Of a DNA stretch of 64,000 nt, positions 1-64,000 are shown one piece after another (the first letter of the stretch is position 1; each line of letters starts with the position of its first letter). The notes below the pieces were generated by a model. The model saw nothing but the letters and a program-made list of their open reading frames with translations. It had not been told where the DNA came from and did not search any database. This DNA is from Neisseria chenwenguii (lineage in GTDB: Bacteria; Pseudomonadota; Gammaproteobacteria; Burkholderiales; Neisseriaceae): positions 1 through 64,000 of the forward strand of contig NZ_CP022278.1 of NCBI RefSeq assembly GCF_002216145.1. Direction: 5' to 3'. Both the position numbers and the translations under genes were made by a program.

Positions 1-1
1 T

Positions 2-1765
2 TCAGACGGCCTCAGCCTCTCCGCACGCCTGAAGCTCCTGACCCTGCTTTGGGTCGGCTCAGCGCTGTTTTCCGTGGTGTTAACGCTGCTTTTGTCGTGG
101 CGGCTGGAAGGCGCAGGCACGGCAATTAACGACGCGGGCAGCCTCAGGATGCAGACCTACCGAATCGCCTATCTGGTCAGCAACCGCGCACCTGCGAAAC
201 AGATCGACAACCAAATCCGCGAATTTGAAACCACGCTGAAAAAAGTCAGTACCAGCGATGCGATTCATCCGCTGATTCCTGCCGACACGCCGCTGTCGTA
301 TATGCTGATTCAGGATATGCTCAACACCGACTGGCAGGCGCACATCCGCCCCGCCGTTATCCGCCACGAATTGCCCGAACAGATTGATTTGTACCGCTTT
401 ACCGGCAATATCGAACTTTTCGTGCAGGCGCTGGAAAACGCCAACGATAAAAACACCTTGTGGCTGCGCCGTTTTCAGACGGCCTTGATTCTGATGATTT
501 TCATTGCTGCAGGGTTTATGATTATGCTGCACTACTCTTGGATTATCCGCCCGCTGGAAACACTGCGCGAGGGCGTCGATACCATCGGGCGCGGCGGTTT
601 CGGCGTGAAAATCCCAACCGACCATATCCGCGAGTTTGCCCAAGTCAGCGAAGGTTTCAACCAAATGAGCGCCAGCCTGAAAACGCTCTACACGGATCTG
701 GAAGGCCAAGTGGCACGGCAGACGCAGGATTTGGCGCGGCAAAACCGCGATTTGGCGCTGCTCTACCAAACCACCCGCGACCTGCACCGCACCCACAGTC
801 CGAAAGAGGCCGCCGAAGAATTTCTCGCCCGTACCCTGCCCGCCGTTTCCGCCGCTGCCGGCAGCATTCATTTTTCCGATTCCGGGGGCACGCACAATGA
901 TTTGGTCGCCGCCATCGGTTTGGACGATGCGTTTTCAAACGGCCAAACGCCGCCCTACCCGCATTCCGCCGCGTTCCCCATCGTTTACAAAGGCGAAGAG
1001 CTGGGCGCGTTTACCCTCTATTTTTCAGACGGCCACAGCCTCTCCAAGGACGAACACGACCTTCTGCGCACGCTTTCCGGCCAGCTCGGCGTTTCCGTCG
1101 CCAACAGCCGTTTCGCCCAAGAACGCCGCCAGCTCGCCGTTTTGCAGGAACGCAACCTGATCGCGCAAGGTTTGCACGACAGCATCGCGCAGGCGCTGAC
1201 TTTTCTCAATTTACAGGTGCAGATGCTCGAAAGCGCGTTTCACGCGGGAGAAAAAGTGCAGGTGGAAGAAAACATCCTCTTTATCAAAAACGGCGTGCAG
1301 GAATGTTATGACGACGTGCGCGAGCTTCTGTTAAACTTCCGTACCAAAATCAGCAACAAAGACTTCCCCGAAGCCGTCAACGGCCTGCTGGAACGCTTCT
1401 CGCGCGAAACCCAAACCGAAGTCGATACCCGCTGGACAGACGAAGGCGCCGCGCTCTCCAACGACGAAAAACTGCAAGTCATCTTCATTTTGCAGGAAAG
1501 CCTTTCCAACGTGCGCAAACACGCGCAGGCCAAACACGTCGCCGTCTCCATCGAAAACCGCCGTGACTTCATGCTGACCGTGCGCGACGACGGCAGGGGT
1601 TTCGACACAGGCCGTCTGAAAAATCCCGCCACAGGCCACGTCGGCCTCGGCATCATGCAGGAACGCGCCCGCCGCATCAACGCCGTCCTCACCGTAGAAT
1701 CCGCGCCGCAACAAGGCACAACCGTAACCCTCGTGTTACCCCAAGAGAAGAGAAACACACTATGA
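2..1765 (+). CDS. narQ: NarX/NarQ-type nitrate/nitrite sensor histidine kinase (5' end outside window)
   Basis: Membrane sensor kinase that senses nitrate/nitrite in the periplasm and phosphorylates a NarL/NarP-type regulator. The frame is open to the left edge, so the true start is missing; 587 residues are visible. In order: a hydrophobic segment at about residues 10-32; a periplasmic region opening with a P-box-like stretch (NDAGSLRMQTYR), the ligand-binding element in NarX/NarQ; a second membrane segment (ILMIFIAAGFMIMLHYSW); a HAMP region; a GAF-like region; the HisKA_3 phosphoacceptor His in GLHDSIAQAL (about visible residue 392); and ATPase motifs NVRKHAQ, DDGRGFD and GLGIMQERA. The stop overlaps the next start as ATGA, so the pair is co-translated. 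In pathogenic neisseriae the equivalent pair is named NarQ/NarP and acts with FNR on denitrification genes. Ligand preference cannot be read from sequence. Confidence 0.88.
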   Translation, partial: SDGLSLSARLKLLTLLWVGSALFSVVLTLLLSWRLEGAGTAINDAGSLRMQTYRIAYLVSNRAPAKQIDNQIREFETTLKKVSTSDAIHPLIPADTPLSYMLIQDMLNTDWQAHIRPAVIRHELPEQIDLYRFTGNIELFVQALENANDKNTLWLRRFQTALILMIFIAAGFMIMLHYSWIIRPLETLREGVDTIGRGGFGVKIPTDHIREFAQVSEGFNQMSASLKTLYTDLEGQVARQTQDLARQNRDLALLYQTTRDLHRTHSPKEAAEEFLARTLPAVSAAAGSIHFSDSGGTHNDLVAAIGLDDAFSNGQTPPYPHSAAFPIVYKGEELGAFTLYFSDGHSLSKDEHDLLRTLSGQLGVSVANSRFAQERRQLAVLQERNLIAQGLHDSIAQALTFLNLQVQMLESAFHAGEKVQVEENILFIKNGVQECYDDVRELLLNFRTKISNKDFPEAVNGLLERFSRETQTEVDTRWTDEGAALSNDEKLQVIFILQESLSNVRKHAQAKHVAVSIENRRDFMLTVRDDGRGFDTGRLKNPATGHVGLGIMQERARRINAVLTVESAPQQGTTVTLVLPQEKRNTL

Positions 1766-2418
1766 GCATCAAAATCGTATTAATCGACGACCACACCCTG
1801 TTCCGCAGCGGCATCAAAGCCCTGCTCTCGCGCCAAAGCGATTTTGAAGTCGTCGGCGAGGCCGCCGACGGCTTTTCCGGCGTCAAACTCGTCGAACAGC
1901 TCCGCCCCGACATCGTTTTGCTCGACCTCGACATGCCCGCCATGAACGGCCGTGAAGCGCTGGCGCAAATCCTCAGCACCAACCCCGGCCAAACCGTCGT
2001 GATGCTCACCGTCTCCGAAGACGGCGACGACCTTACCGAATGTATGCGCATCGGCGCGCGCGGTTTCCTACTCAAAAACATCAACGCCGATTTCCTGCTC
2101 GACAGTATCCGCAAAGCCGTGGACGGCGACAACGTCTTTTCCCCCGAAATGACCACGCGGCTGGTGCAGTCGCTTATCGCCCCCGCCGCCCCGCGCAACG
2201 ACCAAGCCCTCGCCACCCTTACCCCGCGCGAACTGGAAATCCTCGGCTACCTCGCCGCCGGCCACAGCAACAAAGTCATCGCCCGCCACCTCGAGCTGGC
2301 CGAATCCACCGTCAAAGTGCACGTCCAAAACATTCTGCGCAAACTCAACCTCGGCAGCCGCGTGCAGGCGGCGGTATATGCGGTTCAGCATAAAGTGCCG
2401 CAGCCCGAGGGAGTTTGA
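1762..2418 (+). CDS. narP: NarL/NarP-family response regulator
   Basis: DNA-binding response regulator partner of the upstream kinase. The 218-residue protein has a receiver domain (acidic pair D9/D10, phospho-acceptor D55 in IVLLDLDMP, conserved Lys in GFLLKNI) and a C-terminal LuxR/NarL helix-turn-helix (LTPRELEILGYLAAGHSNKV, then STVKVHVQNILRKL). It starts inside the kinase stop codon (ATGA). The NarP rather than NarL name follows the neisserial convention and is an inference. Known target promoters (aniA, norB) are not in the window. Confidence 0.9.
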   Translation: MSIKIVLIDDHTLFRSGIKALLSRQSDFEVVGEAADGFSGVKLVEQLRPDIVLLDLDMPAMNGREALAQILSTNPGQTVVMLTVSEDGDDLTECMRIGARGFLLKNINADFLLDSIRKAVDGDNVFSPEMTTRLVQSLIAPAAPRNDQALATLTPRELEILGYLAAGHSNKVIARHLELAESTVKVHVQNILRKLNLGSRVQAAVYAVQHKVPQPEGV

Positions 2419-2440
2419 AAAGGGTTGGTAAAGATGAAAC

Positions 2441-2467
2441 AGGCCGTCTGAAGTTTTCAGACGGCCT
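2441..2467. terminator. Inverted DUS pair between narP and pepP
   Basis: AGGCCGTCTGAA and its inverted copy are separated by 3 nt between convergent genes. This is the usual neisserial arrangement for a bidirectional factor-independent terminator, and it is also a DNA uptake signal. Confidence 0.8.
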
Positions 2468-2495
2468 GAAGTCTTTTTAGGCGAACCAACCCGAC

Positions 2496-3806
2496 CTACC
2501 CGTGCATCACGTCTTCAATATCCGCCACTTTTTTCGGCGCGAGCGCGGTGTAGTTTTCACAGCCGTCGGCCGTGACCAAAATATTGTCTTCGATGCGGAT
2601 GCCGATGTTGCGGAACGCTTCGGGAATGTCGTCGGCAGCGGCGATGTAGAGGCCGGGTTCGACGGTGGTGCACATACCCGGCTGAAGCAGCAGCGGTTTG
2701 CCGTTTTGCCAGCGTTTGCCGACGTCGTGTACGTCCAGCCCGATCCAATGGCCGAGGCCGTGCATATAGAAACGCTGATAGGCTTGCGATTCGATGTTGC
2801 CGTCCACCGTGCCTTGCAGCAGGCCGAGGTCGGTCAGACCCCGAACGAGTATCCGCAGCGCGAGCAGATGGATTCCGCCCCAATCGGCACCGGGTTTGAC
2901 GGCGGCGATAACGGCTTCGTTGGCGGCGAGTACGATTTCGTAAACGTCTTTCTGCGCAGCGCTGAAACGGCCGTTGACGGGGAAGGTGCGCGTGATGTCG
3001 CCGGCGTAAAAGCCGTATTCCGCGCCGGCGTCGATCAGCAGCAGATCGCCGTCGCGCAGCATGTCCTGATTGGCAACGTAATGCAGGCAGCAGGCATTTT
3101 TGCCGCCGGCAACAATGCTGTTGTACGACGGGAAACGCGCGCCGTGGCGCATAAATTCGTACAGGATTTCGGCTTCGATTTGCAGTTCGCCCACGCCGGC
3201 GCGGGTTTTCTGCATGGCGCGGATGTGCGCCAAGGCGCTGATTTCGCCCGCTTTTTTAATCAAACCGATTTCGTATTCGTCTTTCACCAGCCGCATCGGA
3301 TCAAGCAGCGCGGCCAAATCGGCCAGGTTTTCAGGCGCATGGCTGTTGACCTGAATGCGCCGCCCTGCGCTCTGCTGCACGTTGTGCCACTTTTCCATAA
3401 CCTCGCGGTCGCGCTCGGGATACAGCCCCCACAAGGCATACAGCGTTTTTTTGTTCAACAGCGCCTGACTCAGATAATGCGGCCAGCGGCTGTTGCTCTG
3501 CGCCTCGTCGAAGCCGAACGCTTCCTGCGCCGCTTCGGGGCCGTAGCGGAAACCGTTCCAGATTTCGTCCAGCTCGTCTTTGTCGCGGCAAAACAAAATA
3601 CTTTTCTGCGTCGCACCGTCGAGGATCAAAACGGCCCCGGGTTCGCCGAAACCCGTCAGATAGTGGAAATAACTGTCTTGGCGGTAGGGAAACTCGGTGT
3701 CGTTGCTGCGCCGCTGCCCGGGCGCGGCAAAGAGGACGGCGATGCCGTCGCGGCCGATTTGCGACAAAACACGGTGGCGGCGTTCGATAAACGGGGTGGG
3801 ATTCAT
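2496..3806 (-). CDS. pepP: Xaa-Pro aminopeptidase
   Basis: Cytosolic metallopeptidase (M24B) that removes an N-terminal residue preceding proline. The 436-residue protein carries the pita-bread metal ligands: Asp pair in LLIDAGAEYGFYAGDITRTF, His in HGLGHWIGLDVHD, Glu in TVEPGLY and Glu in RIEDNILV. An in-frame ATG two codons further upstream (3812) sits directly against the AAGGA motif, whereas the ATG at 3806 has the same AAGGA at a normal distance, so 3806 is preferred. The gene is convergent with narP and monocistronic as far as can be seen. Confidence 0.92.
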   Translation of the reverse strand: MNPTPFIERRHRVLSQIGRDGIAVLFAAPGQRRSNDTEFPYRQDSYFHYLTGFGEPGAVLILDGATQKSILFCRDKDELDEIWNGFRYGPEAAQEAFGFDEAQSNSRWPHYLSQALLNKKTLYALWGLYPERDREVMEKWHNVQQSAGRRIQVNSHAPENLADLAALLDPMRLVKDEYEIGLIKKAGEISALAHIRAMQKTRAGVGELQIEAEILYEFMRHGARFPSYNSIVAGGKNACCLHYVANQDMLRDGDLLLIDAGAEYGFYAGDITRTFPVNGRFSAAQKDVYEIVLAANEAVIAAVKPGADWGGIHLLALRILVRGLTDLGLLQGTVDGNIESQAYQRFYMHGLGHWIGLDVHDVGKRWQNGKPLLLQPGMCTTVEPGLYIAAADDIPEAFRNIGIRIEDNILVTADGCENYTALAPKKVADIEDVMHG

Positions 3807-3878
3807 AAACATTCCTTTGAGGCCGTCTGGAAAACGGCGCTGTAGACTGATCGGATAAAAGCCTGATTGGCTGTCGGT

Positions 3879-4274
3879 TTAAAACTGACTGTTTTCAGAC
3901 GGCCTCATGCCCACTGCCCGCTTGGCGGCCTGCGCTTTTTTCGCCAGCCAGAGCGCGGTCAGACAGCCGCCCATGTCGGCCAGTCCGTCGCCGAACGAGC
4001 CTTCGCGCGTGGCGGTAAACGCGGCCTGCGCCAACTCGCTGCCGACGGCGTAAACCAGCGCAAACGCAATCAGGGCGTGGTAGGGAACGGTTTTATCCGC
4101 TTCGATAAACGTGCGCGCCAACAGCCAGATTTGGGCGAAAAACAGCGTGAAATGCGCGACTTTGTCGAAATTCGGAAACGGCGGTGCACCGCTGCCCGAT
4201 TCGCGGAACAGCAGGGCATAAATGCCGGCGGCAAACCAAAGCAGCACCAATACGGTAAATTTGTTGCGCGGCAT
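3879..4274 (-). CDS. VanZ-like small membrane protein
   Basis: A 131-residue hydrophobic protein with several predicted membrane helices (FTVLVLLWFAAGIYALLF, FTLFFAQIWLLARTF, ALIAFALVYAVGSELAQ) and the FDKVAHF motif typical of short VanZ-family proteins. The function of this group is unknown. The start at 4274 has a strong GAGGAGG site and lies one base past the stop of the upstream gene, so the two are translationally linked; longer in-frame starts would run into that gene. The last residues (MRPSENSQF) are a translated DUS, suggesting the C-terminus has been altered by a DUS insertion. Confidence 0.75.
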   Translation of the reverse strand: MPRNKFTVLVLLWFAAGIYALLFRESGSGAPPFPNFDKVAHFTLFFAQIWLLARTFIEADKTVPYHALIAFALVYAVGSELAQAAFTATREGSFGDGLADMGGCLTALWLAKKAQAAKRAVGMRPSENSQF

Positions 4275-4275
4275 T

Positions 4276-4479
4276 TCAGGCCTCCTCGTCGAGCCAGGTT
4301 CGGCAGATTTGCGCCAGCCGCACAAACTTGCCGCCGCGCGCGTTCAGCAAATCGCGCCATTGCGCCACTTCTTCGCGGCTCGGGGCTTCGTCGAGGCTGC
4401 ATTCGTAGAGCCAGAAATCCAGCGTTTCTTCGACGGTGCCGACGGCTTCGGTTTGGATGAGGTTGAGAAGTTCGGACAT
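4276..4479 (-). CDS. Small conserved-looking hypothetical protein
   Basis: A 67-residue acidic, probably helical protein (starts MSELLNLIQTEAVGTVEE, ends TWLDEEA). I do not recognise the family. The start at 4479 has AAGGA at good spacing; a longer in-frame ATG upstream would translate a DUS and is rejected. Its stop is one base before the VanZ-like start, so the two genes form a tight operon. It has no signal peptide or membrane segment. Confidence 0.6.
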   Translation of the reverse strand: MSELLNLIQTEAVGTVEETLDFWLYECSLDEAPSREEVAQWRDLLNARGGKFVRLAQICRTWLDEEA

Positions 4480-4605
4480 GGAAAATCCTTGAGATGAGGC
4501 CGTCTGAAAATTCAAACGATTGAGGCGTTGCTGCGGTTGTCGGGGGGATGAACCTGCTTTTCAGACGACCTGAAGCTTTGCAAAAAGCGGAAAATCCCGA
4601 GAAAC

Positions 4606-4715
4606 GTTTGTAGGGACGGGTTTTACACCCGACCGAATGTTAACAATTCTGAAATATTAAACCTTTTCAGCAGTTTGAAAGTTTACGGGCAGGTGTAAAA
4701 CCCACCCCTGCAAAC
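4606..4715. repeat. MITE-like element with about 30-bp terminal inverted repeats
   Basis: A 110-bp segment bounded by imperfect inverted repeats at 4606-4635 (GTTTGTAGGGACGGGTTTTA...) and 4686-4715 (inverse of GTTTGCAGGGGTGGGTTTTA...). The arms differ at about 5 of 30 positions. The centre is AT-rich and non-coding. This accounts for most of the gene-free stretch between 4480 and 4943; the rest holds DUS copies and a half dRS3 near 4844. Confidence 0.6.
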
Positions 4716-4943
4716 AGGTGTTTCTTATTCTTGCAACGATTGCAACTTGATTAAGATGCTGAGCTGAAGGCCTACGGGCTGAGGCTTTGCAAAAATCCAA
4801 AAATATCATTTGAAGGTCGTCTGAAACACTCAATCCGTTATTCCCGCGCAAGTACGGAAACAATGTCGGTAAAATTTCAGACGGCCTTTGCGGTTTTTAC
4901 AACGTTCTCAACTCGTTCGGCAGTTACAAAAAATTTCAGCAAA

Positions 4944-5522
4944 TCATTTGCTGTGCAAAAACCGCGTCGCTTCTTCCCATTCGCCCGCCAAAAGTTGCGG
5001 CAGCCCTTGGATGGATTTGGCGACGGCGTCGTCAATCTGCTGGCGGTGTTCGGTGCTGGGTTTGCTTAAGACATAACCGATCACCAAGTTGCGGTCGCCG
5101 GGATGGTCGATACCCAAGCGCAAGCGGTAGAAATCCGGTGTACCCAAGCGGGCTTGGATGTCTTTGAGGCCGTTGTGGCCGCCGTTTCCGCCGCCGAGTT
5201 TGAATTTGATGCGCCCGCAGGGGATGTCCAATTCGTCGTGCACCACTAAAATTTCTTCGGGCTTGATTTTGTAAAACTGCGCCAGCGCGGCAACTGCCCG
5301 GCCGGAACGGTTCATAAACGTGGTCGGTTTGAGCAGCCAGACGTCGCCGCCGCTATGCGCCACGCGCGCGACTTCGCCGAAGAATTTTTTTTCTTCTTTA
5401 AATGTGGCTTTCCATTGCCAGGCCAGTTCGTCCAGCAGCCAGAAGCCGACGTTGTGGCGGGTTTGTGCGTATTCCTGACCGGGGTTGCCCAGTCCGACGA
5501 TGATTTTGATTTTGTTTGACAT
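4944..5522 (-). CDS. pth: Peptidyl-tRNA hydrolase
   Basis: Cytosolic esterase that frees tRNA from prematurely released peptidyl-tRNA. The 192-residue protein has the family's [20 protein letters not shown]-terminus with catalytic His23, TFMNRSG with the conserved Asn, HDELDIPCG with the conserved Asp, and [10 protein letters not shown]. The last gene of a minus-strand run ratA-rnfH-pth, separated from rnfH by about 70 bp containing a DUS. Length is normal for the family. Confidence 0.95.
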
Positions 5523-5591
5523 GGTGTTCTCGTTGATGCCGTCTGTACTTCGACTTCGCTCAGCAGCCGTTAAAATATCAGACGGCCTTTG

Positions 5592-5864
5592 TTAATCTTG
5601 GCTGACGCGTTTGCGCCGCGCTTCTTTCGGGTCGATTAAAAGCGGACGGTAGATTTCGACGCGGTCGTGCGGCCACAAAACGGTGTCGTCTTTCACGGCT
5701 TTGCCGAAAATGCCCAGCGGCGCGGCGTGCAAATCGACTTCGGGAAACTTGCCGCACACGCCGCTTTGTAAAACGGCTTCGCGGGCGGTTGTTCCCGCTT
5801 TGACTTTCAGGCTTTGCAGAAACTGTTGTTCCGCCGTGCCATAGACGACTTCGATTTCAAGCAT
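5592..5864 (-). CDS. rnfH: RnfH-family ubiquitin-fold protein
   Basis: A 90-residue UPF0125/RnfH protein (beta-grasp fold). Diagnostic segments are [33 protein letters not shown] and the C-terminal [15 protein letters not shown]. The function is poorly known; in E. coli it is also encoded next to ratA. It overlaps the end of ratA by 8 nt, so the two are translationally coupled. Confidence 0.9.
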
Positions 5865-6288
5865 AGCGGCGGTCTGCCTCTTTGACGAACGCTTCGACCA
5901 GCGTGTTGGAAAGGTGGCTGAATACGGGCGAAATCAGCGCCGACAAAACCGCACTGGAAAAATCGTATTCAAGCCGGAATTCGATTTGGCACATATTGTC
6001 ACCCAAGTCGATGAATTTCCATGTGCCGCGCAGGGTTTTAAACGGCCCTTCGAGCAGATCCATGCGGATTTCCCGGCCGGGAATGTTGTGGTTGTGGGTA
6101 GCAAACGACTGCTGCACGCGCATATAGTCCATAAACAGCCGTGCTTTCAGCTCGTTACCGCTGCGTTCGATAATTTCGGTTTTGCTGTACCAAGGCAGGA
6201 ATTTCGGGTAATCCTCCACTTTATCGACCAGCTCGAACATCTGCGCGGCGCTGTGCAATACCAAAACGCTTTTTTCTACCGTTTTCAT
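5857..6288 (-). CDS. ratA: RatA-like SRPBCC (START-fold) protein
   Basis: A 143-residue polyketide-cyclase/START-fold protein ([36 protein letters not shown]). The family covers E. coli RatA, reported as a ribosome-association toxin, and CoQ10-like quinone-binding proteins. Which role applies here is not decidable; the coupling to rnfH is the E. coli arrangement. It is the first gene of the ratA-rnfH-pth run; the Correia-type element at 6395-6546 lies about 100 bp upstream. Confidence 0.88.
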
Positions 6289-6394
6289 AATCGTGCCATC
6301 ATCGGGAAAGCTGCATTATAAACGAATTTGCAAGGGTTTTTCAGACGGCTTGAGTGCCCGTAGCCGTCTGAAAAACTGTTTCGACACGGGAAAA

Positions 6395-6546
6395 TATAGT
6401 GAATTAAAATAAAAAATCTACTTCGTTGGCTGCGGCTGAGCCTAAAGAGAACGATTCACCAAGGCGCTGAAGCGCCAAGTTCATCTGTCTCGTACTACCT
6501 AGACTGCCTGCGCCTTGCCGCCTTGTATCTTTTTTATTTCACTATA
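6395..6546. repeat. Correia-type repeat element, copy 1
   Basis: A 152-bp element with ends TATAGTGAATTAAAATAAAA and its imperfect inverse ending TTCACTATA. The inside resembles the long form of the neisserial Correia repeat enclosed element (GAACGATTCACCAAGGCGCT, GCGCCTTGCCGCCTTGTATC). It lies between ratA and ftsH and fills most of that 300-bp gap. Confidence 0.85.
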
Positions 6547-6547
6547 C

Positions 6548-6586
6548 AAAACAAAACGGCAGCCGTTAAAGCTGCCGTTTTGTTTT
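6548..6586. terminator. Strong hairpin terminator after ftsH
   Basis: A perfect 16-bp stem (AAAACAAAACGGCAGC / GCTGCCGTTTTGTTTT) with a 7-nt loop lies immediately downstream of the ftsH stop. It is flanked by A and T runs, so it can work in either direction. Confidence 0.85.
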
Positions 6587-6588
6587 AT

Positions 6589-8544
6589 TTAAGCCCTGTT
6601 TTGGGGAGGAACTTCGGGATTGTTTTCCTGCGCGCCTGCTGTTAAAGCAGGCTCGGGCCGGGGCTGCTCCGCCGTTTCCGCAACCGGCTCTTCGCCTTCG
6701 GGGCGTAGGTTGTAGCTGTAATCCTTAGGCGGGCTGGGCTGTTTGCCTTCCATGATTTCCAAAACCTGATCGCGGTCGATGGTTTCCCACTCCATCAGGG
6801 CGCGGGTCATGGTTTCCATCTTGTCGCGGTTTTCGTTCAAGATTTTGTAGGCAACGGCGTATTGCTCGTCCAAAATGCGGCGGATTTCGGCATCCACTTC
6901 CTGCTGGGTTTTTTCCGAAATATGCTGCGAACGGGTCACGCTGCGGCCGAGGAAGACTTCGCCTTCGTTTTCCGCGTACACCATCACGCCCATTTTGTCG
7001 CTCATGCCGTAGCGCGTCACCATTTCGCGGGCGATTTGGGTGGCGCGCTCGAAGTCGTTGGAAGCGCCGGTGGAAACGCGGCCGACAAAGATGTCTTCGG
7101 CGATACGTCCACCGAACAGAATCGCAATCTGGCTCAGCATCTGGTCTTTATACATGCTTATGCGGTCGCGCTCGGGAAGCTGCCAAGTCAGGCCCAGCGC
7201 ACGGCCGCGCGGCATGATGGTTACTTTGTGTACAGGATCAGTATGCTCCAGACTTTCAGCCACGATGGCATGGCCCGATTCATGGTAGGCGGTCGCACGT
7301 TTTTCGTCTTCGTGCATAACCATGCTGCGGCGCTCGGGACCCATGTAGATTTTGTCTTTCGCATCTTCAAAATCGCTTTGATCGACTTTGACTTTATTGC
7401 GACGACCGGCAAACAGCGCAGCTTCGTTTACCAAATTCGCCAAATCCGCGCCGGAAAAACCGGGCGTACCGCGCGCCAGCGAAACCAAATCGACGGAAGC
7501 GTCCAGTGGTACTTTTTTGGCGTGCACTTTCAAAATCTGCTCGCGGCCTCGGATGTCGGGCAGCGGTACCACAACCTGACGGTCGAAACGGCCGGGACGC
7601 TGCAACGCAGGGTCGAGTACGTCGGGACGGTTGGTGGCGGCAATCACAATCACGGTTTGATTGCTTTCAAAGCCGTCCATTTCCACCAAAAGCTGGTTCA
7701 AAGTCTGCTCGCGCTCGTCGTTGCCGCCGCCCAAGCCTGCGCCGCGCTGGCGGCCGACGGCGTCGATTTCATCGATAAAAATGATACAGGGCGCATTTTT
7801 CTTGGCCTGCTCAAACATATCGCGCACACGGCTGGCGCCTACGCCGACGAACATTTCTACAAAGTCGGAGCCGGAAATGCTGAAAAAAGGAACACCCGCT
7901 TCGCCGGCAATCGCTTTGGCCAGCAGGGTTTTACCCGTACCCGGGCTGCCCGCCAGCAAGATGCCGCGCGGCACGCGTCCGCCCAGGCTCTGATAGCGGT
8001 TGGGCGCTTTCAGGTAATCGACGATTTCCTGAACTTCCTCTTTAGCTTCGTCGCAGCCGGCCACATCGGCAAAAGTAACTTTGTTGGCATCCTGATCCAG
8101 CAGGCGGGCACGGCTTTTTCCGAATGAAAATGCGCCGCCTTTACCGCCGCCGTTCTGCATCCGCATAAAGTAAAACCATGCGCCAATCAGCAGCAACACG
8201 GGCAGCAGGCTGAAAAACAGGCTGGTCAGCATGCTCGGTTTTTCTTCCGGTGTCACTTTGACGCGGACTTTTTTGTCCAATAGGTTTTTCACCAAGTTGT
8301 CGTCTAACGGCGCGTTGGTAAAAAATGTGGTTTTGTCGGCACGTTCGCCTTTAATCAAATAGCCGTTTACCACCGAGCCTTCGATATTGACGCTGGCGAT
8401 TTCGCCGTTGTTTACCTGACTGATAAACTGCGAATATTCAATCTGCTGCTTGCTTTCCTGCTTGCTGTTGATCGCATTGAACGCCGCCATCAGGCCGACG
8501 CCCAAAACCACCCAGAGCAGAATATTCTTAAAGGTATTCCCCAC
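6589..8544 (-). CDS. ftsH: ATP-dependent zinc metalloprotease FtsH
   Basis: Inner-membrane AAA+ protease that degrades misfolded membrane proteins and regulatory proteins. The 651-residue protein has an N-terminal membrane helix ([18 protein letters not shown]), a periplasmic domain, a second helix ([19 protein letters not shown]), Walker A GSPGTGKT near residue 200, Walker [30 protein letters not shown], and the zinc-protease HESGH near residue 420. The Pro/Glu-rich tail is expected. It follows rlmE on the same strand, the common ftsJ-ftsH order. Confidence 0.97.
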
Positions 8545-8609
8545 TGAACAGGCTCCATTAATTTAAGGGTAAACGAAAGGCAGAATTTTAAAACACGCTG
8601 CTGCGGTTG

Positions 8610-9230
8610 TCAGCGTTTATTTCTGCCCAATAAATAAATCTCACTGGAACGATTGCGCGAAGCATCAGGTTTGCGCGTCTGCACCGTTGCAAAAACATCC
8701 CGCATCGCCGCCATATATTCCTGATAACCCGCGCCCTGAAAAACCTTCACCAAAAAACTGCCGCCGCTTTTCAGATGGGAGGCTGCAAAATCCAACGCCA
8801 GCTCGCAGAGGTAGAAACTGCGCGCCTGATCGGTTACGGCGTTACCCGACATATTGGGTGCCATATCGCAGATTACAAGGTCTAGCGGACGGCCGTCGAG
8901 TAAAGATTCAAATTCCGCCAAAACCGACTCCTCGCGGAAGTCGCCCTGAATAAAAGACACACCCGCAATGTCGTCCATCGGCAGAATATCGAGCGCAAAT
9001 ACCCGACCGTTTTCCCCGACCAGTTTCGCAGCCACCTGCGACCAACTTCCCGGGGCGCTGCCCAAATCGGCCAACACCGTACCCGGCTTGATTAGCTTGT
9101 CTTTCTCATTGATTTCCAACAACTTATACGCCGCACGGGCGCGATAGCCGTCTTTCTGCGCCTTGTGTACATAATGGTCGTTGACGTGCTCGCTGAGCCA
9201 CGCCTTGGAAGATTTGGAACGCACAGCCAT
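8610..9230 (-). CDS. rlmE: 23S rRNA (uridine-2'-O)-methyltransferase RlmE (FtsJ)
   Basis: SAM-dependent methyltransferase that modifies U2552 of 23S rRNA. The 206-residue protein has motif [21 protein letters not shown], the K-D-K-E tetrad (Lys near YKLLEI, Asp in [11 protein letters not shown], Lys in SFLVKVFQG, Glu in SSEIYLLG). The start at 9230 has GGAAA at good spacing and matches the normal family length; an upstream in-frame ATG would add 33 unrelated residues. It shares a divergent promoter region with yhbY. Confidence 0.95.
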
Positions 9231-9340
9231 AGCGGTTTCCACAAAAATAAAACGACTGCCATTGTACGCGATTTTTCCCCGAGCCTGCGCCAAATCGCGT
9301 ACAATGCGCGGATTATTATTTCCTATCAAGCAGTAACGAA

Positions 9341-9625
9341 ATGACCGATGAAAAACTTTCCACCAAAGAAATCCTCGAGCTCAAAGCCCGCGCCCACCAC
9401 CTCAACCCCGTCGTGATGGTCGGCCAACACGGCCTGACCGACTCCGTCATTAAAGAAACCGACGCCGCCCTCACCGCCCACGAGCTGATCAAAGTGCGCG
9501 TATTCGGCGACGACCGCGCCGAGCGTATCGAAATTGCCAATGCGCTTTGCGAAGCCGTCGATGCGCAGTTGGTGCAGCATATCGGCAAACTCTTGGTTTT
9601 GTGGCGCAAGAATCTGGAAGACTGA
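9341..9625 (+). CDS. yhbY: YhbY/CRM-domain ribosome assembly RNA-binding protein
   Basis: A 94-residue single CRM-domain protein that binds pre-50S rRNA. The motif [12 protein letters not shown] and the [14 protein letters not shown] stretch are typical. It is transcribed divergently from rlmE, the conserved arrangement in many proteobacteria, with about 110 bp between starts. Confidence 0.92.
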
Positions 9626-9652
9626 TTCCACTGCCCGAAATTTGCAAAAGGC

Positions 9653-9704
9653 CGTCTGAAAACTTCGAATACGTTTGTGTAACCGGATTTTTCAGACGGC
9701 CTCC
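9653..9704. terminator. Inverted DUS pair after yhbY
   Basis: A GCCGTCTGAA core at about 9652 and an inverted copy ending at about 9702 flank a 30-nt spacer downstream of yhbY. This is probably its terminator. Confidence 0.5.
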
Positions 9705-9771
9705 TATTTTCTCTGTATCCAACCCGATTTTTCAGTCTGTACAATCGCCCTTTGCAGGCGTATCCTTGCGG

Positions 9772-9792
9772 TTGATGAAATACATTCATCAA
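9772..9792. promoter_or_regulatory. Palindromic operator upstream of dnrN (NsrR-like)
   Basis: Perfect 8-bp arms TTGATGAA and TTCATCAA separated by 5 bp, 58 bp upstream of the dnrN start and downstream of a TACAAT -10-like hexamer at about 9740. NsrR sites contain inverted GATG/CATC arms, and dnrN is an NsrR target in pathogenic neisseriae, so an NsrR role is plausible. The spacing is 2 bp shorter than the enterobacterial consensus as I recall it. Confidence 0.5.
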
Positions 9793-9849
9793 ATCCGAAT
9801 CTTTCAAAAAGGCCGTCTGAAAGCCTTTATCCACTAAAGGAACCCTGCC

Positions 9850-10323
9850 ATGACCGATTTTACCGTTTGGGAAAGCGCCCCTTTCGGCGCCACCATCGAC
9901 CACATTCTGCAACGCTACCACAACGTCCACCGCGCCCAGCTTGAAGAGTTGGTGCCGCTGGCGAAGAAAGTGGCCGAAGTTCACGCCGATACGTTTCCTG
10001 CCGAAGTGGCCGACATTCTGGCCTATATGCAGGAAGAGCTTTTGATGCACATGATGAAGGAAGAGCGGATGCTGTTTCCTATGATTAATCAGGGCGTCGG
10101 ACGCAGTGCGGCCATGCCTATCAGCGTGATGATGCACGAACACGAAGAACACGACAAAGCCATCGCCCGTCTGAAAGAGCTGACCGACAATTTCAAAATC
10201 CCTGAAAACGCCTGCGGCAGCTGGACCCGACTCTACCGTCTTTCCGAAGAGCTGGTCAATGACTTAACCGACCATATCCATTTGGAAAACGAAGTGTTCT
10301 TCCCGCGCGTTTTAGCATCCTAA
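9850..10323 (+). CDS. dnrN: Di-iron hemerythrin-like nitrosative stress repair protein
   Basis: A 157-residue hemerythrin-fold protein of the DnrN/YtfE/ScdA group, which helps repair iron-sulfur centres after NO or oxidative damage. The iron-ligand helices show HILQRYHNVHR, LMHMMKEERMLFP, MMHEHEEHD and DHIHLENEVFFP. It lacks the short N-terminal ScdA_N domain of E. coli YtfE. The start has an AAAGGAACC site. The upstream palindrome suggests repressor control, and the neighbouring narQ/narP fits a denitrification/NO-stress theme. Confidence 0.85.
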   Translation: MTDFTVWESAPFGATIDHILQRYHNVHRAQLEELVPLAKKVAEVHADTFPAEVADILAYMQEELLMHMMKEERMLFPMINQGVGRSAAMPISVMMHEHEEHDKAIARLKELTDNFKIPENACGSWTRLYRLSEELVNDLTDHIHLENEVFFPRVLAS

Positions 10324-10352
10324 AAAACAAAACCGTAATGTAAGAAAAGAAA

Positions 10353-10390
10353 AGGCCGTCTGAAAATCAAATTCAGTTTTCAGACGGCCT
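10353..10390. terminator. Inverted DUS pair after dnrN
   Basis: AGGCCGTCTGAA and its inverse, separated by 14 nt, lie between dnrN and the convergent transporter pseudogene. Confidence 0.75.
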
Positions 10391-10398
10391 CTGCTGTT

Positions 10399-11430
10399 TC
10401 AACAGGTTTTACACTCAGGCAGCTTGCCGTGGATGTCGAATCCGGGCTGTTTGACCTTGAGGAGGAATGTCACCACAAAGGCAAACAGATACAGCACGGC
10501 ATAAGCAAAAACCACGCCTTTAAAGCTGTAACCCGGCAGCAGTATATCGGCAATTTTCGGTGCAAGCGCATTGGAAAGGCTGGCAGAAAGGTTGTACACG
10601 GAAATTGCTGCGCCCTGACATTTTAGGTTCAAGCGTGGTAAAAACCGCCGTCATCGGCACAAACGCCGCGGCAAACCAGCCCAGCAGAATGGCGGGAATC
10701 CAAGCCATGTAATATTCGGCCGAACCGACTTCCGCGCCACCGGCAGGGGCGATTGTGTTGTACCACTGCGGCATGTAGTAGAAAATCAGCGTCGAAAGCG
10801 CCATGCCGATACAGCCAAACCAGCGAACGACGCGGATCCAACCGAGTTTTTCGCCGACAATCCCCCAAAATACGTTTGAAATCAGCGTAGTGACGGAAAA
10901 TACCGCCCAGATATCCAACCACTGCGCGGTTGAAAAGCCCAGTTCTTTGGTAAACATCATCGGCATAATTACGGCAAAGCCGAACAGCGACAAAGTGTTG
11001 ATGATGCGCACCCAACTTGAAAACAGGATATTGCGGTTACTGACCAGCAGGGTCACGGCATTGGTCAGCTCGGCGAATTTCTGTTTCACCGGCAGGCCGT
11101 GCAGATGTGATTCGGAATTGACTTTGCGCAGTTTGAACACGGCAATCAGGCCGCAGGCCGCGCAGAAGCCCAGCGCCATCCATAATACATCCATTTCGTC
11201 GGTGAGTTTTTCTTTAAAAACAATACTCGGGATTTTGCTGCCGAATACGCCGATACCCAGTGAATAAGTCTCCAAAACCATCCCATCGACGGGCTGATCT
11301 GCGATCCTTTAACGTTTTGCACAATCATCACGATAAAAGAATACAGAAACAGCAGATAAGCAAAGCTGCGGATGCCGTAAAACACTTTAATCAGTGTGTA
11401 GTTTATGGCGGCAGCTAAACCGTACACCCC
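10399..11430 (-). pseudogene. Decayed ribitol/arabinitol-type MFS transporter (RbtT-like)
   Basis: A recognisable pentitol MFS transporter split over several frames. In order on the minus strand: VYGLAAAI then INYTLIKVFYGIRSFAYLLF with part of the N-terminal half missing between them; a frame change just after SMGWFW (about 11280); a long intact stretch including VFGSKIPS, VRIINTLSLFGFAVIMPMMF and NVFWGIVGEKLGW; a further frame change after TTLEPK (about 10630); then QGAAISVYNLSASLSNALAP to the C-terminus. Resemblance to Klebsiella RbtT is from memory of that family. At least two frameshifts plus an internal deletion make it non-functional. Confidence 0.85.
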
Positions 11431-11530
11431 AAAGCGGCAGTGTGCCGCTGTTTTCGCTGCCCTTAACCAGCGCAGGCATATTGGCGCGGCTCAAACCGGT
11501 TGCCGCCAATACTTCGTCCGACCAATCGTG
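11431..11530 (-). pseudogene. Xylulokinase (XylB-like) fragment
   Basis: About 33 codons on the minus strand read HDWSDEVLAATGLSRANMPA followed by LVKGSENSGTLP. This matches the FGGY pentulose-kinase segment that reads WSD..L.A..LSR..MPAL..GSE in E. coli XylB. It is fused directly to the transporter remnant, so an intervening deletion has joined two genes of a former pentitol catabolic operon. Confidence 0.65.
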
Positions 11531-11583
11531 TTGTTAAAACAATGGGTAAGAGATAATTTGGCCTAGTTATCTAGGACAGCCCC
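11531..11583 (+). mobile_element. Truncated IS end (IS1016/IS1595-like candidate)
   Basis: On the plus strand a short open stretch LLKQWVRDNLA followed by a stop looks like a transposase C-terminus. It is followed by a terminal-repeat-like sequence that reads GGGGCTGTCCTAGATAAC on the minus strand. Only about 50 bp remain, abutting the xylulokinase fragment. Assignment to the IS1016 group rests on the GGGG-type end and memory only. Confidence 0.45.
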
Positions 11584-11590
11584 AAGAAAA

Positions 11591-11627
11591 AGCAGGCCGT
11601 CTGAAACTGAATTTCAGACGGCCTGCT
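11591..11627. terminator. Inverted DUS pair after the ABC exporter gene
   Basis: A 16-bp perfect stem (AGCAGGCCGTCTGAAA and its inverse) with a 5-nt loop lies downstream of the minus-strand ABC transporter gene. Confidence 0.8.
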
Positions 11628-11644
11628 TCATCAAACGCCCTACC

Positions 11645-13417
11645 CTACCCGCAGTTTTCTACCGCCGCCACTTCCAAATGCGCATCGTGAAACGCGTTCA
11701 GCGTGCTTCTATGGCCGATGCTGACGATGACGCTTTGCGGCAGGGTGTGGCGGACGGTTTGGTAGAGCTGCGCTTCGGTAGCTTCGTCTAGCGCGGCGGT
11801 GGCTTCGTCTAGCAGGATGATTTTCGGGCGGGTCAGGAGGATGCGGACGAAGGCGATGCGCTGGAGCTCGCCCGGAGAGAGACGGTGCTGCCAGTCGTCG
11901 GTCTTATCCAGATTTTCAATCAAATGACCCAAACGGCATTGCTGCATGGAGGTTTCGAGCGCGGCGGTGTCGGCGCTGATGCCGGGATAGCAGACGGCCT
12001 CGCGCAGGCTGCCCTGCGGGGTGTAAGGGCGTTGCGGAACAAACATCACGGCGCTGTTGTCGGGTTTGGCGACAAAGCCGGTCGCGCCAAACGGCCACAA
12101 GCCGGCGAGCGCGCGCAACAGCGAGGTTTTGCCGCAGCCGCTGGGGCCTTTGATCAGCAGCGAGCCGCCGCTTCCGATCTCGGCATTGATGCCGGAAAGC
12201 AGAACATCGCCGTTACTGCGGTAGAGGGTCAGGTTTTCCAGCCTGAGGCCGTCTGAAACGGTTTCGGTTTGCGGCGTTTGTGCGGCGTGTTGGGATTCGG
12301 TGCTCAATAAAAAGCCGTGCAGACGGTCGAGGCGGGCGCGGTAAGCGGTGAAGTCTTCGTAAAAAAGGCGGAAAAACGACAGCGCTTTTTGCAGACGGGC
12401 AAAGGATTGTACGGTCTGCTGGATGTCGCCGATTTTAATCTGCCCTGCAAACAGGCGCGGCGCCTGCAAAATGATGGGCAGAAGCTGGACGCCGCTGCTG
12501 AACATATCGTTAAATCCGCTCAGGCCGACGCTTTGGCGGGCGATGCGCCAGCGGTTTTTGATGATGGCGGCGAAACGGCTGCCGAGCGCCTGCTGTTCGC
12601 GCGCCTCGCCACTGTAAAACGCCACGCTTTCAGCATGATCGCGTACCCGAATCAGGGCATAACGGTAGTCGCCGTTGAGTTTTTCATTTTCGTAGTTGTA
12701 GCGGATCAGCGGATTACCGATCCACATGGCGATAAATGTTGCCAAAATCACGAAAATAAACACAAACCAGACGATTCCGCGCGGAATATCGTAGCCGAAC
12801 ACGGTCAGAATGCCCGCCAGCCCCCACAATACGAAGGCGAATTCCAGTGAGGAAACGACGGAATTGAGCATGCCGCGGATAAATTCGATGGTCGATTTGA
12901 TGAAATCCTGCGCATCCTGCTGGATACGCTGGTCGATGTTGTCGGGCGCGTGGCGGCGCATTTGCAGGCGGTAATAATTTTTGCCGGACAGCCAGCGCGA
13001 TACCAAAACGGCGTTGAGTTTTTCCGACCATTTAATCGCCAGACTTTGGTCGAGAAAATCGTTAATCACGCCGTTAAACGTACGCATCAGCACTACGCCG
13101 GCGTTCATTGCGGCAAACACCCAAAAGGCATTGACGTCCATGTCCTGCATCGAGCTGTAAAGCCCGTTGGACATAAACGTGCTCAAGACGTTGAGGCGGA
13201 TTTCGGTCAGCAGCAGAATCATCATCAAAACGACGACGGCGAAGATTTTCAGGCTGTTTTCGGCGTTCAGGCAAAGCCGCAGAATATAGCGGAACTCTTT
13301 GCCGAAGCGGGTTTTGGCGGCGAAAAACAGAATCACCGCCGAAGCGGCCAAAACCGCCGCCGATGTTTTCAGCAGCCAAAGCGGCGTGCCGTAAAGCTCG
13401 ATTTGCCATTTTTCCAT
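11645..13417 (-). CDS. SbmA/YddA-like ABC transporter, fused permease and ATPase
   Basis: A 590-residue inner-membrane ABC half-transporter. The N-terminal half is an ABC_membrane_2/SbmA-BacA-type domain with several helices and the diagnostic NIDQRIQQDAQDF. The C-terminal half is an ATPase with Walker [10 protein letters not shown], signature LSPGELQRIAF and Walker B IILLDEATAALDE. Relatives move cobalamin, antimicrobial peptides or long-chain acyl compounds; the substrate here is unknown. The start at 13417 is preferred: an upstream in-frame ATG (13471) would translate a DUS-like tract. It has no C39 peptidase domain, so it is not an obvious exporter for the double-glycine peptide found at 28284. 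Confidence 0.85.
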   Translation of the reverse strand: MEKWQIELYGTPLWLLKTSAAVLAASAVILFFAAKTRFGKEFRYILRLCLNAENSLKIFAVVVLMMILLLTEIRLNVLSTFMSNGLYSSMQDMDVNAFWVFAAMNAGVVLMRTFNGVINDFLDQSLAIKWSEKLNAVLVSRWLSGKNYYRLQMRRHAPDNIDQRIQQDAQDFIKSTIEFIRGMLNSVVSSLEFAFVLWGLAGILTVFGYDIPRGIVWFVFIFVILATFIAMWIGNPLIRYNYENEKLNGDYRYALIRVRDHAESVAFYSGEAREQQALGSRFAAIIKNRWRIARQSVGLSGFNDMFSSGVQLLPIILQAPRLFAGQIKIGDIQQTVQSFARLQKALSFFRLFYEDFTAYRARLDRLHGFLLSTESQHAAQTPQTETVSDGLRLENLTLYRSNGDVLLSGINAEIGSGGSLLIKGPSGCGKTSLLRALAGLWPFGATGFVAKPDNSAVMFVPQRPYTPQGSLREAVCYPGISADTAALETSMQQCRLGHLIENLDKTDDWQHRLSPGELQRIAFVRILLTRPKIILLDEATAALDEATEAQLYQTVRHTLPQSVIVSIGHRSTLNAFHDAHLEVAAVENCG

Positions 13418-13705
13418 GATGGTGTTTTTTAAATCCGGAAGGCTGTCTGAAAAACGGAATTTGATGCGCAAACGGATTTTTGTCGGAATCTGTTTTCAGA
13501 CGGCATGAAATTGCTTAAATGAAAGTTTTAAAAGTTATTTTCGCTTAAACTTTTGTATTTGTTTTTAAAATTCAAAAGATGCGAACAATTATTTTTTAAA
13601 ACAATAGAAAAGTGTAATGGTATCAAATATAATCCGCCTTCAAAATCGTTTTACGCTTTTTTATCCGAATAAGTTGATGCAAACTGTTGAATAGAGAAGG
13701 TTTAT

Positions 13706-15946
13706 ATGAAAAACAAATTAGCCCTTATGCCGCTGCTGATTGTCAGCGCATTTGCCTACGCCGCAGACGAACAGGCTGCGCCGCAGGCCGATTCCGCCGC
13801 CGCGCCCGAACAGACCGAGTTGCAGCAGGTCAACGTCCGCGCCGATGCGAACAGAGTGCGTGCGGCCAAGTCTTATTCCATCGCCAGCGACGGCGATTTG
13901 CGCGACCGTGTGAATTTAGGTTTATTAGGCAAAGCCAACGCGTTTACTGCTCCGATCACGGTTGTTAATTATGACGAAAAGGTGATTAACAACACTGAAG
14001 CGCGCACTTTGGTTGACACCATCGCCAAAAAAGATGCGTCCACATGGCAGTTCGGCGGCGAGAGCAATACGCTGACCGGCCTGTATTTCCGCGGTTATCA
14101 ATTGGATTCGCGCCAGTTCAGCGTCAACGGCTTGGCCGGAATGTACGGTACACAGGGCACATCAAGCGTTCAGGTCGGTGCGGCGCAACTGATTAAAGGC
14201 GCATCGACTACTGTAAACGGCATGGATCCCGAAGGGGCGGTTTCAGGTGCGGTCAACATCGAAACCAAAAAAGCATTGGACGAAGGCAACGGCAAAGTCG
14301 GTTTGGGCTGGTTCAGCAACAACCGCGCACAAGGCACGGCCGATGTGTGGCAGCGTTTCGGCGCCGACAAACAGTTCGGTATCCGTGCCAACGGCAAACT
14401 GCGCCACGGCGATACGCCGCGCCACGGTTACAGCGAAGACAACAAAGAGTTTGCATTGAATACGGATTATCGCGGCGAGAAACTGCGCGTGCAGTTCGAT
14501 TCGGTTTACGCCAAACGCAAAACCCAAGGCGGCCGCGCCCGTATCCAAGATATTCAGAACGCCGGCGCCCGCCTGTTTGACGCGCCGAACGGCAAGACCA
14601 ACCTGCTGCCCTCTTGGAACTGGCAGAACACGCGCGGCCAGACCAATATGCTTACCTTTGAGTGGGATGCGTTTGAAAATGCGCAGATTACCGGCGGTAT
14701 CGGCTACAACAACGCCCGTTATTACGGCACGCTGATTTCGCCGACTGCGCGCCCGAATACCGACGGATTGGTTTACAACACCGGCACGGCGCGCCTGACC
14801 GACCAGTATTTCCGCACTCTGAGCATGAACCTGACGGCACGCGGCGCATTTGAAACCGGCCCGCTCAGCCACAACTGGAGCGCCGCGTTCGACCGTATCA
14901 ACCGCAAGCGTACAACTTACAGGGGAGCCTCCGCCAGCACGGGCAGCCGCCAAATCGACACCACCCGCGATATTGCGGAACAACTGGCCAAGATGAATTC
15001 CAATTACAGCCGCGATTGGGATCCGACTCCGACCGTCGATAACGTCATCAAGGTAAACAGTCTGGCTTTGTCCGATACTTTGGGTTTTGCCGACAATAAA
15101 TACCGCCTGACCTTGGGCGGACGCTTCCAAGCTGTTGACCAAAAAAACAAACGGAACCGTACAGATGCCGATGCAAGCCGTTTCAGCCCGATGTTTATGG
15201 CGGCATGGGTGCCGCAGCCCGATTTGGTGGTTTACGGCAACTATATGGAAGATTTGGAACCGGGCGCGGTCAATACCGACTCCGTCACTGATGAAACCAC
15301 AATGGCCGATCCGCGTGTCAGCCGCCAGTTTGAAATCGGTGTGCGTAAAAACTGGGGCAACTTCGTTACTACTCTGAACGCTTTCCAAATTACCCGCCCG
15401 GGCTATTGGCGCGGAACAACTTCGTCGGGTACGGATTTTGCCCGTTCGGGTGCGAAAAGCGGCGAAGAACAGGGCAAGGAGCGCAACCGCGGTATCGAGT
15501 TCAATACCTATGCCAATCTGTTGAACAACACCCTGCGTCCGTCATTCGGCCTGATGTATCTGCAATCGCGCGTTAAAGATTATCCGAACTATCAAGACAA
15601 TCTGGTCAGCGGCGTACAAGTCGCCAATCCGCGCGTGATTGCCAAAGCCGGCGTGGAATGGGATACCCCGTTTGCCAAAGGTCTGACCCTGAACGGCAAT
15701 GTCCAATACTTCGGCAAATCCTATCAAGACACGCAGAAACAATATGCCTTCCCGTCTTACACATTGGTTGACGTCGGTGCACGCTATAAAACCAAGCTGG
15801 GCAAAAACCAGTTTACCGTCAGCAGCTCGGTGGAAAACCTGTTCAACAAAAAATACTGGCAGGTACAGCGCGGCCAATACGACCGCAGCTTCGCCGTCGT
15901 CGGACTTCCCCGTACTTATTGGCTGAAAGCTGAATTGGAATTTTGA
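13706..15946 (+). CDS. TonB-dependent outer-membrane siderophore receptor
   Basis: A 746-residue outer-membrane receptor that imports a ferric siderophore using TonB-ExbBD energy. Signal peptide at residues 1-20 (ending FAYAA), a plug domain with RTLVDTIAK and LIKGASTTVNGMDPEGAVSG, then a 22-strand-type barrel ending in the aromatic C-terminus YWLKAELEF, with the ENLFNKKYW motif before it. It belongs to the TonB-siderophore receptor group (FhuE/FoxA/FpvA-like); the ligand is unknown. An AT-rich upstream region holds TATAAT at 13628 and AT-rich dyad-like sequence that could be a Fur site, but I cannot point to a convincing Fur box. Confidence 0.88.
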   Translation: MKNKLALMPLLIVSAFAYAADEQAAPQADSAAAPEQTELQQVNVRADANRVRAAKSYSIASDGDLRDRVNLGLLGKANAFTAPITVVNYDEKVINNTEARTLVDTIAKKDASTWQFGGESNTLTGLYFRGYQLDSRQFSVNGLAGMYGTQGTSSVQVGAAQLIKGASTTVNGMDPEGAVSGAVNIETKKALDEGNGKVGLGWFSNNRAQGTADVWQRFGADKQFGIRANGKLRHGDTPRHGYSEDNKEFALNTDYRGEKLRVQFDSVYAKRKTQGGRARIQDIQNAGARLFDAPNGKTNLLPSWNWQNTRGQTNMLTFEWDAFENAQITGGIGYNNARYYGTLISPTARPNTDGLVYNTGTARLTDQYFRTLSMNLTARGAFETGPLSHNWSAAFDRINRKRTTYRGASASTGSRQIDTTRDIAEQLAKMNSNYSRDWDPTPTVDNVIKVNSLALSDTLGFADNKYRLTLGGRFQAVDQKNKRNRTDADASRFSPMFMAAWVPQPDLVVYGNYMEDLEPGAVNTDSVTDETTMADPRVSRQFEIGVRKNWGNFVTTLNAFQITRPGYWRGTTSSGTDFARSGAKSGEEQGKERNRGIEFNTYANLLNNTLRPSFGLMYLQSRVKDYPNYQDNLVSGVQVANPRVIAKAGVEWDTPFAKGLTLNGNVQYFGKSYQDTQKQYAFPSYTLVDVGARYKTKLGKNQFTVSSSVENLFNKKYWQVQRGQYDRSFAVVGLPRTYWLKAELEF

Positions 15947-15972
15947 TTTCTTGCAGCTTTTGCGATAATAAA

Positions 15973-16000
15973 AAGGCCGTCTGAACATTCAGACGGCCTT
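15973..16000. terminator. Inverted DUS pair between the receptor and MTIP genes
   Basis: AAGGCCGTCTGAA and its inverse with a 2-nt loop, followed by a pyrimidine/T-rich run, lie between convergent genes. Confidence 0.8.
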
Positions 16001-16031
16001 CTTTTGAATTCGACAGTATTTTCATACGGCC

Positions 16032-16748
16032 TCACAGCCCTGCCAGCAGCAATCTGATTTTCTCAAGCGATTGTTTCAGCTCTAATGTGCATTCGTTGTT
16101 TTGAACGCCCGTGCTCAAGCAGTTGGTGCCGACGATGGCACAGAAGTGGGCGTAATTTAAACCCAGCTCACGGGCGAGGAAGGCTTCGGGCATTCCGGTC
16201 ATGCCCAAAACGTCGGCGCCGTCGTTGCGGTAGCGGCGGATTTCGGCGCGGGTCGGCCAGCGCGGACCTTGCAGGCAGCCGTAAACGGCCTGGCTGTAAA
16301 CGGGTACGTTGTGGCTACCGGCGTGTTCGAGCAGGGTGGCGCGCAGGACGGCGGAGTAGGGTTCGGTGAAATCGGTGTGGACGACGGGGCTTTCGGGCCC
16401 TTCAAAATAGGTGGAACTGCGGCTGCTGGTGTAGTCGATGAGGTCGTGTGGCATGACGAGTGCGCCGTTTTCAAAGCTGCCGTTGGCGGCGGTGACGGCG
16501 GAAACGGCGGTAATGTCTGTGACGCCGACGGAATCCAGCGCCCAAATGTTGGCGCGGTAGTTGATTTCGTGGGGCGCGATGGTGTGGCCGAAGCCGTGGC
16601 GGGCGAGGAACACGATGTCGAGGCTGCCCAGTCTGCCGAAGAGCAGCGGGCTGCTGGTCAGGCCGTAGGGCGTGCGCACGATGCGGCGGTCGGTAATGTT
16701 CAGTTCGGGCAGTTTGGCAAAGCCGCTGCCGCCGATGATAGCAAACAT
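16032..16748 (-). CDS. S-methyl-5'-thioinosine phosphorylase (MTAP family)
   Basis: A 238-residue PNP/MTAP-family phosphorylase (AIIGGSGF N-terminus, FLARHGFGHTIAPHEINYRA phosphate/substrate loop, MTGMPEAFLARELGLNYA, TNCLSTG). Its short length and sequence resemble the Pseudomonas-type methylthioinosine phosphorylase used in methionine salvage; a methylthioadenosine or purine nucleoside phosphorylase activity is the alternative. The start has a GGAACTTCCC-type weak site. It lies downstream of the AI-2E-family gene on the same strand. Confidence 0.8.
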   Translation of the reverse strand: MFAIIGGSGFAKLPELNITDRRIVRTPYGLTSSPLLFGRLGSLDIVFLARHGFGHTIAPHEINYRANIWALDSVGVTDITAVSAVTAANGSFENGALVMPHDLIDYTSSRSSTYFEGPESPVVHTDFTEPYSAVLRATLLEHAGSHNVPVYSQAVYGCLQGPRWPTRAEIRRYRNDGADVLGMTGMPEAFLARELGLNYAHFCAIVGTNCLSTGVQNNECTLELKQSLEKIRLLLAGL

Positions 16749-16769
16749 GGGAAGTTCCTTTTTTTGGAT

Positions 16770-16802
16770 GAGTCCGTCTGAACACTATTTTTTCAGACGG
16801 CC
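16770..16802. terminator. Imperfect inverted DUS pair after the AI-2E-family gene
   Basis: GTCCGTCTGAA followed by TTCAGACGGCCTG across a short loop lies between the AI-2E-family gene and the phosphorylase gene, both on the minus strand. Confidence 0.6.
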
Positions 16803-16808
16803 TGCGGT

Positions 16809-17879
16809 TTATTTATGCCGGTAAAAACGGCTGCCGAAATAGGCCGCCGCACCCTCGCGCAGCAAAACCAGCGTCACCGCCGCCAGCGGCAGGCCGGCGA
16901 GCATACCGGCGAACCCCATCAGCTGGCCGAACGCCATCAGTGAAAAAATCACCCAGAAAGGCGACAGGCCGATGCGGTCGCCGACGATTTTCGGCGTGAT
17001 GATGAAACTTTCCAAAAACTGGCCGACGGCAAACACCGCCCAAACCATCAACAAACCCTGCCACGAACTGAATTGCAGCAGTGCGGCCACAGTCGCCAGC
17101 AGCAGGCCGGTAAACGCGCCCAGATACGGAACAAACACCAAAATCCCCGCAATCATGCCGATGGCGAAGCCCGAATCCAGCCCGACCAGCGCCAGCCCGA
17201 TGCCGTACACCAAGCCCATAATCAGCATGACCATGAGCTGCCCGCGCAGAAATTCGCCCAAAACTTTGTCCATATTGCCGCTGATGCGGGTGTAGGCGTC
17301 AATAAAGCGGCGCGGCACAAGCGAGCTGATGCCTTTGCTCCAGCGTTTCCAATCCAATAAAAAGTAATACAGCAGAAACGGCAGCAGTAAGAGGTTGCTC
17401 ACTCCCGCCAACACGCCGCTGCTTTGGCGCATAATCGTAGGCAGCGCGGTTTTCAGCGTGTTGCTCAATTCGCCCGTGTGCGATTGCAGCCAGGCGACAA
17501 TCGAGGCGGAATCCAGTCGGATGTAGCTGCCCGCCATGCCGTCGAGCCACGGCAGCAGTCTGTTTTGCACGAAATTCACAATCTGTGGCAGGCGTTCGAT
17601 GAAATTATTAAACTGGCTCACCAGCATCGGCACGATAATCAGCAGCAGCGCCAGCAGCAGCGCCAGCGCAAACACCATCACCATCATCGAAGCTGCGCCG
17701 CGCTTGATGCGTTTGCGTTGGAGCGCTTCGACCAGCGGGTTCAGCACATAAGCCAACACCGCCGCTACCACAAACGGTGTCAGTGTGTTGCCCAGCGCAT
17801 AAAGCAGCCACAAAAAGGCCGCGGCAACGCAGGCCATAATGATCCACGGCTTCGCGCCGCGCGTTTTTTTCTGATACAT
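16809..17879 (-). CDS. AI-2E family (PerM/YdgG-like) membrane protein
   Basis: A 356-residue polytopic membrane protein of the AI-2E exporter family: N-terminal helices (IIMACVAAAFLWLLYALG, VVAAVLAYVLNPLVEALQRK), and conserved LLPFLLYYFLLDWKRW and YGIGLALVGLDSGFAIG. The family includes TqsA (autoinducer-2 export) and PerM (permease of unknown substrate); the role here is undetermined. The gene starts just after a DUS pair at 17900-17937 and faces away from purM. Confidence 0.85.
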   Translation of the reverse strand: MYQKKTRGAKPWIIMACVAAAFLWLLYALGNTLTPFVVAAVLAYVLNPLVEALQRKRIKRGAASMMVMVFALALLLALLLIIVPMLVSQFNNFIERLPQIVNFVQNRLLPWLDGMAGSYIRLDSASIVAWLQSHTGELSNTLKTALPTIMRQSSGVLAGVSNLLLLPFLLYYFLLDWKRWSKGISSLVPRRFIDAYTRISGNMDKVLGEFLRGQLMVMLIMGLVYGIGLALVGLDSGFAIGMIAGILVFVPYLGAFTGLLLATVAALLQFSSWQGLLMVWAVFAVGQFLESFIITPKIVGDRIGLSPFWVIFSLMAFGQLMGFAGMLAGLPLAAVTLVLLREGAAAYFGSRFYRHK

Positions 17880-17900
17880 TGAGCGTTTTCTTATTCCGTT

Positions 17901-17938
17901 TTCAGACGGCCTAAAGTGTAACAGAGGCCGTCTGAAAA
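17901..17938. repeat. DUS pair in the purM/AI-2E divergent promoter region
   Basis: TTCAGACGGCCT followed by AGGCCGTCTGAA, in outward orientation, about 20 nt apart. A third DUS follows at about 17955. As the genes diverge here, these act as uptake sequences rather than terminators. Confidence 0.7.
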
Positions 17939-18045
17939 CGTGAAATTAATCAAAAGGCCGTCTGAAAAGTTGTAAACAATCCCAGCCGTTTTGCCGCCAA
18001 ATCAGGTAAAATACGCCCCATTCAAATCCCCTTAAGGAATCCGAC

Positions 18046-19080
18046 ATGAGCACCTCTTTGAGCTACCGCGATGCGGGCGTGGACATCGACGCCGGCGACC
18101 AACTGGTTGAAAACATCAAACCCTTCGCCAAACGCACCATGCGCCCCGAAGTGCTCGGTGGTTTGGGCGGTTTCGGCGCGTTGGTTGAAATCGGCAAAAA
18201 ATACAAAAATCCCGTGCTCGTGAGCGGTACCGACGGCGTAGGCACCAAACTCAAACTGGCGTTCGACTGGGACAAACACGACACCGTCGGCATCGACCTT
18301 GTTGCCATGAGCGTAAACGACATTCTCGTTCAGGGCGCGGAGCCGCTGTTTTTCCTCGACTATTTCGCCTGCGGCAAACTCGACGTCGCCCGCGCCACCG
18401 ACGTGATTAAAGGCATCGCGCAGGGCTGCGAAGAATCCGGCTGTGCGCTGATCGGCGGCGAAACCGCCGAAATGCCCGGCATGTATCCCGAGGGCGAATA
18501 CGACTTGGCCGGTTTTGCCGTCGGCGTGGTCGAAAAAGAGCGTGTCATCAACGGCCGCAGCATCGTTGCCGGCGACGTAGTACTGGGCTTGGCTTCCAAC
18601 GGCGCGCATTCCAACGGTTATTCGCTGGTACGCAAAATCATCGAGCGTGACAATCCTGATTTGGACGCGGAATTCGACAACGGCAAAACCTTGCGCGAAG
18701 CCGTCATTGCGCCGACCCGCCTCTACGTCAAGCCGATTCTCGCCGCGCTGGGAAAATTCACCATCAAAGGCATGGCGCACATCACCGGCGGCGGCATCAC
18801 CGAAAACGTTCCGCGCGTACTGCCAGAAAACACCGTTGCCCAAATCGACGCGAAATCTTGGGAACTGCCCAAGCTGTTCCAATGGCTGCAAAAAGCGGGC
18901 AATGTGGAAACGCAGGAAATGTACCGCACTTTCAACTGCGGCATCGGCATGGTGATCATCATCGCCAAAGAAGACGCCGACGCGGTGGCTGCGTTTTTGA
19001 AAGAACAGGGCGAAACGGTTTACCGCTTGGGCGAAATCCGCGAACGTAACAGCGACGAGCATCAAACGCAGGTTGCGTAA
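18046..19080 (+). CDS. purM: Phosphoribosylformylglycinamidine cyclo-ligase
   Basis: Purine biosynthesis enzyme (AIR synthetase) that closes the imidazole ring of FGAM using ATP. The 344-residue protein shows [53 protein letters not shown] (in two runs), [11 protein letters not shown] and [15 protein letters not shown]. The start has TTAAGGAATCC. Monocistronic, with a DUS-pair terminator at 19094. Confidence 0.97.
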
Positions 19081-19093
19081 ACATTAAACCTAT

Positions 19094-19135
19094 AAAGGCC
19101 GTCTGAAAGTTTTTTCATGCTTTCAGACGGCCTTT
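19094..19135. terminator. Inverted DUS pair after purM
   Basis: A 16-bp stem AAAGGCCGTCTGAAAG / CTTTCAGACGGCCTTT with a 10-nt loop lies 14 nt after the purM stop. Confidence 0.85.
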
Positions 19136-19470
19136 GATTTTGGTCAAACAAGCTGCAAATCGTTGCCGCAATATTCCGCCGTTATCCGGCTTTGGGCCGC
19201 ATAAAATTCGGGCCGGCAACGGCATCATCCCGTCGAAAAAGCCAAACAAGCAGACATTCCGACAGATTTGTGCGTTAAATACAGGCTTATACGTTATTTA
19301 ATGGTGTAGTTTTTGGTAGCCGCATATGGCGGAACATCTTTTCAGACGGCCTTTTATGCGTTTCAAATCCGCTAGGCAGATTTGGTTTCTTCCAGTATTA
19401 TCGTTATCCATCAGCATTATCGAGCAGTTGCTTTAAAAAGTTCAAAAAGGCCGTCTGAAAATCAAGCATC
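19136..19470. other. Gene-free stretch between purM and amylosucrase
   Basis: Contains two DUS copies (about 19340 and 19448) and a loose inverted repeat CGTTGCCG (19161) / CGGCAACG (19214). No open frame with a ribosome site was found. Confidence 0.6.
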
Positions 19471-19632
19471 TATCTAAGTTGAAGTAAAATAAGAAAGATA
19501 CAAGGCGGCAAGCTGAAGACAGTACAACTAGTATGGGACAGATGAACTTGGCGCTTTCAGCGCCTTAGTGAATCGTCCTCTTTGAGCCCTGCCGCAGCCA
19601 ACGCTATAGGTTTCTTGTTTTAATTCACTATA
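19471..19632. repeat. Correia-type repeat element, copy 2
   Basis: About 160 bp in the opposite orientation to copy 1. Internal matches to copy 1 (inverted) include CAAGGCGGCAAGCTGAAGAC, TTGGCGCTTTCAGCGCCTTA and GAATCGTCCTCTTTGAGC. The right end TAATTCACTATA is intact; the left end is degenerate (TATCTAAGTTGAAG). The right end lies 26 bp before the amylosucrase ATG. Confidence 0.8.
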
Positions 19633-19658
19633 TAAAAAATCAAATCGGAGTAGGCATT

Positions 19659-21569
19659 ATGTTGACCCAAACCCAACAGGTCGATCTGACCTTGCAACAT
19701 CTGAAAAACTACGCGCTCGCGGCCTTGACGCCCAAGCAGCGGGAAACGGTTGAAAAATCGGCCGACTGGAAAAAGTTCGGCGAACGGCTGGCGGCGCATT
19801 TCCCCAAGCTGATGTATGAGTTGGATAATGTTTACGGCAGCAACGAAGCGCTTTTACCGATGCTGGAGCAGCTGATTTCAAATGCGTGGCAGAGCTATTC
19901 CGCGCGCGCTAAGGATTTGAAGAAAACCGATGCGGCGCGCGAGGAAAACCCGGATTGGATTTTGTCCAACAAACAGGTCGGCGGCGTTTGCTATGTGGAT
20001 CTGTTTGCCGGTGACTTGCAGGGTTTGAAAGCGAAAATTCCGTATTTTCAAGAGCTTGGTCTGACTTATCTGCACCTGATGCCGCTCTTCAAATGCCCCG
20101 AGGGCAAGAGCGACGGCGGTTATGCGGTCAGCAGCTACCGCGAGGTGAATCCGGCGCTGGGCACGATTGACGATTTGCGCGATGTGATCGAAGCGCTGCA
20201 CAAAGCAGGCATTTCCGCCGTGGTCGATTTTATTTTCAACCACACGTCAAACGAACACGAATGGGCGAAGGAATGCGTTTCCGGCAATCCGCTGTTTGAC
20301 AATTTCTACTACATTTTCCCCGACCGCTGGATGCCCGACCAATACGACCGCACCCTGCGCGAAATCTTCCCCGACCAGCATCTGGGCGGTTTTTCGCAGC
20401 TTGAAGACGGCCGCTGGGTGTGGACGACGTTTAATTCGTTCCAATGGGATTTGAATTACAGCAACCCGTGGGTGTTTAACGCGATGGCGGGCGAGATGAT
20501 GTTCCTTGCCAATCTGGGCGTGGACATTCTGCGCATGGACGCGGTGGCGTTTATCTGGAAACAGATGGGCACGAGCTGCGAAAGCCTGCCGCAGGCACAC
20601 GCTTTAATCCGCGCGTTTAACGCCGTGATGCGCATCGCCGCGCCGGCAGTGTTTTTCAAATCCGAAGCGATTGTCCACCCCGACGAAGTGGTACAGTACA
20701 TCGGGCAGGACGAATGCCAAATCGGCTACAACCCGCTTCAGATGGCCTTGCTGTGGAACACGCTGGCAACGCGCGAAGTCAACCTGCTCCAGCAGGCGCT
20801 AACCTACCGCCACAACCTGCCCGAACACACCGCATGGGTGAATTATGTGCGCAGCCACGACGACATCGGCTGGACGTTTGCCGACGAAGACGCCGCGCAG
20901 TTCGGCATCCACGGCTACGACCACCGCCAATTTCTCAACCGCTTCTTCGTCAACCGTTTCGACGGCAGCTTCGCGCAGGGCGTGCCGTTCCAATACAATC
21001 CGGCAACGGGCGACTGCCGCGTCTGCGGTACCGCCGCCGCGCTGGCCGGTTTGGCGCAGGGCGACCCGTTTGCCGTCGACCGCATCAAGCTGCTGTACAG
21101 CATCGCCTTCAGCACGGGCGGCCTGCCTCTGATTTACCTCGGCGACGAAGTGGGTACGCTCAACGACAGCGAATGGGAAAACGACAGCAACAAAAGCGAC
21201 GACAGCCGCTGGGCGCACCGTCCGAAATTCGACGAAGAACTCTACGCCCAACGCCACGACGCTTCGACCAACGCAGGCAAAATCTATCAGGGCTTGCGCC
21301 ATATGATCGAAATCCGCCAAACCAACCCGCGCTTCGACGGAGGCCGTCTGACCACGTTCAATACCAACAACAAACACATCATCGGCTACCTGCGCAACAA
21401 CGCGCTGCTGGCATTCGGCAACTTCAGCGAGTTCCCGCAAACCATCAGCACCGCCACTTTGCAGGCCATGCCCGCCAAAGCCAAAGACCTGATCAGCGGC
21501 GAAACCGTGGCGCTGAATCAGGATGTGGTGTTGCAGCCGTATCAGGTGATGTGGCTGGAAATCGCCTGA
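19659..21569 (+). CDS. Amylosucrase (GH13_4)
   Basis: Glucosyltransferase that builds an alpha-1,4-glucan from sucrose, releasing fructose, with side hydrolysis and isomerisation. The 636-residue protein matches my recollection of the N. polysaccharea enzyme closely and has the same length. Catalytic residues are in place: nucleophile Asp294 in [10 protein letters not shown], acid/base Glu336 in FKSEAIVHP, and transition-state Asp401 in [27 protein letters not shown] also matches. No signal peptide is evident in this reading, though the neisserial enzyme is described as exported in some species. The start has CGGAGTAGGC. Its immediate upstream DNA is a Correia-type element, which may provide promoter signals. 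Confidence 0.95.
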
Positions 21570-21609
21570 AGTTGAATCGGGTTTGAACATGTTTTAAAGA
21601 TTAAAAACG

Positions 21610-21637
21610 GAGGCCGTCTGAATATTCAGACGGCCTC
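21610..21637. terminator. Perfect DUS palindrome after amylosucrase
   Basis: A 28-bp perfect palindrome made of GAGGCCGTCTGAAT and its inverse. It lies between amylosucrase and the next gene and is a likely terminator or attenuator. Confidence 0.75.
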
Positions 21638-21651
21638 ATTCAGGAGCCTAC

Positions 21652-21903
21652 ATGCTTCAAGCTGCCGCCGTTTCCACTTTGTTCATGCTGTTACTCAGCC
21701 TTGCCAATCTGGCCGAACAAAAGAAATTCAAAATTTCACTGCGGTGTGCAGGCTGGGTTGTCTTCACCGTTCACAGCTATTTAATCAACAAAATGATTGA
21801 TGCCGGCACTTTCGATTTCCGCTATTTCATTTTTATGGGGCTCGAAGCAGCAGCTTGTATCGCCGTGTCCAACCGGATTGCGGCAAAACGCGGTAACCGT
21901 TAA
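21652..21903 (+). CDS. Small membrane protein of unknown function
   Basis: An 83-residue protein with two or three hydrophobic segments (AAAVSTLFMLLLSLANLAEQ, CAGWVVFTVHSYLI, YFIFMGLEAAACIAVSN) and a basic C-terminus (AAKRGNR). I do not recognise the family. AGGAG lies 6 nt before the ATG, supporting translation. It follows amylosucrase on the same strand but a strong DUS palindrome separates them. Confidence 0.65.
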   Translation: MLQAAAVSTLFMLLLSLANLAEQKKFKISLRCAGWVVFTVHSYLINKMIDAGTFDFRYFIFMGLEAAACIAVSNRIAAKRGNR

Positions 21904-21907
21904 AACC

Positions 21908-21937
21908 AAAGGCCGTCTGAATTTTCAGACGGCCTTT
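21908..21937. terminator. Inverted DUS pair between convergent genes
   Basis: AAAGGCCGTCTGAA, 2 nt, and its inverse lie between the small membrane protein gene and the metallopeptidase gene. Confidence 0.8.
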
Positions 21938-21965
21938 CATCTATACTTTTCCCGTTGGCCCAAAC

Positions 21966-22805
21966 TCAATTCGCGGCAAACGTATTACATTGATTGATAT
22001 CCCCACTTTCCAAACCGCGTTTGAGCCAAGTCATGCGGTCGGCGGAGGAGCCGTGGGTGAAACTGTCGGGTACGACATAGCCCTGCGCCTGCTGCTGCAA
22101 ACGGTCGTCGCCCACGGATTCGGCGGCCCGCATGGCTTCCTCCAAGTCGCCGGCTTCAAACAAATCCTGTTTGGCGGCGTAATGCCCCCACACGCCGGCG
22201 AAGCAGTCGGCCTGCAATTCCAGTTTGACCGAAAGCGCGTTGGCCTGCGTTTTGGCGACCTGCTGCTGCATTTGGTTGACTTTCGGCAACACGCCGAGCA
22301 GGTTTTGCACATGGTGGCCGACTTCGTGGGCAATCACATAGGCAAAAGCCGCGTCGCCCGAAGCACCGAGTTTGGTCTGCATATCTTTGTAAAACGACAA
22401 ATCCAGATAGACTTTTTGATCGCCCGGGCAGTAAAACGGCCCCATCGCCGCCTGCCCCATACCGCAGGCGGTTTGCGTGCCGCCGGTGTAGAGCCTTAAC
22501 GTCGTCGGCGTATATTTCTGACCGCGTTGGCTGAAATAGCTGCCCCACACGTTTTCGGTTTCCGCCAAAACGACTTTCGACATTTTCGCCAGTTTGGCTT
22601 CTTCTTCCGCGCTTAGGCTGCTCTGCTGCACCGCGCCGCTGCTCAACGAAGGCGTACCGACAATGCCGGACAGATCCACACCGTAGTACGCGCCGACCAG
22701 CAGCACGATGATGCCGATGATACCCGGCGTTTTACCGCCGCCTCCCCCGCCGCTGCCGCGGTGGTCTTCGACATTGGTGCTTTCCCGGCGCCCTTCCCAT
22801 TTCAT
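21966..22805 (-). CDS. YpfJ/KPN_02809-family neutral zinc metallopeptidase
   Basis: A 279-residue membrane-anchored zinc metallopeptidase of unknown substrate. An N-terminal Gly-rich tract precedes one membrane helix (GIIGIIVLLVGAYYGVDL). The catalytic VIAHEVGHHVQNLLG gives HEVGH, and ELQADCFAGVWGHYA supplies the downstream metal ligand. The start at 22805 has AAGGA at 7 nt; an upstream ATG (22868) has none. Monocistronic. Confidence 0.9.
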   Translation of the reverse strand: MKWEGRRESTNVEDHRGSGGGGGGKTPGIIGIIVLLVGAYYGVDLSGIVGTPSLSSGAVQQSSLSAEEEAKLAKMSKVVLAETENVWGSYFSQRGQKYTPTTLRLYTGGTQTACGMGQAAMGPFYCPGDQKVYLDLSFYKDMQTKLGASGDAAFAYVIAHEVGHHVQNLLGVLPKVNQMQQQVAKTQANALSVKLELQADCFAGVWGHYAAKQDLFEAGDLEEAMRAAESVGDDRLQQQAQGYVVPDSFTHGSSADRMTWLKRGLESGDINQCNTFAAN

Positions 22806-22921
22806 GATGTGTTCCTTATTGAAAAATTGAAAACAGTTTCCGCCATTATACGGCAATCCCGTGCGCATTTTGCGTGTTTACCGATAAACGGCGGGTTTTG
22901 CCGATGCCTGAGAGGCCGATA

Positions 22922-23130
22922 CTTTTGCAAACATCAGAAATGTCCGTCCGGAGGCCGTCTGGAACGGTTAATCTCTCAACCGACGTCATTCCCGCGCAGG
23001 CGGGAATCCACGGTTAAAATCAAGCAACATTTTGTTTTAAAATAAGTTTCAGGAAATCAACTGTAGATTCCCGCCTGTTCGGGAATGACGTCCGTGAAAG
23101 TTTCAAACGGCCATCCTGAGTTTTTGCAAC
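22922..23130. repeat. Composite intergenic repeat with two dRS3 sites
   Basis: Two dRS3 repeats (ATTCCC-N8-GGGAAT) at 22988-23007 and 23067-23086 in a roughly symmetrical block. The outer edges carry CTTTTGCAAAC (22922) and TTTTTGCAAC (23121), with GTCATTCCCGC / GGGAATGAC inside. This is the layout of neisserial intergenic mosaic elements and fills most of the gap 22806-23223, together with DUS copies. Confidence 0.75.
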
Positions 23131-23223
23131 GGTTTCAGGCCGTCTGAAAAACCGGTTTGCCGTTTCCTTTTCAGACGGCATTCGGTTTAGAATAGCCCCA
23201 CACCAACCCGAAAGGAGACAATC

Positions 23224-23721
23224 ATGCAAGTTACTTCTTCCGTCATCGTCAATGGCGAATTTCCCGACAAATACGGCAAGCGCGGCAGCCAATTCAGCCC
23301 AAACGGCATGCCGACGTTTTCCGTTCCCTTTGAAATCAGCGGCGCGCCTGAAGGCACGAAATCTTACGCGGTGGTTTTGGACGACAAAGACGCGATTACC
23401 GCCAGCGGATTTGTATGGATTCATTGGCTGATTTCCGATTTGCGGCGCACAAGCGTGGCGGAAAACGAGAGCGTTTCCGCCACGGATTTCACGCAGGGGG
23501 CGAACAGTTGGGCGAGCGTTTTGGGCAAACTCGAGCCCGCTGAAGCCTCGTTTTACGGCGGAATGGCGCCGCCAAACTGCCGCCACCGCTACGATTTGAC
23601 CGTGTATGCGCTGGATACGGTGCTGGATCTGCCTGCGGGCTTCCGTTTCAACGACCTGCATTATGCGATGCAGGGGCATATTTTGGATACGGCGGTGGTA
23701 ACGGGAACATACGACGTCTGA
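23224..23721 (+). CDS. YbhB/YbcL-family PEBP-like protein
   Basis: A 165-residue phosphatidylethanolamine-binding/Raf-kinase-inhibitor-like protein. The family's ligand-pocket segments are visible: SYAVVLDDKDA, GFVWIHWLIS, GAPP-type GGMAPPNCRHRYDLTVYALD. The function in bacteria is not established. The start has GAAAGGAGACAATC, a strong site. A Correia-type element begins 10 bp after its stop. Confidence 0.85.
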   Translation: MQVTSSVIVNGEFPDKYGKRGSQFSPNGMPTFSVPFEISGAPEGTKSYAVVLDDKDAITASGFVWIHWLISDLRRTSVAENESVSATDFTQGANSWASVLGKLEPAEASFYGGMAPPNCRHRYDLTVYALDTVLDLPAGFRFNDLHYAMQGHILDTAVVTGTYDV

Positions 23722-23730
23722 CCCCATTTC

Positions 23731-23878
23731 TATAGTGAATATTAAAATAAAAAATCTACTTCGTTGGCTGCGGCCGGGCTCAAAGAGGATGATTCGCTAA
23801 GGCGCTTTCATCTGTCCCGTACTAACCGTACTGTCTGCGCCTTGCCGCCTTATATCTTTCTTATTTTATTTAACTATA
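23731..23878. repeat. Correia-type repeat element, copy 3
   Basis: A 148-bp element, same orientation as copy 1: TATAGTGAATATTAAAATAA at the left, ACTTCGTTGGCTGCGG and GTCTGCGCCTTGCCGCCTTA inside, and TTTAACTATA at the right. It lies between the PEBP gene and cysT, with four further DUS-related sequences before cysT. These account for the gap 23722-24036. Confidence 0.85.
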
Positions 23879-24036
23879 AATCAAGGCCGTCTGAAAACCT
23901 CTTGCCACACGCAGTCGGGTTTTCAGACGGCCTGATTCATATAACCGTTTTCTCTTTGATTACAACCAAGCATTCTTTCCTTTTTTCAGACGGCCTCGCT
24001 AAAGTAGCGCCGAAAATGATTCAATTCGGACTGTTT

Positions 24037-24900
24037 ATGCGCCTTTTAAAAACTCCCAGCGTTTTGCCCGGCTTCAACATCAGCCTCGGCCTGACCGTGC
24101 TCTGTCTGTCGCTTCTGGTCGTTCTGCCCTTTGCCATGATGGCGGCGAAAGCGGCGGAAATCGGCTGGTCGGCGTTTTGGACGACGATTGCCGAGCCGAA
24201 TGTTTTGGCGGCGGTGTGGCTGAGTTTGAAAATGTCGTTTTACGCGATGCTGACGAATATCGTCTTCGGCACGCTGGTGGCGTGGGTATTGGTGCGCTAC
24301 GATTTTTGGGGCAAAAACATGGTCAACGCGCTGGTCGATCTGCCGTTTGCGTTGCCGACGGCGGTAACGGGCATTGCTCTGGCGACGCTGTATGCGCCGA
24401 ACGGCTGGATCGGGCGGTTTTTCGCCGCCGACGGGGTGTTCGGCAAACTGGCGGGACATGAAATCAAGATTGCGTTTACCCCGATCGGGATTTGGATTGC
24501 GCTGGTGGTGGTAAGCCTGCCGTTTATCGTGCGCTCGGTGCAGCCGGTGTTGGAAGAGCTTTCCAACGAATATGAGGAAGCGGCGGCGACTTTGGGCGCC
24601 AACCGCTTCACCACCTTCCGCCGCGTGCTGCTGCCGGAAATCACGCCGGCGCTGATTACGGGTGCGGGCATGATGTTTGCGCGGGCGACGGGCGAATACG
24701 GCTCGGTGATTTTTATCGCGGGCAACATCCCGATGGTGTCGGAAATCCTGCCGCTGATCATTACGGGCAAGCTGGAACAGTTTGACGTGCAGGGCGCGTC
24801 GGCGGTGGCGCTGTTTATGCTGATGGTGTCGTTTGTGATTCTGTTTGCGCTCAACCTGATGCAGTGGGCCTTGAGCAAACGGGCGGGTGCGAAGGCTTAG
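24037..24900 (+). CDS. cysT: Sulfate/thiosulfate ABC transporter permease CysT
   Basis: Inner-membrane permease (CysU/CysT) of the sulfate/thiosulfate importer. The 287-residue protein has several membrane helices and the ABC EAA loop YEEAAATLGANRFTTFRRVL. The start at 24037 (MRLLKTPSVLPGF) has GGA 6 nt upstream; further in-frame starts at 24016 and in the Correia element lack ribosome sites. First gene of cysT-cysW-cysA. No sulfate-binding protein gene is adjacent. Confidence 0.93.
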   Translation: MRLLKTPSVLPGFNISLGLTVLCLSLLVVLPFAMMAAKAAEIGWSAFWTTIAEPNVLAAVWLSLKMSFYAMLTNIVFGTLVAWVLVRYDFWGKNMVNALVDLPFALPTAVTGIALATLYAPNGWIGRFFAADGVFGKLAGHEIKIAFTPIGIWIALVVVSLPFIVRSVQPVLEELSNEYEEAAATLGANRFTTFRRVLLPEITPALITGAGMMFARATGEYGSVIFIAGNIPMVSEILPLIITGKLEQFDVQGASAVALFMLMVSFVILFALNLMQWALSKRAGAKA

Positions 24901-24969
24901 GCCGTCTGAAAACCGAATCCGTCCATACCAAAACTTTACGCGGCATGAGGCCGTCTGAAAAAACAAACC

Positions 24970-25827
24970 ATGAAAACCTACACTTCCAACCCCAATCTGA
25001 CCGAGCCGCGCTGGCTGCGCCTGATGCTGACCGCCGCCGCGCTCGCTTTTCTGCTGCTGATGCTGGTCGTGCCGCTGGTGGCGGTGTTTTATGAAGCCTT
25101 GAAAGGCGGCTGGGAACTCTACCTGCAGGCTCTGACCGACAAGGAAGCGCTCTCTGCCGTGCGGCTGACTTTGCTGACGGCGGCGGTGGTTGTACCCGTC
25201 AACGCCGTTTTGGGCATTTCGATGGCCTGGCTGCTGACCCGCTTTGATTTCCGCGGCAAACAGCTTCTGACCACCCTGCTCGACCTGCCGTTTTCCGTGT
25301 CGCCCGTGGTGGCCGGTTTGATGTTTGTTTTGCTCTTCGGCGCGCACACCGCCTTTGGCGGCTGGCTGGAAGCGCAGGGCGTGCAGATTATTTTCGCCGT
25401 GCCGGGTATTATTCTGGCCACGCTGTTTGTGACCTTCCCGTTTGTCGCGCGCGAACTGATTCCGCTGATGCAGGCGCAGGGCGACAGCGAAGAACAGGCC
25501 GCGCTGATTTTGGGTGCGAGCGGCCGGCAGATGTTTTGGCGGGTCACCCTGCCCAACATTAAATGGGCATTGATTTACGGCATCATCCTCACCAACGCCC
25601 GCGCGATGGGCGAATTCGGCGCGGTCAGCGTCGTTTCGGGGCATATCCGCGGCGAAACCAACACCATCCCGCTGTTGGTCGAAATCTTCTACAACGAATA
25701 CAACTTCACCGGCGCCTTCGCCCTCTCGGGCGTACTCGCGCTGCTCGCATTGGCCACGCTGGCCGTGCAAAACTTCATTACCAACCGTCAAGAGAAAAAA
25801 CTCGCCGCCGCGGAGAGAAGCGCATGA
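24970..25827 (+). CDS. cysW: Sulfate/thiosulfate ABC transporter permease CysW
   Basis: Second permease of the sulfate importer, 285 residues, with helices such as [20 protein letters not shown] and an EAA loop [40 protein letters not shown] is typical of CysW. The stop overlaps the cysA start by 4 nt (ATGA). Two DUS copies lie in the 69-bp gap after cysT. Confidence 0.93.
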
Positions 25828-26897
25828 GCATTACCATCCAAAACCTCAACAAACACTTCGGCAGTTTCCACGCGCTGAAAAACATCAACCTGATTGTGCC
25901 CACCGGCAAACTCGTTTCCCTGCTCGGCCCCTCCGGCTGCGGAAAAACCACACTACTGCGCATTATCGCCGGTTTGGAAAACGCCGACGGCGGCAGCATC
26001 TTTTTCGACGGCAACGACGTGACCGCCAAACATGTGCGCGACCGCAAAGTCGGTTTCGTGTTCCAACACTACGCCCTCTTCCGCCACATGAACGTCTTCG
26101 ACAACATCGCCTTCGGCCTGACCGTATTGCCGAAAAACAAACGCCCGGGCAAAGAAAAAATCAAAGCCAAAGTCGAAGAGCTGCTGGGTTTGGTGCAACT
26201 TTCCCACCTCGCCAAATCCTATCCGCACCAACTTTCAGGCGGCCAACGCCAGCGCGTCGCACTCGCCCGCGCACTCGCCGTATCGCCCAAACTGTTGCTG
26301 CTCGACGAACCCTTCGGCGCGCTTGACGCCAAAGTGCGCAAAGAATTACGCACCTGGCTGCGCGACATCCACCACGAGCTCGGCGTTACCAGCATCCTCG
26401 TAACCCACGACCAAGAAGAAGCGCTGGAAGTTTCCGACGAAATCGTCGTCATGAACCACGGCCACATCGAGCAAACCGGTGCCCCCACCGACATCTACCG
26501 CCACCCCGAAAACGCCTTCGTTACCGAATTTCTCGGCGAAACCGACGCTTTCGAAGGCTACATCGAAAAAGGCATGTGGCAATACGGCTGCTTCGGCTGG
26601 AAACTCGACGTCCACTACCAATGGCAGGAACAGACTGCCGTCGGCTACATCCGCCCCCATGAATGGCGCACCGCCCGCGCAGACGAAACCCCCATGTTCA
26701 CCGCGCCCGTCACCAAAATCCACGCCGTCGGCGCCCTCACCCACATCACAGTGAAACACGGCAAACAAGACGTCCACATCACCCTCGGCGGCAGCGACGC
26801 CGCCAAACTGGACTTGGCCGAAGGCAAAGCGCTCCCGCTCGTTCCCAAGCAGATTTATATCTTTTCGCAGAATGAGTTGATCGAATATACGATTTGA
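25824..26897 (+). CDS. cysA: Sulfate/thiosulfate ABC transporter ATPase CysA
   Basis: The ATP-hydrolysing subunit of the sulfate importer, 357 residues. Walker [11 protein letters not shown]-loop VFQHYALF, signature [16 protein letters not shown], Walker [13 protein letters not shown], switch His in LVTHDQEE, then a C-terminal TOBE-like regulatory domain. The ATG sits inside the cysW stop (ATGA), showing translational coupling; the frame extends further upstream but only as overlap with cysW. Confidence 0.95.
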
Positions 26898-27019
26898 GCG
26901 GATTGGGGAATATGGAAAGGCTGTCTGAAACTTCAGACGGCCTGATTACATTGAACATTGTCAACAATCGGCGCATAATTCCTGCTTTCATCCCATGCCG
27001 TCTGAAAAAGGAAACGACC

Positions 27020-28210
27020 ATGCAAAACTACCTGACTCCGAATTTTTCCTTCGCCCCCATGATTCCCGAGCGCGCGCTGGGCAGCCGCGTGTGGGATATC
27101 GGGGGGCGCGAGTATATCGACCTGTCGGGCGGGATTGCGGTCAACGCGCTGGGGCACTGCCATCCCGATTTGGTCGCCGCGCTGGCCGAACAGTCGCAGA
27201 AGCTGTGGCACATTTCCAATATCTACACCACGCAGCCGGCGCAGGATTTGGCGAAAAAGCTGGTGGAAAACACCTTTGCCGACAAAGTGTTTTTCTGCAA
27301 CTCGGGTGCGGAAGCCAACGAAGCGGCGCTGAAACTCGCCCGCAAACACGGGCGCGACCGCTTCGGCGAAAACAAACACGAAATCGTCGCCTGCCTCAAC
27401 AGTTTCCACGGCCGCACGCTGTTTACCGTTTCCGTCGGCGGCCAGCCCAAATACAGCCAAGACTACGCGCCGCTGCCGCAGGGCATCCGCCATGTGCCGT
27501 TTAACGACGTCGAAGCGCTTAAAGCCGCCGTCGGCGGACAAACCTGCGCCGTCATCATCGAGCCGATACAGGGCGAAAGCGGCATTCTGCCCGCCACCCG
27601 CGAATACCTCGAAGCCGCGCGCGAGATGTGCGACCGCCACGGCGCGCTCTTGATTTTCGACGAAGTGCAAACCGGCATGGGGCATACGGGCAAACTGTTT
27701 GCCTATGAGCATTACGGCGTTGTGCCCGATATTTTGAGCAGCGCCAAAGCGCTGGGCGGCGGCTTCCCCATCGGCGCGATTCTGACCACCGACCAAATCG
27801 CCTCCACCTTCGGCCCGGGTACGCACGGCTCGACCTTCGGCGGCAACCCGATGGCCTGCGCCGTCGGCAGCCGCGCGTTTGACATCATCAACGCCCCCGA
27901 AACGCTCGCCCACGTTGAAACGCAGGGCAAAAAACTGCAAACCGCGCTCGCAGCGTTGGGCAAAAAAACCGGCGTGTTTGAAGAAATCCGCGGCATGGGG
28001 CTGCTCATCGGCTGCGTTTTGGCCGGACCCTACAAAGGCCGCGCCGGCGAAATCACCGCCGCCGCCTTGAAACACGGCCTGATGGTTTTGGTCGCCGGCG
28101 CAAACGTCGTCCGCCTCGCCCCAAGCCTGCTGTTAAGCGACGAAGACATGGAAGAAGGGCTGAAACGGCTGGAAGCCGCGCTGGAAGGCTGGTTGGAAGC
28201 CAATCATTAA
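27020..28210 (+). CDS. argD: Acetylornithine/succinyldiaminopimelate aminotransferase
   Basis: PLP-dependent class III aminotransferase for arginine (and possibly lysine) synthesis, 396 residues. Key parts: GIAVNALGHCHPDL, FFCNSGAEANEAALKLAR, FHGRTLFTVSVGGQ, LLIFDEVQTGMGHTG, and the PLP Lys in SSAKALGGGFPIGA, followed by THGSTFGGNPMACAV. The start at 27020 has AAAAGGAAACG; an upstream in-frame start would translate a DUS. Monocistronic, ended by a DUS pair. Confidence 0.93.
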   Translation: MQNYLTPNFSFAPMIPERALGSRVWDIGGREYIDLSGGIAVNALGHCHPDLVAALAEQSQKLWHISNIYTTQPAQDLAKKLVENTFADKVFFCNSGAEANEAALKLARKHGRDRFGENKHEIVACLNSFHGRTLFTVSVGGQPKYSQDYAPLPQGIRHVPFNDVEALKAAVGGQTCAVIIEPIQGESGILPATREYLEAAREMCDRHGALLIFDEVQTGMGHTGKLFAYEHYGVVPDILSSAKALGGGFPIGAILTTDQIASTFGPGTHGSTFGGNPMACAVGSRAFDIINAPETLAHVETQGKKLQTALAALGKKTGVFEEIRGMGLLIGCVLAGPYKGRAGEITAAALKHGLMVLVAGANVVRLAPSLLLSDEDMEEGLKRLEAALEGWLEANH

Positions 28211-28228
28211 CCGATATTTTTCAAAAAA

Positions 28229-28254
28229 AGGCCGTCTGAATTTTCAGACGGCCT
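28229..28254. terminator. Inverted DUS pair between argD and the small peptide gene
   Basis: AGGCCGTCTGAA, 2 nt, and its inverse lie between argD and the convergent peptide gene, and can end both transcripts. Confidence 0.8.
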
Positions 28255-28283
28255 CCCAACTTTCAGTTGGTTGTACAAACATT

Positions 28284-28415
28284 TTATGCCCACTCGGCTC
28301 TTCCCGGTCTTCTATAAAATGAATTGACATGATCAAGAGTCAGATCCCATAAAGTAATGGTACAACCGAAACCACCGGAAACCTGTGCCAAGTCTTTGAC
28401 GGTCAATGTTTTCAT
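28284..28415 (-). CDS. Double-glycine-leader peptide (bacteriocin/signal-like), 43 aa
   Basis: A 43-residue peptide with a textbook double-glycine leader, MKTLTVKDLAQVSGG, fitting the LS-x2-EL-x2-[IV]-x-GG rule, followed by a 28-residue core that begins FGCTITLWDL, has a single Cys, and ends YRRPGRAEWA. AAGGAG lies 8 nt before the ATG. Such leaders are normally cut by C39-peptidase ABC exporters while the core is exported as a bacteriocin or signalling peptide. No exporter, immunity or modification gene is adjacent: argD is convergent and alaS lies upstream on the same strand. The gene and its leader region are much more AT-rich than the neighbours, suggesting acquisition. A 10-bp inverted repeat lies just upstream. 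I do not recognise the core peptide; cognate exporter and activity are unknown. Confidence 0.75.
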   Translation of the reverse strand: MKTLTVKDLAQVSGGFGCTITLWDLTLDHVNSFYRRPGRAEWA

Positions 28416-28443
28416 GATTCAAACTCCTTGAGAAGGTTTGTCA

Positions 28444-28472
28444 AACAGACATTACTGCACGCAATGTCTGTT
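28444..28472. promoter_or_regulatory. Perfect inverted repeat upstream of the double-glycine peptide
   Basis: AACAGACATT and its exact inverse AATGTCTGTT, 9 nt apart, 29 nt before the peptide ATG on the minus strand. It could be a repressor/activator operator or a hairpin in the mRNA leader. The surrounding 28416-28560 is AT-rich. I could not fix a sigma-70 promoter. Confidence 0.6.
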
Positions 28473-28559
28473 AATTATGACTCTTTTTTGACATTAAAGT
28501 TTTGCCTTTTTATGTTAAATTCCGTCGGTCAACCATAACATTCTTTATAAATTTAAAGC

Positions 28560-28592
28560 AGGCCGTCTGAAAAAACTTTTTCGGACGGCCTC
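28560..28592. terminator. Inverted DUS-like pair after alaS
   Basis: AGGCCGTCTGAA and GGACGGCCT (one base changed) form a short hairpin downstream of alaS on the minus strand. Confidence 0.55.
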
Positions 28593-28655
28593 AAATATTG
28601 TGTACGACTCCGCCTTTCGGGGCGAACGGCAGTGTCTGCGGAATGAAGAAGAAAA

Positions 28656-31550
28656 TCAGCCTAATTTTGCAACAATCCAGCCTTCCACGCTTTCCAGCGC
28701 TTCGGCCAGTTTCGCAACATCGCTGCCGCCTGCCTGCGCCAAATCGGGGCGGCCGCCGCCTTTGCCGCCGATTTGTTCGGCAACGGTTTTGACGAGGTCA
28801 CCGGCTTTGACTTTGGCGGTGAACGGTTTTGAGACGCCGGCGCAGAGTGAGACTTTGCCGTCGTTTACGGCGGCGAGCAGCACGACGGCGTTGTCGGCTT
28901 TGCCGGTGAGGTCGGTAACGATGTCGCGCAATGCGCCTGCTTCGGCGTCGATTCGGGCGACGATGAGTTTGGCGGTCCCCAGGTCTTTCGCGTTGTCAAA
29001 CAAGGCCGCGCCTGCGTATACTGCCAGCTCGGATTTGGCTTTGGCGAGCTCTTTTTCCAGCGCTTTGGTTTGCGCGGCGTTGGCTTGGATTTTCGCCAAT
29101 ACGTCTTTTTCGGTTTGCGCTTTCACTTCGGCGATGATGTCTTTGACCAAACGCTCTTGGTTTTGCGCCCAATTCAAGGCGTTCAGGCCGGTGATGGCTT
29201 CGATACGGCGTACGCCTGCAGCGATACCGCCCTCCGAAATGATTTTAAACAAACCGATGTCGCCGGTACGCGCAACGTGCGTGCCGCCGCAGAGCTCGGT
29301 GGAAAATTCGCCCATCTGCAATACGCGCACTTCGTCGCCGTATTTTTCGCCAAAGAGCATCATCGCGCCGGTTTTTTGCGCGTCTTCCATGCTCATGCTT
29401 TGCGCGCTCACGGCAACGTTGGCCAGAATCGCTTGGTTCACGCGGCGTTCGACTTCGACGATTTCCTCGGCGGTAACCGCTTGCGGATGGGAAATGTCGA
29501 AGCGGGTGGATTCGGCGGTCACCAGCGAGCCTTTTTGTTCGACGTGACTGCCCAATACGTCGCGCAGGGCGCGGTGCATGAGGTGGGTGGCGCTGTGGTT
29601 GCGCATATTGGCGTTGCGCACATCGTTGTCAACCTGCGCGGTTACGCTGTCGCCGACTTTCAGACGGCCCGAGGTCTGTAGGCCGAACTGGCCGAATACG
29701 GCGGCTTTGATCTTTTGGGTGTCGCGCACTTCAAAGCGGTTGCCGTCTGAAAAGATGAAGCCGACGTCGCCGACTTGGCCGCCGGATTCGGCGTAAAACG
29801 GGGTAAGGTCGATGACGACGGCACCGCTGTCGCCTTCGCTCAGTTCATTAACGGCTTCGCCGTCTTTATACAAAGCGATGATTTTGGCTTGCAGCTTGCG
29901 CTCGGTGTAGCCTTTGAACACGGTATCCTGGCCGTCGTAAGCCAGCTTGGTATCGGCTTTGAAGTTTTGCGCGGCGCGGGCGCGGGCGCGTTGGGCTTCC
30001 ATTTCGCGCTCGAATCCCTCTTCATCCAAATCAATGCCCAACTCACGCGCCATATCGGCAGTCAAATCATATGGGAAACCGAAAGTATCGTAGAGTTTGA
30101 AGACGTGTTCGCCCGGAATGATGAGTTTGCTGTTGGCGATGTTGTCATTCAGATAGACATCCAGCGCGGCGGCAAACGGTTTGTCCTCTGTCTGAACGTC
30201 GGCGTGTTCGATAATGTCCTGCAAGCCGATGACCAGTTTTTCATTCAGACGGCCTGCCTCCTGTGTAGCCAATACGACTTGTTTCGTTCCCGCCGCATTA
30301 CGCGACGCGGCGGTAAACTCGATGCCGTCTGAAGTTTTCAGTTTCAGCGGTTTGCCGCTGTTTTCAGACGGCAGCAGGCTTTCCAACTTCATAAATTTCA
30401 TGCCGTTCAATACCTTATTGAACAATTCCAAGCCTGTTTCCAGAGTTTGACCGAAACGCTCTTCTTCGCTGCGCAGTGCTTCGGTAATTTTGGTCTGATA
30501 CTCTTTCAATTCAGGGTAGGCATCACCCATTTCTTTCACCAAATCGGCAACCAATTTGTAGAAAAACGGTTTTTTCTGACCCAATTTGTAACCGTGGCGC
30601 ACGGCACGGCGGATAATGCGGCGCAACACATAACCGCGGCCTTCGTTGCTGGGCATCACGCCGTCGGCAATCAGAAACGAGCATGAACGGATATGGTCGG
30701 CAATCACTTTCAGGCTCGGCTCGTCCATACTGAACGGTGCGCCGGTTTCCCGCGCCACGGCTTTAAGCAGGTCTTGGAACAGATCGATTTCGTAGTTGCT
30801 GTGCACGCCCTGCATCACCGCGGCCATGCGTTCCAAGCCCATACCGGTATCGACGGAGGGTTTGGGCAGCGGGTGCATGTTGCCCTGCTCGTCGCGGTTG
30901 TACTGCATGAAGACGTTGTTCCAGATTTCAATCCAGCGGTCGCCGTCTTCCTCAGGGCTGCCCGGGATGCCGCCCCAAATCTCTTCGCCGTGGTCGTAGA
31001 AGATTTCGGTGCAGGGGCCGCAGGGGCCGGTGTCGCCCATCTGCCAGAAGTTGTCGGAGGCATAGCGCGCGCCTTTGTTGTCGCCGATGCGCACGATGCG
31101 CTCGGGCGGCAGGCCGATTTCGTTGAGCCAGATGTTGTAGGCTTCGTCGTCTTCAGCGTAAACGGTGGCCAGCAGTTTTTCTTTGGGCAGGTTGAGCCAT
31201 TCTTTGCCGGTGAGGAAGCCCCAGGCGAAATGGATGGCGTCGCGTTTGAAATAGTCGCCGAAGGAGAAGTTGCCCATCATTTCAAAAAAGGTGTGGTGGC
31301 GGGCGGTGTAGCCGACGTTTTCCAAGTCGTTGTGCTTGCCGCCGGCACGCACACATTTCTGCGCGGTGGTCGCGCGGGTATAGGGGCGTTTGTCGAAGCC
31401 GAGGAACACGTCTTTAAACTGGTTCATGCCGGCGTTGGTAAACAGCAGCGTGGGGTCGTCGTGCGGTACGAGCGAGGAAGAGCGCACGATTTGGTGGCCG
31501 TGCTGTTCGAAATATCGGAGGAATTTTTGGCGGAGTTCGGAAGTTTTCAT
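28656..31550 (-). CDS. alaS: Alanyl-tRNA synthetase with an extra internal segment
   Basis: Charges tRNA-Ala and edits mischarged Ser/Gly. 964 residues, about 90 longer than the usual bacterial enzyme (E. coli 876). N-terminal class II core starts [20 protein letters not shown]; the C-terminal part holds the editing zinc motif [11 protein letters not shown] and [13 protein letters not shown], then the DHHA1 domain. The extra length is one block at about residues 384-472, between [11 protein letters not shown] and [14 protein letters not shown], the linker after the aminoacylation core; it carries three DUS cores. The frame stays open, so it is presumably functional. Start at 31550 has GGAA at 8 nt. 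Confidence 0.95.
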
Positions 31551-31787
31551 GGTGTGTTCCAATCGGTTTAAACGTTTTCAGACGGCCTTATCCTTCCGGC
31601 AGGCCGTCTGAAGAATCCAAGTAAAAGAATGGCGTGTATCTTACCGCAAAACTGCCGCTCAAACCATATCCGCAGGCCGTCTGAAACATATAACCAAAGC
31701 CGATAAGATAAGTAAAATCCATTCTTTCCGCTTTTTTCAGACGGCCTTTATGATGCACGCCTCACAAACCCAAACGACTGCCGAACC

Positions 31788-33170
31788 ATGAGCCATTTTC
31801 CGATTTTCGCCGACCTGCGCGACCGCGCCGTTTTGCTGGCGGGCGCAGGCAAAGTTGCCGAACGCAAAGCCCAAAGCCTGTTGGACGCAGGTGCGAAAGT
31901 GCGCGTGGTCGCCAAAACTCTCAACTTCCAATTTCAAAAATGGGCGGACGAAGGAGAAATCATCTGGCTGGGCGGCGAATTTTGCGAAGAACAGCTTGAC
32001 GACGTTTTCCTGATTACCGCCGCCACTTCCGACCATGCCTTCAACCGCCGCATTTTCGACGCCGCCGAAGCGCGCGGCAAGCTCTGCAACACGGTCGATA
32101 CCGCGAATTTGTGTTCGTTTATCGTGCCCGCGCTGGTTGACCGCGGCCCGCTGAAAATCGCCGTTTCCAGCGGCGGCACATCGCCCGTATTGGCGCGCAA
32201 ATGGCGGCAGATCATTGAAACGCTGGTGCCGCTGCATACGGGCAGAATGGCGGAAATTGCCGGAAAATGGCGCAGCCATATAAAAAGCAGAATCGAAGGC
32301 ACGGAAAACCGCCGCCGTTTTTGGGAAAACCTGTTCGACAGCCGCTTTTCCGCCCTGACCGCACAAGGCGATACCGAAGCGGCGGAAACCGAATTGACCG
32401 CGCAACTCGAAAACTTCGCCCCGACGCGCGGCGAAGTGGTGCTGGCGGGTGCCGGCCCCGGCGATGCGGGTCTGCTGACGCTGCACGCCTTGCAGGCCGT
32501 CCAAGCCGCCGATGCGGTTTTCTACGATGCACTGGTTTCAGACGGCATCATGGCGATGGTGCGCAAAGATGCGGAAAAAATCAGCGTCGGCAAACGCGCG
32601 GGGCTGCACCATGTCCAGCAGGAAGAAACCAACCGCCTACTGGTGGAATACGCGCAGAAAGGGCTACGCGTGGTGCGGCTCAAGGGCGGTGATCCGTTTG
32701 TATTCGGGCGCGGCGGCGAAGAAGCGCAGGTCTTGAAACAGGCCGGCATTCCCTACCGCATCATCCCCGGCATCACCGCCGCGCTCGGCGCCACCGCCTA
32801 CGCCGGCATCCCGCTGACCCACCGCGGCTGCGCCCAAAGCGCGCTGTTCGTCACCGGCCACAGCAAACACGACGGCAGCGAACCCGACTGGCGCACGCTG
32901 GCCTTGAGCAAACAAACATTGGTGGTTTACATGGGCACGCTCAAAGCCGCCGAAATCACGGAAAAACTCATCGCCCACGGCCGCAGCGCCGATACCCCCG
33001 TCGCCGTCATTTCCAACGGTACGCTGCCCGAACAAAGCGTGTTGTCAGGCCGTCTGAAAAACCTGCCCGAACTTGCCGAAAAAGCCCCGCGCCCCGCGCT
33101 GATGGTCATCGGCGAAGTCGCGGCGCTGCGGGAAGAATTGAAATGGTTCGGCGAACGTGGGCGGACGTAA
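31788..33170 (+). CDS. cysG: Siroheme synthase (trifunctional CysG)
   Basis: Makes siroheme for sulfite/nitrite reductase. The 460-residue protein has an N-terminal precorrin-2 dehydrogenase/ferrochelatase part (LLAGAGKVAERKAQSLLDAG, TVDTANLCSF, AVSSGGTSPVLAR) and a C-terminal uroporphyrinogen-III methyltransferase (LAGAGPGDAGLLTLHAL, VRLKGGDPFVFGRGGEEA, GITAALGATAYAGIPLTHR, YMGTLKAAEI). Three DUS copies lie upstream. Functionally tied to sulfate import by cysTWA and to sulfite reduction. Confidence 0.93.
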   Translation: MSHFPIFADLRDRAVLLAGAGKVAERKAQSLLDAGAKVRVVAKTLNFQFQKWADEGEIIWLGGEFCEEQLDDVFLITAATSDHAFNRRIFDAAEARGKLCNTVDTANLCSFIVPALVDRGPLKIAVSSGGTSPVLARKWRQIIETLVPLHTGRMAEIAGKWRSHIKSRIEGTENRRRFWENLFDSRFSALTAQGDTEAAETELTAQLENFAPTRGEVVLAGAGPGDAGLLTLHALQAVQAADAVFYDALVSDGIMAMVRKDAEKISVGKRAGLHHVQQEETNRLLVEYAQKGLRVVRLKGGDPFVFGRGGEEAQVLKQAGIPYRIIPGITAALGATAYAGIPLTHRGCAQSALFVTGHSKHDGSEPDWRTLALSKQTLVVYMGTLKAAEITEKLIAHGRSADTPVAVISNGTLPEQSVLSGRLKNLPELAEKAPRPALMVIGEVAALREELKWFGERGRT

Positions 33171-33196
33171 CCGCAGGGTTTGTTCACACACTAAAA

Positions 33197-33232
33197 ATCA
33201 GGCCGTCTGAAAATTTTCAGACGGCCTGATTT
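33197..33232. terminator. Perfect DUS palindrome after cysG
   Basis: A 36-bp perfect palindrome (AATCAGGCCGTCTGAAAA and its inverse) followed by a T-rich run, 27 nt after the cysG stop. Confidence 0.85.
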
Positions 33233-33338
33233 CTTCCCTGCCGTTACCGGCGCCAAGCAACTTACCCACAGGTAAAAAATATAATATTCTTTAAAAACAG
33301 ATTATTAAAATAAATATTTCCCAACCGGAAAGATACGG

Positions 33339-33366
33339 CTTGAGTTATCCACAGCCAACCCTATAT
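33339..33366 (+). promoter_or_regulatory. Sigma-32 (RpoH)-like promoter of clpB
   Basis: CTTGAG, a 14-nt spacer, then CCCTATAT, close to the heat-shock consensus CTTGAA-N13-15-CCCCATnT. It lies 42 nt upstream of the clpB ATG. The spacer contains TTATCCACA (33345-33353), a perfect DnaA-box match. Confidence 0.75.
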
Positions 33367-33407
33367 ACCGTTTATCAGAAAATATTTCCACAAAAGGATA
33401 CCGAAAG

Positions 33408-35981
33408 ATGAGATTCGACAAACTGACCGCAAAATTCCAACAAGCCCTGCAAGAGGGTCAAAGTCTGGCGCTGGCTGCCGACAACAGCTATCTGGAAGCG
33501 GGGCATGTTTTGAAAGCCCTGCTCGACGACCCAAACAGCGGCGCATCGGCACTGCTGGCGCATGCTGGCGTGAACGTGGCGCAGGTAAAAACGCAGTTGC
33601 AGCAAACTTTAAACAGCCTGCCGAAAGTATCCGGCCAGGGCGGCGAAGTGCTGCCCAGCCGCGAGTTGCAGGCGGTGTTGAACCTGATGGACAAGGCCGC
33701 TGCCAAGCGCGGCGATGCCTATATCGCCAGCGAACTTTTCCTGCTGGCGCTGGTTCAGCAAAACGACGCCACCGGCAAAATCCTGAAAAACGCCGGTGCG
33801 ACCGAACAGAATATCAACGCGGCGATTGATGCCGTGCGCGGCGGGCAGACGGTGGACGACGCCAACGCGGAAGACCAGCGCGAAGCCTTGAAAAAATACA
33901 CGCTGGATTTAACCCAACGAGCCCGCGAAGGCAAGCTCGATCCGGTCATCGGCCGCGACGACGAAATCCGCCGCGCGATTCAGGTATTGCAGCGCCGCAC
34001 CAAAAACAACCCCGTTTTAATCGGCGAGCCGGGCGTGGGCAAAACCGCGATTGTAGAAGGCTTGGCGCAGCGCATCGTCAACGGCGAAGTGCCCGAATCG
34101 CTGCGTAACAAACGTTTGCTGGTATTGGATTTGGCCGCGCTGATTGCGGGCGCGAAATACCGCGGCGAATTTGAAGAACGCTTGAAAGGCGTGTTGAACG
34201 ACTTAGCTAAAGACGACGGCAACACTTTGATTTTCATCGACGAAATCCACACCCTCGTCGGCGCAGGCAAAACCGACGGCGCGATGGATGCGGGCAATAT
34301 GCTCAAACCCGCGCTGGCACGCGGCGAGCTGCACTGCATCGGCGCGACCACGCTGGACGAATACCGCCAATACATTGAAAAAGACGCCGCGTTGGAACGC
34401 CGTTTCCAAAAAGTTTTGGTCGGCGAACCGAGTGTGGAAGACACTGTCGCCATTCTGCGCGGTTTGCAGGAGCGTTACGAAATCCACCACGGCATCGACA
34501 TTACCGACCCGGCCATCGTCGCCGCGGCGGAATTGAGCGACCGCTACATTACCGACCGTTTCCTGCCCGACAAAGCCATTGATTTAATTGACGAAGCCGC
34601 CAGCCGCATCAAAATGGAACTGGATTCCAAACCCGAGCAGATGGACAAACTCGACCGCCGCATCATCCAGCTCAAAATGGAAAAAATGCACGTCGAAAAA
34701 GAAAGCGACGACGCCAGCAAAAAACGCCTGGAACTCATCGACGAAGAAATCGACGGCCTGCAGAAAGAATACGCGGATCTAGACGAAATCTGGAAAGCCG
34801 AAAAAGCCGCATCTGCGGGTACGGCCGACATCAAAAAACAAATTGATGATTTGAAAGTCAAAATCGAGCAGGCCAAACGCCAAGGCGATTTTGCCCGTGC
34901 TTCCGAGCTGGAATACGGCGAATTGCCCAAACTCGGCCAACAGCTCAAAGCCGCCGAAGGCTCGGCCGATAAAAAACAGACCAACAAACTGTTCCGCACC
35001 GAAGTCGGCGCCGACGAAGTGGCCGAAATCGTGTCGCGCATGACCGGTATTCCGGTGAGCAAAATGATGGAGGGCGAGCGAGAGAAACTCTTGAAAATGG
35101 AAGAGGTATTGCACGACCGCGTGGTCGGCCAAGACCAAGCCGTGCGCGCCGTTTCCGATGCCATCCGCCGCAGCCGCAGCGGCCTTTCCGACTCGAACAA
35201 ACCCTACGGCAGCTTCCTGTTTTTAGGCCCGACCGGCGTAGGTAAAACCGAGTTGTGCAAAACGCTGGCCGGATTCCTGTTTGACAGCGAAGACCATTTA
35301 ATCCGCATCGATATGTCGGAATACATGGAAAAACACGCCGTCGCCCGCTTGATCGGCGCGCCTCCGGGCTACGTCGGCTACGAAGAAGGCGGCTATCTCA
35401 CCGAACAGGTACGCCGCAAACCGTACAGCGTAATTCTGCTCGACGAAGTGGAAAAAGCGCATCCCGACGTGTTCAACATCCTGCTGCAAGTGCTGGACGA
35501 CGGCCGCCTCACCGACGGACAAGGCCGCACGGTGGACTTTAAAAACACCGTCATTGTGATGACTTCCAACATCGGCAGCCAGCACATCCAGCAGATGGGC
35601 ACCGCCGATTACGACGCGCTCAAAGAAGTGGTGATGGAAGACGTGAAAGAGCATTTCCGCCCCGAGATGATCAACCGCATCGACGAAGTAGTGGTGTTCC
35701 ACGGCCTCGATCAGGCCAACATCCGCAGCATCGCCAAAATCCAGCTCAAAGGCTTGGAAAAACGGCTGGAACACATGGGGCTGCATCTGGAAGTGGACGA
35801 ATCCGCGCTCGATACCGTCGCCAAAGCCGGTTTCGACCCCGTGTACGGCGCCCGCCCGCTCAAACGCGCGATTCAGGCCGAAATCGAGAATCCGCTCGCC
35901 AAAGCGCTGCTCGAAGGCCGCTATGCACCGGAAAGCACAATCCGCGTGAAAGCCGAAAACGGAAATCTGGTGTTTGCCTGA
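33408..35981 (+). CDS. clpB: ATP-dependent disaggregase ClpB
   Basis: Hexameric AAA+ chaperone that works with DnaK to resolubilise aggregates after heat stress. 857 residues: Clp_N repeats (1-145), AAA-1 with Walker A GEPGVGKT near 206, the coiled-coil M domain (about 400-525, [19 protein letters not shown]), AAA-2 with GPTGVGKT near 607, [11 protein letters not shown], and the C-terminal domain. Intact M domain distinguishes it from ClpA/ClpC. AAAGGATACCG precedes the ATG. A sigma-32-like promoter lies upstream. Confidence 0.97.
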
Positions 35982-36002
35982 TTCGGGTTTGATTTGAAAC
36001 AG

Positions 36003-36030
36003 AGGCCGTCTGAAAATGTTCAGACGGCCT
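36003..36030. terminator. Inverted DUS pair after clpB
   Basis: AGGCCGTCTGAA, 4 nt, and its inverse lie between clpB and the convergent recR. Confidence 0.8.
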
Positions 36031-36092
36031 TTATTTTGTCAGTCACTTTCCGCCTGCCGCTTTCCATATTCGGATATTGGGCAGGCGCTACC

Positions 36093-36698
36093 CTACTCTT
36101 TCACCAACCGCCGCTCGTAAACCGCCTGCGCCAGCGTGCCGGCATCGACGTATTCGAGTTCGCCGCCCAGCGGGATGCCGCGCGAGAGGCGGCTGACTTT
36201 GTAGGGCAGGTTTTTGAACAGTTCGGCGAGGATGTAGGCGGTGGCGTCGCCTTCGGCGGTGAAATTGGTGGCGATGATGATTTCTTCGACTTCGCTTTCC
36301 TGCAATCGTGTGACGAGTTTGTCGAGCGCGATGGCGGAAATGTCCATGCCCTGCGCGGGGCTGATCTGCCCCATCAGGACGAAATACAGGCCGTCGTGGC
36401 AGTTGGCGATTTCCATATTGGAAACGTCGGCGGGCATATGCACAATCATCAGACGGCGGCGGTCGCGGCTTTCGTCGGCGCAGATGTCGCACAAATCGGC
36501 CTCGCAGAAGGTATTGCACATTTTGCAGTGGTGTACCAGCCTCAGCGCGTTTTGCAGCGCATCAACCAATTCCTGCGCCTCTGTGCGCTTGTATTGCAAA
36601 AGCTGGTGCGCCATGCGCTGCGCGGATTTGGGGCCGACGTTGGGCAATACTTTCAGGGCGTTGGTCAGGCGGGTAAAGGCATCGGGTTGTTTGCTCAT
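36093..36698 (-). CDS. recR: Recombination mediator RecR
   Basis: RecFOR-pathway protein that loads RecA on gapped DNA. 201 residues: helix-hairpin-helix near the start (LPNVGPKSAQRMAHQLLQ), a four-Cys zinc finger (CKMCNTFCEADLCDIC), then a Toprim domain (VHMPADVSNMEIA, IIIATNFTAEGDATAYIL). The start at 36698 matches the normal length; an upstream ATG at 36755 would translate a DUS. It has no strong ribosome site, with a DUS sitting directly upstream. Confidence 0.94.
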   Translation of the reverse strand: MSKQPDAFTRLTNALKVLPNVGPKSAQRMAHQLLQYKRTEAQELVDALQNALRLVHHCKMCNTFCEADLCDICADESRDRRRLMIVHMPADVSNMEIANCHDGLYFVLMGQISPAQGMDISAIALDKLVTRLQESEVEEIIIATNFTAEGDATAYILAELFKNLPYKVSRLSRGIPLGGELEYVDAGTLAQAVYERRLVKE

Positions 36699-36739
36699 GT
36701 TTTTTTCAGACGGCCTAAGTGGAACAATCGGATTGAGAC

Positions 36740-36840
36740 CATTGCAAAAAATCAAAAAGACCGTCTGAAATCTTCACGGACGTCATTTCCGCCTGCGCGG
36801 GAATGACGCCGTTTGAAAACTCAATCTTTTCAGACGGCCT
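36740..36840. repeat. DUS and degenerate dRS3 cluster
   Basis: Upstream of recR: ATTGCAAAAAATC, a DUS variant, CGGACGTCATTTCCGCCTGCG with a dRS3-like core (one mismatch) at 36785-36804, and an inverted DUS at 36828. It resembles one half of the composite elements at 22922 and 48836. Confidence 0.55.
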
Positions 36841-36890
36841 TCAGGCAGATGTTTCTGATTTTTTCAAAAATCCCGTGCAAATTATAAACG

Positions 36891-36916
36891 AAAAAACGGC
36901 CGGGTTTCCCCGACCG
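36891..36916 (-). terminator. Hairpin terminator of ppiD
   Basis: On the minus strand CGGTCGGG, GAAA loop, CCCGGCCG then six T. It lies 17 nt after the ppiD stop. Confidence 0.85.
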
Positions 36917-36932
36917 CTTTGCCGCGCTGCGT

Positions 36933-38777
36933 TTATTCGCCGCCAGCGTTGACTTTCTGCGCGCCCTGTTCGCGCTTGAGGTTTTTGCTCAGATATTGCA
37001 GCAGGGCGTCAAACGCATTGTTGGTTTCATGCGTCAGCAAAGCCTTTTTGGCAGCGGGGATTTGCGAAGCGGCATTTTCCGGCGCGCTGATACTCTGCAC
37101 TTCGATAATCACGGGCGCGGGCAGACCTTGCAGCAGCGCGTAGGCCGGTTTGCCGCCTGCGGGGCGGGCTTTGACCAGCTCGGCGTAGGCTTCGGGCGGC
37201 ATCGAACCGCGCGCCTGTTCGGCGGTCAGTTTTTCCACACCCGACCAGTTTACTTGGGAGGGTTTGCCGGCATTGAGCGCAGCCAGCGCTTCCTGCGCTT
37301 TTTTCTCGGCCAGTTTCACCGCTTCGCTGCGCAGATAGGCGGTGCGCACTTCTTCCTTCATTTCGGCAAACGGCGCGGTTTTCTCTTCGCGCACTTCTTT
37401 GGCGCGAACAACCCAAACGGTGTTCGGATCAACCGTTACCGGCTCGGAATTGTGTTTTTTCTTCAAAACGTCGTCGCTGAAAATCACGTTGAGCAATTCG
37501 TCGGACATCCCTGCGGCTTTGCCGTTGGATTTGTTCAGCCATTCGTCGGGTGCGGTCAGTTTCAAATCCAGTTTTTCCGCCACTTCGGCCAAGCTGTTGG
37601 GATTGTTGAACGCTTCTTCGGCGAGTTTTTCTTTGGCTTTGTTGAATTCCGCCGCTGCTTTTTTCAGCTTCAGGTCTTCGGCAATCTGCTCTTTTTCCTG
37701 AGCGTAATCCACTTTGTCCTGGATGTTCAAAATGGTAATGATGTGATAGCCGAAGGCCGTCTGAACGACTTCGCTGATCTGCCCTTTGGGCAGGGTAAAG
37801 GCCACGTCCTCAAATTCCTTGCCTAAGCCGCCGTCTTTGGGCAGATAGCCCAGATTGCCGCCTTTTTCTTTGGATGCGGGGTCTTTGGAATATTGTTTTG
37901 CCAACGCGGCAAATTCAGACGGCTTGGCTTTCACTTGCGCGTAAACTTTGTCCGCCTCTGCTTTGGCGGCGGCGCGGGCAGCGTCGTCGGCATCTTGCGC
38001 AACGGGGAAGAAAATGTGCGCGATTTCGCGGCGCGGCGTCATGGTTTTGGCTTGTTCGTCAAAGGCTTTGCGGACTTCCTCTTCGGAAACGGTCTGTTTG
38101 GCCGCCAAGTCTTTGTTGCTCAAGGCCACATATTCGATTTTGACTGCCTGCGGAATCAGATAATCTTTTTTGTGCGCATCGTAATAACGCTGCAAGGCCG
38201 CATCGTCCACCTTAATCTGCGCGGCGAAGGCTTCGGGGCTGAAGGTCGCCGAGCGGATGGTGCGCGTTGCCTGCGTCAGGTTGATGACTTGCGAAGCCTG
38301 CGCGTCGCTGACGATGGTGCCGTTTTGCACCAGATTGATCAGGTTTTGCAGGCCGAACTGCTGGCGCACATCTTCGACAAACTGGTCTTCGCTCATGCGG
38401 CGCTGCTCAAGATACTGCGTCAGCATCGCCTGGCTGAATTTGCCCGAAGCGTCGTGAAACGCAGGGTCATCGACAATAATCTGTTTGACTTGTTCCTGAG
38501 AAACCGCAATCCCCATCAGCTTCGCGCCCTGCGTCAGGTAAGCGCGCTGGACGAGCTGTTGGAACACCGCATCGCGCGACTCGTTGCCGCCCTGCGCCTG
38601 AATGTTTTGCATGGCAGCGTTCAGCTCATGCTCGCTGACTTTCTGGCCGCCGATTTTGATGATGTAGTCCGCGCCCGGATTGGCCACGGTGCTGACACCG
38701 AAGCCGACGAAGGTCACGGCAATCAGACCCAAAAGAATCTGCGCGGGTACTTTGAATTTTTCTACGGTATGGAACAT
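36933..38777 (-). CDS. ppiD: PpiD-like periplasmic peptidyl-prolyl isomerase/chaperone
   Basis: Inner-membrane-anchored chaperone for outer-membrane and secreted proteins. 614 residues: cytoplasmic start, one membrane helix (ILLGLIAVTFVGFGVSTVA), a SurA_N-like region, and a parvulin domain at about 265-355 (REIAHIFFP, GGNLGYLPKDGGLGKEFEDV, VQTAFGYHIITI), then a C-terminal domain. The start at 38777 is chosen from the family N-terminus; the upstream in-frame ATG adds unrelated residues. Monocistronic. Confidence 0.88.
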   Translation of the reverse strand: MFHTVEKFKVPAQILLGLIAVTFVGFGVSTVANPGADYIIKIGGQKVSEHELNAAMQNIQAQGGNESRDAVFQQLVQRAYLTQGAKLMGIAVSQEQVKQIIVDDPAFHDASGKFSQAMLTQYLEQRRMSEDQFVEDVRQQFGLQNLINLVQNGTIVSDAQASQVINLTQATRTIRSATFSPEAFAAQIKVDDAALQRYYDAHKKDYLIPQAVKIEYVALSNKDLAAKQTVSEEEVRKAFDEQAKTMTPRREIAHIFFPVAQDADDAARAAAKAEADKVYAQVKAKPSEFAALAKQYSKDPASKEKGGNLGYLPKDGGLGKEFEDVAFTLPKGQISEVVQTAFGYHIITILNIQDKVDYAQEKEQIAEDLKLKKAAAEFNKAKEKLAEEAFNNPNSLAEVAEKLDLKLTAPDEWLNKSNGKAAGMSDELLNVIFSDDVLKKKHNSEPVTVDPNTVWVVRAKEVREEKTAPFAEMKEEVRTAYLRSEAVKLAEKKAQEALAALNAGKPSQVNWSGVEKLTAEQARGSMPPEAYAELVKARPAGGKPAYALLQGLPAPVIIEVQSISAPENAASQIPAAKKALLTHETNNAFDALLQYLSKNLKREQGAQKVNAGGE

Positions 38778-38905
38778 ATTGTTTTCAATCAAACGGATAA
38801 ACGAAAGGCGTGTATTGTAGCGTGTTTTCAGGCGCGGCGCATCTTTCGGACGGCCTGCGGCTGAAATCACTAAGGCCGTCTGAAAATATTCACTCCGCCC
38901 GTTTT

Positions 38906-39256
38906 TCAGACGGCAAAAACCGCCCGATACGCTACTTCCGAAAAGCCGGCGTAAAACTGCCCGTCTTTCGCCAAAACCGGCCGCTTGATCAGGCTCGGGT
39001 TTTCCGCCATCAAAGCCACCGCCCCGCCCTGATCCGCCGCCGCAGCCTGCGCGGCCGCATCAAGTTTGCGCCAAGTCGTGCCGCGCTTGTTGAGCAGCGT
39101 TTCCAACGGAATCTGCGCAAGCCACGTTTCAATCAAATCCGCCGTCGGCGGTGTTTTCTTAAAATCGAAAAATTCATAGGCAATGCCGTTTTCCTCCAGC
39201 CAGCGGCGGGCTTTTTTCACCGTATCGCAGTTGGGGATACCGTAGAGCTTCGTCAT
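38906..39256 (-). CDS. ArsC/Spx-like thioredoxin-fold protein (YffB-type)
   Basis: A 116-residue ArsC-family protein (MTKLYGIPNCDTVKKARRWL, FFDFKKTPP, LLNKRGTTWRKL, NPSLIKRPVL). It has the single N-terminal Cys of YffB-type proteins (GIPNCDT). YffB resembles glutathione-dependent thiol reductases; true arsenate reductase activity is not implied. Weak ribosome site (AAGGAACGCAA). Followed by a DUS cluster. Confidence 0.85.
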   Translation of the reverse strand: MTKLYGIPNCDTVKKARRWLEENGIAYEFFDFKKTPPTADLIETWLAQIPLETLLNKRGTTWRKLDAAAQAAAADQGGAVALMAENPSLIKRPVLAKDGQFYAGFSEVAYRAVFAV

Positions 39257-39404
39257 TTGCGTTCCTTATAGCAAACAAAACAGCTGCATTTTAAACCCGC
39301 ACGCGTGCAGTTTTCTACCGCCAAACAAATGCGGTAAAATGGCCGCAGCCTAATTCCCCGATATAACAATCACTTATAAAACCATCATACAGAAAGACAG
39401 CAGC

Positions 39405-40049
39405 ATGAAAAAAATCCTCTTCCCTGCGCTGGCCGCCCTCGCCCTCACCGCCTGTTCAGACGGCAAACCCGACAACAAACTCTTTGAAAAAACCATCAAC
39501 CGCATCGCCGAAAAACAAGGCGTCTGCCTGCCCCTGATTCTCAACGTACAGCATCCGCAGGCCAACGCCGCGTTCAGCCAAACCTTCCTCGGCGCGCCCG
39601 AAATCCGCCTGGCGGAAAAAGACCAAAACGGCAAAGCCATCAACCAAACCGCCATCAAACAGATGGATTTGATGGAAGACGAAGATTTTTACGAACAAAG
39701 CGACATCGAAATGCCCGCACCCGGCGGCAAAACCGTCAGCGGCCGCCGGTACACTCTGACCGATGAAGGCAAAGAACGTGTCCGCACCACGCGGCCCGAC
39801 ACCCCCGATTTCTGCATAGGCCGTTTGAAAGTCAAAAAAATCAACTGGTTCACCGAACCTTCCCCCGCCAACGGCATGACCGTTTCCCGCGTTTCCTATC
39901 AAGCCGAATTTATTCCCGAAAACTGGCTGGAAGACCTGATTAAAGCCGGCGGCGGCAAAATGCCGCTGGAAAGCGAACAGTCCGAAACCGCCACGCTGGT
40001 GAAAACCGGCGACGGCTGGCAGGATGCCGCCGCGGTGAAACAGCAATAA
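39405..40049 (+). CDS. Putative lipoprotein of unknown function
   Basis: A 214-residue secreted lipoprotein: signal peptide MKKILFPALAALALTAC with lipobox LTAC and lipidated Cys17. The mature part has two later Cys residues (GVCLPL, DFCIGRL) that could pair. I do not recognise the domain. The residues after the lipid Cys (SDGK) come from an in-frame DUS core (TTCAGACGGC). Monocistronic, upstream of glnD. Confidence 0.75.
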   Translation: MKKILFPALAALALTACSDGKPDNKLFEKTINRIAEKQGVCLPLILNVQHPQANAAFSQTFLGAPEIRLAEKDQNGKAINQTAIKQMDLMEDEDFYEQSDIEMPAPGGKTVSGRRYTLTDEGKERVRTTRPDTPDFCIGRLKVKKINWFTEPSPANGMTVSRVSYQAEFIPENWLEDLIKAGGGKMPLESEQSETATLVKTGDGWQDAAAVKQQ

Positions 40050-40166
40050 ACCGTCCCGTTTTCAGATAAAGTTTCAGCCAAAGTTTCAACAGCCTGCCCG
40101 GCCTGCAAAACATGCGGACAAATCAGGCCGTCTGAAAAAACTACCGCCCTTTCATCAGGAAATCCC

Positions 40167-42713
40167 ATGTCCGCCCAAGCCCTCTTTTCCAAACAACGCG
40201 ACCTCGCCGTTGAAACCTTTCTCGCCAAACAGCAACCCGCCGTGTTTTTCGCGCAATACGGCGTGGCGGTGGAAGTGCTGCTCGCGGCCTTGTGGCAGCC
40301 GCTGGCGGGCGAAAAAGATTTGTGTCTGCTGGCCACGGGCGGGTTCGGGCGCGGGGAACTTTACCCTTATTCGGATTTGGATTTGGCCGTCGTCTCTGCC
40401 GTGCCGGTTTCAGACGGCCTCAAGGAAAAAATTGCGGATTTTGTGCAGACTTTGTGGGACATGAAACTGATGCCGTCTGTAAAAAGCGGCAGCACGGAAG
40501 AATTGTGTCAGAGCGTGGCGGAAGACATCACGGGCGACACGGCGTTTATAGAGGCGCGTTTTCTTTTCGGCAGCAAAGACTTGGCGGCGCAAACGCTGGC
40601 GCGGATGAATGCTCAGCGCGACGTCGGCGCATTTGTCGAAGCCAAGATGCTGGAAATGCAGCAGCGTCATGCCAAATCGCAGGGTTCGGGCGCAGTGTTG
40701 GAACCGAACGTCAAAACCTGCCCCGGCGGCCTGCGCGACATCCACACCATGCTGTGGCTGGCGAAAGCGCAGGGTTTGGACACCAAACTTTCTTCGCTTG
40801 TCGGACAGGGCATCCTCACGCGCGACGAGGCGGCGATGCTGACGCAGGGCTACAGACAGCTTTCCGTCATCCGCATCCATCTGCATTTGTGTGCCAAACG
40901 CGCGCAAGAGCGGCTGATTTTCGATTTACAGAGCCAAACCGCCGACAGCATGGGTTTGCAAGACGGCGGCGGACAGCGTAAAAGCGAAAAACTGATGCGG
41001 ATTTTCTACCGCGCGGTCAAGTCCGTGATGCAGCTCAACGGCATTCTGCTGCCCATGCTGCAAAACCGCATCGGCGGCGGCGAAGCGCAGCTTGGCGAAG
41101 AAATCGACGCGGATTACCGGCGCACCGGCCGGCAGATTGCCGCCAAAGACACCGAAATTTTCCGCCGCGACCCGATGCAGATTTTCAATATCATCCGCCT
41201 CTTGCAAAGCCGCAGCGACATCACCGCCATCGAACCGCAAACGCTGCGCGCGTGGTGGGGCGCGAGCCGCGACATCGGCCGCGCGTTTTACGGCAATCCC
41301 GCCAACCGCCGCCTGTTTGCCGGATTTTTCCGCCACGGCGACGGCCTGACCCACATCCTGCGTTTCCTCAACCTCTACGGCGTATTGGGGCGCTACCTGC
41401 CCGCATGGGAAAAAATCGTCGGCCTGCTGCAACACGATTTGTTCCACATTTATCCCGTTGACGACCACATCCTCACCGTCGTCCACAATATGCGCCGCCT
41501 CTCGCTGGAAGCGCGCAGCCACGAGCACCCGTTTGCCTACGCGCTGATGCAGTCGTTCGGCGACCCCGCCGTGCTCTATCTCGCCGCCTTTTTCCACGAC
41601 ATCGCCAAAGGGCGCGGCGGCGATCATTCCGTCGAAGGCATTGAAGATGCGAAACAATTTGCCGCCGACCATTTCTTGAGCAGCGACGAAGGCGAACTTT
41701 TGGCCTGGCTGGTCGAACACCATTTATTGATGTCCGCCGTTGCCCAAAAAGAAGACACGCAAGACCCCGAAGTCGTCGCCGCGTTCTGCCGCCGCGTCAA
41801 AACCCACCGCCGCCTCGCCGCCCTCTACCTGCTCACCGTCGCCGACATCCGCGGTACCAACCCGAAATTGTGGAACACCTGGCGTGCCAGTCTTTTAGAA
41901 AGCCTGTTCCACGCCGCCGACCGCCACCTTTCCGGCAACGGCGGCAGCCCCGACGACGTATTCGACCGCCGCCAGCGCGAAGCCGCCGCCCTGCTGACCC
42001 GCGCCGGTGCGCCCGAAAAACAGCAGCAGAAACTCTGGAAAGTATTGGGTTCGGCCTATTTCGTCCGCCACCAAACCCGCGAAATCCTCTGGCACACCGC
42101 CAACCTCGTCCACGATTTCAAAACCCCGCTCATCCGCAGCCGCATCCTGCCCAAAAGCGACACCTTTCAAGTCATGGTGTTCATGCCCAACGGCGCCCGC
42201 CTGTTTGCCCGTCTCTGCCGCATTTTCAGCCGGCACGGCTTCGACATCCTCGCCGCCCGTGCCTTCATCACCGAACACGACTATATCCTCGACACCTTCA
42301 TCGTGCAGATTCCCCCCGGGCACGACCCCGGCGACTACCCAGACATCCAAAGCGCGCTCGAAGCCGAGTTAAACAGCTTCATCCACGGATACAGCGTACT
42401 CGACAGCCAAAACTACGACTACCGCATCAGCCGCCGCGGCCGCTACATGGCCGCCGCGCCGCTGGTCGCCATCAGTCAGGAAGAAGACTATCCCGGCTGG
42501 TTTACCGTCGAAATCACCGCCGTCAACCGCGCCTACCTGCTCGCCGACATCGCCGAAGTCTTCTTCGCCCACCAAGTCAGCCTGCGCTACGCCAAAATCG
42601 CCACCCTCGACGAGCGCGTCGAAGACAGCTTCATCGTGTACAGCACCGTTTTGGACAACCCGAAAAACCAGCTCGCGCTCAAACAGGCGCTGTTGGAACA
42701 GTTGTCGGTGTGA
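40167..42713 (+). CDS. glnD: Bifunctional [protein-PII] uridylyltransferase/uridylyl-removing enzyme
   Basis: Glutamine sensor that uridylylates/deuridylylates PII to control nitrogen assimilation. 848 residues: nucleotidyltransferase domain with [22 protein letters not shown] hydrolase domain with [19 protein letters not shown]; two C-terminal ACT domains ([20 protein letters not shown] and [20 protein letters not shown]). PII and glutamine synthetase are not in the window. Strong DUS-pair terminator follows. Confidence 0.95.
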
Positions 42714-42719
42714 ATGCGG

Positions 42720-42763
42720 AAAGGCCGTCTGAAAAACGACAGCGGTTTTCAGACGGCCTTTTT
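42720..42763. terminator. Inverted DUS pair after glnD
   Basis: AAAGGCCGTCTGAAAA and its inverse with a 10-nt loop, followed by T5, directly after the glnD stop. Confidence 0.85.
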
Positions 42764-42908
42764 GATTCCATCACTGTAGGTCGGATTCTTGAATCAGACT
42801 GGAAATAACCCCGAAGCAGCTAAAGAGCCTAATCTCCGCAATAATAAAAACACCTGTCTAAATGCCGTCTGAAAACAAACTGTTCCCAATGTTTACACGG
42901 AGCCCGCC

Positions 42909-43540
42909 ATGAAATTCCGCCATCTTACCCTGTGTCTCACCGCAACCGCCCTCGCCGCCTGCGGGCAAAAATCCGACGCGCTGCAACAAAGCGCGCCCGC
43001 CGCGCCTGCTTCTGCCGCACAGCCCGCCGCTGTATAATCCGCCCCCGCTACACCGCAAGCCAAACCTACTGCGTCGCAGCCATCGTCGGCAGCAATCTGC
43101 GCGCACAAGGCGGTGATCTGAGTGCGCAAACCAGCGGTCTGACCGGCAAACGCAGCGGGTTCGACATTGAAATCAAACTCTCCGCCGACGTATTGTTCGA
43201 CTTCGACAAAGCCGTATTGAAACCCGAAGCCGACCCCGAACTTGAGCGCGCCGCCAAAGTGATTCGCGAAAAAGGCCGGGGCGAAGCGCTCATCGTCGGC
43301 TACACTGATGCCAAAGGCAGCGACGGCTACAACCCAAAACGCTCCAAAGCGCGCGCCGACGCGGTAAAAGCATGGTTTGAAGCACACGGTGTTGCCCTGC
43401 CGATACGGACCGAAGGCTGCGGCGCCGCCGATCCCGTCGCGCCGAACACCAGTCCCGACGGCAGCGACAATCCGGAAGGCCGTGCGAAAAGCCGCAGGGT
43501 GGAAGTCTTGGTCAATAAAACCAAGCAGCTGGGCGAATAA
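42909..43540 (+). pseudogene. OmpA-domain lipoprotein with a frame break
   Basis: The 5' part encodes a clean lipoprotein signal (MKFRHLTLCLTATALAAC, lipobox LAAC) and an Ala/Pro linker, but reaches TAA at 43035 after 42 residues. The complete peptidoglycan-binding OmpA domain (ADVLFDFDKAVLKPEADPEL, VGYTDAKGSDGYN, KSRRVEVLV) follows in another frame. One 1-bp deletion shortly before the TAA would explain both the stop and the frame change. The domain would anchor the outer membrane to peptidoglycan. As it stands a full-length lipoprotein cannot be made; a start for the OmpA part alone is not evident. Confidence 0.75.
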
Positions 43541-43542
43541 AA

Positions 43543-43575
43543 AAACAGGCCGTCTGAAATTCAGACGGCCTGTTT
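43543..43575. terminator. DUS palindrome between the OmpA-type gene and pyrC
   Basis: AAACAGGCCGTCTGAA and its inverse, separated by 1 nt, between convergent genes. Confidence 0.8.
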
Positions 43576-43593
43576 CATTTCAACAGCCAAAGC

Positions 43594-44631
43594 TCAATAT
43601 TCCACGCGCCAAGCGGTTTCGCCGCCTGCGCGCATCGGAACAAGCACTTCGCCGTCGCAGAACGGCAGGCTTTCGGGCACTTTCTGCACGTCTTTTACCA
43701 GTGTGATTTTGCGCGGGTTTTCCGGCAAACCGTAGAAACGGGCACCGTTTTGTGAGGCGAATGCTTCGAATTTGTCGAGCGCGCCGGCGTTTTCAAACAC
43801 TTCGGCGTAAAGCTCGACGGCGGTGGCGGCGCTGAACATTCCGGCGCAGCCGCAGGCGTTTTCTTTGGCGGATTTGGCGTGCGGCGCGGAATCGGTGCCG
43901 AGGAAGAATTTGTGCGCCTTATCGCCCGTTACCGCGGCGACAAGGGCTTGGCGGTGGGTTTCGCGTTTCAACACAGGCAGGCAGAAATGGTGCGGGCGTA
44001 CGCCGCCGACCAGCAGATCGTTACGGTTGAGCAGCAGATGCTGCGGGGTGACGCTGGCGGCCACGTTGTCGCCCGCTTCCGAAACCAGACGCGCGGCTTC
44101 GGCAGTGGTAATGTGTTCAAAGACCACTTTTAATTCAGGCACTTGTACCAAAACGGGTTTCATAATCCGTTCGATAAACGCGGCTTCGCGATCGAAAATG
44201 TCAGTGTCGGCATCGGTGACTTCGCCGTGCACCAAAAACAAAATTCCCTGCGCGGCCATTTCTTTCAAAACGGGAATGAGTTTGAACAAATCGGTCACGC
44301 CCGAATCGGAATTGGTGGTCGCGCCGGCTGGGTAGAGTTTGAACGCGACGATGCCCGCCGCTTTGGCCTCGCGCACGAGCTCGGGCGTGGCGTTGTCGGT
44401 CAGGTAGAGCGTCATCAGCGGCTCAAACGCGCTGCCTTCGGGCAATGCGGCGAGAATACGCTGTTTGTAGGCTTCGGCATCGGCCACGCTGACAACCGGC
44501 GGCTTGAGGTTGGGCATAATCACGGCACGCCCCATCTGGCGGGCGGTGTAGGGCAGAACGGCCTTCAGCGCCTCGCCGTCGCGCAAGTGAAGGTGCATAT
44601 CGTCGGGCTGGGTAATGGTCAGGGTTTGCAT
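43594..44631 (-). CDS. pyrC: Dihydroorotase (type II)
   Basis: Pyrimidine synthesis enzyme that closes carbamoyl-aspartate to dihydroorotate. 345 residues, matching the E. coli-type length. Metal ligands: [11 protein letters not shown], the carboxylated Lys in [16 protein letters not shown], His in [10 protein letters not shown] and [11 protein letters not shown], and catalytic Asp in [16 protein letters not shown]. Monocistronic with a convergent neighbour. Confidence 0.95.
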
Positions 44632-44910
44632 GGTTTTTCCTCGGTAAACGGGTTTGGTTTTTCAGACGGCCTGAAACCGCTGCAATAATCAGAATGGCCG
44701 TCCGGCTCTTCGGCTACGCTCAGTGCCAGAACTTTCACGGACGTCATTCAGGCGGATTTTGCAAAGGTCTCAGCCTGCGGGGTTGGACGGATATTAAAAA
44801 GGCCGTCTGAAAGATTTGGTGTTTTAAAATTTTCTTGATGACGCAAATACAAATACTTAGCCGCCATTCCCGCGCAGTTCAGAACTTTTCAGACGGCCTT
44901 TCCCATTCAA

Positions 44911-45132
44911 TTATCTGTGTCCCACCACCAGCGTAAACACGCCCGCGTCTTCCGTCGATTCCAGCAAAATATGCCCCGTCTGGCGGCAGAACGCCTCGAA
45001 ATCGCCCGGTGCGCCGCCGTCGGTGGCCAACACGGTCAAAACGTCGCCGGCACCCATTTCCGCCAGCGCCTTTTTCGCTTTCAAAATCGGCATCGGACAC
45101 TTCAATCCGGTGACGTCTAAAGTTTGGTTCAT
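44911..45132 (-). CDS. tusA: TusA/SirA-type sulfurtransferase
   Basis: A 73-residue TusA-family protein with the conserved sulfur-carrying Cys in LKCPMPILKAKKAL. TusA relays sulfur for tRNA 2-thiouridine and other uses; YeeD-like relatives are possible. The start at 45132 (MNQTLDVTG) has GGTGGA at good spacing. No tusBCDE genes in the window. It follows a gap with half dRS3 and DUS copies (44632-44910). Confidence 0.85.
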   Translation of the reverse strand: MNQTLDVTGLKCPMPILKAKKALAEMGAGDVLTVLATDGGAPGDFEAFCRQTGHILLESTEDAGVFTLVVGHR

Positions 45133-45235
45133 CAGAATTTCCACCTGTTTAAGATTAGGTTAATTATAGCCTATCCGCTTGCGCCTGCGTTTGCGCACCC
45201 CTAAAATGGCTTCGTTTTTCAATACGGAGAGCCTT

Positions 45236-45847
45236 ATGCGCCGCCTCAGCCTGCTGTTACTGGCCTTTGCCGCCACCTCTGCATCCGCCCTGCCCGTCAG
45301 CGAGAAAAATACGCTGACCAACACCCGCTACAAAGAAAGTGCCTCGGAAAAAGCCTCACGCGAATTCAAAGAAGCTGACGCCGCCCTGCCCGCGCTGCCC
45401 GACACCAAATCAGGCAACTGGTTCGACATCTACGTCAGCGAAACCTACGCCAAACGTCCGAAAATCCTGCTCGACAGCATCCAAATCATGCCTGCGCCCG
45501 ACACCAGCATCCGCTACGTTTTAAACACCCAATCGGCTCAAGGCCACGACAACCTGACCTACGAAGCCCTGTTTTGCGCGCGTTCGTCGTTTACCTATAA
45601 AGAAGACAAACGCTCGTCCTACAAAATCTTCGGCTACGGCGATTCCGTCAACAAACGCTGGATTCAGCCGCGCAACGCCGGCTGGAAAAACATCGGCACC
45701 ACGCTGGAACGCAACGACGACCCGCGCGCCGTCATTTACAACGCCTTCTGCGTGGACGGCATCCCGCGCGACGCCGCGCAGGCAGTCAGCCGCCTGAAAG
45801 AACGCGCCGGCCGCCACAAGCTGCGCCTGCGCAATACCGACAAATAA
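45236..45847 (+). CDS. CNP1-like exported protein
   Basis: A 203-residue protein with signal peptide (MRRLSLLLLAFAATSASA) and CNP1-like family features (WFDIYVSETYAKRPKILLDS, RYVLNTQSAQGHDNLTYEAL, WIQPRNAGWKNI). The family is found in betaproteobacteria; its role is unknown. The start at 45236 has GGAG 8 nt upstream and gives a clean signal peptide; the frame also opens earlier without a ribosome site. Confidence 0.75.
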   Translation: MRRLSLLLLAFAATSASALPVSEKNTLTNTRYKESASEKASREFKEADAALPALPDTKSGNWFDIYVSETYAKRPKILLDSIQIMPAPDTSIRYVLNTQSAQGHDNLTYEALFCARSSFTYKEDKRSSYKIFGYGDSVNKRWIQPRNAGWKNIGTTLERNDDPRAVIYNAFCVDGIPRDAAQAVSRLKERAGRHKLRLRNTDK

Positions 45848-45863
45848 CGCCGTTTTCTTGATT

Positions 45864-45898
45864 AGGCCGTCTGAAAAACCGGATTTTCAGACGGCCTT
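45864..45898. terminator. Inverted DUS pair after the CNP1-like gene
   Basis: AGGCCGTCTGAA, 11 nt, and its inverse, 17 nt after the stop. Confidence 0.75.
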
Positions 45899-46006
45899 AG
45901 TTTTAAGAAAAATGTTAAAATCCGCTGCATTCAAATCTTAAGGCTTTTGCGAAAACAGCCATTTCCCGCCGTTTGCAAGCTCCCCCCAACCCTGTAAGGA
46001 AAACCC

Positions 46007-46726
46007 ATGACCACGCCCACCATCGAACACGTCCAAGCCGTCGCCTTCGACCTTGACGGCACATTGTGCGATTCCGTTCCCGACCTCGCCGCCGCCGCCG
46101 AAGCCATGCGCGGACACCTCGGCTTGGCGCCGCTGCCCGCCAAAGTCGTCGAAAGCTATGTCGGCGACGGCCTCGCCCCACTCGTTCACCGCGTCATTAC
46201 CGACAGCCGCAACAACGAAGCCCAAGCCGAAATTTGGGAAAAAGGCTTTGTTTTCTTTATGAAATACTACCGCGACCACCTCAGCGATTTTACCCGCCCC
46301 TACCCTGAAACCGCTGCCGGTTTGGCGCTGCTCAAATCGCTGGGCATCCCGCTTGTCGTCATCACCAACAAAAACGAAATCCTCGCCGCCGAATTATTGA
46401 AACAGCTCGGTCTGGCCGACTACTTCAGCCTGATTCTCGGCGGCGACAGCCTGCCCGAAAAAAAACCCAGCCCGCTGCCGCTCGTCCACGCCGCCGAAGT
46501 TTTGGGCATAGACACGGCAAACATGATGATGGTCGGCGATTCCAAAAACGACATCCTCGCCGCCAAAGCCGCAGGCTGCCTGAGCGTCGGCGTCAACTTC
46601 GGCTACGGCGACATGACCGCCCTCTCGCAAGACAAAGCCACCAAACCCGACTGGATCATCGGATCGCTGCCCGAAATCTACGAAAACCTGCAACCGCAGA
46701 AAGACAAAGCGGATGAGGCCGTCTGA
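46007..46726 (+). CDS. gph: Phosphoglycolate phosphatase (HAD)
   Basis: HAD hydrolase that clears 2-phosphoglycolate. 239 residues: motif I VAFDLDGTLCDSVPDL, motif II VVITNKN, motif III Lys in KKPSPLPL, motif IV MMVGDSKNDILAAKAAG. Another HAD specificity is possible. TAAGGAAAACCC precedes the start. recX follows after a DUS-rich gap. Confidence 0.9.
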   Translation: MTTPTIEHVQAVAFDLDGTLCDSVPDLAAAAEAMRGHLGLAPLPAKVVESYVGDGLAPLVHRVITDSRNNEAQAEIWEKGFVFFMKYYRDHLSDFTRPYPETAAGLALLKSLGIPLVVITNKNEILAAELLKQLGLADYFSLILGGDSLPEKKPSPLPLVHAAEVLGIDTANMMMVGDSKNDILAAKAAGCLSVGVNFGYGDMTALSQDKATKPDWIIGSLPEIYENLQPQKDKADEAV

Positions 46727-46823
46727 AAAGCAGTTTTCAAAAACCGATCCGATTTAAATCCGAGCAATCCTGTTTTCAGACGGCCTTTTCCGAAAATCAG
46801 GCCGTCTGAAAAAAACGAAACTC

Positions 46824-47276
46824 ATGAAACCGCAAAAATCCCTGCGCGCCCGCGCGATGGACATTCTTTCCCGCCAAGAAACCAGCCGCACCGCACTCAA
46901 GCGCAAACTCGCGCCCCATGCGGAAAGCGAAGAAGAGCTGGAAAAAGTGTTGGACGAATTTGCCGAACGCAACTGGCAGTCAGACGAGCGCTACGCCGAA
47001 GCCTATATCCACAGCAAAAGCCGCCAATACGGCAAGCTGCGCCTCAAACAGGCGCTGGCCGCCCAGGGCGTCGGCGAAGACGTCAGCCGCCCGTTCATGC
47101 CCGACCGCGACTGCGAGCTGCAAAACGCCGTTACCGTATTACGGAAAAAGTTCAAAATAAAAGCTGTTGATTTAAAAGAAAAACAGAAACAGATGCGTTT
47201 TCTGGCCTACCGCGGTTTCGATACCGAAACTATTCAGACGGCCATAAAAACGGCTTGGAATGAAGATTGGGAATGA
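46824..47276 (+). CDS. recX: RecA regulatory protein RecX
   Basis: Small helical modulator of RecA filaments, 150 residues. Three-helix repeats visible: AMDILSRQETSRTALKRKLA, LDEFAERNWQSDERYAEAYI, RGFDTETIQTAI. In neisseriae RecX affects recombination and transformation. The IQTAI stretch near the end is translated from a DUS core (TTCAGACGGCC). Not adjacent to recA here. Confidence 0.88.
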   Translation: MKPQKSLRARAMDILSRQETSRTALKRKLAPHAESEEELEKVLDEFAERNWQSDERYAEAYIHSKSRQYGKLRLKQALAAQGVGEDVSRPFMPDRDCELQNAVTVLRKKFKIKAVDLKEKQKQMRFLAYRGFDTETIQTAIKTAWNEDWE

Positions 47277-47381
47277 CGCACCGGCAAAAGAATATTTCTC
47301 TTTTTGCAAAGTTCCCACCCAGACATTTGCAGATTTGATTTTTGCAGAAGTCCCGGCCATTTCCTGTTTTGAAAAAACTTC

Positions 47382-47408
47382 AGGCCGTCTGAAACTTCAG
47401 ACAGCCTG
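47382..47408. terminator. Imperfect inverted DUS pair between recX and kdsA
   Basis: CAGGCCGTCTGAA and TTCAGACAGCCTG (one mismatch) between convergent genes. Confidence 0.65.
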
Positions 47409-47431
47409 ATTTATTGAAATCCGGTTCAAAA

Positions 47432-48319
<888 letters not shown>

Positions 48320-48374
48320 TTAAACGTTTAGGCCGTCTGAAAATAGCCAACCGTTTCAGACGGCCTGTTTCTTT

Positions 48375-48758
48375 TTACAACACCGTATGCGGCGGCTCGT
48401 AAGAAATTACATCGCGGATTTTGTTGTTTTCGTCCACCAGCACCACTTTCGGCTCATGCGCTGCGATTTCGGGTTCGGAAAGCATGACATACGACATGAT
48501 AATCACGATGTCGCCTTTCTGCACCAACCGTGCCGCCGCACCGTTGAGGCAGATAACGCCGCTGCCGCGCTCGCCTGCGATGGTATAGGTTTCCAGACGT
48601 TCGCCATTGTTGTTGTTGACGATGGCGACTTTTTCATTGACGCAGATTCCGGCCGCGTCGAGCAAATCCAAATCTACGGTAATACTGCCGACATAGTTCA
48701 AATCGGCTTCGGTAACGGTGGCACGGTGAATCTTGCCGCCGAGCATGGTGCGGAACAT
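48375..48758 (-). CDS. panD: Aspartate 1-decarboxylase
   Basis: Pyruvoyl enzyme making beta-alanine for pantothenate. 127 residues; self-cleavage site Gly24-Ser25 in [13 protein letters not shown], plus [13 protein letters not shown] and [14 protein letters not shown]. Monocistronic, not beside panB/panC. Confidence 0.95.
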
Positions 48759-48835
48759 GGGTTTCCTTTAAAAAATCTTATTGTAAAGCGTTTTTCAGAC
48801 GGCCTGAGACGCTGATGAAAACCACAGGCCGAAAC

Positions 48836-49009
48836 CTTTGCAAAACCCACAAATATTCGAAAATGCTCATCCGTCATTCCCGCGAAGGCGGAATTCAGAT
48901 CGACCAGCTTAAGAAATATTTAGAAATTACAGAAAGTTAAAATTCTGGATTCCCGCCTTCGCGGGAATGACGGGCATAGATTTTCGGGTTAAAACCGAGT
49001 TTTGCAAAG
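48836..49009. repeat. Composite intergenic repeat with two dRS3 sites, second copy
   Basis: Outer arms CTTTGCAAAAC (48836) and GTTTTGCAAAG (48999) are exact inverses. Inside are GTCATTCCCGC... with a dRS3 short of one G (48876-48894) and a perfect dRS3 (48949-48968) followed by GACGG. The layout equals that at 22922-23130. It fills most of the gap between panD and cutA. Confidence 0.75.
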
Positions 49010-49038
49010 ATTCAGGCCGTCTGAAAACAAAACCGCTA

Positions 49039-49362
49039 TTATAACCCCATTTGCGCCTTCATCCAGCGCAAATATCCGCGCCAGCCGCCTGCCACAGCCT
49101 GTATGACGATTTGCGGACAATCGTAGCTGTGGTTCGCCAAAATCAGTTTTTCCACCGCACGGTAATGGCAGCGCGAAGATTTGATTACCATGCGGATTTC
49201 CTCATCGCAACACACCTCACCCTGCCACACATAATGGCTGACGATGGTTTCGTATTGCACGCAGGCGGCGAGCCGGTTTTCCAGCAGTAGCAACCCGATT
49301 TTCTCGGCCTCCTCGCGCGTGGGCATGGTAGTTGTGATGATGACGGGTTTGAATTGGGGCAT
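49039..49362 (-). CDS. cutA: CutA-like divalent ion tolerance protein
   Basis: A 107-residue CutA family protein (PVIITTTMPTREEAEKIG, LLLENRLAACVQ, EIRMVIKSSRCHYRAVEKLI). The fold is PII-like and trimeric; the copper-tolerance role is debated. The start at 49362 directly follows a DUS and lacks a clear ribosome site. Confidence 0.9.
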   Translation of the reverse strand: MPQFKPVIITTTMPTREEAEKIGLLLLENRLAACVQYETIVSHYVWQGEVCCDEEIRMVIKSSRCHYRAVEKLILANHSYDCPQIVIQAVAGGWRGYLRWMKAQMGL

Positions 49363-49379
49363 TTTCAGACGGCCTTTTG

Positions 49380-49739
49380 TCAAAGATTGAAGTGGATGGG
49401 AGCACGAAATTTCGTCCATACGCCGTGCGTATTGAAACAGCCTTTTTTAGCCGCATCCACGGCGGCTATGTCTAATTTTTTATAGCCACTGCTTTTGATA
49501 ATCTCAACCGATTCAACTTTCGATTCGGGGGAAACCAAGATACCCAGAACGACCGTTCCCCTCTGTCTTAATTTTATCGCACTCGCAGGATAATGGGGTT
49601 TCGTTCGACAACCCTCCTGTTTCCCTTTTTCCATTTCCGTAATTGCCTGATAATCCTCAGCACGGGGAACACTGTCTTAGGCATATACGGGCTGGGTTAA
49701 ACCCAGCATTAAAGCCAACAGCAATCCTTGTTTCATCAT
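49380..49739 (-). pseudogene. TonB-C-domain protein with a stop after its signal peptide
   Basis: GGAG precedes tandem ATGs; the first 20 codons encode a good signal peptide (MMKQGLLLALMLGLTQPVYA), immediately followed by TAA at 49677-49679. The same frame then continues without interruption as DSVPRAEDYQAITEMEKGKQ and a TonB C-terminal-type domain (GTVVLGILVSPESKVESVEI, ending APIHFNL). One point mutation would restore it. An intact paralogue lies at 52238. A short in-frame start inside (49634) could only make an unexported fragment. Confidence 0.8.
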
Positions 49740-49843
49740 TCTTCTCCTTTGTTTGACGGACATGATTATTTTGGTAGCGGATGGCATGATAAGTTTCAGA
49801 CGGCCTGTCCTGTATTTAGGCCGTCTGAAAACAGAATCAAAAC

Positions 49844-50512
49844 TTATTTAAAATTCAACACCGGCCAGCCTTTTTCCTGAGCTTCGGCCAATAATTCCGC
49901 ATCGGGGTTTACAGCTACGGGTTCGTTCACATAACGCAAAAGCGGCAGGTCGTTTTTGGAATCGCTGTAAAAATACACTTTGCCGTAGCTTTCCAGCGTT
50001 TCGCCGCGTGCGGCCAGCCATTCGTTCAGGCGGGTAATCTTGCCTTCTTTCAGGCTCGGCGTGCCGATGTAGTTGCCGGTATAGCGGCCGTCCGAACCGG
50101 TTTCGAGTTGCGTGCCGATAACGTTTTCAATGCCGAATGCGCGGCAAATCGGTGTGATGATGAATTCGTTGGTGGACGAAATGACCAAGAGTTCGTCGCC
50201 TGCGGCACGGTGGCTGTCCACCAGCATTTTCTGCATGGGTGTAATGTGCGGCGTGATGAACTCGGCCATAAATTCGCGGTGCATTCCGGCCAATTCTTCC
50301 ATGCTGTATTCTTTCAGCGGCGCAAGGTGGAATTTGAGAAATTCGTCGATATTCAGGCAGCCGTTGCGGTAGTCTTGGTAGAATTTTTCATTTTGCGCTT
50401 CGGTATATTCGATGTCGACTAGGCCTTTTTTCATCAGGTATTGCGGCCATGAGTGGTCGGAATCGGTGTTGATTAGGGTATTGTCGAGGTCGAAAATGGC
50501 AAGGTTTTTCAT
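49844..50512 (-). CDS. SerB-like HAD-IB phosphatase
   Basis: A 222-residue HAD-IB hydrolase: motif I AIFDLDNTLINTDSD, motif II LLVISSTNEF, Lys in SLKEGKITRL, motif III YFYSDSKNDLPLL. The substrate is uncertain (phosphoserine phosphatase-like proteins of this type are often annotated as SerB/CicA). Its start overlaps the end of hda by 4 nt, so the two are co-translated. Confidence 0.85.
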   Translation of the reverse strand: MKNLAIFDLDNTLINTDSDHSWPQYLMKKGLVDIEYTEAQNEKFYQDYRNGCLNIDEFLKFHLAPLKEYSMEELAGMHREFMAEFITPHITPMQKMLVDSHRAAGDELLVISSTNEFIITPICRAFGIENVIGTQLETGSDGRYTGNYIGTPSLKEGKITRLNEWLAARGETLESYGKVYFYSDSKNDLPLLRYVNEPVAVNPDAELLAEAQEKGWPVLNFK

Positions 50513-51183
50513 GGATTTTCCTGTGATTTTAAAAGTTGGCGCAACAGCGGCAGCGTGATGCGCCGACCCATGGCGACGGCGTAATGGTCGAGGGTGTCGA
50601 GCATTTTGACGAGGCTGCCCAAATCACGGCGCCAATGGTTGAGCAGGTAGGTGAAGATTTCGGGATCGACGGTCATCTGGCGCGCGGCGGCCATGCTGAC
50701 GAGGGCGTCGGTTTTTTCTTGGTCGGTCAATGGTTTGACTTCGTAAACAAGGCAGTAGCCCATGCGCGTGCGCAAATCTTCGCGGATGACAAGCTGCTGC
50801 GGGGGATATTCCGAACCGAGCAGCAAAAGGCCGCTTCCGCTGTTGCGGAAACGGTTGAACACGGCAAACAGCAGCGCCTGCTCGTCGTTGCTGAGCCGCT
50901 CGATTTGATCGACGGCAAGGCAGTCGGCCTCGAGCGCGTCTTCGGGCAGCGGCGAAACGGCGGCATCGATATAAAGCGCGTTTTTCCCCGCTGCGAGTGC
51001 TTCGGCAACCCACGCCTGCAAAAGATGGCTTTTGCCCGCGCCCTCTTCGCCCCAAACATAGACGAACTGCCCATGTTGCGGCTGGTGTCGCAACACGTAA
51101 ACCAGCTCGGCATTGGATGTACCGAGGAATTTGTCAAAACTCGGGTATTCGTGTTTGGCGAAATCAAAAATAAGCTGGTTCAC
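50509..51183 (-). CDS. hda: DnaA inactivator Hda
   Basis: DnaA-related AAA+ protein that, with the sliding clamp, promotes DnaA-ATP hydrolysis. 224 residues. The N-terminal clamp-binding motif is NQLIFDF; Walker A is GEEGAGKSHLLQAW; sensor segments follow (VDQIERLSNDEQALLFAVFN). It uses a GTG start, as no ATG is in frame upstream. Followed with 4-nt overlap by the HAD phosphatase gene. Confidence 0.9.
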   Translation of the reverse strand: MNQLIFDFAKHEYPSFDKFLGTSNAELVYVLRHQPQHGQFVYVWGEEGAGKSHLLQAWVAEALAAGKNALYIDAAVSPLPEDALEADCLAVDQIERLSNDEQALLFAVFNRFRNSGSGLLLLGSEYPPQQLVIREDLRTRMGYCLVYEVKPLTDQEKTDALVSMAAARQMTVDPEIFTYLLNHWRRDLGSLVKMLDTLDHYAVAMGRRITLPLLRQLLKSQENP

Positions 51184-51513
51184 GGGCGTATGGTCAGGAT
51201 AAATCGGAATCGGGCTATTTTACGTTGCTTTGGCGGGGGCTTTCAATCATAAGGTTTTTCAGACGGCACGGCGGGCTTGGCTGACAGGCCGTCTGAAAAT
51301 TCGACGTTTCAAAATCCGCCTGTTTCAAAGGCCGAACTGCGCCAGCTTTAATCATCTTAAAAGGCCGTCTGAAAACGCCATTGCCAACCCTCCTTAACAA
51401 AACCGCAAAAAAACGGAAAACGGTTTGCACACGCGCCGTTTCGCTGCTATGTTTGCGCATTCCGCCCGCAGCGGTTTAACGCTTTTTCAGACGGCCTTTA
51501 CCAGGAAAATATT
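51184..51513. other. Gene-free stretch between hda and dedA
   Basis: Four DUS cores (about 51260, 51288, 51363, 51486) in a divergent intergenic region. No recognisable gene, element or convincing promoter pair beyond these. Confidence 0.6.
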
Positions 51514-52161
51514 GTGATTGCCACCGTTATCAACTTCATCCTCCACATCGACCAGCATCTGACCGCGCTTTCGGCGCAATACGGCGCATGGATTTACGCG
51601 ATTTTGTTCCTCATCATTTTCTGCGAAACCGGCCTGGTGGTGACGCCGTTTCTGCCCGGCGATTCGCTGCTGTTTGCCGCCGGCGGGATTGCGGCGGTGG
51701 GTGGAATGAACATCCACATTATGGTTTTGCTGCTGCTGATTGCCGCCGTAATCGGCGATGCGGTTAATTTTATGATCGGCAAATTCTTCGGCGAAAAGCT
51801 GTTTGCCAACCCCGATTCCAAAATTTTCCGCCGCGCTTATTTGGACAAAACCCACGCGTTTTATGAAAAACACGGCGGCAAAACGATTATCCTCGCCCGT
51901 TTCGTCCCCATCGTGCGCACGTTCGCGCCCTTTGTCGCCGGCATGGGGCATATGCACTACGCCACGTTTATCCGCTACAACATCATCGGCGCAGTGGCTT
52001 GGGTGGTGCTGTTTTCCTACGGCGGCTACTATTTCGCCAATATTCCGGCGGTCAAACAAAACCTCAGCCTGGTTTTGGCAGCGATTATCGTGGTTTCCGT
52101 TTTGCCGGGCGTCATCGAAGTCATCCGCGCGCGCCGTGCGGCAAAAAAGGGGCAAAACTGA
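51514..52161 (+). CDS. DedA/SNARE-associated family membrane protein
   Basis: A 215-residue polytopic DedA protein, proposed to flip lipids and support envelope homeostasis and proton-motive force. Motifs: [38 protein letters not shown], and a basic C-terminus. The GTG start has AGGA 7-8 nt upstream. Followed by a TonB-C gene after 76 bp. Confidence 0.9.
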
Positions 52162-52237
52162 TTTTTCTGAGACCTTTGCAAAAATCGGAAACGTCCGCCC
52201 AAAGGCCGTCTGAAAAAAACATGAAAAGGAAAGTTTG

Positions 52238-52606
52238 ATGAAAAACAAAATATTAAGCTTAATTTTAGCCGTTGGTCTGCTTGGAGCAGCAGTACCTGCC
52301 GCAGCGGCGGATGACGGGAAAACCGTAAGTGCTGTAAGTGCCGCATTTAAGGCAGAGGCACATAAAGCACTTGCAAGTCAGGTTAGCTATCCTGTCGAAG
52401 CGGAGGAAGCAGGTATAGAGGGTGTGGTTGGCGTGCGGATTTGGGTTTCGCCGAAAAATATTGTCCGTCGGGTTCAGGTTATCCGCAGCAGCGGTTCTCC
52501 CATATTGGACAACGAGGTTGTCAAGGCGGCATACAGAACGACTTTTCCGGTAAAAGGTTGGACGGAATTCGAAACTAAAATTAATTTTAGTTTAAAGGAT
52601 GAGTAG
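52238..52606 (+). CDS. Periplasmic TonB-C-domain protein
   Basis: A 122-residue exported protein: signal peptide (MKNKILSLILAVGLLGAAVP...AAAA) then a TonB C-terminal-type domain (GIEGVVGVRIWVSPKNIVRR, VIRSSGSPILDNEVVKAAY). It lacks the membrane anchor and Pro-rich region of true TonB, so it is not an energy transducer by itself; its role is unknown. AAGGA lies 7 nt before the ATG. Paralogue of the broken gene at 49380. Confidence 0.8.
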   Translation: MKNKILSLILAVGLLGAAVPAAAADDGKTVSAVSAAFKAEAHKALASQVSYPVEAEEAGIEGVVGVRIWVSPKNIVRRVQVIRSSGSPILDNEVVKAAYRTTFPVKGWTEFETKINFSLKDE

Positions 52607-52709
52607 AGTGTGATGACAAGAAAGCGCAAGCGATAACCTGCGGTTTATGCTAATTCGGGTTTCGTGCAAAAAGGAAGATAATAAACCGACGTGCTGCAAC
52701 AGATACACA

Positions 52710-52740
52710 AAAGGCCGTCTGAACAATTCAGACGGCCTTT
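52710..52740. terminator. Inverted DUS pair between convergent genes
   Basis: AAAGGCCGTCTGAA, 3 nt, and its inverse between the TonB-C gene and mlaC. Confidence 0.8.
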
Positions 52741-52752
52741 GTTACGCCAAAA

Positions 52753-53352
52753 TTACTTCTTCTTCAACTGTTTGGCTTTTACCGCCGCAATCGTGCCGTC
52801 TATGCCTTTCTGTTTGATCAATTCGCCGAACTGGTTGCGGTAAACCGTTACCAAACTCGTGCCGTCTAAGCGGAAGTTGTAGATTTTATACACCGGACCG
52901 ACCTGATAAAGCTGGTAGGCCACTTCGTATTTCTTGCCGCTTTTGGTTTGCAGCTCGGAAAAGACGTCGAATTTATTGCCGTTGCTGGTCATTTTCGGCA
53001 ACAGTCTGACTTTCACGTCCGCCGCGCCAATCAGCGCCGAGTGTGAATACATCGAAATAATCATTTCTTTAAACGCCGCGATAAATTCCGTTTTCTGCTG
53101 GGGCGTAAACTGTTTCCACGGCGCGCCGACCGCCAGCGCGGAAATGCGCTCGTAGTCGAGGTAGCGGTCGGCATAGCTTTCCACCTGTTTCACGCGCTGA
53201 GCTTCGCTCAAGGAAGTATTGCGGGCGATTTTCAACACGGTATCGATGTTCTGCTGCATCTGCGCCTGCGCAGGGTGTTCCGCGGCGGCCGCATAAGGCG
53301 CAACGATGGCCGCCGGTGCGGCAAACATCAGCGCAAAGAGGGAACGGTTCAT
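52753..53352 (-). CDS. mlaC: MlaC/Ttg2D-type periplasmic phospholipid-binding protein
   Basis: A 199-residue exported protein (signal peptide ending AAPYAAAA-type, before EHPAQAQ) of the MlaC/Ttg2D family, which shuttles phospholipids between the outer and inner membranes. Family segments: ERISALAVGAPWKQFTPQQK, FIAAFKEMIISMYSHSAL, YKIYNFRLDGTSLVTVYRNQ. It stands alone here: no mlaFEDB genes adjoin it. Confidence 0.85.
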   Translation of the reverse strand: MNRSLFALMFAAPAAIVAPYAAAAEHPAQAQMQQNIDTVLKIARNTSLSEAQRVKQVESYADRYLDYERISALAVGAPWKQFTPQQKTEFIAAFKEMIISMYSHSALIGAADVKVRLLPKMTSNGNKFDVFSELQTKSGKKYEVAYQLYQVGPVYKIYNFRLDGTSLVTVYRNQFGELIKQKGIDGTIAAVKAKQLKKK

Positions 53353-53600
53353 AGCATTTCCTTGTTTTAAAACATTAAAGACGCGCGCATTGTACGCCTT
53401 AGCCGATTTAGAAATGTTTAACGGAATGTAAAAAACAGGCGCGGCAAGGCCGTCTGAAAAAATGGCGGGGAAGCAAGTTTCGTAAATACAGCCTTGCAGT
53501 CTTGTTAGGTACAGGCCGTCTGAATTTCGTTTGCTGAATGCAGCAGTTCAACTACGTTCGCCAACCATCGAAATTCAGACGGCCTCTGTTTCACCTTAAA
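53353..53600. other. Region upstream of mlaC
   Basis: Divergent intergenic DNA between mlaC and the HTH-AlaA gene with three DUS cores (53450, 53513, and inverted at 53574). No small gene with a ribosome site was found. Confidence 0.55.
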
Positions 53601-53620
53601 TTAAGTATTGTTATACTTAA
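53601..53620. promoter_or_regulatory. Palindromic operator upstream of the HTH-AlaA gene
   Basis: TTAAGTAT, 4 nt, ATACTTAA: a perfect 8-bp inverted repeat 61 nt before the ATG. The same half-site TTAAGTAT recurs at 53646-53653, overlapping a TATAAT -10 hexamer (53651-53656). This is what autoregulation by the gene's own HTH domain would look like. Confidence 0.65.
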
Positions 53621-53681
53621 AACAACCAACACAACATTTCCCCTTTTAAGTATAATCATATTTATTTTTCAAAGGCACGCT

Positions 53682-55181
53682 ATGAGTACATTAAAAGACC
53701 GTTTCATCAAAGCAAGAGCCGCGAAAGGTTTCAGTCAGGCGAAATTGAGCAAACTGGTCGGCATTTCGCAATCCGCCGTTGCCGCAATCGAATCGGGCAG
53801 AAACAAAAAGCCGACCAATATCGCCGCCATTTCCGAAGTCTTGGGCGTCTCGCCGCTGTGGCTGGAAACCGGCAAAGGCGAAATGTACGCCGCGCCCCAA
53901 GCCGATGCCGTTTCGCCCGAGACCGCGCCGCCCTCCAAACCCACCGAATCCCGTTTAGGAAACGCCATGCAAAACTTCCCCAAATCCTCCAAACTCGACC
54001 ACGTCTGCTACGACATCCGCGGCCCCGTTCACAAAGAAGCGCTGCGCCTTGAAGAAGAAGGCAATAAAATCCTCAAGCTCAACATCGGTAATCCCGCTCC
54101 GTTCGGCTTTGAAGCGCCCGACGAAATCCTCGTCGACGTCATCCGCAACCTGCCCGCCGCGCAGGGCTATTGTGATTCCAAAGGGCTGTATTCCGCCCGC
54201 AAAGCCATCGTTCATTACTACCAAACCAAAAACCTGCGCGACATCACCGTCAACGACGTCTATATCGGCAACGGCGTTTCCGAGCTGATTACCATGTCGA
54301 TGCAGGCGCTGTTGAACGACGGCGACGAAATCCTCATTCCCGCGCCCGACTATCCGCTCTGGACAGCCGCCGCCACCCTCGCCGGCGGCACCGTGCACCA
54401 CTATCTTTGCGACGAAGAAAACGGCTGGTTCCCCAATCTGGCCGACATGGAAGCCAAAATCACGCCGAAAACCAAAGCCGTCGTCGTCATCAACCCCAAC
54501 AACCCCACCGGTGCCGTGTACAGCAAAGAAATCCTGCTCGAAATCGTCGAGCTCGCCCGCAAACACGGCCTGATTATTTTTGCCGACGAAATCTACGACA
54601 AAATCCTCTACGACGGCGCCGTCCACCACCACATCGCCGCCCTCGCCCCCGATTTGCTGACCATTACCTTCAACGGCCTCTCCAAATCCTACCGCGTCGC
54701 CGGCTTCCGCATGGGCTGGATGGTGTTGAACGGCCCGAAAGAGCGCGCCAAAGGCTACATCGAAGGCCTGGATATGCTCGCCTCCATGCGCCTCTGCGCC
54801 AACACGCCCATGCAGCATGCCATTCAGACGGCCTTGGGCGGCTACCAAAGTATCAATGAATTCATCCTGCCCGGCGGCCGTCTTTTGGAACAGCGCAACA
54901 AAGCCTACGAACTGGTCACCCAAATCCCAGGCATTACCTGCGTGAAGCCCATGGGCGCGCTGTATATGTTCCCAAAAATCGATACCGGAATGTACGGCAT
55001 TCATGACGATATGAAATTTATCTACGATTTGCTGGTGCAGGAAAAAGTGCTGTTTGTACAAGGCTCCGGCTTCAACTGGCCGAAACCCGACCACTTCCGT
55101 ATCGTTACCCTGCCGTATGTTTACCAGATTGAAGAAGCGATGATGAAACTGGAACGGTTTTTGAAAAACTACCGGCAATAA
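53682..55181 (+). CDS. Fusion of XRE/phage-repressor HTH and AlaA-type alanine aminotransferase
   Basis: 499 residues in two parts. Residues 1-70 are an XRE helix-turn-helix like those of S24-type repressors (RFIKARAAKGFSQAKLSKLV, ISQSAVAAIESGRNKKPTNI). After an Ala/Pro/Ser linker, residues 96-499 are a complete PLP aminotransferase closely resembling E. coli AlaA (LKLNIGNPAPFGFEAPDEIL, VINPNNPTGAVYS, PLP Lys in NGLSKSYRVAGFRMGWM). AAAGG precedes the ATG at 53682. A second ATG at 53967, with AGGA 6 nt upstream, would give a 404-residue protein of normal AlaA length, so two products are possible. Likely autoregulated through the palindrome upstream. Confidence 0.9.
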   Translation: MSTLKDRFIKARAAKGFSQAKLSKLVGISQSAVAAIESGRNKKPTNIAAISEVLGVSPLWLETGKGEMYAAPQADAVSPETAPPSKPTESRLGNAMQNFPKSSKLDHVCYDIRGPVHKEALRLEEEGNKILKLNIGNPAPFGFEAPDEILVDVIRNLPAAQGYCDSKGLYSARKAIVHYYQTKNLRDITVNDVYIGNGVSELITMSMQALLNDGDEILIPAPDYPLWTAAATLAGGTVHHYLCDEENGWFPNLADMEAKITPKTKAVVVINPNNPTGAVYSKEILLEIVELARKHGLIIFADEIYDKILYDGAVHHHIAALAPDLLTITFNGLSKSYRVAGFRMGWMVLNGPKERAKGYIEGLDMLASMRLCANTPMQHAIQTALGGYQSINEFILPGGRLLEQRNKAYELVTQIPGITCVKPMGALYMFPKIDTGMYGIHDDMKFIYDLLVQEKVLFVQGSGFNWPKPDHFRIVTLPYVYQIEEAMMKLERFLKNYRQ

Positions 55182-55331
55182 GGGGCTGGGAAAACAAAAG
55201 GTAAAGAATTTGCGCCCCTTGATGGAGCGCAATATATAAGGCCGTCTGAAATTCGGTTTGGCAATCCGCACCAAAACGGCTATGCTTCTGCGTATGCGGA
55301 ATGTTTCCCATATTTTTGAAAGGATAAACTC

Positions 55332-55826
55332 ATGACCCAAGTCGCTTTCCAAGGTAATCCTGTAAACGTAGCGGGCGCATTGCCTGCCGTCGGACAAACG
55401 GTACCGGCATTTGTTTTGACTGCGGCGGATTTGTCGGACAAAACGCTCGCAGATTTTGCGGGAAAACGTAAAGTGTTGAACATTTTTCCGAGCGTGGATA
55501 CGGGCGTTTGTGCGCAATCGGTGCGCACGTTCAACCAACGCGCGTCTTCGCTGGATAATACAGCGGTACTGTGCATTTCGGCGGATCTGCCGTTTGCGCA
55601 AAGCCGTTTCTGCGGTGCGGAGGGTTTGGAAAATGTAGTGACTTTATCGACCTTCCGCAGCAGCTTCGCCGAAGATTACGGCGTGAAACTGGCCGACAGC
55701 CCGCTTGCGGGCCTGACCGCGCGCGCGGTGGTGGTTTTGGATGAAAACGATAAGGTGGTTTACACCCAGCTTGTCGGCGAAATTACTGAAGAGCCTGATT
55801 ACGACGCGGCTTTGGCGGCGCTGTAA
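55332..55826 (+). CDS. tpx: Thiol peroxidase
   Basis: Atypical 2-Cys peroxiredoxin, 164 residues. Peroxidatic Cys60 in [16 protein letters not shown] and resolving Cys94 in [11 protein letters not shown]; Cys81 is extra. Reduces peroxides using thioredoxin. GAAAGGATAAACTC precedes the start. Ends in a DUS-pair terminator. Confidence 0.95.
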
Positions 55827-55850
55827 GCGGTTGGCTTCTGAAAAATAAGG

Positions 55851-55879
55851 AGGCCGTCTGAATATTTCAGACGGCCTTT
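55851..55879. terminator. Inverted DUS pair after tpx
   Basis: AGGCCGTCTGAA and its inverse with a T7 run on the plus strand, 25 nt after the stop. Confidence 0.85.
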
Positions 55880-56009
55880 TTTTGCGGATTTTTTGTTCTG
55901 TTTTTCAGACGGCCTTAAGCAAAATCCTGCTTTATTTCTGCGGGAATTGTTTACAATCTATTTACGCTACATCGAATTACAAATATACTGCCCTCAGAAT
56001 CAGACCACT

Positions 56010-56038
56010 CCCGTAGCGGGAAGCGGCATCAGGCCGCT
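56010..56038 (+). promoter_or_regulatory. Tandem hairpins in the leader of the DASS transporter gene
   Basis: CCCG-TAG-CGGG followed directly by AGCGGC-ATCAG-GCCGCT, 54 nt before the ATG. They may be a structured mRNA leader. I do not recognise a riboswitch family. Confidence 0.4.
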
Positions 56039-56091
56039 GCGTTCTTATTCCATACCGTTTTTTCACATCTTTTTCTACAAAGGAAAGCGAC

Positions 56092-57507
56092 ATGGATTTG
56101 CATTCACACGACGAAACCAAACACCCGGAAACGGCCGAAACCCTCAGCGGTCAGGTGCCTGTTACCGATTTCAAGGGTTTGTTGATTACTGTCGTTTCTG
56201 CCATTGTGTGTTTCGGCATCTACAAAATCCTTCCCTACGAACCTAATGCCAACAAAGGTATCGCGCTGCTGATTTTTGTGGCGGCGCTTTGGTTTACCGA
56301 AGCCGTCCACATTACGGTCACGGCGCTGATGGTGCCGGTGGCTGCGGTGTTGCTCGGTTTTCCCGGAATGGACATCAAAAAAGCGATGGCCGGTTTTGCC
56401 GATCCGACGATTTATATTTTCTTCGGCGGCTTCGCGTTGGCGGCGGCGCTGCATATGCAGCGGCTCGACCGAAAAATCGCCATTACGCTCCTGCGCCTCT
56501 CCCGCGGAAATATGAAGGCCGCGGTTTTGATGCTGTTCGGCGTGACCGCGTTTTTGTCGATGTGGATCAGCAACACCGCCACCGCGGCCATGATGCTGCC
56601 GCTGGCGATGGGCATGATGGATCATATGGATAAGGAAAAAGAGCGCAAAACCTTTGTGTTCGTTTTGCTCGGTATTGCCTATTGCGCCAGCATCGGCGGT
56701 TTGGGCACGGTCGTCGGTTCGCCGCCCAATATGATTGCCGCCAAAGCGCTGGATTTGGACTTCGTCGGTTGGATGAAACTCGGCCTGCCGATGATGCTGC
56801 TGATTCTGCCGCTGATGCTGTTTTCTATGTATGTCGTTTTAAAACCCAACCTCAACGAACGTGTTGAAATCAAAGACGAATCCATCCCTTGGACGCTGCA
56901 CCGCGTAATCGCGCTGCTGATTTTCCTGGCTGCCGCCGTTGCGTGGATTTTCAGCTCTAAAATCAAAGCCGTCTTCGGCATCGGCAACCCCGATACCGTC
57001 ATCGCCCTGATTGCCGCGATTGCCGTTGTTGTGTTCGGCGTTGCCAGCTGGAAAGAAGTCGCCCGCAGCACCGACTGGGGCGTGCTGATGCTCTTCGGCG
57101 GCGGCATCAGCCTGAGCGCGCTGTTGCAGTCTTCCGGCGCATCGCTGGCACTCGGCCAACAGGTCGCCACAACCTTTGCCGTTACCCACCCGCTTTTGGT
57201 GATTTTCGTCGTCGCCGCGTTTATCATCTTCCTCACCGAATTCACCAGCAACACCGCCTCCGCCGCACTGCTCGTACCGATTTTCGCCAGCATCGCCGCG
57301 CAGATGGGGCTGCCCGAACAGGTCTTGGTCTTCGTCATCGGTATTGGCGCCTCCTGCGCATTCATGCTGCCCGTGGCCACGCCGCCCAACGCCATCGTGT
57401 TCGGCACCGGCCTGATCAAACAGCGCGAAATGATGAGCGTGGGCATGGTATTGAATATATTGTGTGTTTTCCTCGTCGCGCTTTGGGCTTATTTCTTTTT
57501 GATGTAA
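56092..57507 (+). CDS. DASS-family (SLC13) sodium:anion symporter
   Basis: A 471-residue inner-membrane symporter for dicarboxylates, sulfate or phosphate. Two SNT-like signature regions: SMWISNTATAAMMLPLAMGM and FLTEFTSNTASAALLVP, plus SIGGLGTVVGSPPNMIAA and LPVATPPNAIVFGTG. Eleven or so membrane helices. The substrate is not predictable; succinate/malate-type transport is common. AAAGGAAAGCGAC precedes the ATG. Confidence 0.9.
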   Translation: MDLHSHDETKHPETAETLSGQVPVTDFKGLLITVVSAIVCFGIYKILPYEPNANKGIALLIFVAALWFTEAVHITVTALMVPVAAVLLGFPGMDIKKAMAGFADPTIYIFFGGFALAAALHMQRLDRKIAITLLRLSRGNMKAAVLMLFGVTAFLSMWISNTATAAMMLPLAMGMMDHMDKEKERKTFVFVLLGIAYCASIGGLGTVVGSPPNMIAAKALDLDFVGWMKLGLPMMLLILPLMLFSMYVVLKPNLNERVEIKDESIPWTLHRVIALLIFLAAAVAWIFSSKIKAVFGIGNPDTVIALIAAIAVVVFGVASWKEVARSTDWGVLMLFGGGISLSALLQSSGASLALGQQVATTFAVTHPLLVIFVVAAFIIFLTEFTSNTASAALLVPIFASIAAQMGLPEQVLVFVIGIGASCAFMLPVATPPNAIVFGTGLIKQREMMSVGMVLNILCVFLVALWAYFFLM

Positions 57508-57530
57508 CACCCGCCGCTTCATCAAGCCTC

Positions 57531-57563
57531 AAGGCCGTCTGAAAAATTTGTTCAGACGGCCTT
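57531..57563. terminator. Inverted DUS pair after the DASS gene
   Basis: AAGGCCGTCTGAA, 7 nt, and its inverse between the DASS gene and ppiB. Confidence 0.8.
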
Positions 57564-57618
57564 GAATTTTGCGGCCGGCGCGCCATTTGCAAGAAATCTT
57601 CAACGAAAGGAAACCCTC

Positions 57619-58128
57619 ATGATTATCCTCCACACCAACAAAGGCGACATCAAAATCGAGCTGGATTTCGAGAAAGCGCCCGTTACCGCCGCCAACTTCG
57701 AGCAATACGTCAAAGACGGTTTCTACGACGGCGTAATTTTCCACCGCGTCATCAAAGGCTTTATGATTCAGGGCGGCGGCATGGATGAAAACATGAACGA
57801 AAAAGCCACCCGCGCGCCGATTGAAAACGAGGCGTCCAACGGTCTGCCCAACGAAAAATACAGCCTCGCGATGGCGCGCACTTCCGACCCGCATTCGGCC
57901 AGCGCGCAGTTTTTCATCAACACTGCGGATAACGGTTTTCTGAACTTCCGCTCGAAAGAAATGTACGGCAAAACCGTGGTTCAGGAATGGGGCTACGCGG
58001 TTTTCGGTAAAGTCGTGGACGGCTTTGACGTGGTCGATGCCATCGAGGGAGTGAAAACCAAACGCCACGGCTATCACGATGATGTGCCGTCTGAAGCGGT
58101 GGTGATTACCAAGGCGGAAGTGGTTTGA
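57619..58128 (+). CDS. ppiB: Cyclophilin-type peptidyl-prolyl isomerase
   Basis: Cytosolic PPIase, 169 residues, lacking a signal peptide. Cyclophilin motifs: [65 protein letters not shown] supports the ATG at 57619. A GC hairpin terminator follows at 58157. Confidence 0.95.
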
Positions 58129-58156
58129 TTTTTTGACGTTTTGATTTGATTTCGAG

Positions 58157-58180
58157 AGCAGCCCCGGAGGGCTGCTTTTT
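58157..58180 (+). terminator. Rho-independent terminator after ppiB
   Basis: Perfect 8-bp stem AGCAGCCC-CGGA-GGGCTGCT followed by T5; not DUS-based. Confidence 0.9.
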
Positions 58181-58249
58181 AATCACCATCAGTATAGTTT
58201 CTGATGTATTCCGCAAATCTACCGATTTATCCGACAAATCAAGGCAGAC

Positions 58250-58290
58250 TTGATTTAAGTCAAAGCTCTAATTTCTAACCCCCCTATAAT
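58250..58290 (+). promoter_or_regulatory. FNR-dependent promoter of a small RNA
   Basis: TTGATTTAAGTCAA (58250-58263) matches the FNR consensus TTGAT-N4-ATCAA with one mismatch. A TATAAT at 58285-58290 places the FNR site near -41.5, the class II activator position. Predicted transcription start is about 58297. Confidence 0.8.
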
Positions 58291-58296
58291 CACGTT

Positions 58297-58444
58297 TAAC
58301 GAAATTTAAACCAACCGGCCAAAACTTTCACTTTGTTTAAAACCGGTTGTTTTATTTATCCGTTAAGTTTTCATTTCCTTTCTTATCTCTTTCCTCTTGA
58401 TGTGTGTGTTTGGGTGTGGCTGTGTAGCCACCCCCTCTTTTTTT
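58297..58444 (+). ncRNA. aniS: AniS/FnrS-like anaerobically induced small RNA
   Basis: About 148 nt from the FNR promoter to a strong terminator (58412-58444: GGGTGTGGCT-GTGT-AGCCACCCCC then TCT7). It contains no credible ORF, has a CAACCGG/CCGGTTG stem near 58312-58350 and a long unstructured pyrimidine tract (TTTCCTTTCTTATCTCTTTC) that could pair with Shine-Dalgarno sequences. Neisseriae have an FNR-controlled, Hfq-dependent sRNA called AniS or FnrS; control and architecture match. Homology itself was not checked. Confidence 0.7.
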
Positions 58445-58515
58445 GCCTTTTGCTTTTGCATATCGTGAAGTAAAATCCGTAGCAGCAAATTCTCAAACAA
58501 ACGAAAGCATCCGAA

Positions 58516-58836
58516 ATGAGCAACAAACTCACACCGCCCGCCGAATTGCCCGATGCCGCCGACCTGCGCGCGGTTTTGGCCTACAATATGCGCCTGTTCC
58601 GCGTCAGCAAAGGCTGGTCGCAGGAAGAACTCGCGCGCCAATGCGGGTTGGACCGCACTTATGTTTCCGCCGTCGAGCGCAAGCGCTGGAACATTGCGCT
58701 TTCCAACATCGAAAAAATGGCGCAGGCGCTGGGTGTCAAGGCGTACCAACTGCTGCTGCCGCCGCAGGAGCTGCTGAAAATGATGTCGGAACAGCGGGAT
58801 ACCCAGGCAGCCGGGCCGTCTGAATATTTTTCTTAA
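58516..58836 (+). CDS. XRE-family transcriptional regulator
   Basis: A 106-residue protein with a helix-turn-helix at about 24-78 (NMRLFRVSKGWSQEELARQC, LDRTYVSAVERKRWNIALSN). It resembles restriction-modification controller-type or general XRE regulators; no R-M genes are nearby. The C-terminus GPSEYFS is a translated DUS. No strong promoter of its own was seen; some read-through from the upstream sRNA is possible. Confidence 0.82.
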   Translation: MSNKLTPPAELPDAADLRAVLAYNMRLFRVSKGWSQEELARQCGLDRTYVSAVERKRWNIALSNIEKMAQALGVKAYQLLLPPQELLKMMSEQRDTQAAGPSEYFS

Positions 58837-58885
58837 AATAAGCTGCCGCACGGGGTTCACCCCCTCCATCCGCCTGTCAAAACCA

Positions 58886-58914
58886 AAAGGCCGTCTGAAT
58901 TTCAGACGGCCTTT
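58886..58914. terminator. DUS palindrome between the XRE gene and grcA
   Basis: AAAGGCCGTCTGAA, 1 nt, and its inverse between convergent genes. Confidence 0.8.
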
Positions 58915-58928
58915 GCAAACAGCTAAAA

Positions 58929-59318
58929 TTACAGACTGTTGGTAAATGTACGGGTAATCACATCGCGTTGTTGTTCCGGTGTCAGCGAATTGAAGCGGAC
59001 GGCGTAGCCGGAAACGCGGATGGTAAGTTGCGGATATTTGTCGGGATTGGCAACGGCATCTTCCAAAGTTTCGCGGGTCAGAACGTTAACATTTAAGTGT
59101 TGGCCGCCTTCCACTTTCGGGCGTGCGTGTACGTCAACCGGAATTTCTTTGTAAGACACTTCGCCCAAATCGGCCAAAGCAACCACTGCATCTTCTGCGA
59201 AACCGCTTTCTGCTTTGGCGGCCAGACAGCGCACTTCGTTGGTTGCATCGTCCAAAAGCCAGAAGGAATTCAGCAATGCAGGTTTTGCAGCTTGTGTAAT
59301 TTGAATACCTTTAATCAT
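58929..59318 (-). CDS. grcA: Autonomous glycyl radical cofactor GrcA (YfiD)
   Basis: A 129-residue spare glycyl-radical domain that rescues oxygen-damaged pyruvate formate-lyase. The radical-bearing Gly104 is in [32 protein letters not shown] is also typical. No pflB is in the window. An FNR box and -10 upstream indicate anaerobic induction. Confidence 0.92.
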
Positions 59319-59367
59319 AGTCGGATTCTCTCTTTCGTTTAACGTGGATAAAATCTATTCGGTAAAC

Positions 59368-59408
59368 ATTCTATACCTATCAGTCAGCTCGTTTTTGATA
59401 TAAATCAA
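59368..59408 (-). promoter_or_regulatory. FNR box and promoter of grcA
   Basis: TTGATATAAATCAA (59395-59408) is a perfect FNR site (TTGAT-N4-ATCAA). On the minus strand TAGAAT (59368-59373) lies where a -10 should be if the FNR site is centred at -41.5. Confidence 0.85.
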
Positions 59409-59521
59409 ATTACGAAGCCCTACATCAAAACAATCCAACACCTTGTTGCAACTGGATAAAATGTCTTAAATCTGAACGTTTTTCCTTGTCATGCAATAAC
59501 GGAATTTTACGGAACAACTTT

Positions 59522-60667
59522 ATGCCGTCTGAAAAAAAAATCTGCTGGATTTTCTGTAACGTCATCGATAATTTCGGCGACGCCGGCGTATCGTGGCGGC
59601 TCGCGCGCGCCCTGTGTGACGAGCTCGGTTTCACCGTCCATCTCTGGACAGACGACGCATCCGCCCTCGCCGCGCTCTGCCCCGACCTGCCGCCGTTACC
59701 GTGTACGCATCAAAACATCGCCGTCCACCGCTGGCTGCCGAACCACGCCGAAGACGCAGGCCGTCTGAAAACGCCCGACACCGTCATCGAAACTTTCGCC
59801 TGCGACCTGCCCGAAAACGTGCTCGGCATCATCCGCTGCCACCGCCCGCTGTGGCTCAACTGGGAATACCTCAGCGCCGAAGACAGCAACGAGCGCCTGC
59901 ACCTCATGCCCTCGCCGCAAGAGGGCGCGGAAAAATATTTCTGGTTTATGGGCTTTAGCGAAAAAAGCGGCGGCCTCATCCGCGAGCGCGACTACCCGAC
60001 GCGGATTCGGTTCGACAAAACCGTTTTCAGACGGCATCTCGGGCTACCCGAAAAAACCGCGCCCGAATGGCTGCTGTTCGGCTACCAAAGCTCCGTTTGG
60101 GCAAAATGGCTGGAAACTTGGCGGCAACACGGCCGCCCCATGACCCTGCTGCTCGCCGGCAGCCAAATCATCGAAAGCCTCAAAGCCGCCGGCAAAATTC
60201 CCGCCGGCGCGCTCTCGCAAAACGGCGACGTTTTTCAGACGGCCTGCCTGACCCTCGTCAAAATACCCTTTGTCGCCCAAGACGGTTTCGACAAACTGCT
60301 GCACCTTTCAGACGGCCTCATCGTGCGCGGCGAAGACAGCTTCGTGCGCGCCCAATTTTCAGGCAAACCGTTTTTCTGGCACATCTACCCGCAGGAAGAA
60401 GCGGCGCACCTCGACAAGCTGCACGCCTTTTGGCATAAAACCCGCCTGCATTATCCGCAAGAGCTGTTTACCGCCCACCAAGCCCTATCCGGCGAACTCA
60501 ACGGCGCGAACACCCTCACCGATGCCGAACGCCTAAAATCCTGGCAACTGCTCGAAAGCCGTCTGAAAACATGGCGGCAAAGTGCGGAAAATTGGCGCGA
60601 ATACCTGTTTTCCCAGCCGACGGCGCTGGAAAAACTAGCCAAATTTACCGCACTTAAGCTAGAATAG
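59522..60667 (+). CDS. earP: EF-P arginine rhamnosyltransferase EarP
   Basis: Inverting GT-B glycosyltransferase that transfers rhamnose from dTDP-rhamnose to Arg32 of EF-P. 381 residues; EarP features include CWIFCNVIDNFGDAGVSWRL, the catalytic NVIDNFGD Asp, and the C-terminal nucleotide-sugar site with SDGLIVRGEDSFVRAQFSGK and FFWHIYPQEE. The first 12 nt of the gene are a canonical DUS (ATGCCGTCTGAA), so the protein begins MPSE. This runs directly into nine A residues. efp starts 39 nt downstream. Confidence 0.93.
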   Translation: MPSEKKICWIFCNVIDNFGDAGVSWRLARALCDELGFTVHLWTDDASALAALCPDLPPLPCTHQNIAVHRWLPNHAEDAGRLKTPDTVIETFACDLPENVLGIIRCHRPLWLNWEYLSAEDSNERLHLMPSPQEGAEKYFWFMGFSEKSGGLIRERDYPTRIRFDKTVFRRHLGLPEKTAPEWLLFGYQSSVWAKWLETWRQHGRPMTLLLAGSQIIESLKAAGKIPAGALSQNGDVFQTACLTLVKIPFVAQDGFDKLLHLSDGLIVRGEDSFVRAQFSGKPFFWHIYPQEEAAHLDKLHAFWHKTRLHYPQELFTAHQALSGELNGANTLTDAERLKSWQLLESRLKTWRQSAENWREYLFSQPTALEKLAKFTALKLE

Positions 60668-60706
60668 CACGTTTATTTTCAACCGAATCCGATAGGAAAA
60701 CCAAGC

Positions 60707-61270
60707 ATGAAAACAGCACAAGAACTGCGCGCCGGCAACGTATTTATGGTCAACGGCGAACCGATGGTCGTTCAAAAAAGCGAATACATCAAAGGCGGCC
60801 GCTCTTCCGCCAAAGTCAGCATGAAACTGAAAAACCTGCTGACCGGCGCCGCCACCGAAACCATCTATAAAGCCGACGACAAATTTGATGTTGTGATTCT
60901 GTCGCGCAAAAACTGTACTTACAGCTACTTCGCCGACCCGATGTACGTCTTTATGGACGACGAATTCAACCAATACGAAATCGAAGCCGAAAACATCGGC
61001 GACGCGCTGAAATTCATCGTTGACGGCATGGAAGACGTTTGCGAAGTTACCTTCTACGAAGGCAATCCGATTTCCGTCGAGCTGCCGACTATTATCGTGC
61101 GCGAAGTGGAATACACCGAGCCTGCGGTTAAAGGCGACACTTCCGGCAAAGTAATGAAATCTGCCCGTCTCGTCGGCGGCACCGAAATCCAAGTGATGGC
61201 CTACATCGAGTCCGGCGACAAAGTCGAAATCGATACCCGCACCGGCGAATTCCGCAAACGCGCGTCTTAA
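60707..61270 (+). CDS. efp: Translation elongation factor P
   Basis: Relieves ribosome stalling at polyproline. 187 residues with the KOW-like N-terminal domain, tip loop [19 protein letters not shown] carrying Arg32, and two OB-type domains. Arg at position 32, rather than Lys, marks the EarP-modified subclass, consistent with earP next door. Weak spacing site GGAAAACCAAGC before the ATG. Confidence 0.97.
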
Positions 61271-61286
61271 TATCCGTTGTAATCAT

Positions 61287-61327
61287 AAAGGCCGTCTGAA
61301 AACCCATAAGGTTTTCAGACGGCCTTT
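61287..61327. terminator. Inverted DUS pair after efp
   Basis: AAAGGCCGTCTGAAAACC and GGTTTTCAGACGGCCTTT across a short loop, 17 nt after the efp stop. The remaining gap to hom holds a TTGACA at 61423, a GGTAAT/ATTACC dyad at 61474-61495 and one inverted DUS at 61522. Confidence 0.85.
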
Positions 61328-61589
61328 CATTGCCCAAACCGTTTCCGGTACCAAACCCACCTATCCGATTACGCCGCAACCACGCTCATTTTCAGACATA
61401 AATTCCGTATTCCTGAAAATGCTTGACACAGCGGCAGACGGACTTTGCCAACCGTAAAAAAGGTGCAAAAACAGGTAATTTCGGGTAGGATTACCGAATT
61501 TCATGCCCGCAGCGGAGGCTGTTCAGACGGCCTTTATCAGGACATTGCCCCAAATATCATCCGGCTCAGATTCACAATAAGGAGACAAA

Positions 61590-62897
61590 ATGAAGCCTGT
61601 AAACATCGGTCTTTTAGGTTTAGGTACGGTCGGCGGCGGAACAGCCGCCGTGTTGCAGAATAACGCTGCGGAAATCAGCCGCCGCTTGGGGCGCAACCTG
61701 CGTATCTCGGCCGTTTGCGATTTGAGTGCGGAAAAAGCCAAAGAAATCTGCCCGGATGCGGCGTTTGTCAAAAATCCGCTCGATTTGGTCGCGCGCGAAG
61801 ATGTGGATATTGTGGTCGAGCTGTTCGGCGGCACCGGCATCGCCAAAGAAGCGGTTTTGGCCGCGCTGCAAAACGGCAAACACGTCGTTACCGCGAATAA
61901 AAAGCTGTTGGCCGAATACGGCAACGAAATCTTCCCGCTGGCGGAAGAAAAAAACGCCGTCGTGCAGTTTGAAGCCGCGGTGGCCGGCGGCATCCCCATT
62001 ATCAAAGCGCTGCGCGAAGGCCTGGCGGCGAACAACATCAAATCCATCGCCGGCATCATCAACGGCACCAGCAATTTCATCCTCACCGAAATGCGCGAAA
62101 AGGGCAGCGCGTTTGCCGACGTATTAAAAGAGGCGCAGGCGCTGGGTTATGCCGAAGCCGATCCGACGTTCGACATCGAAGGCCACGACGCCGGTCACAA
62201 AATCACCCTCATGAGCGCGCTCGCGTTCGGCACGCCGGTCAATTTTCAAGCCTGCTACCTCGAAGGCATCAGCAAACTCGACAGCCGCGACATCAAATAC
62301 GCGGAAGAGCTCGGCTACCGCATCAAACTCTTGGGCATCACCCGCAAAACCGCCAAAGGCATCGAATTGCGCGTTCACCCGACCCTGATTCCCGAAAGCC
62401 GCCTTCTGGCCAACGTCAACGGCGTGATGAACGCCGTGCGCGTCAACGCCGATATGGTCGGCGAAACCCTGTATTACGGCGCGGGCGCGGGCGCATTGCC
62501 GACCGCCAGCGCGGTGGTGGCCGACATCATCGACATCAGCCGCCTCATCGATGCAGATACCGCCCACCGCGTGCCGCATCTGGCATTCCAACCCGCCCAC
62601 GTCGAAGCGCAAACCATTCTGCCGATGGACGAAATCACCAGCAGCTACTACCTGCGCGTCCAAGCCGAAGACAAACCGGGTACGCTGGGCAAAATCGCCG
62701 GCGTGTTGGCGCAAAACAATGTTTCCATCGAAGCCCTGATCCAAAAAGGCGTCATCGACAAAACCACTGCCGAAATCGTGATTCTGACCCACAGCACGGT
62801 GGAAAAAAACATCAAAGCCTCCATCGCCGCCATCGAAGCGCTCGACTGCGTCGAAACCCCGATTACTATGATCCGCATGGAAAGCCTGCATGACTGA
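61590..62897 (+). CDS. hom: Homoserine dehydrogenase
   Basis: Reduces aspartate semialdehyde to homoserine for threonine and methionine. 435 residues: Rossmann GLLGLGTVGGGTA, VTANKKLLAEYG, FEAAVAGGIPIIKALREGL, GIINGTSNFIL, EADPTFDIEGHDAGHKITLM; a C-terminal ACT domain (about 350-430, VQAEDKPGTLGKIAGVLAQN) for feedback control. AAGGAGAC precedes the ATG. Overlaps the next gene by 8 nt. Confidence 0.96.
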   Translation: MKPVNIGLLGLGTVGGGTAAVLQNNAAEISRRLGRNLRISAVCDLSAEKAKEICPDAAFVKNPLDLVAREDVDIVVELFGGTGIAKEAVLAALQNGKHVVTANKKLLAEYGNEIFPLAEEKNAVVQFEAAVAGGIPIIKALREGLAANNIKSIAGIINGTSNFILTEMREKGSAFADVLKEAQALGYAEADPTFDIEGHDAGHKITLMSALAFGTPVNFQACYLEGISKLDSRDIKYAEELGYRIKLLGITRKTAKGIELRVHPTLIPESRLLANVNGVMNAVRVNADMVGETLYYGAGAGALPTASAVVADIIDISRLIDADTAHRVPHLAFQPAHVEAQTILPMDEITSSYYLRVQAEDKPGTLGKIAGVLAQNNVSIEALIQKGVIDKTTAEIVILTHSTVEKNIKASIAAIEALDCVETPITMIRMESLHD

Positions 62898-63324
62898 GCC
62901 GCAAACCGAATTGTCGGCAGAGGAAAAAGCCGCAAAGCTGAAAAAAGCCAAAGCCAAAATCCGCACCATCCGCATCTGGGCGTGGATCATCATGGCGCTG
63001 TTTCTCTCGCTGTTTTTCCTGTCGCAATGCGCCTTGAGCAAACCCAAAGCCAAAGCCGCGATTATCGAGTCGTGTATCCAAAACATCCCGTTTGCCGAAA
63101 AATGGCAGGCCGATTTGAAAGCGCGCGGGCTGGAAGGCAAAAGCGACGCCGTGATTCAGGACTACTGCGTGTGTATGTGGGACGAGCCGCTGGAAAAACT
63201 GACCGAAAAACAGATTCAGTCTTTCGGTAAAATCAGCGCGGAAGAACAGCTCAAACTGCTCGGCGGCGCCGCAGCGTTTGAAGCCCGCGACAAACAATGC
63301 GTGGCGGGGCTGAAAGTTAAGTAA
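62890..63324 (+). CDS. Small single-pass membrane protein of unknown function
   Basis: 144 residues: a charged N-terminus rich in Lys/Glu/Ala, one membrane helix (IWAWIIMALFLSLFFLSQCA), then a soluble domain with four Cys (ESCIQN, DYCVCMW, KQCVAG). I do not recognise the family. It overlaps hom by 8 nt, so it is translated together with it. Confidence 0.75.
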   Translation: MTEPQTELSAEEKAAKLKKAKAKIRTIRIWAWIIMALFLSLFFLSQCALSKPKAKAAIIESCIQNIPFAEKWQADLKARGLEGKSDAVIQDYCVCMWDEPLEKLTEKQIQSFGKISAEEQLKLLGGAAAFEARDKQCVAGLKVK

Positions 63325-63340
63325 TGTTTTCCTGCCAACC

Positions 63341-63378
63341 GGCCGGGGCCGTCTGAAACTTTTCAGACGGCCCCGGCC
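63341..63378. terminator. Extended DUS palindrome
   Basis: GGCCGGGGCCGTCTGAAA and its inverse with a 2-nt loop and a following T run, after the small membrane protein gene. Confidence 0.85.
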
Positions 63379-63484
63379 TTTTTGCGGCAGACGGAAAATC
63401 TATTTACAATGGCGTTTTCAAAATAATTGCGGGTTTGCCGAAACCGCCGCTGCGGCGGAACCGTCTGAAAACACGAAAACGAAC

Positions 63485-64000
63485 ATGAAAACCGAATCCC
63501 ATTGGGCGGCGCAGCAGGAGCGCGGCAGCCGTTTTTTCCTGCGCCTGACCACGTTGATGGTGCGTTGTCTGCCCGCTTCCTTAATGAATCCGTGCATTTG
63601 GTTTGTTACCGCCTATTTCTACCTGACTGCGCCCGCGCCGCGGCGGAATATCCGTCTTTACCAAACGCGGCTTCAGGCGGCCTTTCCCGATGCCGTGCTG
63701 CCGCGCCGTGCGGCGGTGTTCCGCCAGTTTGCCGCGTTCGGGCGCGCGGTGTGCGACCGTTTTGCCGTGTGGCAGCATAAAATCCGCTATGAAAATTTGC
63801 TGATTGATGATGCCGGCGGCGTTTCCGTGCTGCTCGACAACCCGCAGGGGCGCGGGCGGATTTTTGCCTGTTCGCACTTGGGCAATACCGAAATCTGCCG
63901 CGCGCTGGTGTCGCACCACCGCCGTTTTACGCTCAATGTGCTGGTGCACAGCCGCCACGCCGCGGCATTTAACGAGGCGCTGGAAAACGCAGGTGCGGAC
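63485..64000 (+). CDS. LPLAT-type acyltransferase, N-terminal part (cut by window edge)
   Basis: 172 codons are visible and the frame is still open at the edge. It begins MKTESHWAAQQERGSRFFLR, with hydrophobic segments around residues 22-50, and includes SHLGNTEICRAL, an H-x-G-N-x-E variant of the acyltransferase H(X)4D block used by LpxL/HtrB-like enzymes. This WA..ERGS-type start is typical of the LpxL-like acyltransferases found in aryl-polyene or polyketide clusters; whether such a cluster follows cannot be seen. No strong ribosome site. Confidence 0.7.
   Translation, partial: MKTESHWAAQQERGSRFFLRLTTLMVRCLPASLMNPCIWFVTAYFYLTAPAPRRNIRLYQTRLQAAFPDAVLPRRAAVFRQFAAFGRAVCDRFAVWQHKIRYENLLIDDAGGVSVLLDNPQGRGRIFACSHLGNTEICRALVSHHRRFTLNVLVHSRHAAAFNEALENAGAD

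Follow-up and report, generated by a model that had tools for sequence, protein, structure and literature searches.

A short reading frame in Neisseria chenwenguii poses the question of whether 43 codons that begin like the precursor of an exported peptide, with no exporter or immunity gene beside them, encode a secreted product and, if so, by which route it would leave the cell. The host genus is Gram-negative and includes two major human pathogens. Double-glycine leader peptides are already named in the database annotation of a few other Neisseria. Concerning experimental work on secreted peptides of this kind in the genus, one study was found, that of the gonococcal Naps (PMC11798529, in its accessible part), and a literature search with most subscription papers outside its reach returned nothing on the present peptide or on a dispersed leader repertoire in Neisseria.

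The reading considered most probable (roughly 0.6) is that the gene would encode the precursor of a secreted peptide that is processed and exported in trans and belongs to a dispersed repertoire. This repertoire is a larger finding than the peptide itself, and with 34 leaders and one C39 exporter the genome is an exceptionally rich system in which peptide diversification can be tested. Several points count against this reading: the core has no convincing relative in the genomes searched, its codon index is low, it is neutral, small and has one Cys, no immunity candidate adjoins the gene, no promoter is convincing, exporter and adaptor stay under the curated cut-offs of the secretion models listed, and some exporter genomes of the genus show no leader.

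The peptide gene and its surroundings

The window (the whole stretch of 64,000 nucleotides that was analysed) contains the following features at this locus.

28284 to 28415, minus strand: double-glycine-leader peptide precursor (P0001), 43-codon reading frame, from translation
28371 to 28415, minus strand: leader MKTLTVKDLAQVSGG, 15 residues, with M-15, L-12, L-7, V-4 and GG at -2/-1, matched by TIGR01847
28287 to 28370, minus strand: core FGCTITLWDLTLDHVNSFYRRPGRAEWA, 28 residues, 3326 Da, pI 6.75, one Cys
28424 to 28429, minus strand: Shine-Dalgarno sequence AAGGAG, 8 nt before the ATG
28444 to 28472, minus strand: perfect inverted repeat with 10-bp arms, AACAGACATT-9 nt-AATGTCTGTT, located before the Shine-Dalgarno sequence
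28223 to 28254, minus strand: predicted Rho-independent terminator, made up of a 12-bp hairpin with its arms at 28229-28240 and 28243-28254 and a T7 run behind it
28560 to 28591, minus strand: 14-bp hairpin with a single mismatch, separating alaS from the peptide gene

The translation consists of MKTLTVKDLAQVSGG and 28 further residues, followed by a stop. The strong AAGGAG site and the one-Cys core with its RRPGRAEWA tail, both described in the earlier note, are found again at these positions and in the translation. The gene lies between a plus-strand frame at 26894-28210 and a minus-strand frame at 28656-31562, which from their translations we take for argD and alaS, respectively; it is on the same strand as alaS and downstream of it, and it faces argD. 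The 300 bases from 28260 to 28559 have 37% GC against 54.8% for the whole window and fall within the lowest 0.5% of 300-base windows, so that the AT-rich setting between argD and alaS noticed earlier holds, with the neighbours read in this way. It also holds that no exporter gene adjoins the peptide gene and that no plausible candidate for an immunity frame is seen between argD and alaS. With these two genes as neighbours, no receptor or regulator gene stands beside it, and the window contains no tRNA genes. Three Rfam matches in 28100-28760 were rejected, all being under their gathering scores.

The gene looks monocistronic because a hairpin parts it from alaS and the 12-bp hairpin with its T7 run follows the stop codon at a distance of about 30 nt. 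A consensus terminator scan listed none in the region, and the hairpin at 28560-28591 is not followed by a strong T-run on the minus strand. No minus-strand promoter emerged from a consensus scan of the peptide-gene region; a scan by hand gave best candidates with 9 of 12 consensus matches, none of them convincing. The inverted repeat at 28444-28472 is a possible operator or 5′UTR hairpin. A search for it as a shared operator, covering the 200 bases that precede each of 24 other leader genes, gave no copy apart from one half-site with one mismatch at the leader gene at 378,495.

Leader and core of the precursor

On the 43-residue protein, the NCBIfam bacteriocin leader model TIGR01847 scores 19.2 bits against a cut-off of 15.7, in agreement with the exact double-glycine leader that the earlier note had read in the translated frame; in a six-frame search of the whole genome, the peptide reaches 18.8 bits (E = 0.012). 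Six of 14 control genomes also matched this model at E ≤ 10, one of them over the cut-off, and at E ≤ 0.2 the sole matching control was Lactococcus lactis. Two other models remained under their thresholds, namely TIGR03949 (class IIb, lactobin A/cerein 7B; 14.3 against 21.5 bits, leader end only) and the ComC pheromone model (Pfam PF03047; 12.3 bits against a gathering score of 20.4). In the accessible text of a co-crystal study, leader residues -4, -7, and -12 sit in the C39 groove of LahT150, and V-4, L-7, L-12, G-2, and G-1 of the present leader agree with the rule given there, i.e., hydrophobic residues at these positions and GG (PMC6363468).

Similarity extends to the DNA. A DNA-level search of 46 genus genomes (E ≤ 1) gave four best non-self matches at E < 0.001, two at loci of the own genome, one in genome G015 and one in G032, with 77-79% identity over 47-60 bases spanning only the leader and Shine-Dalgarno region. 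At E ≤ 1, 41 of the 46 genomes matched, the remaining matches being short and weak and none running across the whole core. For the leader DNA, identity reaches 76% with a peptide gene of the exporter locus and 78% with a peptide gene that has a transmembrane neighbour.

The core behaves differently. In a search of 100 genomes (the own genome plus 45 from the genus, 14 from the family, and 40 from the order; E ≤ 0.1), none of the 45 other genus genomes matched, and the sole other genome with matches was G089, from the order, with two weak ones inside long frames; in the own genome, a second locus at 1,172,825 matched the peptide over the leader end. Among 399 order genomes searched at E ≤ 0.01, two matches were obtained besides the own genome, with E values of 0.001 and 0.005; they lie within frames of 275-288 residues, one of which contains a stop, and are read as chance rather than as relatives. 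The earlier note had held that a frame without conservation in relatives would speak against the gene, and on this point its expectation failed (0 of 45 in the genus; 2 of 398 in the order, taken as chance). A search of 5.8 billion proteins returned, from a single candidate, the peptide itself, whose database entry has one member sequence on two contigs, one of them that of the own genome. The peptide is thus listed in a protein database, and the view that it is short enough to be skipped by gene callers has to be softened: it is probably not always skipped. Neither a degenerate DNA pattern for an 11-residue core stretch run against the GTDB collection nor a tblastn search of plasmids with the peptide gave a match, own and close records having possibly been left out of both. 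When core and downstream DNA were compared in three frames with the fetched loci, excluding four that hold the peptide gene itself, no homologue appeared among the matches listed beyond the terminator repeat. Weak protein-level matches of the core, with E from 0.03 to 0.6, are taken as chance. The C-terminal part of AlaS could be located in 45 of 46 genus genomes; 30 loci were fetched, and in the rows listed for them, which show the DNA past alaS for part of the loci, no such peptide was seen by eye.

Coding signal in the core is likewise low. Its codon index of 0.26 is the second lowest of 25 leader genes, the other 24 spanning 0.25-0.58, and does not exceed that of shuffled core DNA (P = 0.75). 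A recent, foreign, or decayed core could fit both this index and the conservation results. By eye, the core tail resembles FYPRRT of another repertoire peptide.

A chance reading frame with a coincidentally leader-like start would account for the small size of 43 codons, for a core that stays open in 15% of shuffles, and for the missing relatives. It is nonetheless very improbable because of the DNA similarity of the leader region to two genes of the own genome and two of other genomes, unless that too is coincidental; the TIGR01847 score over its cut-off in a whole-genome context and the properly spaced Shine-Dalgarno sequence also argue against it.

A more serious alternative, possible though on the whole unlikely, is a decayed remnant, in which the leader and 5′ region of a former longer bacteriocin gene survive and the core has been lost or scrambled. 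The restriction of the best DNA matches to the leader and Shine-Dalgarno region is what such a remnant would leave, as are a core and downstream DNA without a homologue, the lack of a codon-usage signal in the core, and the missing immunity gene. In a relative, such decay can be observed: at G032:602,951 (L075), a frame of 23 residues corresponds to an 84-residue gene of G015 in truncated form, with 98.7% identity over 460 bases and one gap. In the same genome, the DNA of a 21-residue frame at 200,360 (L061) matches a longer bacteriocin-like gene of the own genome at 84%. As both short frames match longer genes elsewhere, decay of leader genes in the genus is suggested by these sequences. Against a remnant at the present locus, the Shine-Dalgarno sequence, start codon, leader, and the terminator just past the stop are all intact; the low codon index is common to the repertoire, and a core of 28 residues lies inside the range of 9-74 residues found in the 27 leader genes listed. 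A genuine double-glycine precursor gene is therefore considered likelier than a remnant.

The leader repertoire and the single C39 exporter

The earlier note described the gene as standing alone. This is correct locally and does not hold genome-wide, where a leader profile finds 34 leaders in 2.5 Mb, at 16 sites by our grouping. The profile consists of 30 rows, 23 of them leaders of the own genome (this peptide's included) and 7 from relatives, and most of the 34 therefore match by construction; four were first seen with the profile (935,826; 1,467,021; 1,467,241; 1,467,494). The independent TIGR01847 search of the genome (E ≤ 10) gives 18 matches; 14 exceed the cut-off, including two that do so only with their neighbours in frame. 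When read out, these matches are mostly short reading frames with 15-residue leaders and differing cores, and additional ones came to light in the stretches fetched around them. Three identical copies are included among the 34 leaders, and the one at 1,983,267 lacks an obvious start codon. A Shine-Dalgarno-like word precedes 21 of the 31 leader genes examined (three of the 34 are not in that list). Further peptides of the MKTLTV...GG type, which the earlier note had envisaged, do exist, e.g., at 1,172,843, where 12 of 15 leader residues are identical to those of the present peptide.

With the same profile (E ≤ 0.01), 12 of 46 genus genomes match, with counts after the own genome of 13, 10, 10, 9, 6, 6, 5, 2, 1, 1, and 1. 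In a class sample of 369 genomes including the own, six match and the five others hold 1 to 3 leaders; none was found in 363 of the 368 other genomes. As 25 of the 38 own-genome candidates were scored in this sample, the own genome shows 25 there. In the protein database, a profile of eight leader peptides matched 13 proteins at E ≤ 0.01, this peptide included. Three source-named matches come from named Neisseria species and are called "bacteriocin" or "ComC/BlpC family leader-containing pheromone/bacteriocin". The database-named Neisseria dentiae bacteriocin (P0013) is letter for letter the leader peptide of G022 (L056), which belongs to the genus set.

Within the genome, near-identical leaders are joined to dissimilar cores. 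In global DNA alignments, whose core percentages stand without a separate control of unrelated DNA, the pair 528,679/539,536 shows 98% identity in the leader, 100% in the upstream 40 bases, and 40% in the core; the corresponding values are 98%, 68%, and 42% for 528,893/531,054 and 98%, 60%, and 24% for 529,696/530,233. Pairs with related cores also occur, e.g., 528,893/529,125 (93%) and 1,136,197/1,172,843 (70%). The pairs with dissimilar cores suggest that cores are exchanged under near-constant leaders, a pattern in the sequences that does not prove the mechanism.

Several sites are of interest in themselves. A dense cluster of leader peptides (L109) occupies 528,452-531,230 and 539,309-539,770. 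Within it, one 40-residue peptide (MKLLSLKELEKVAGG...) is encoded three times in identical form, and a leader peptide gene whose core differs begins 227-247 bases after the start of each copy. The same order recurs at a second site (1,467,021-1,467,538), where two leader peptides whose cores differ come after a relative of the 40-residue peptide. At 1,214,998 (L048), the 42-residue core of a 57-residue precursor contains five Cys, and its charge is computed at about +11.

Small hydrophobic reading frames after a peptide gene are the usual mark of an immunity gene. Three of the 27 leader genes (1,136,197; 1,172,843; 1,281,686) are followed by a non-leader frame of 62-101 residues with a strong hydrophobic segment, and judged from sequence they are the best bacteriocin candidates of the repertoire. 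Two of them, 1,172,843 (L039) and 1,136,197 (L046), are 85-residue Gly-rich bacteriocin-like precursors, each with such a frame, and these are possibly toxin-immunity pairs. The peptide at 1,172,843 gives weak scores with the Pfam models MccV and Bacteriocin_IIc, below both cut-offs.

The genome also holds a C39-peptidase ABC exporter of the kind that the earlier note presupposed. There is one C39 match, and it heads a 717-residue peptidase-ABC frame without stops, in which the Pfam domains C39, ABC_membrane, and ABC_tran are all over their cut-offs. Its C41, H114, and D130 have the spacing of Cys32, His105, and Asp121 given for CvaB in the accessible part of PMC9746304. At E ≤ 1e-20, the exporter matches 310 PDB sequences; among them, the alignment spans residues 26-710 for the bacteriocin transporter PCAT1 (4RY2) and 34-709 for ComA. 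Exporter and adaptor match NCBIfam secretion models strongly, yet under the curated cut-offs among the models listed. The neighbours are an HlyD-family gene, a gene with an OEP domain (TolC-like), and three short reading frames with leaders of the same type; the distance to the peptide gene is 1.08 Mb.

Exporter and leaders go together in the genus. C39 matches occur in 20 of 46 genomes, and a long C39-ABC frame was counted in 13, a number that includes G019 (476-residue frame, taken as cut by the contig) and G020 (frame with one stop) and leaves G008, with a partial 463-residue frame, outside. Such a frame is present in seven of the eight genomes with at least five leaders against 6 of the 38 others (Fisher p = 2e-4, uncorrected for kinship), the exception being G015, an 85% complete genome. 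Five of the 13 exporter genomes (G002, G013, G016, G019, and G035) have no leader at E ≤ 0.01. Ten genus genomes have C39 matches in short frames (about 190-260 residues), either in addition to an ABC exporter or in its place, and these are perhaps stand-alone peptidases like NapP.

Possible function and comparison with known systems

According to the preferred explanation, the 43-codon frame would form a monocistronic transcription unit and encode a small peptide destined for secretion. Its 15-residue leader would be recognized, and cut after GG in trans, by the C39 domain of the one C39 ABC exporter found in the genome, and the 28-residue core would then be exported through this distant pump together with the HlyD-like adaptor and the TolC-like channel. 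The peptide would be one member of the dispersed repertoire, in which the leader serves as a constant export address and the cores vary.

Antagonism is the default function for the double-glycine peptide class. A bacteriocin-like action on related bacteria is accordingly the most likely single function, although unproven and at somewhat less than even odds; a role in autolysis or signaling follows with about half that weight, and the rest of the estimate falls to no function at all.

The function cannot be read from the leader because the gonococcal Naps, which are of the same general kind, act in autolysis. A signaling or self-directed peptide (pheromone, autolysis, biofilm) sharing the export mechanism of the preferred explanation is rather improbable, and under it the immunity gene would be missing because of that very role. 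In the parts of the two papers available, Nap peptides have no antibacterial activity and promote autolysis (PMC11798529), and four double-glycine peptides enable biofilm formation in Synechococcus (PMC4997328). However, argD and alaS offer no receptor or regulator, the ComC score is below its cut-off, and the genus-wide conservation that would be expected of a signal is contradicted by the 45 genus genomes in which the peptide was not found.

Returning to a secreted peptide of the repertoire, a broader and rather doubtful proposal is that the genome carries a distributed, diversifying peptide arsenal, in which constant leaders would address one C39 pump, cores would be exchanged under them, and single genes such as the present one would lie scattered in intergenic sites with no immunity genes. 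If true, the peptides would act collectively or on targets that the producer lacks, and not as classical toxin-immunity pairs.

Among known systems, class II microcins (MccV/CvaC) and class II bacteriocins have in common with this peptide a 15-residue double-glycine leader with L-12, L-7, and V-4, and the C39 ABC exporter, HlyD-like adaptor, and TolC-like protein of class II microcins are also encoded in this genome. Mature class II microcins are, in the accessible text, of about 5-10 kDa (PMC10233263), whereas the present core is of 3326 Da; they have adjacent immunity and close exporter genes, whereas here no immunity candidate is seen beside the gene and the exporter is far off.

The nap island resembles the locus in that it concerns Neisseria, small double-glycine peptides, and low-GC DNA; there, the genes for the Naps, which are cationic, are flanked by those for a FapF-like protein and for NapP, which is a stand-alone C39 peptidase (PMC11798529, as far as accessible). 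Here, in contrast, a full C39-ABC exporter lies at a distance, the core is neutral (pI 6.75), and the neighbours are argD and alaS, so that the peptide does not fall among the Naps. Bacteroidetocins are also short double-glycine peptides without an immunity gene, but, in the part of the paper available, they have at least two Cys and are encoded next to genes for an ABC transporter/peptidase and for a membrane protein (PMC6671954). The present peptide has one Cys and no such neighbour genes.

Gram-negative double-glycine peptides were reportedly surveyed by Dirix in 2004. Leaders of the same type are present in the database-named leader peptides of Neisseria yangbaofengii, N. wadsworthii, and N. 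dentiae, which have unrelated cores; BLASTP covers 37-44% of this peptide, at the leader end. In Prochlorococcus MIT9313, the substrates are lanthipeptide precursors with a modifying enzyme. The likeness to that organism resides in a single genome with about thirty double-glycine precursors and diverse cores, 30 double-Gly RiPP precursors being given for MIT9313 in the accessible text (PMC6363468).
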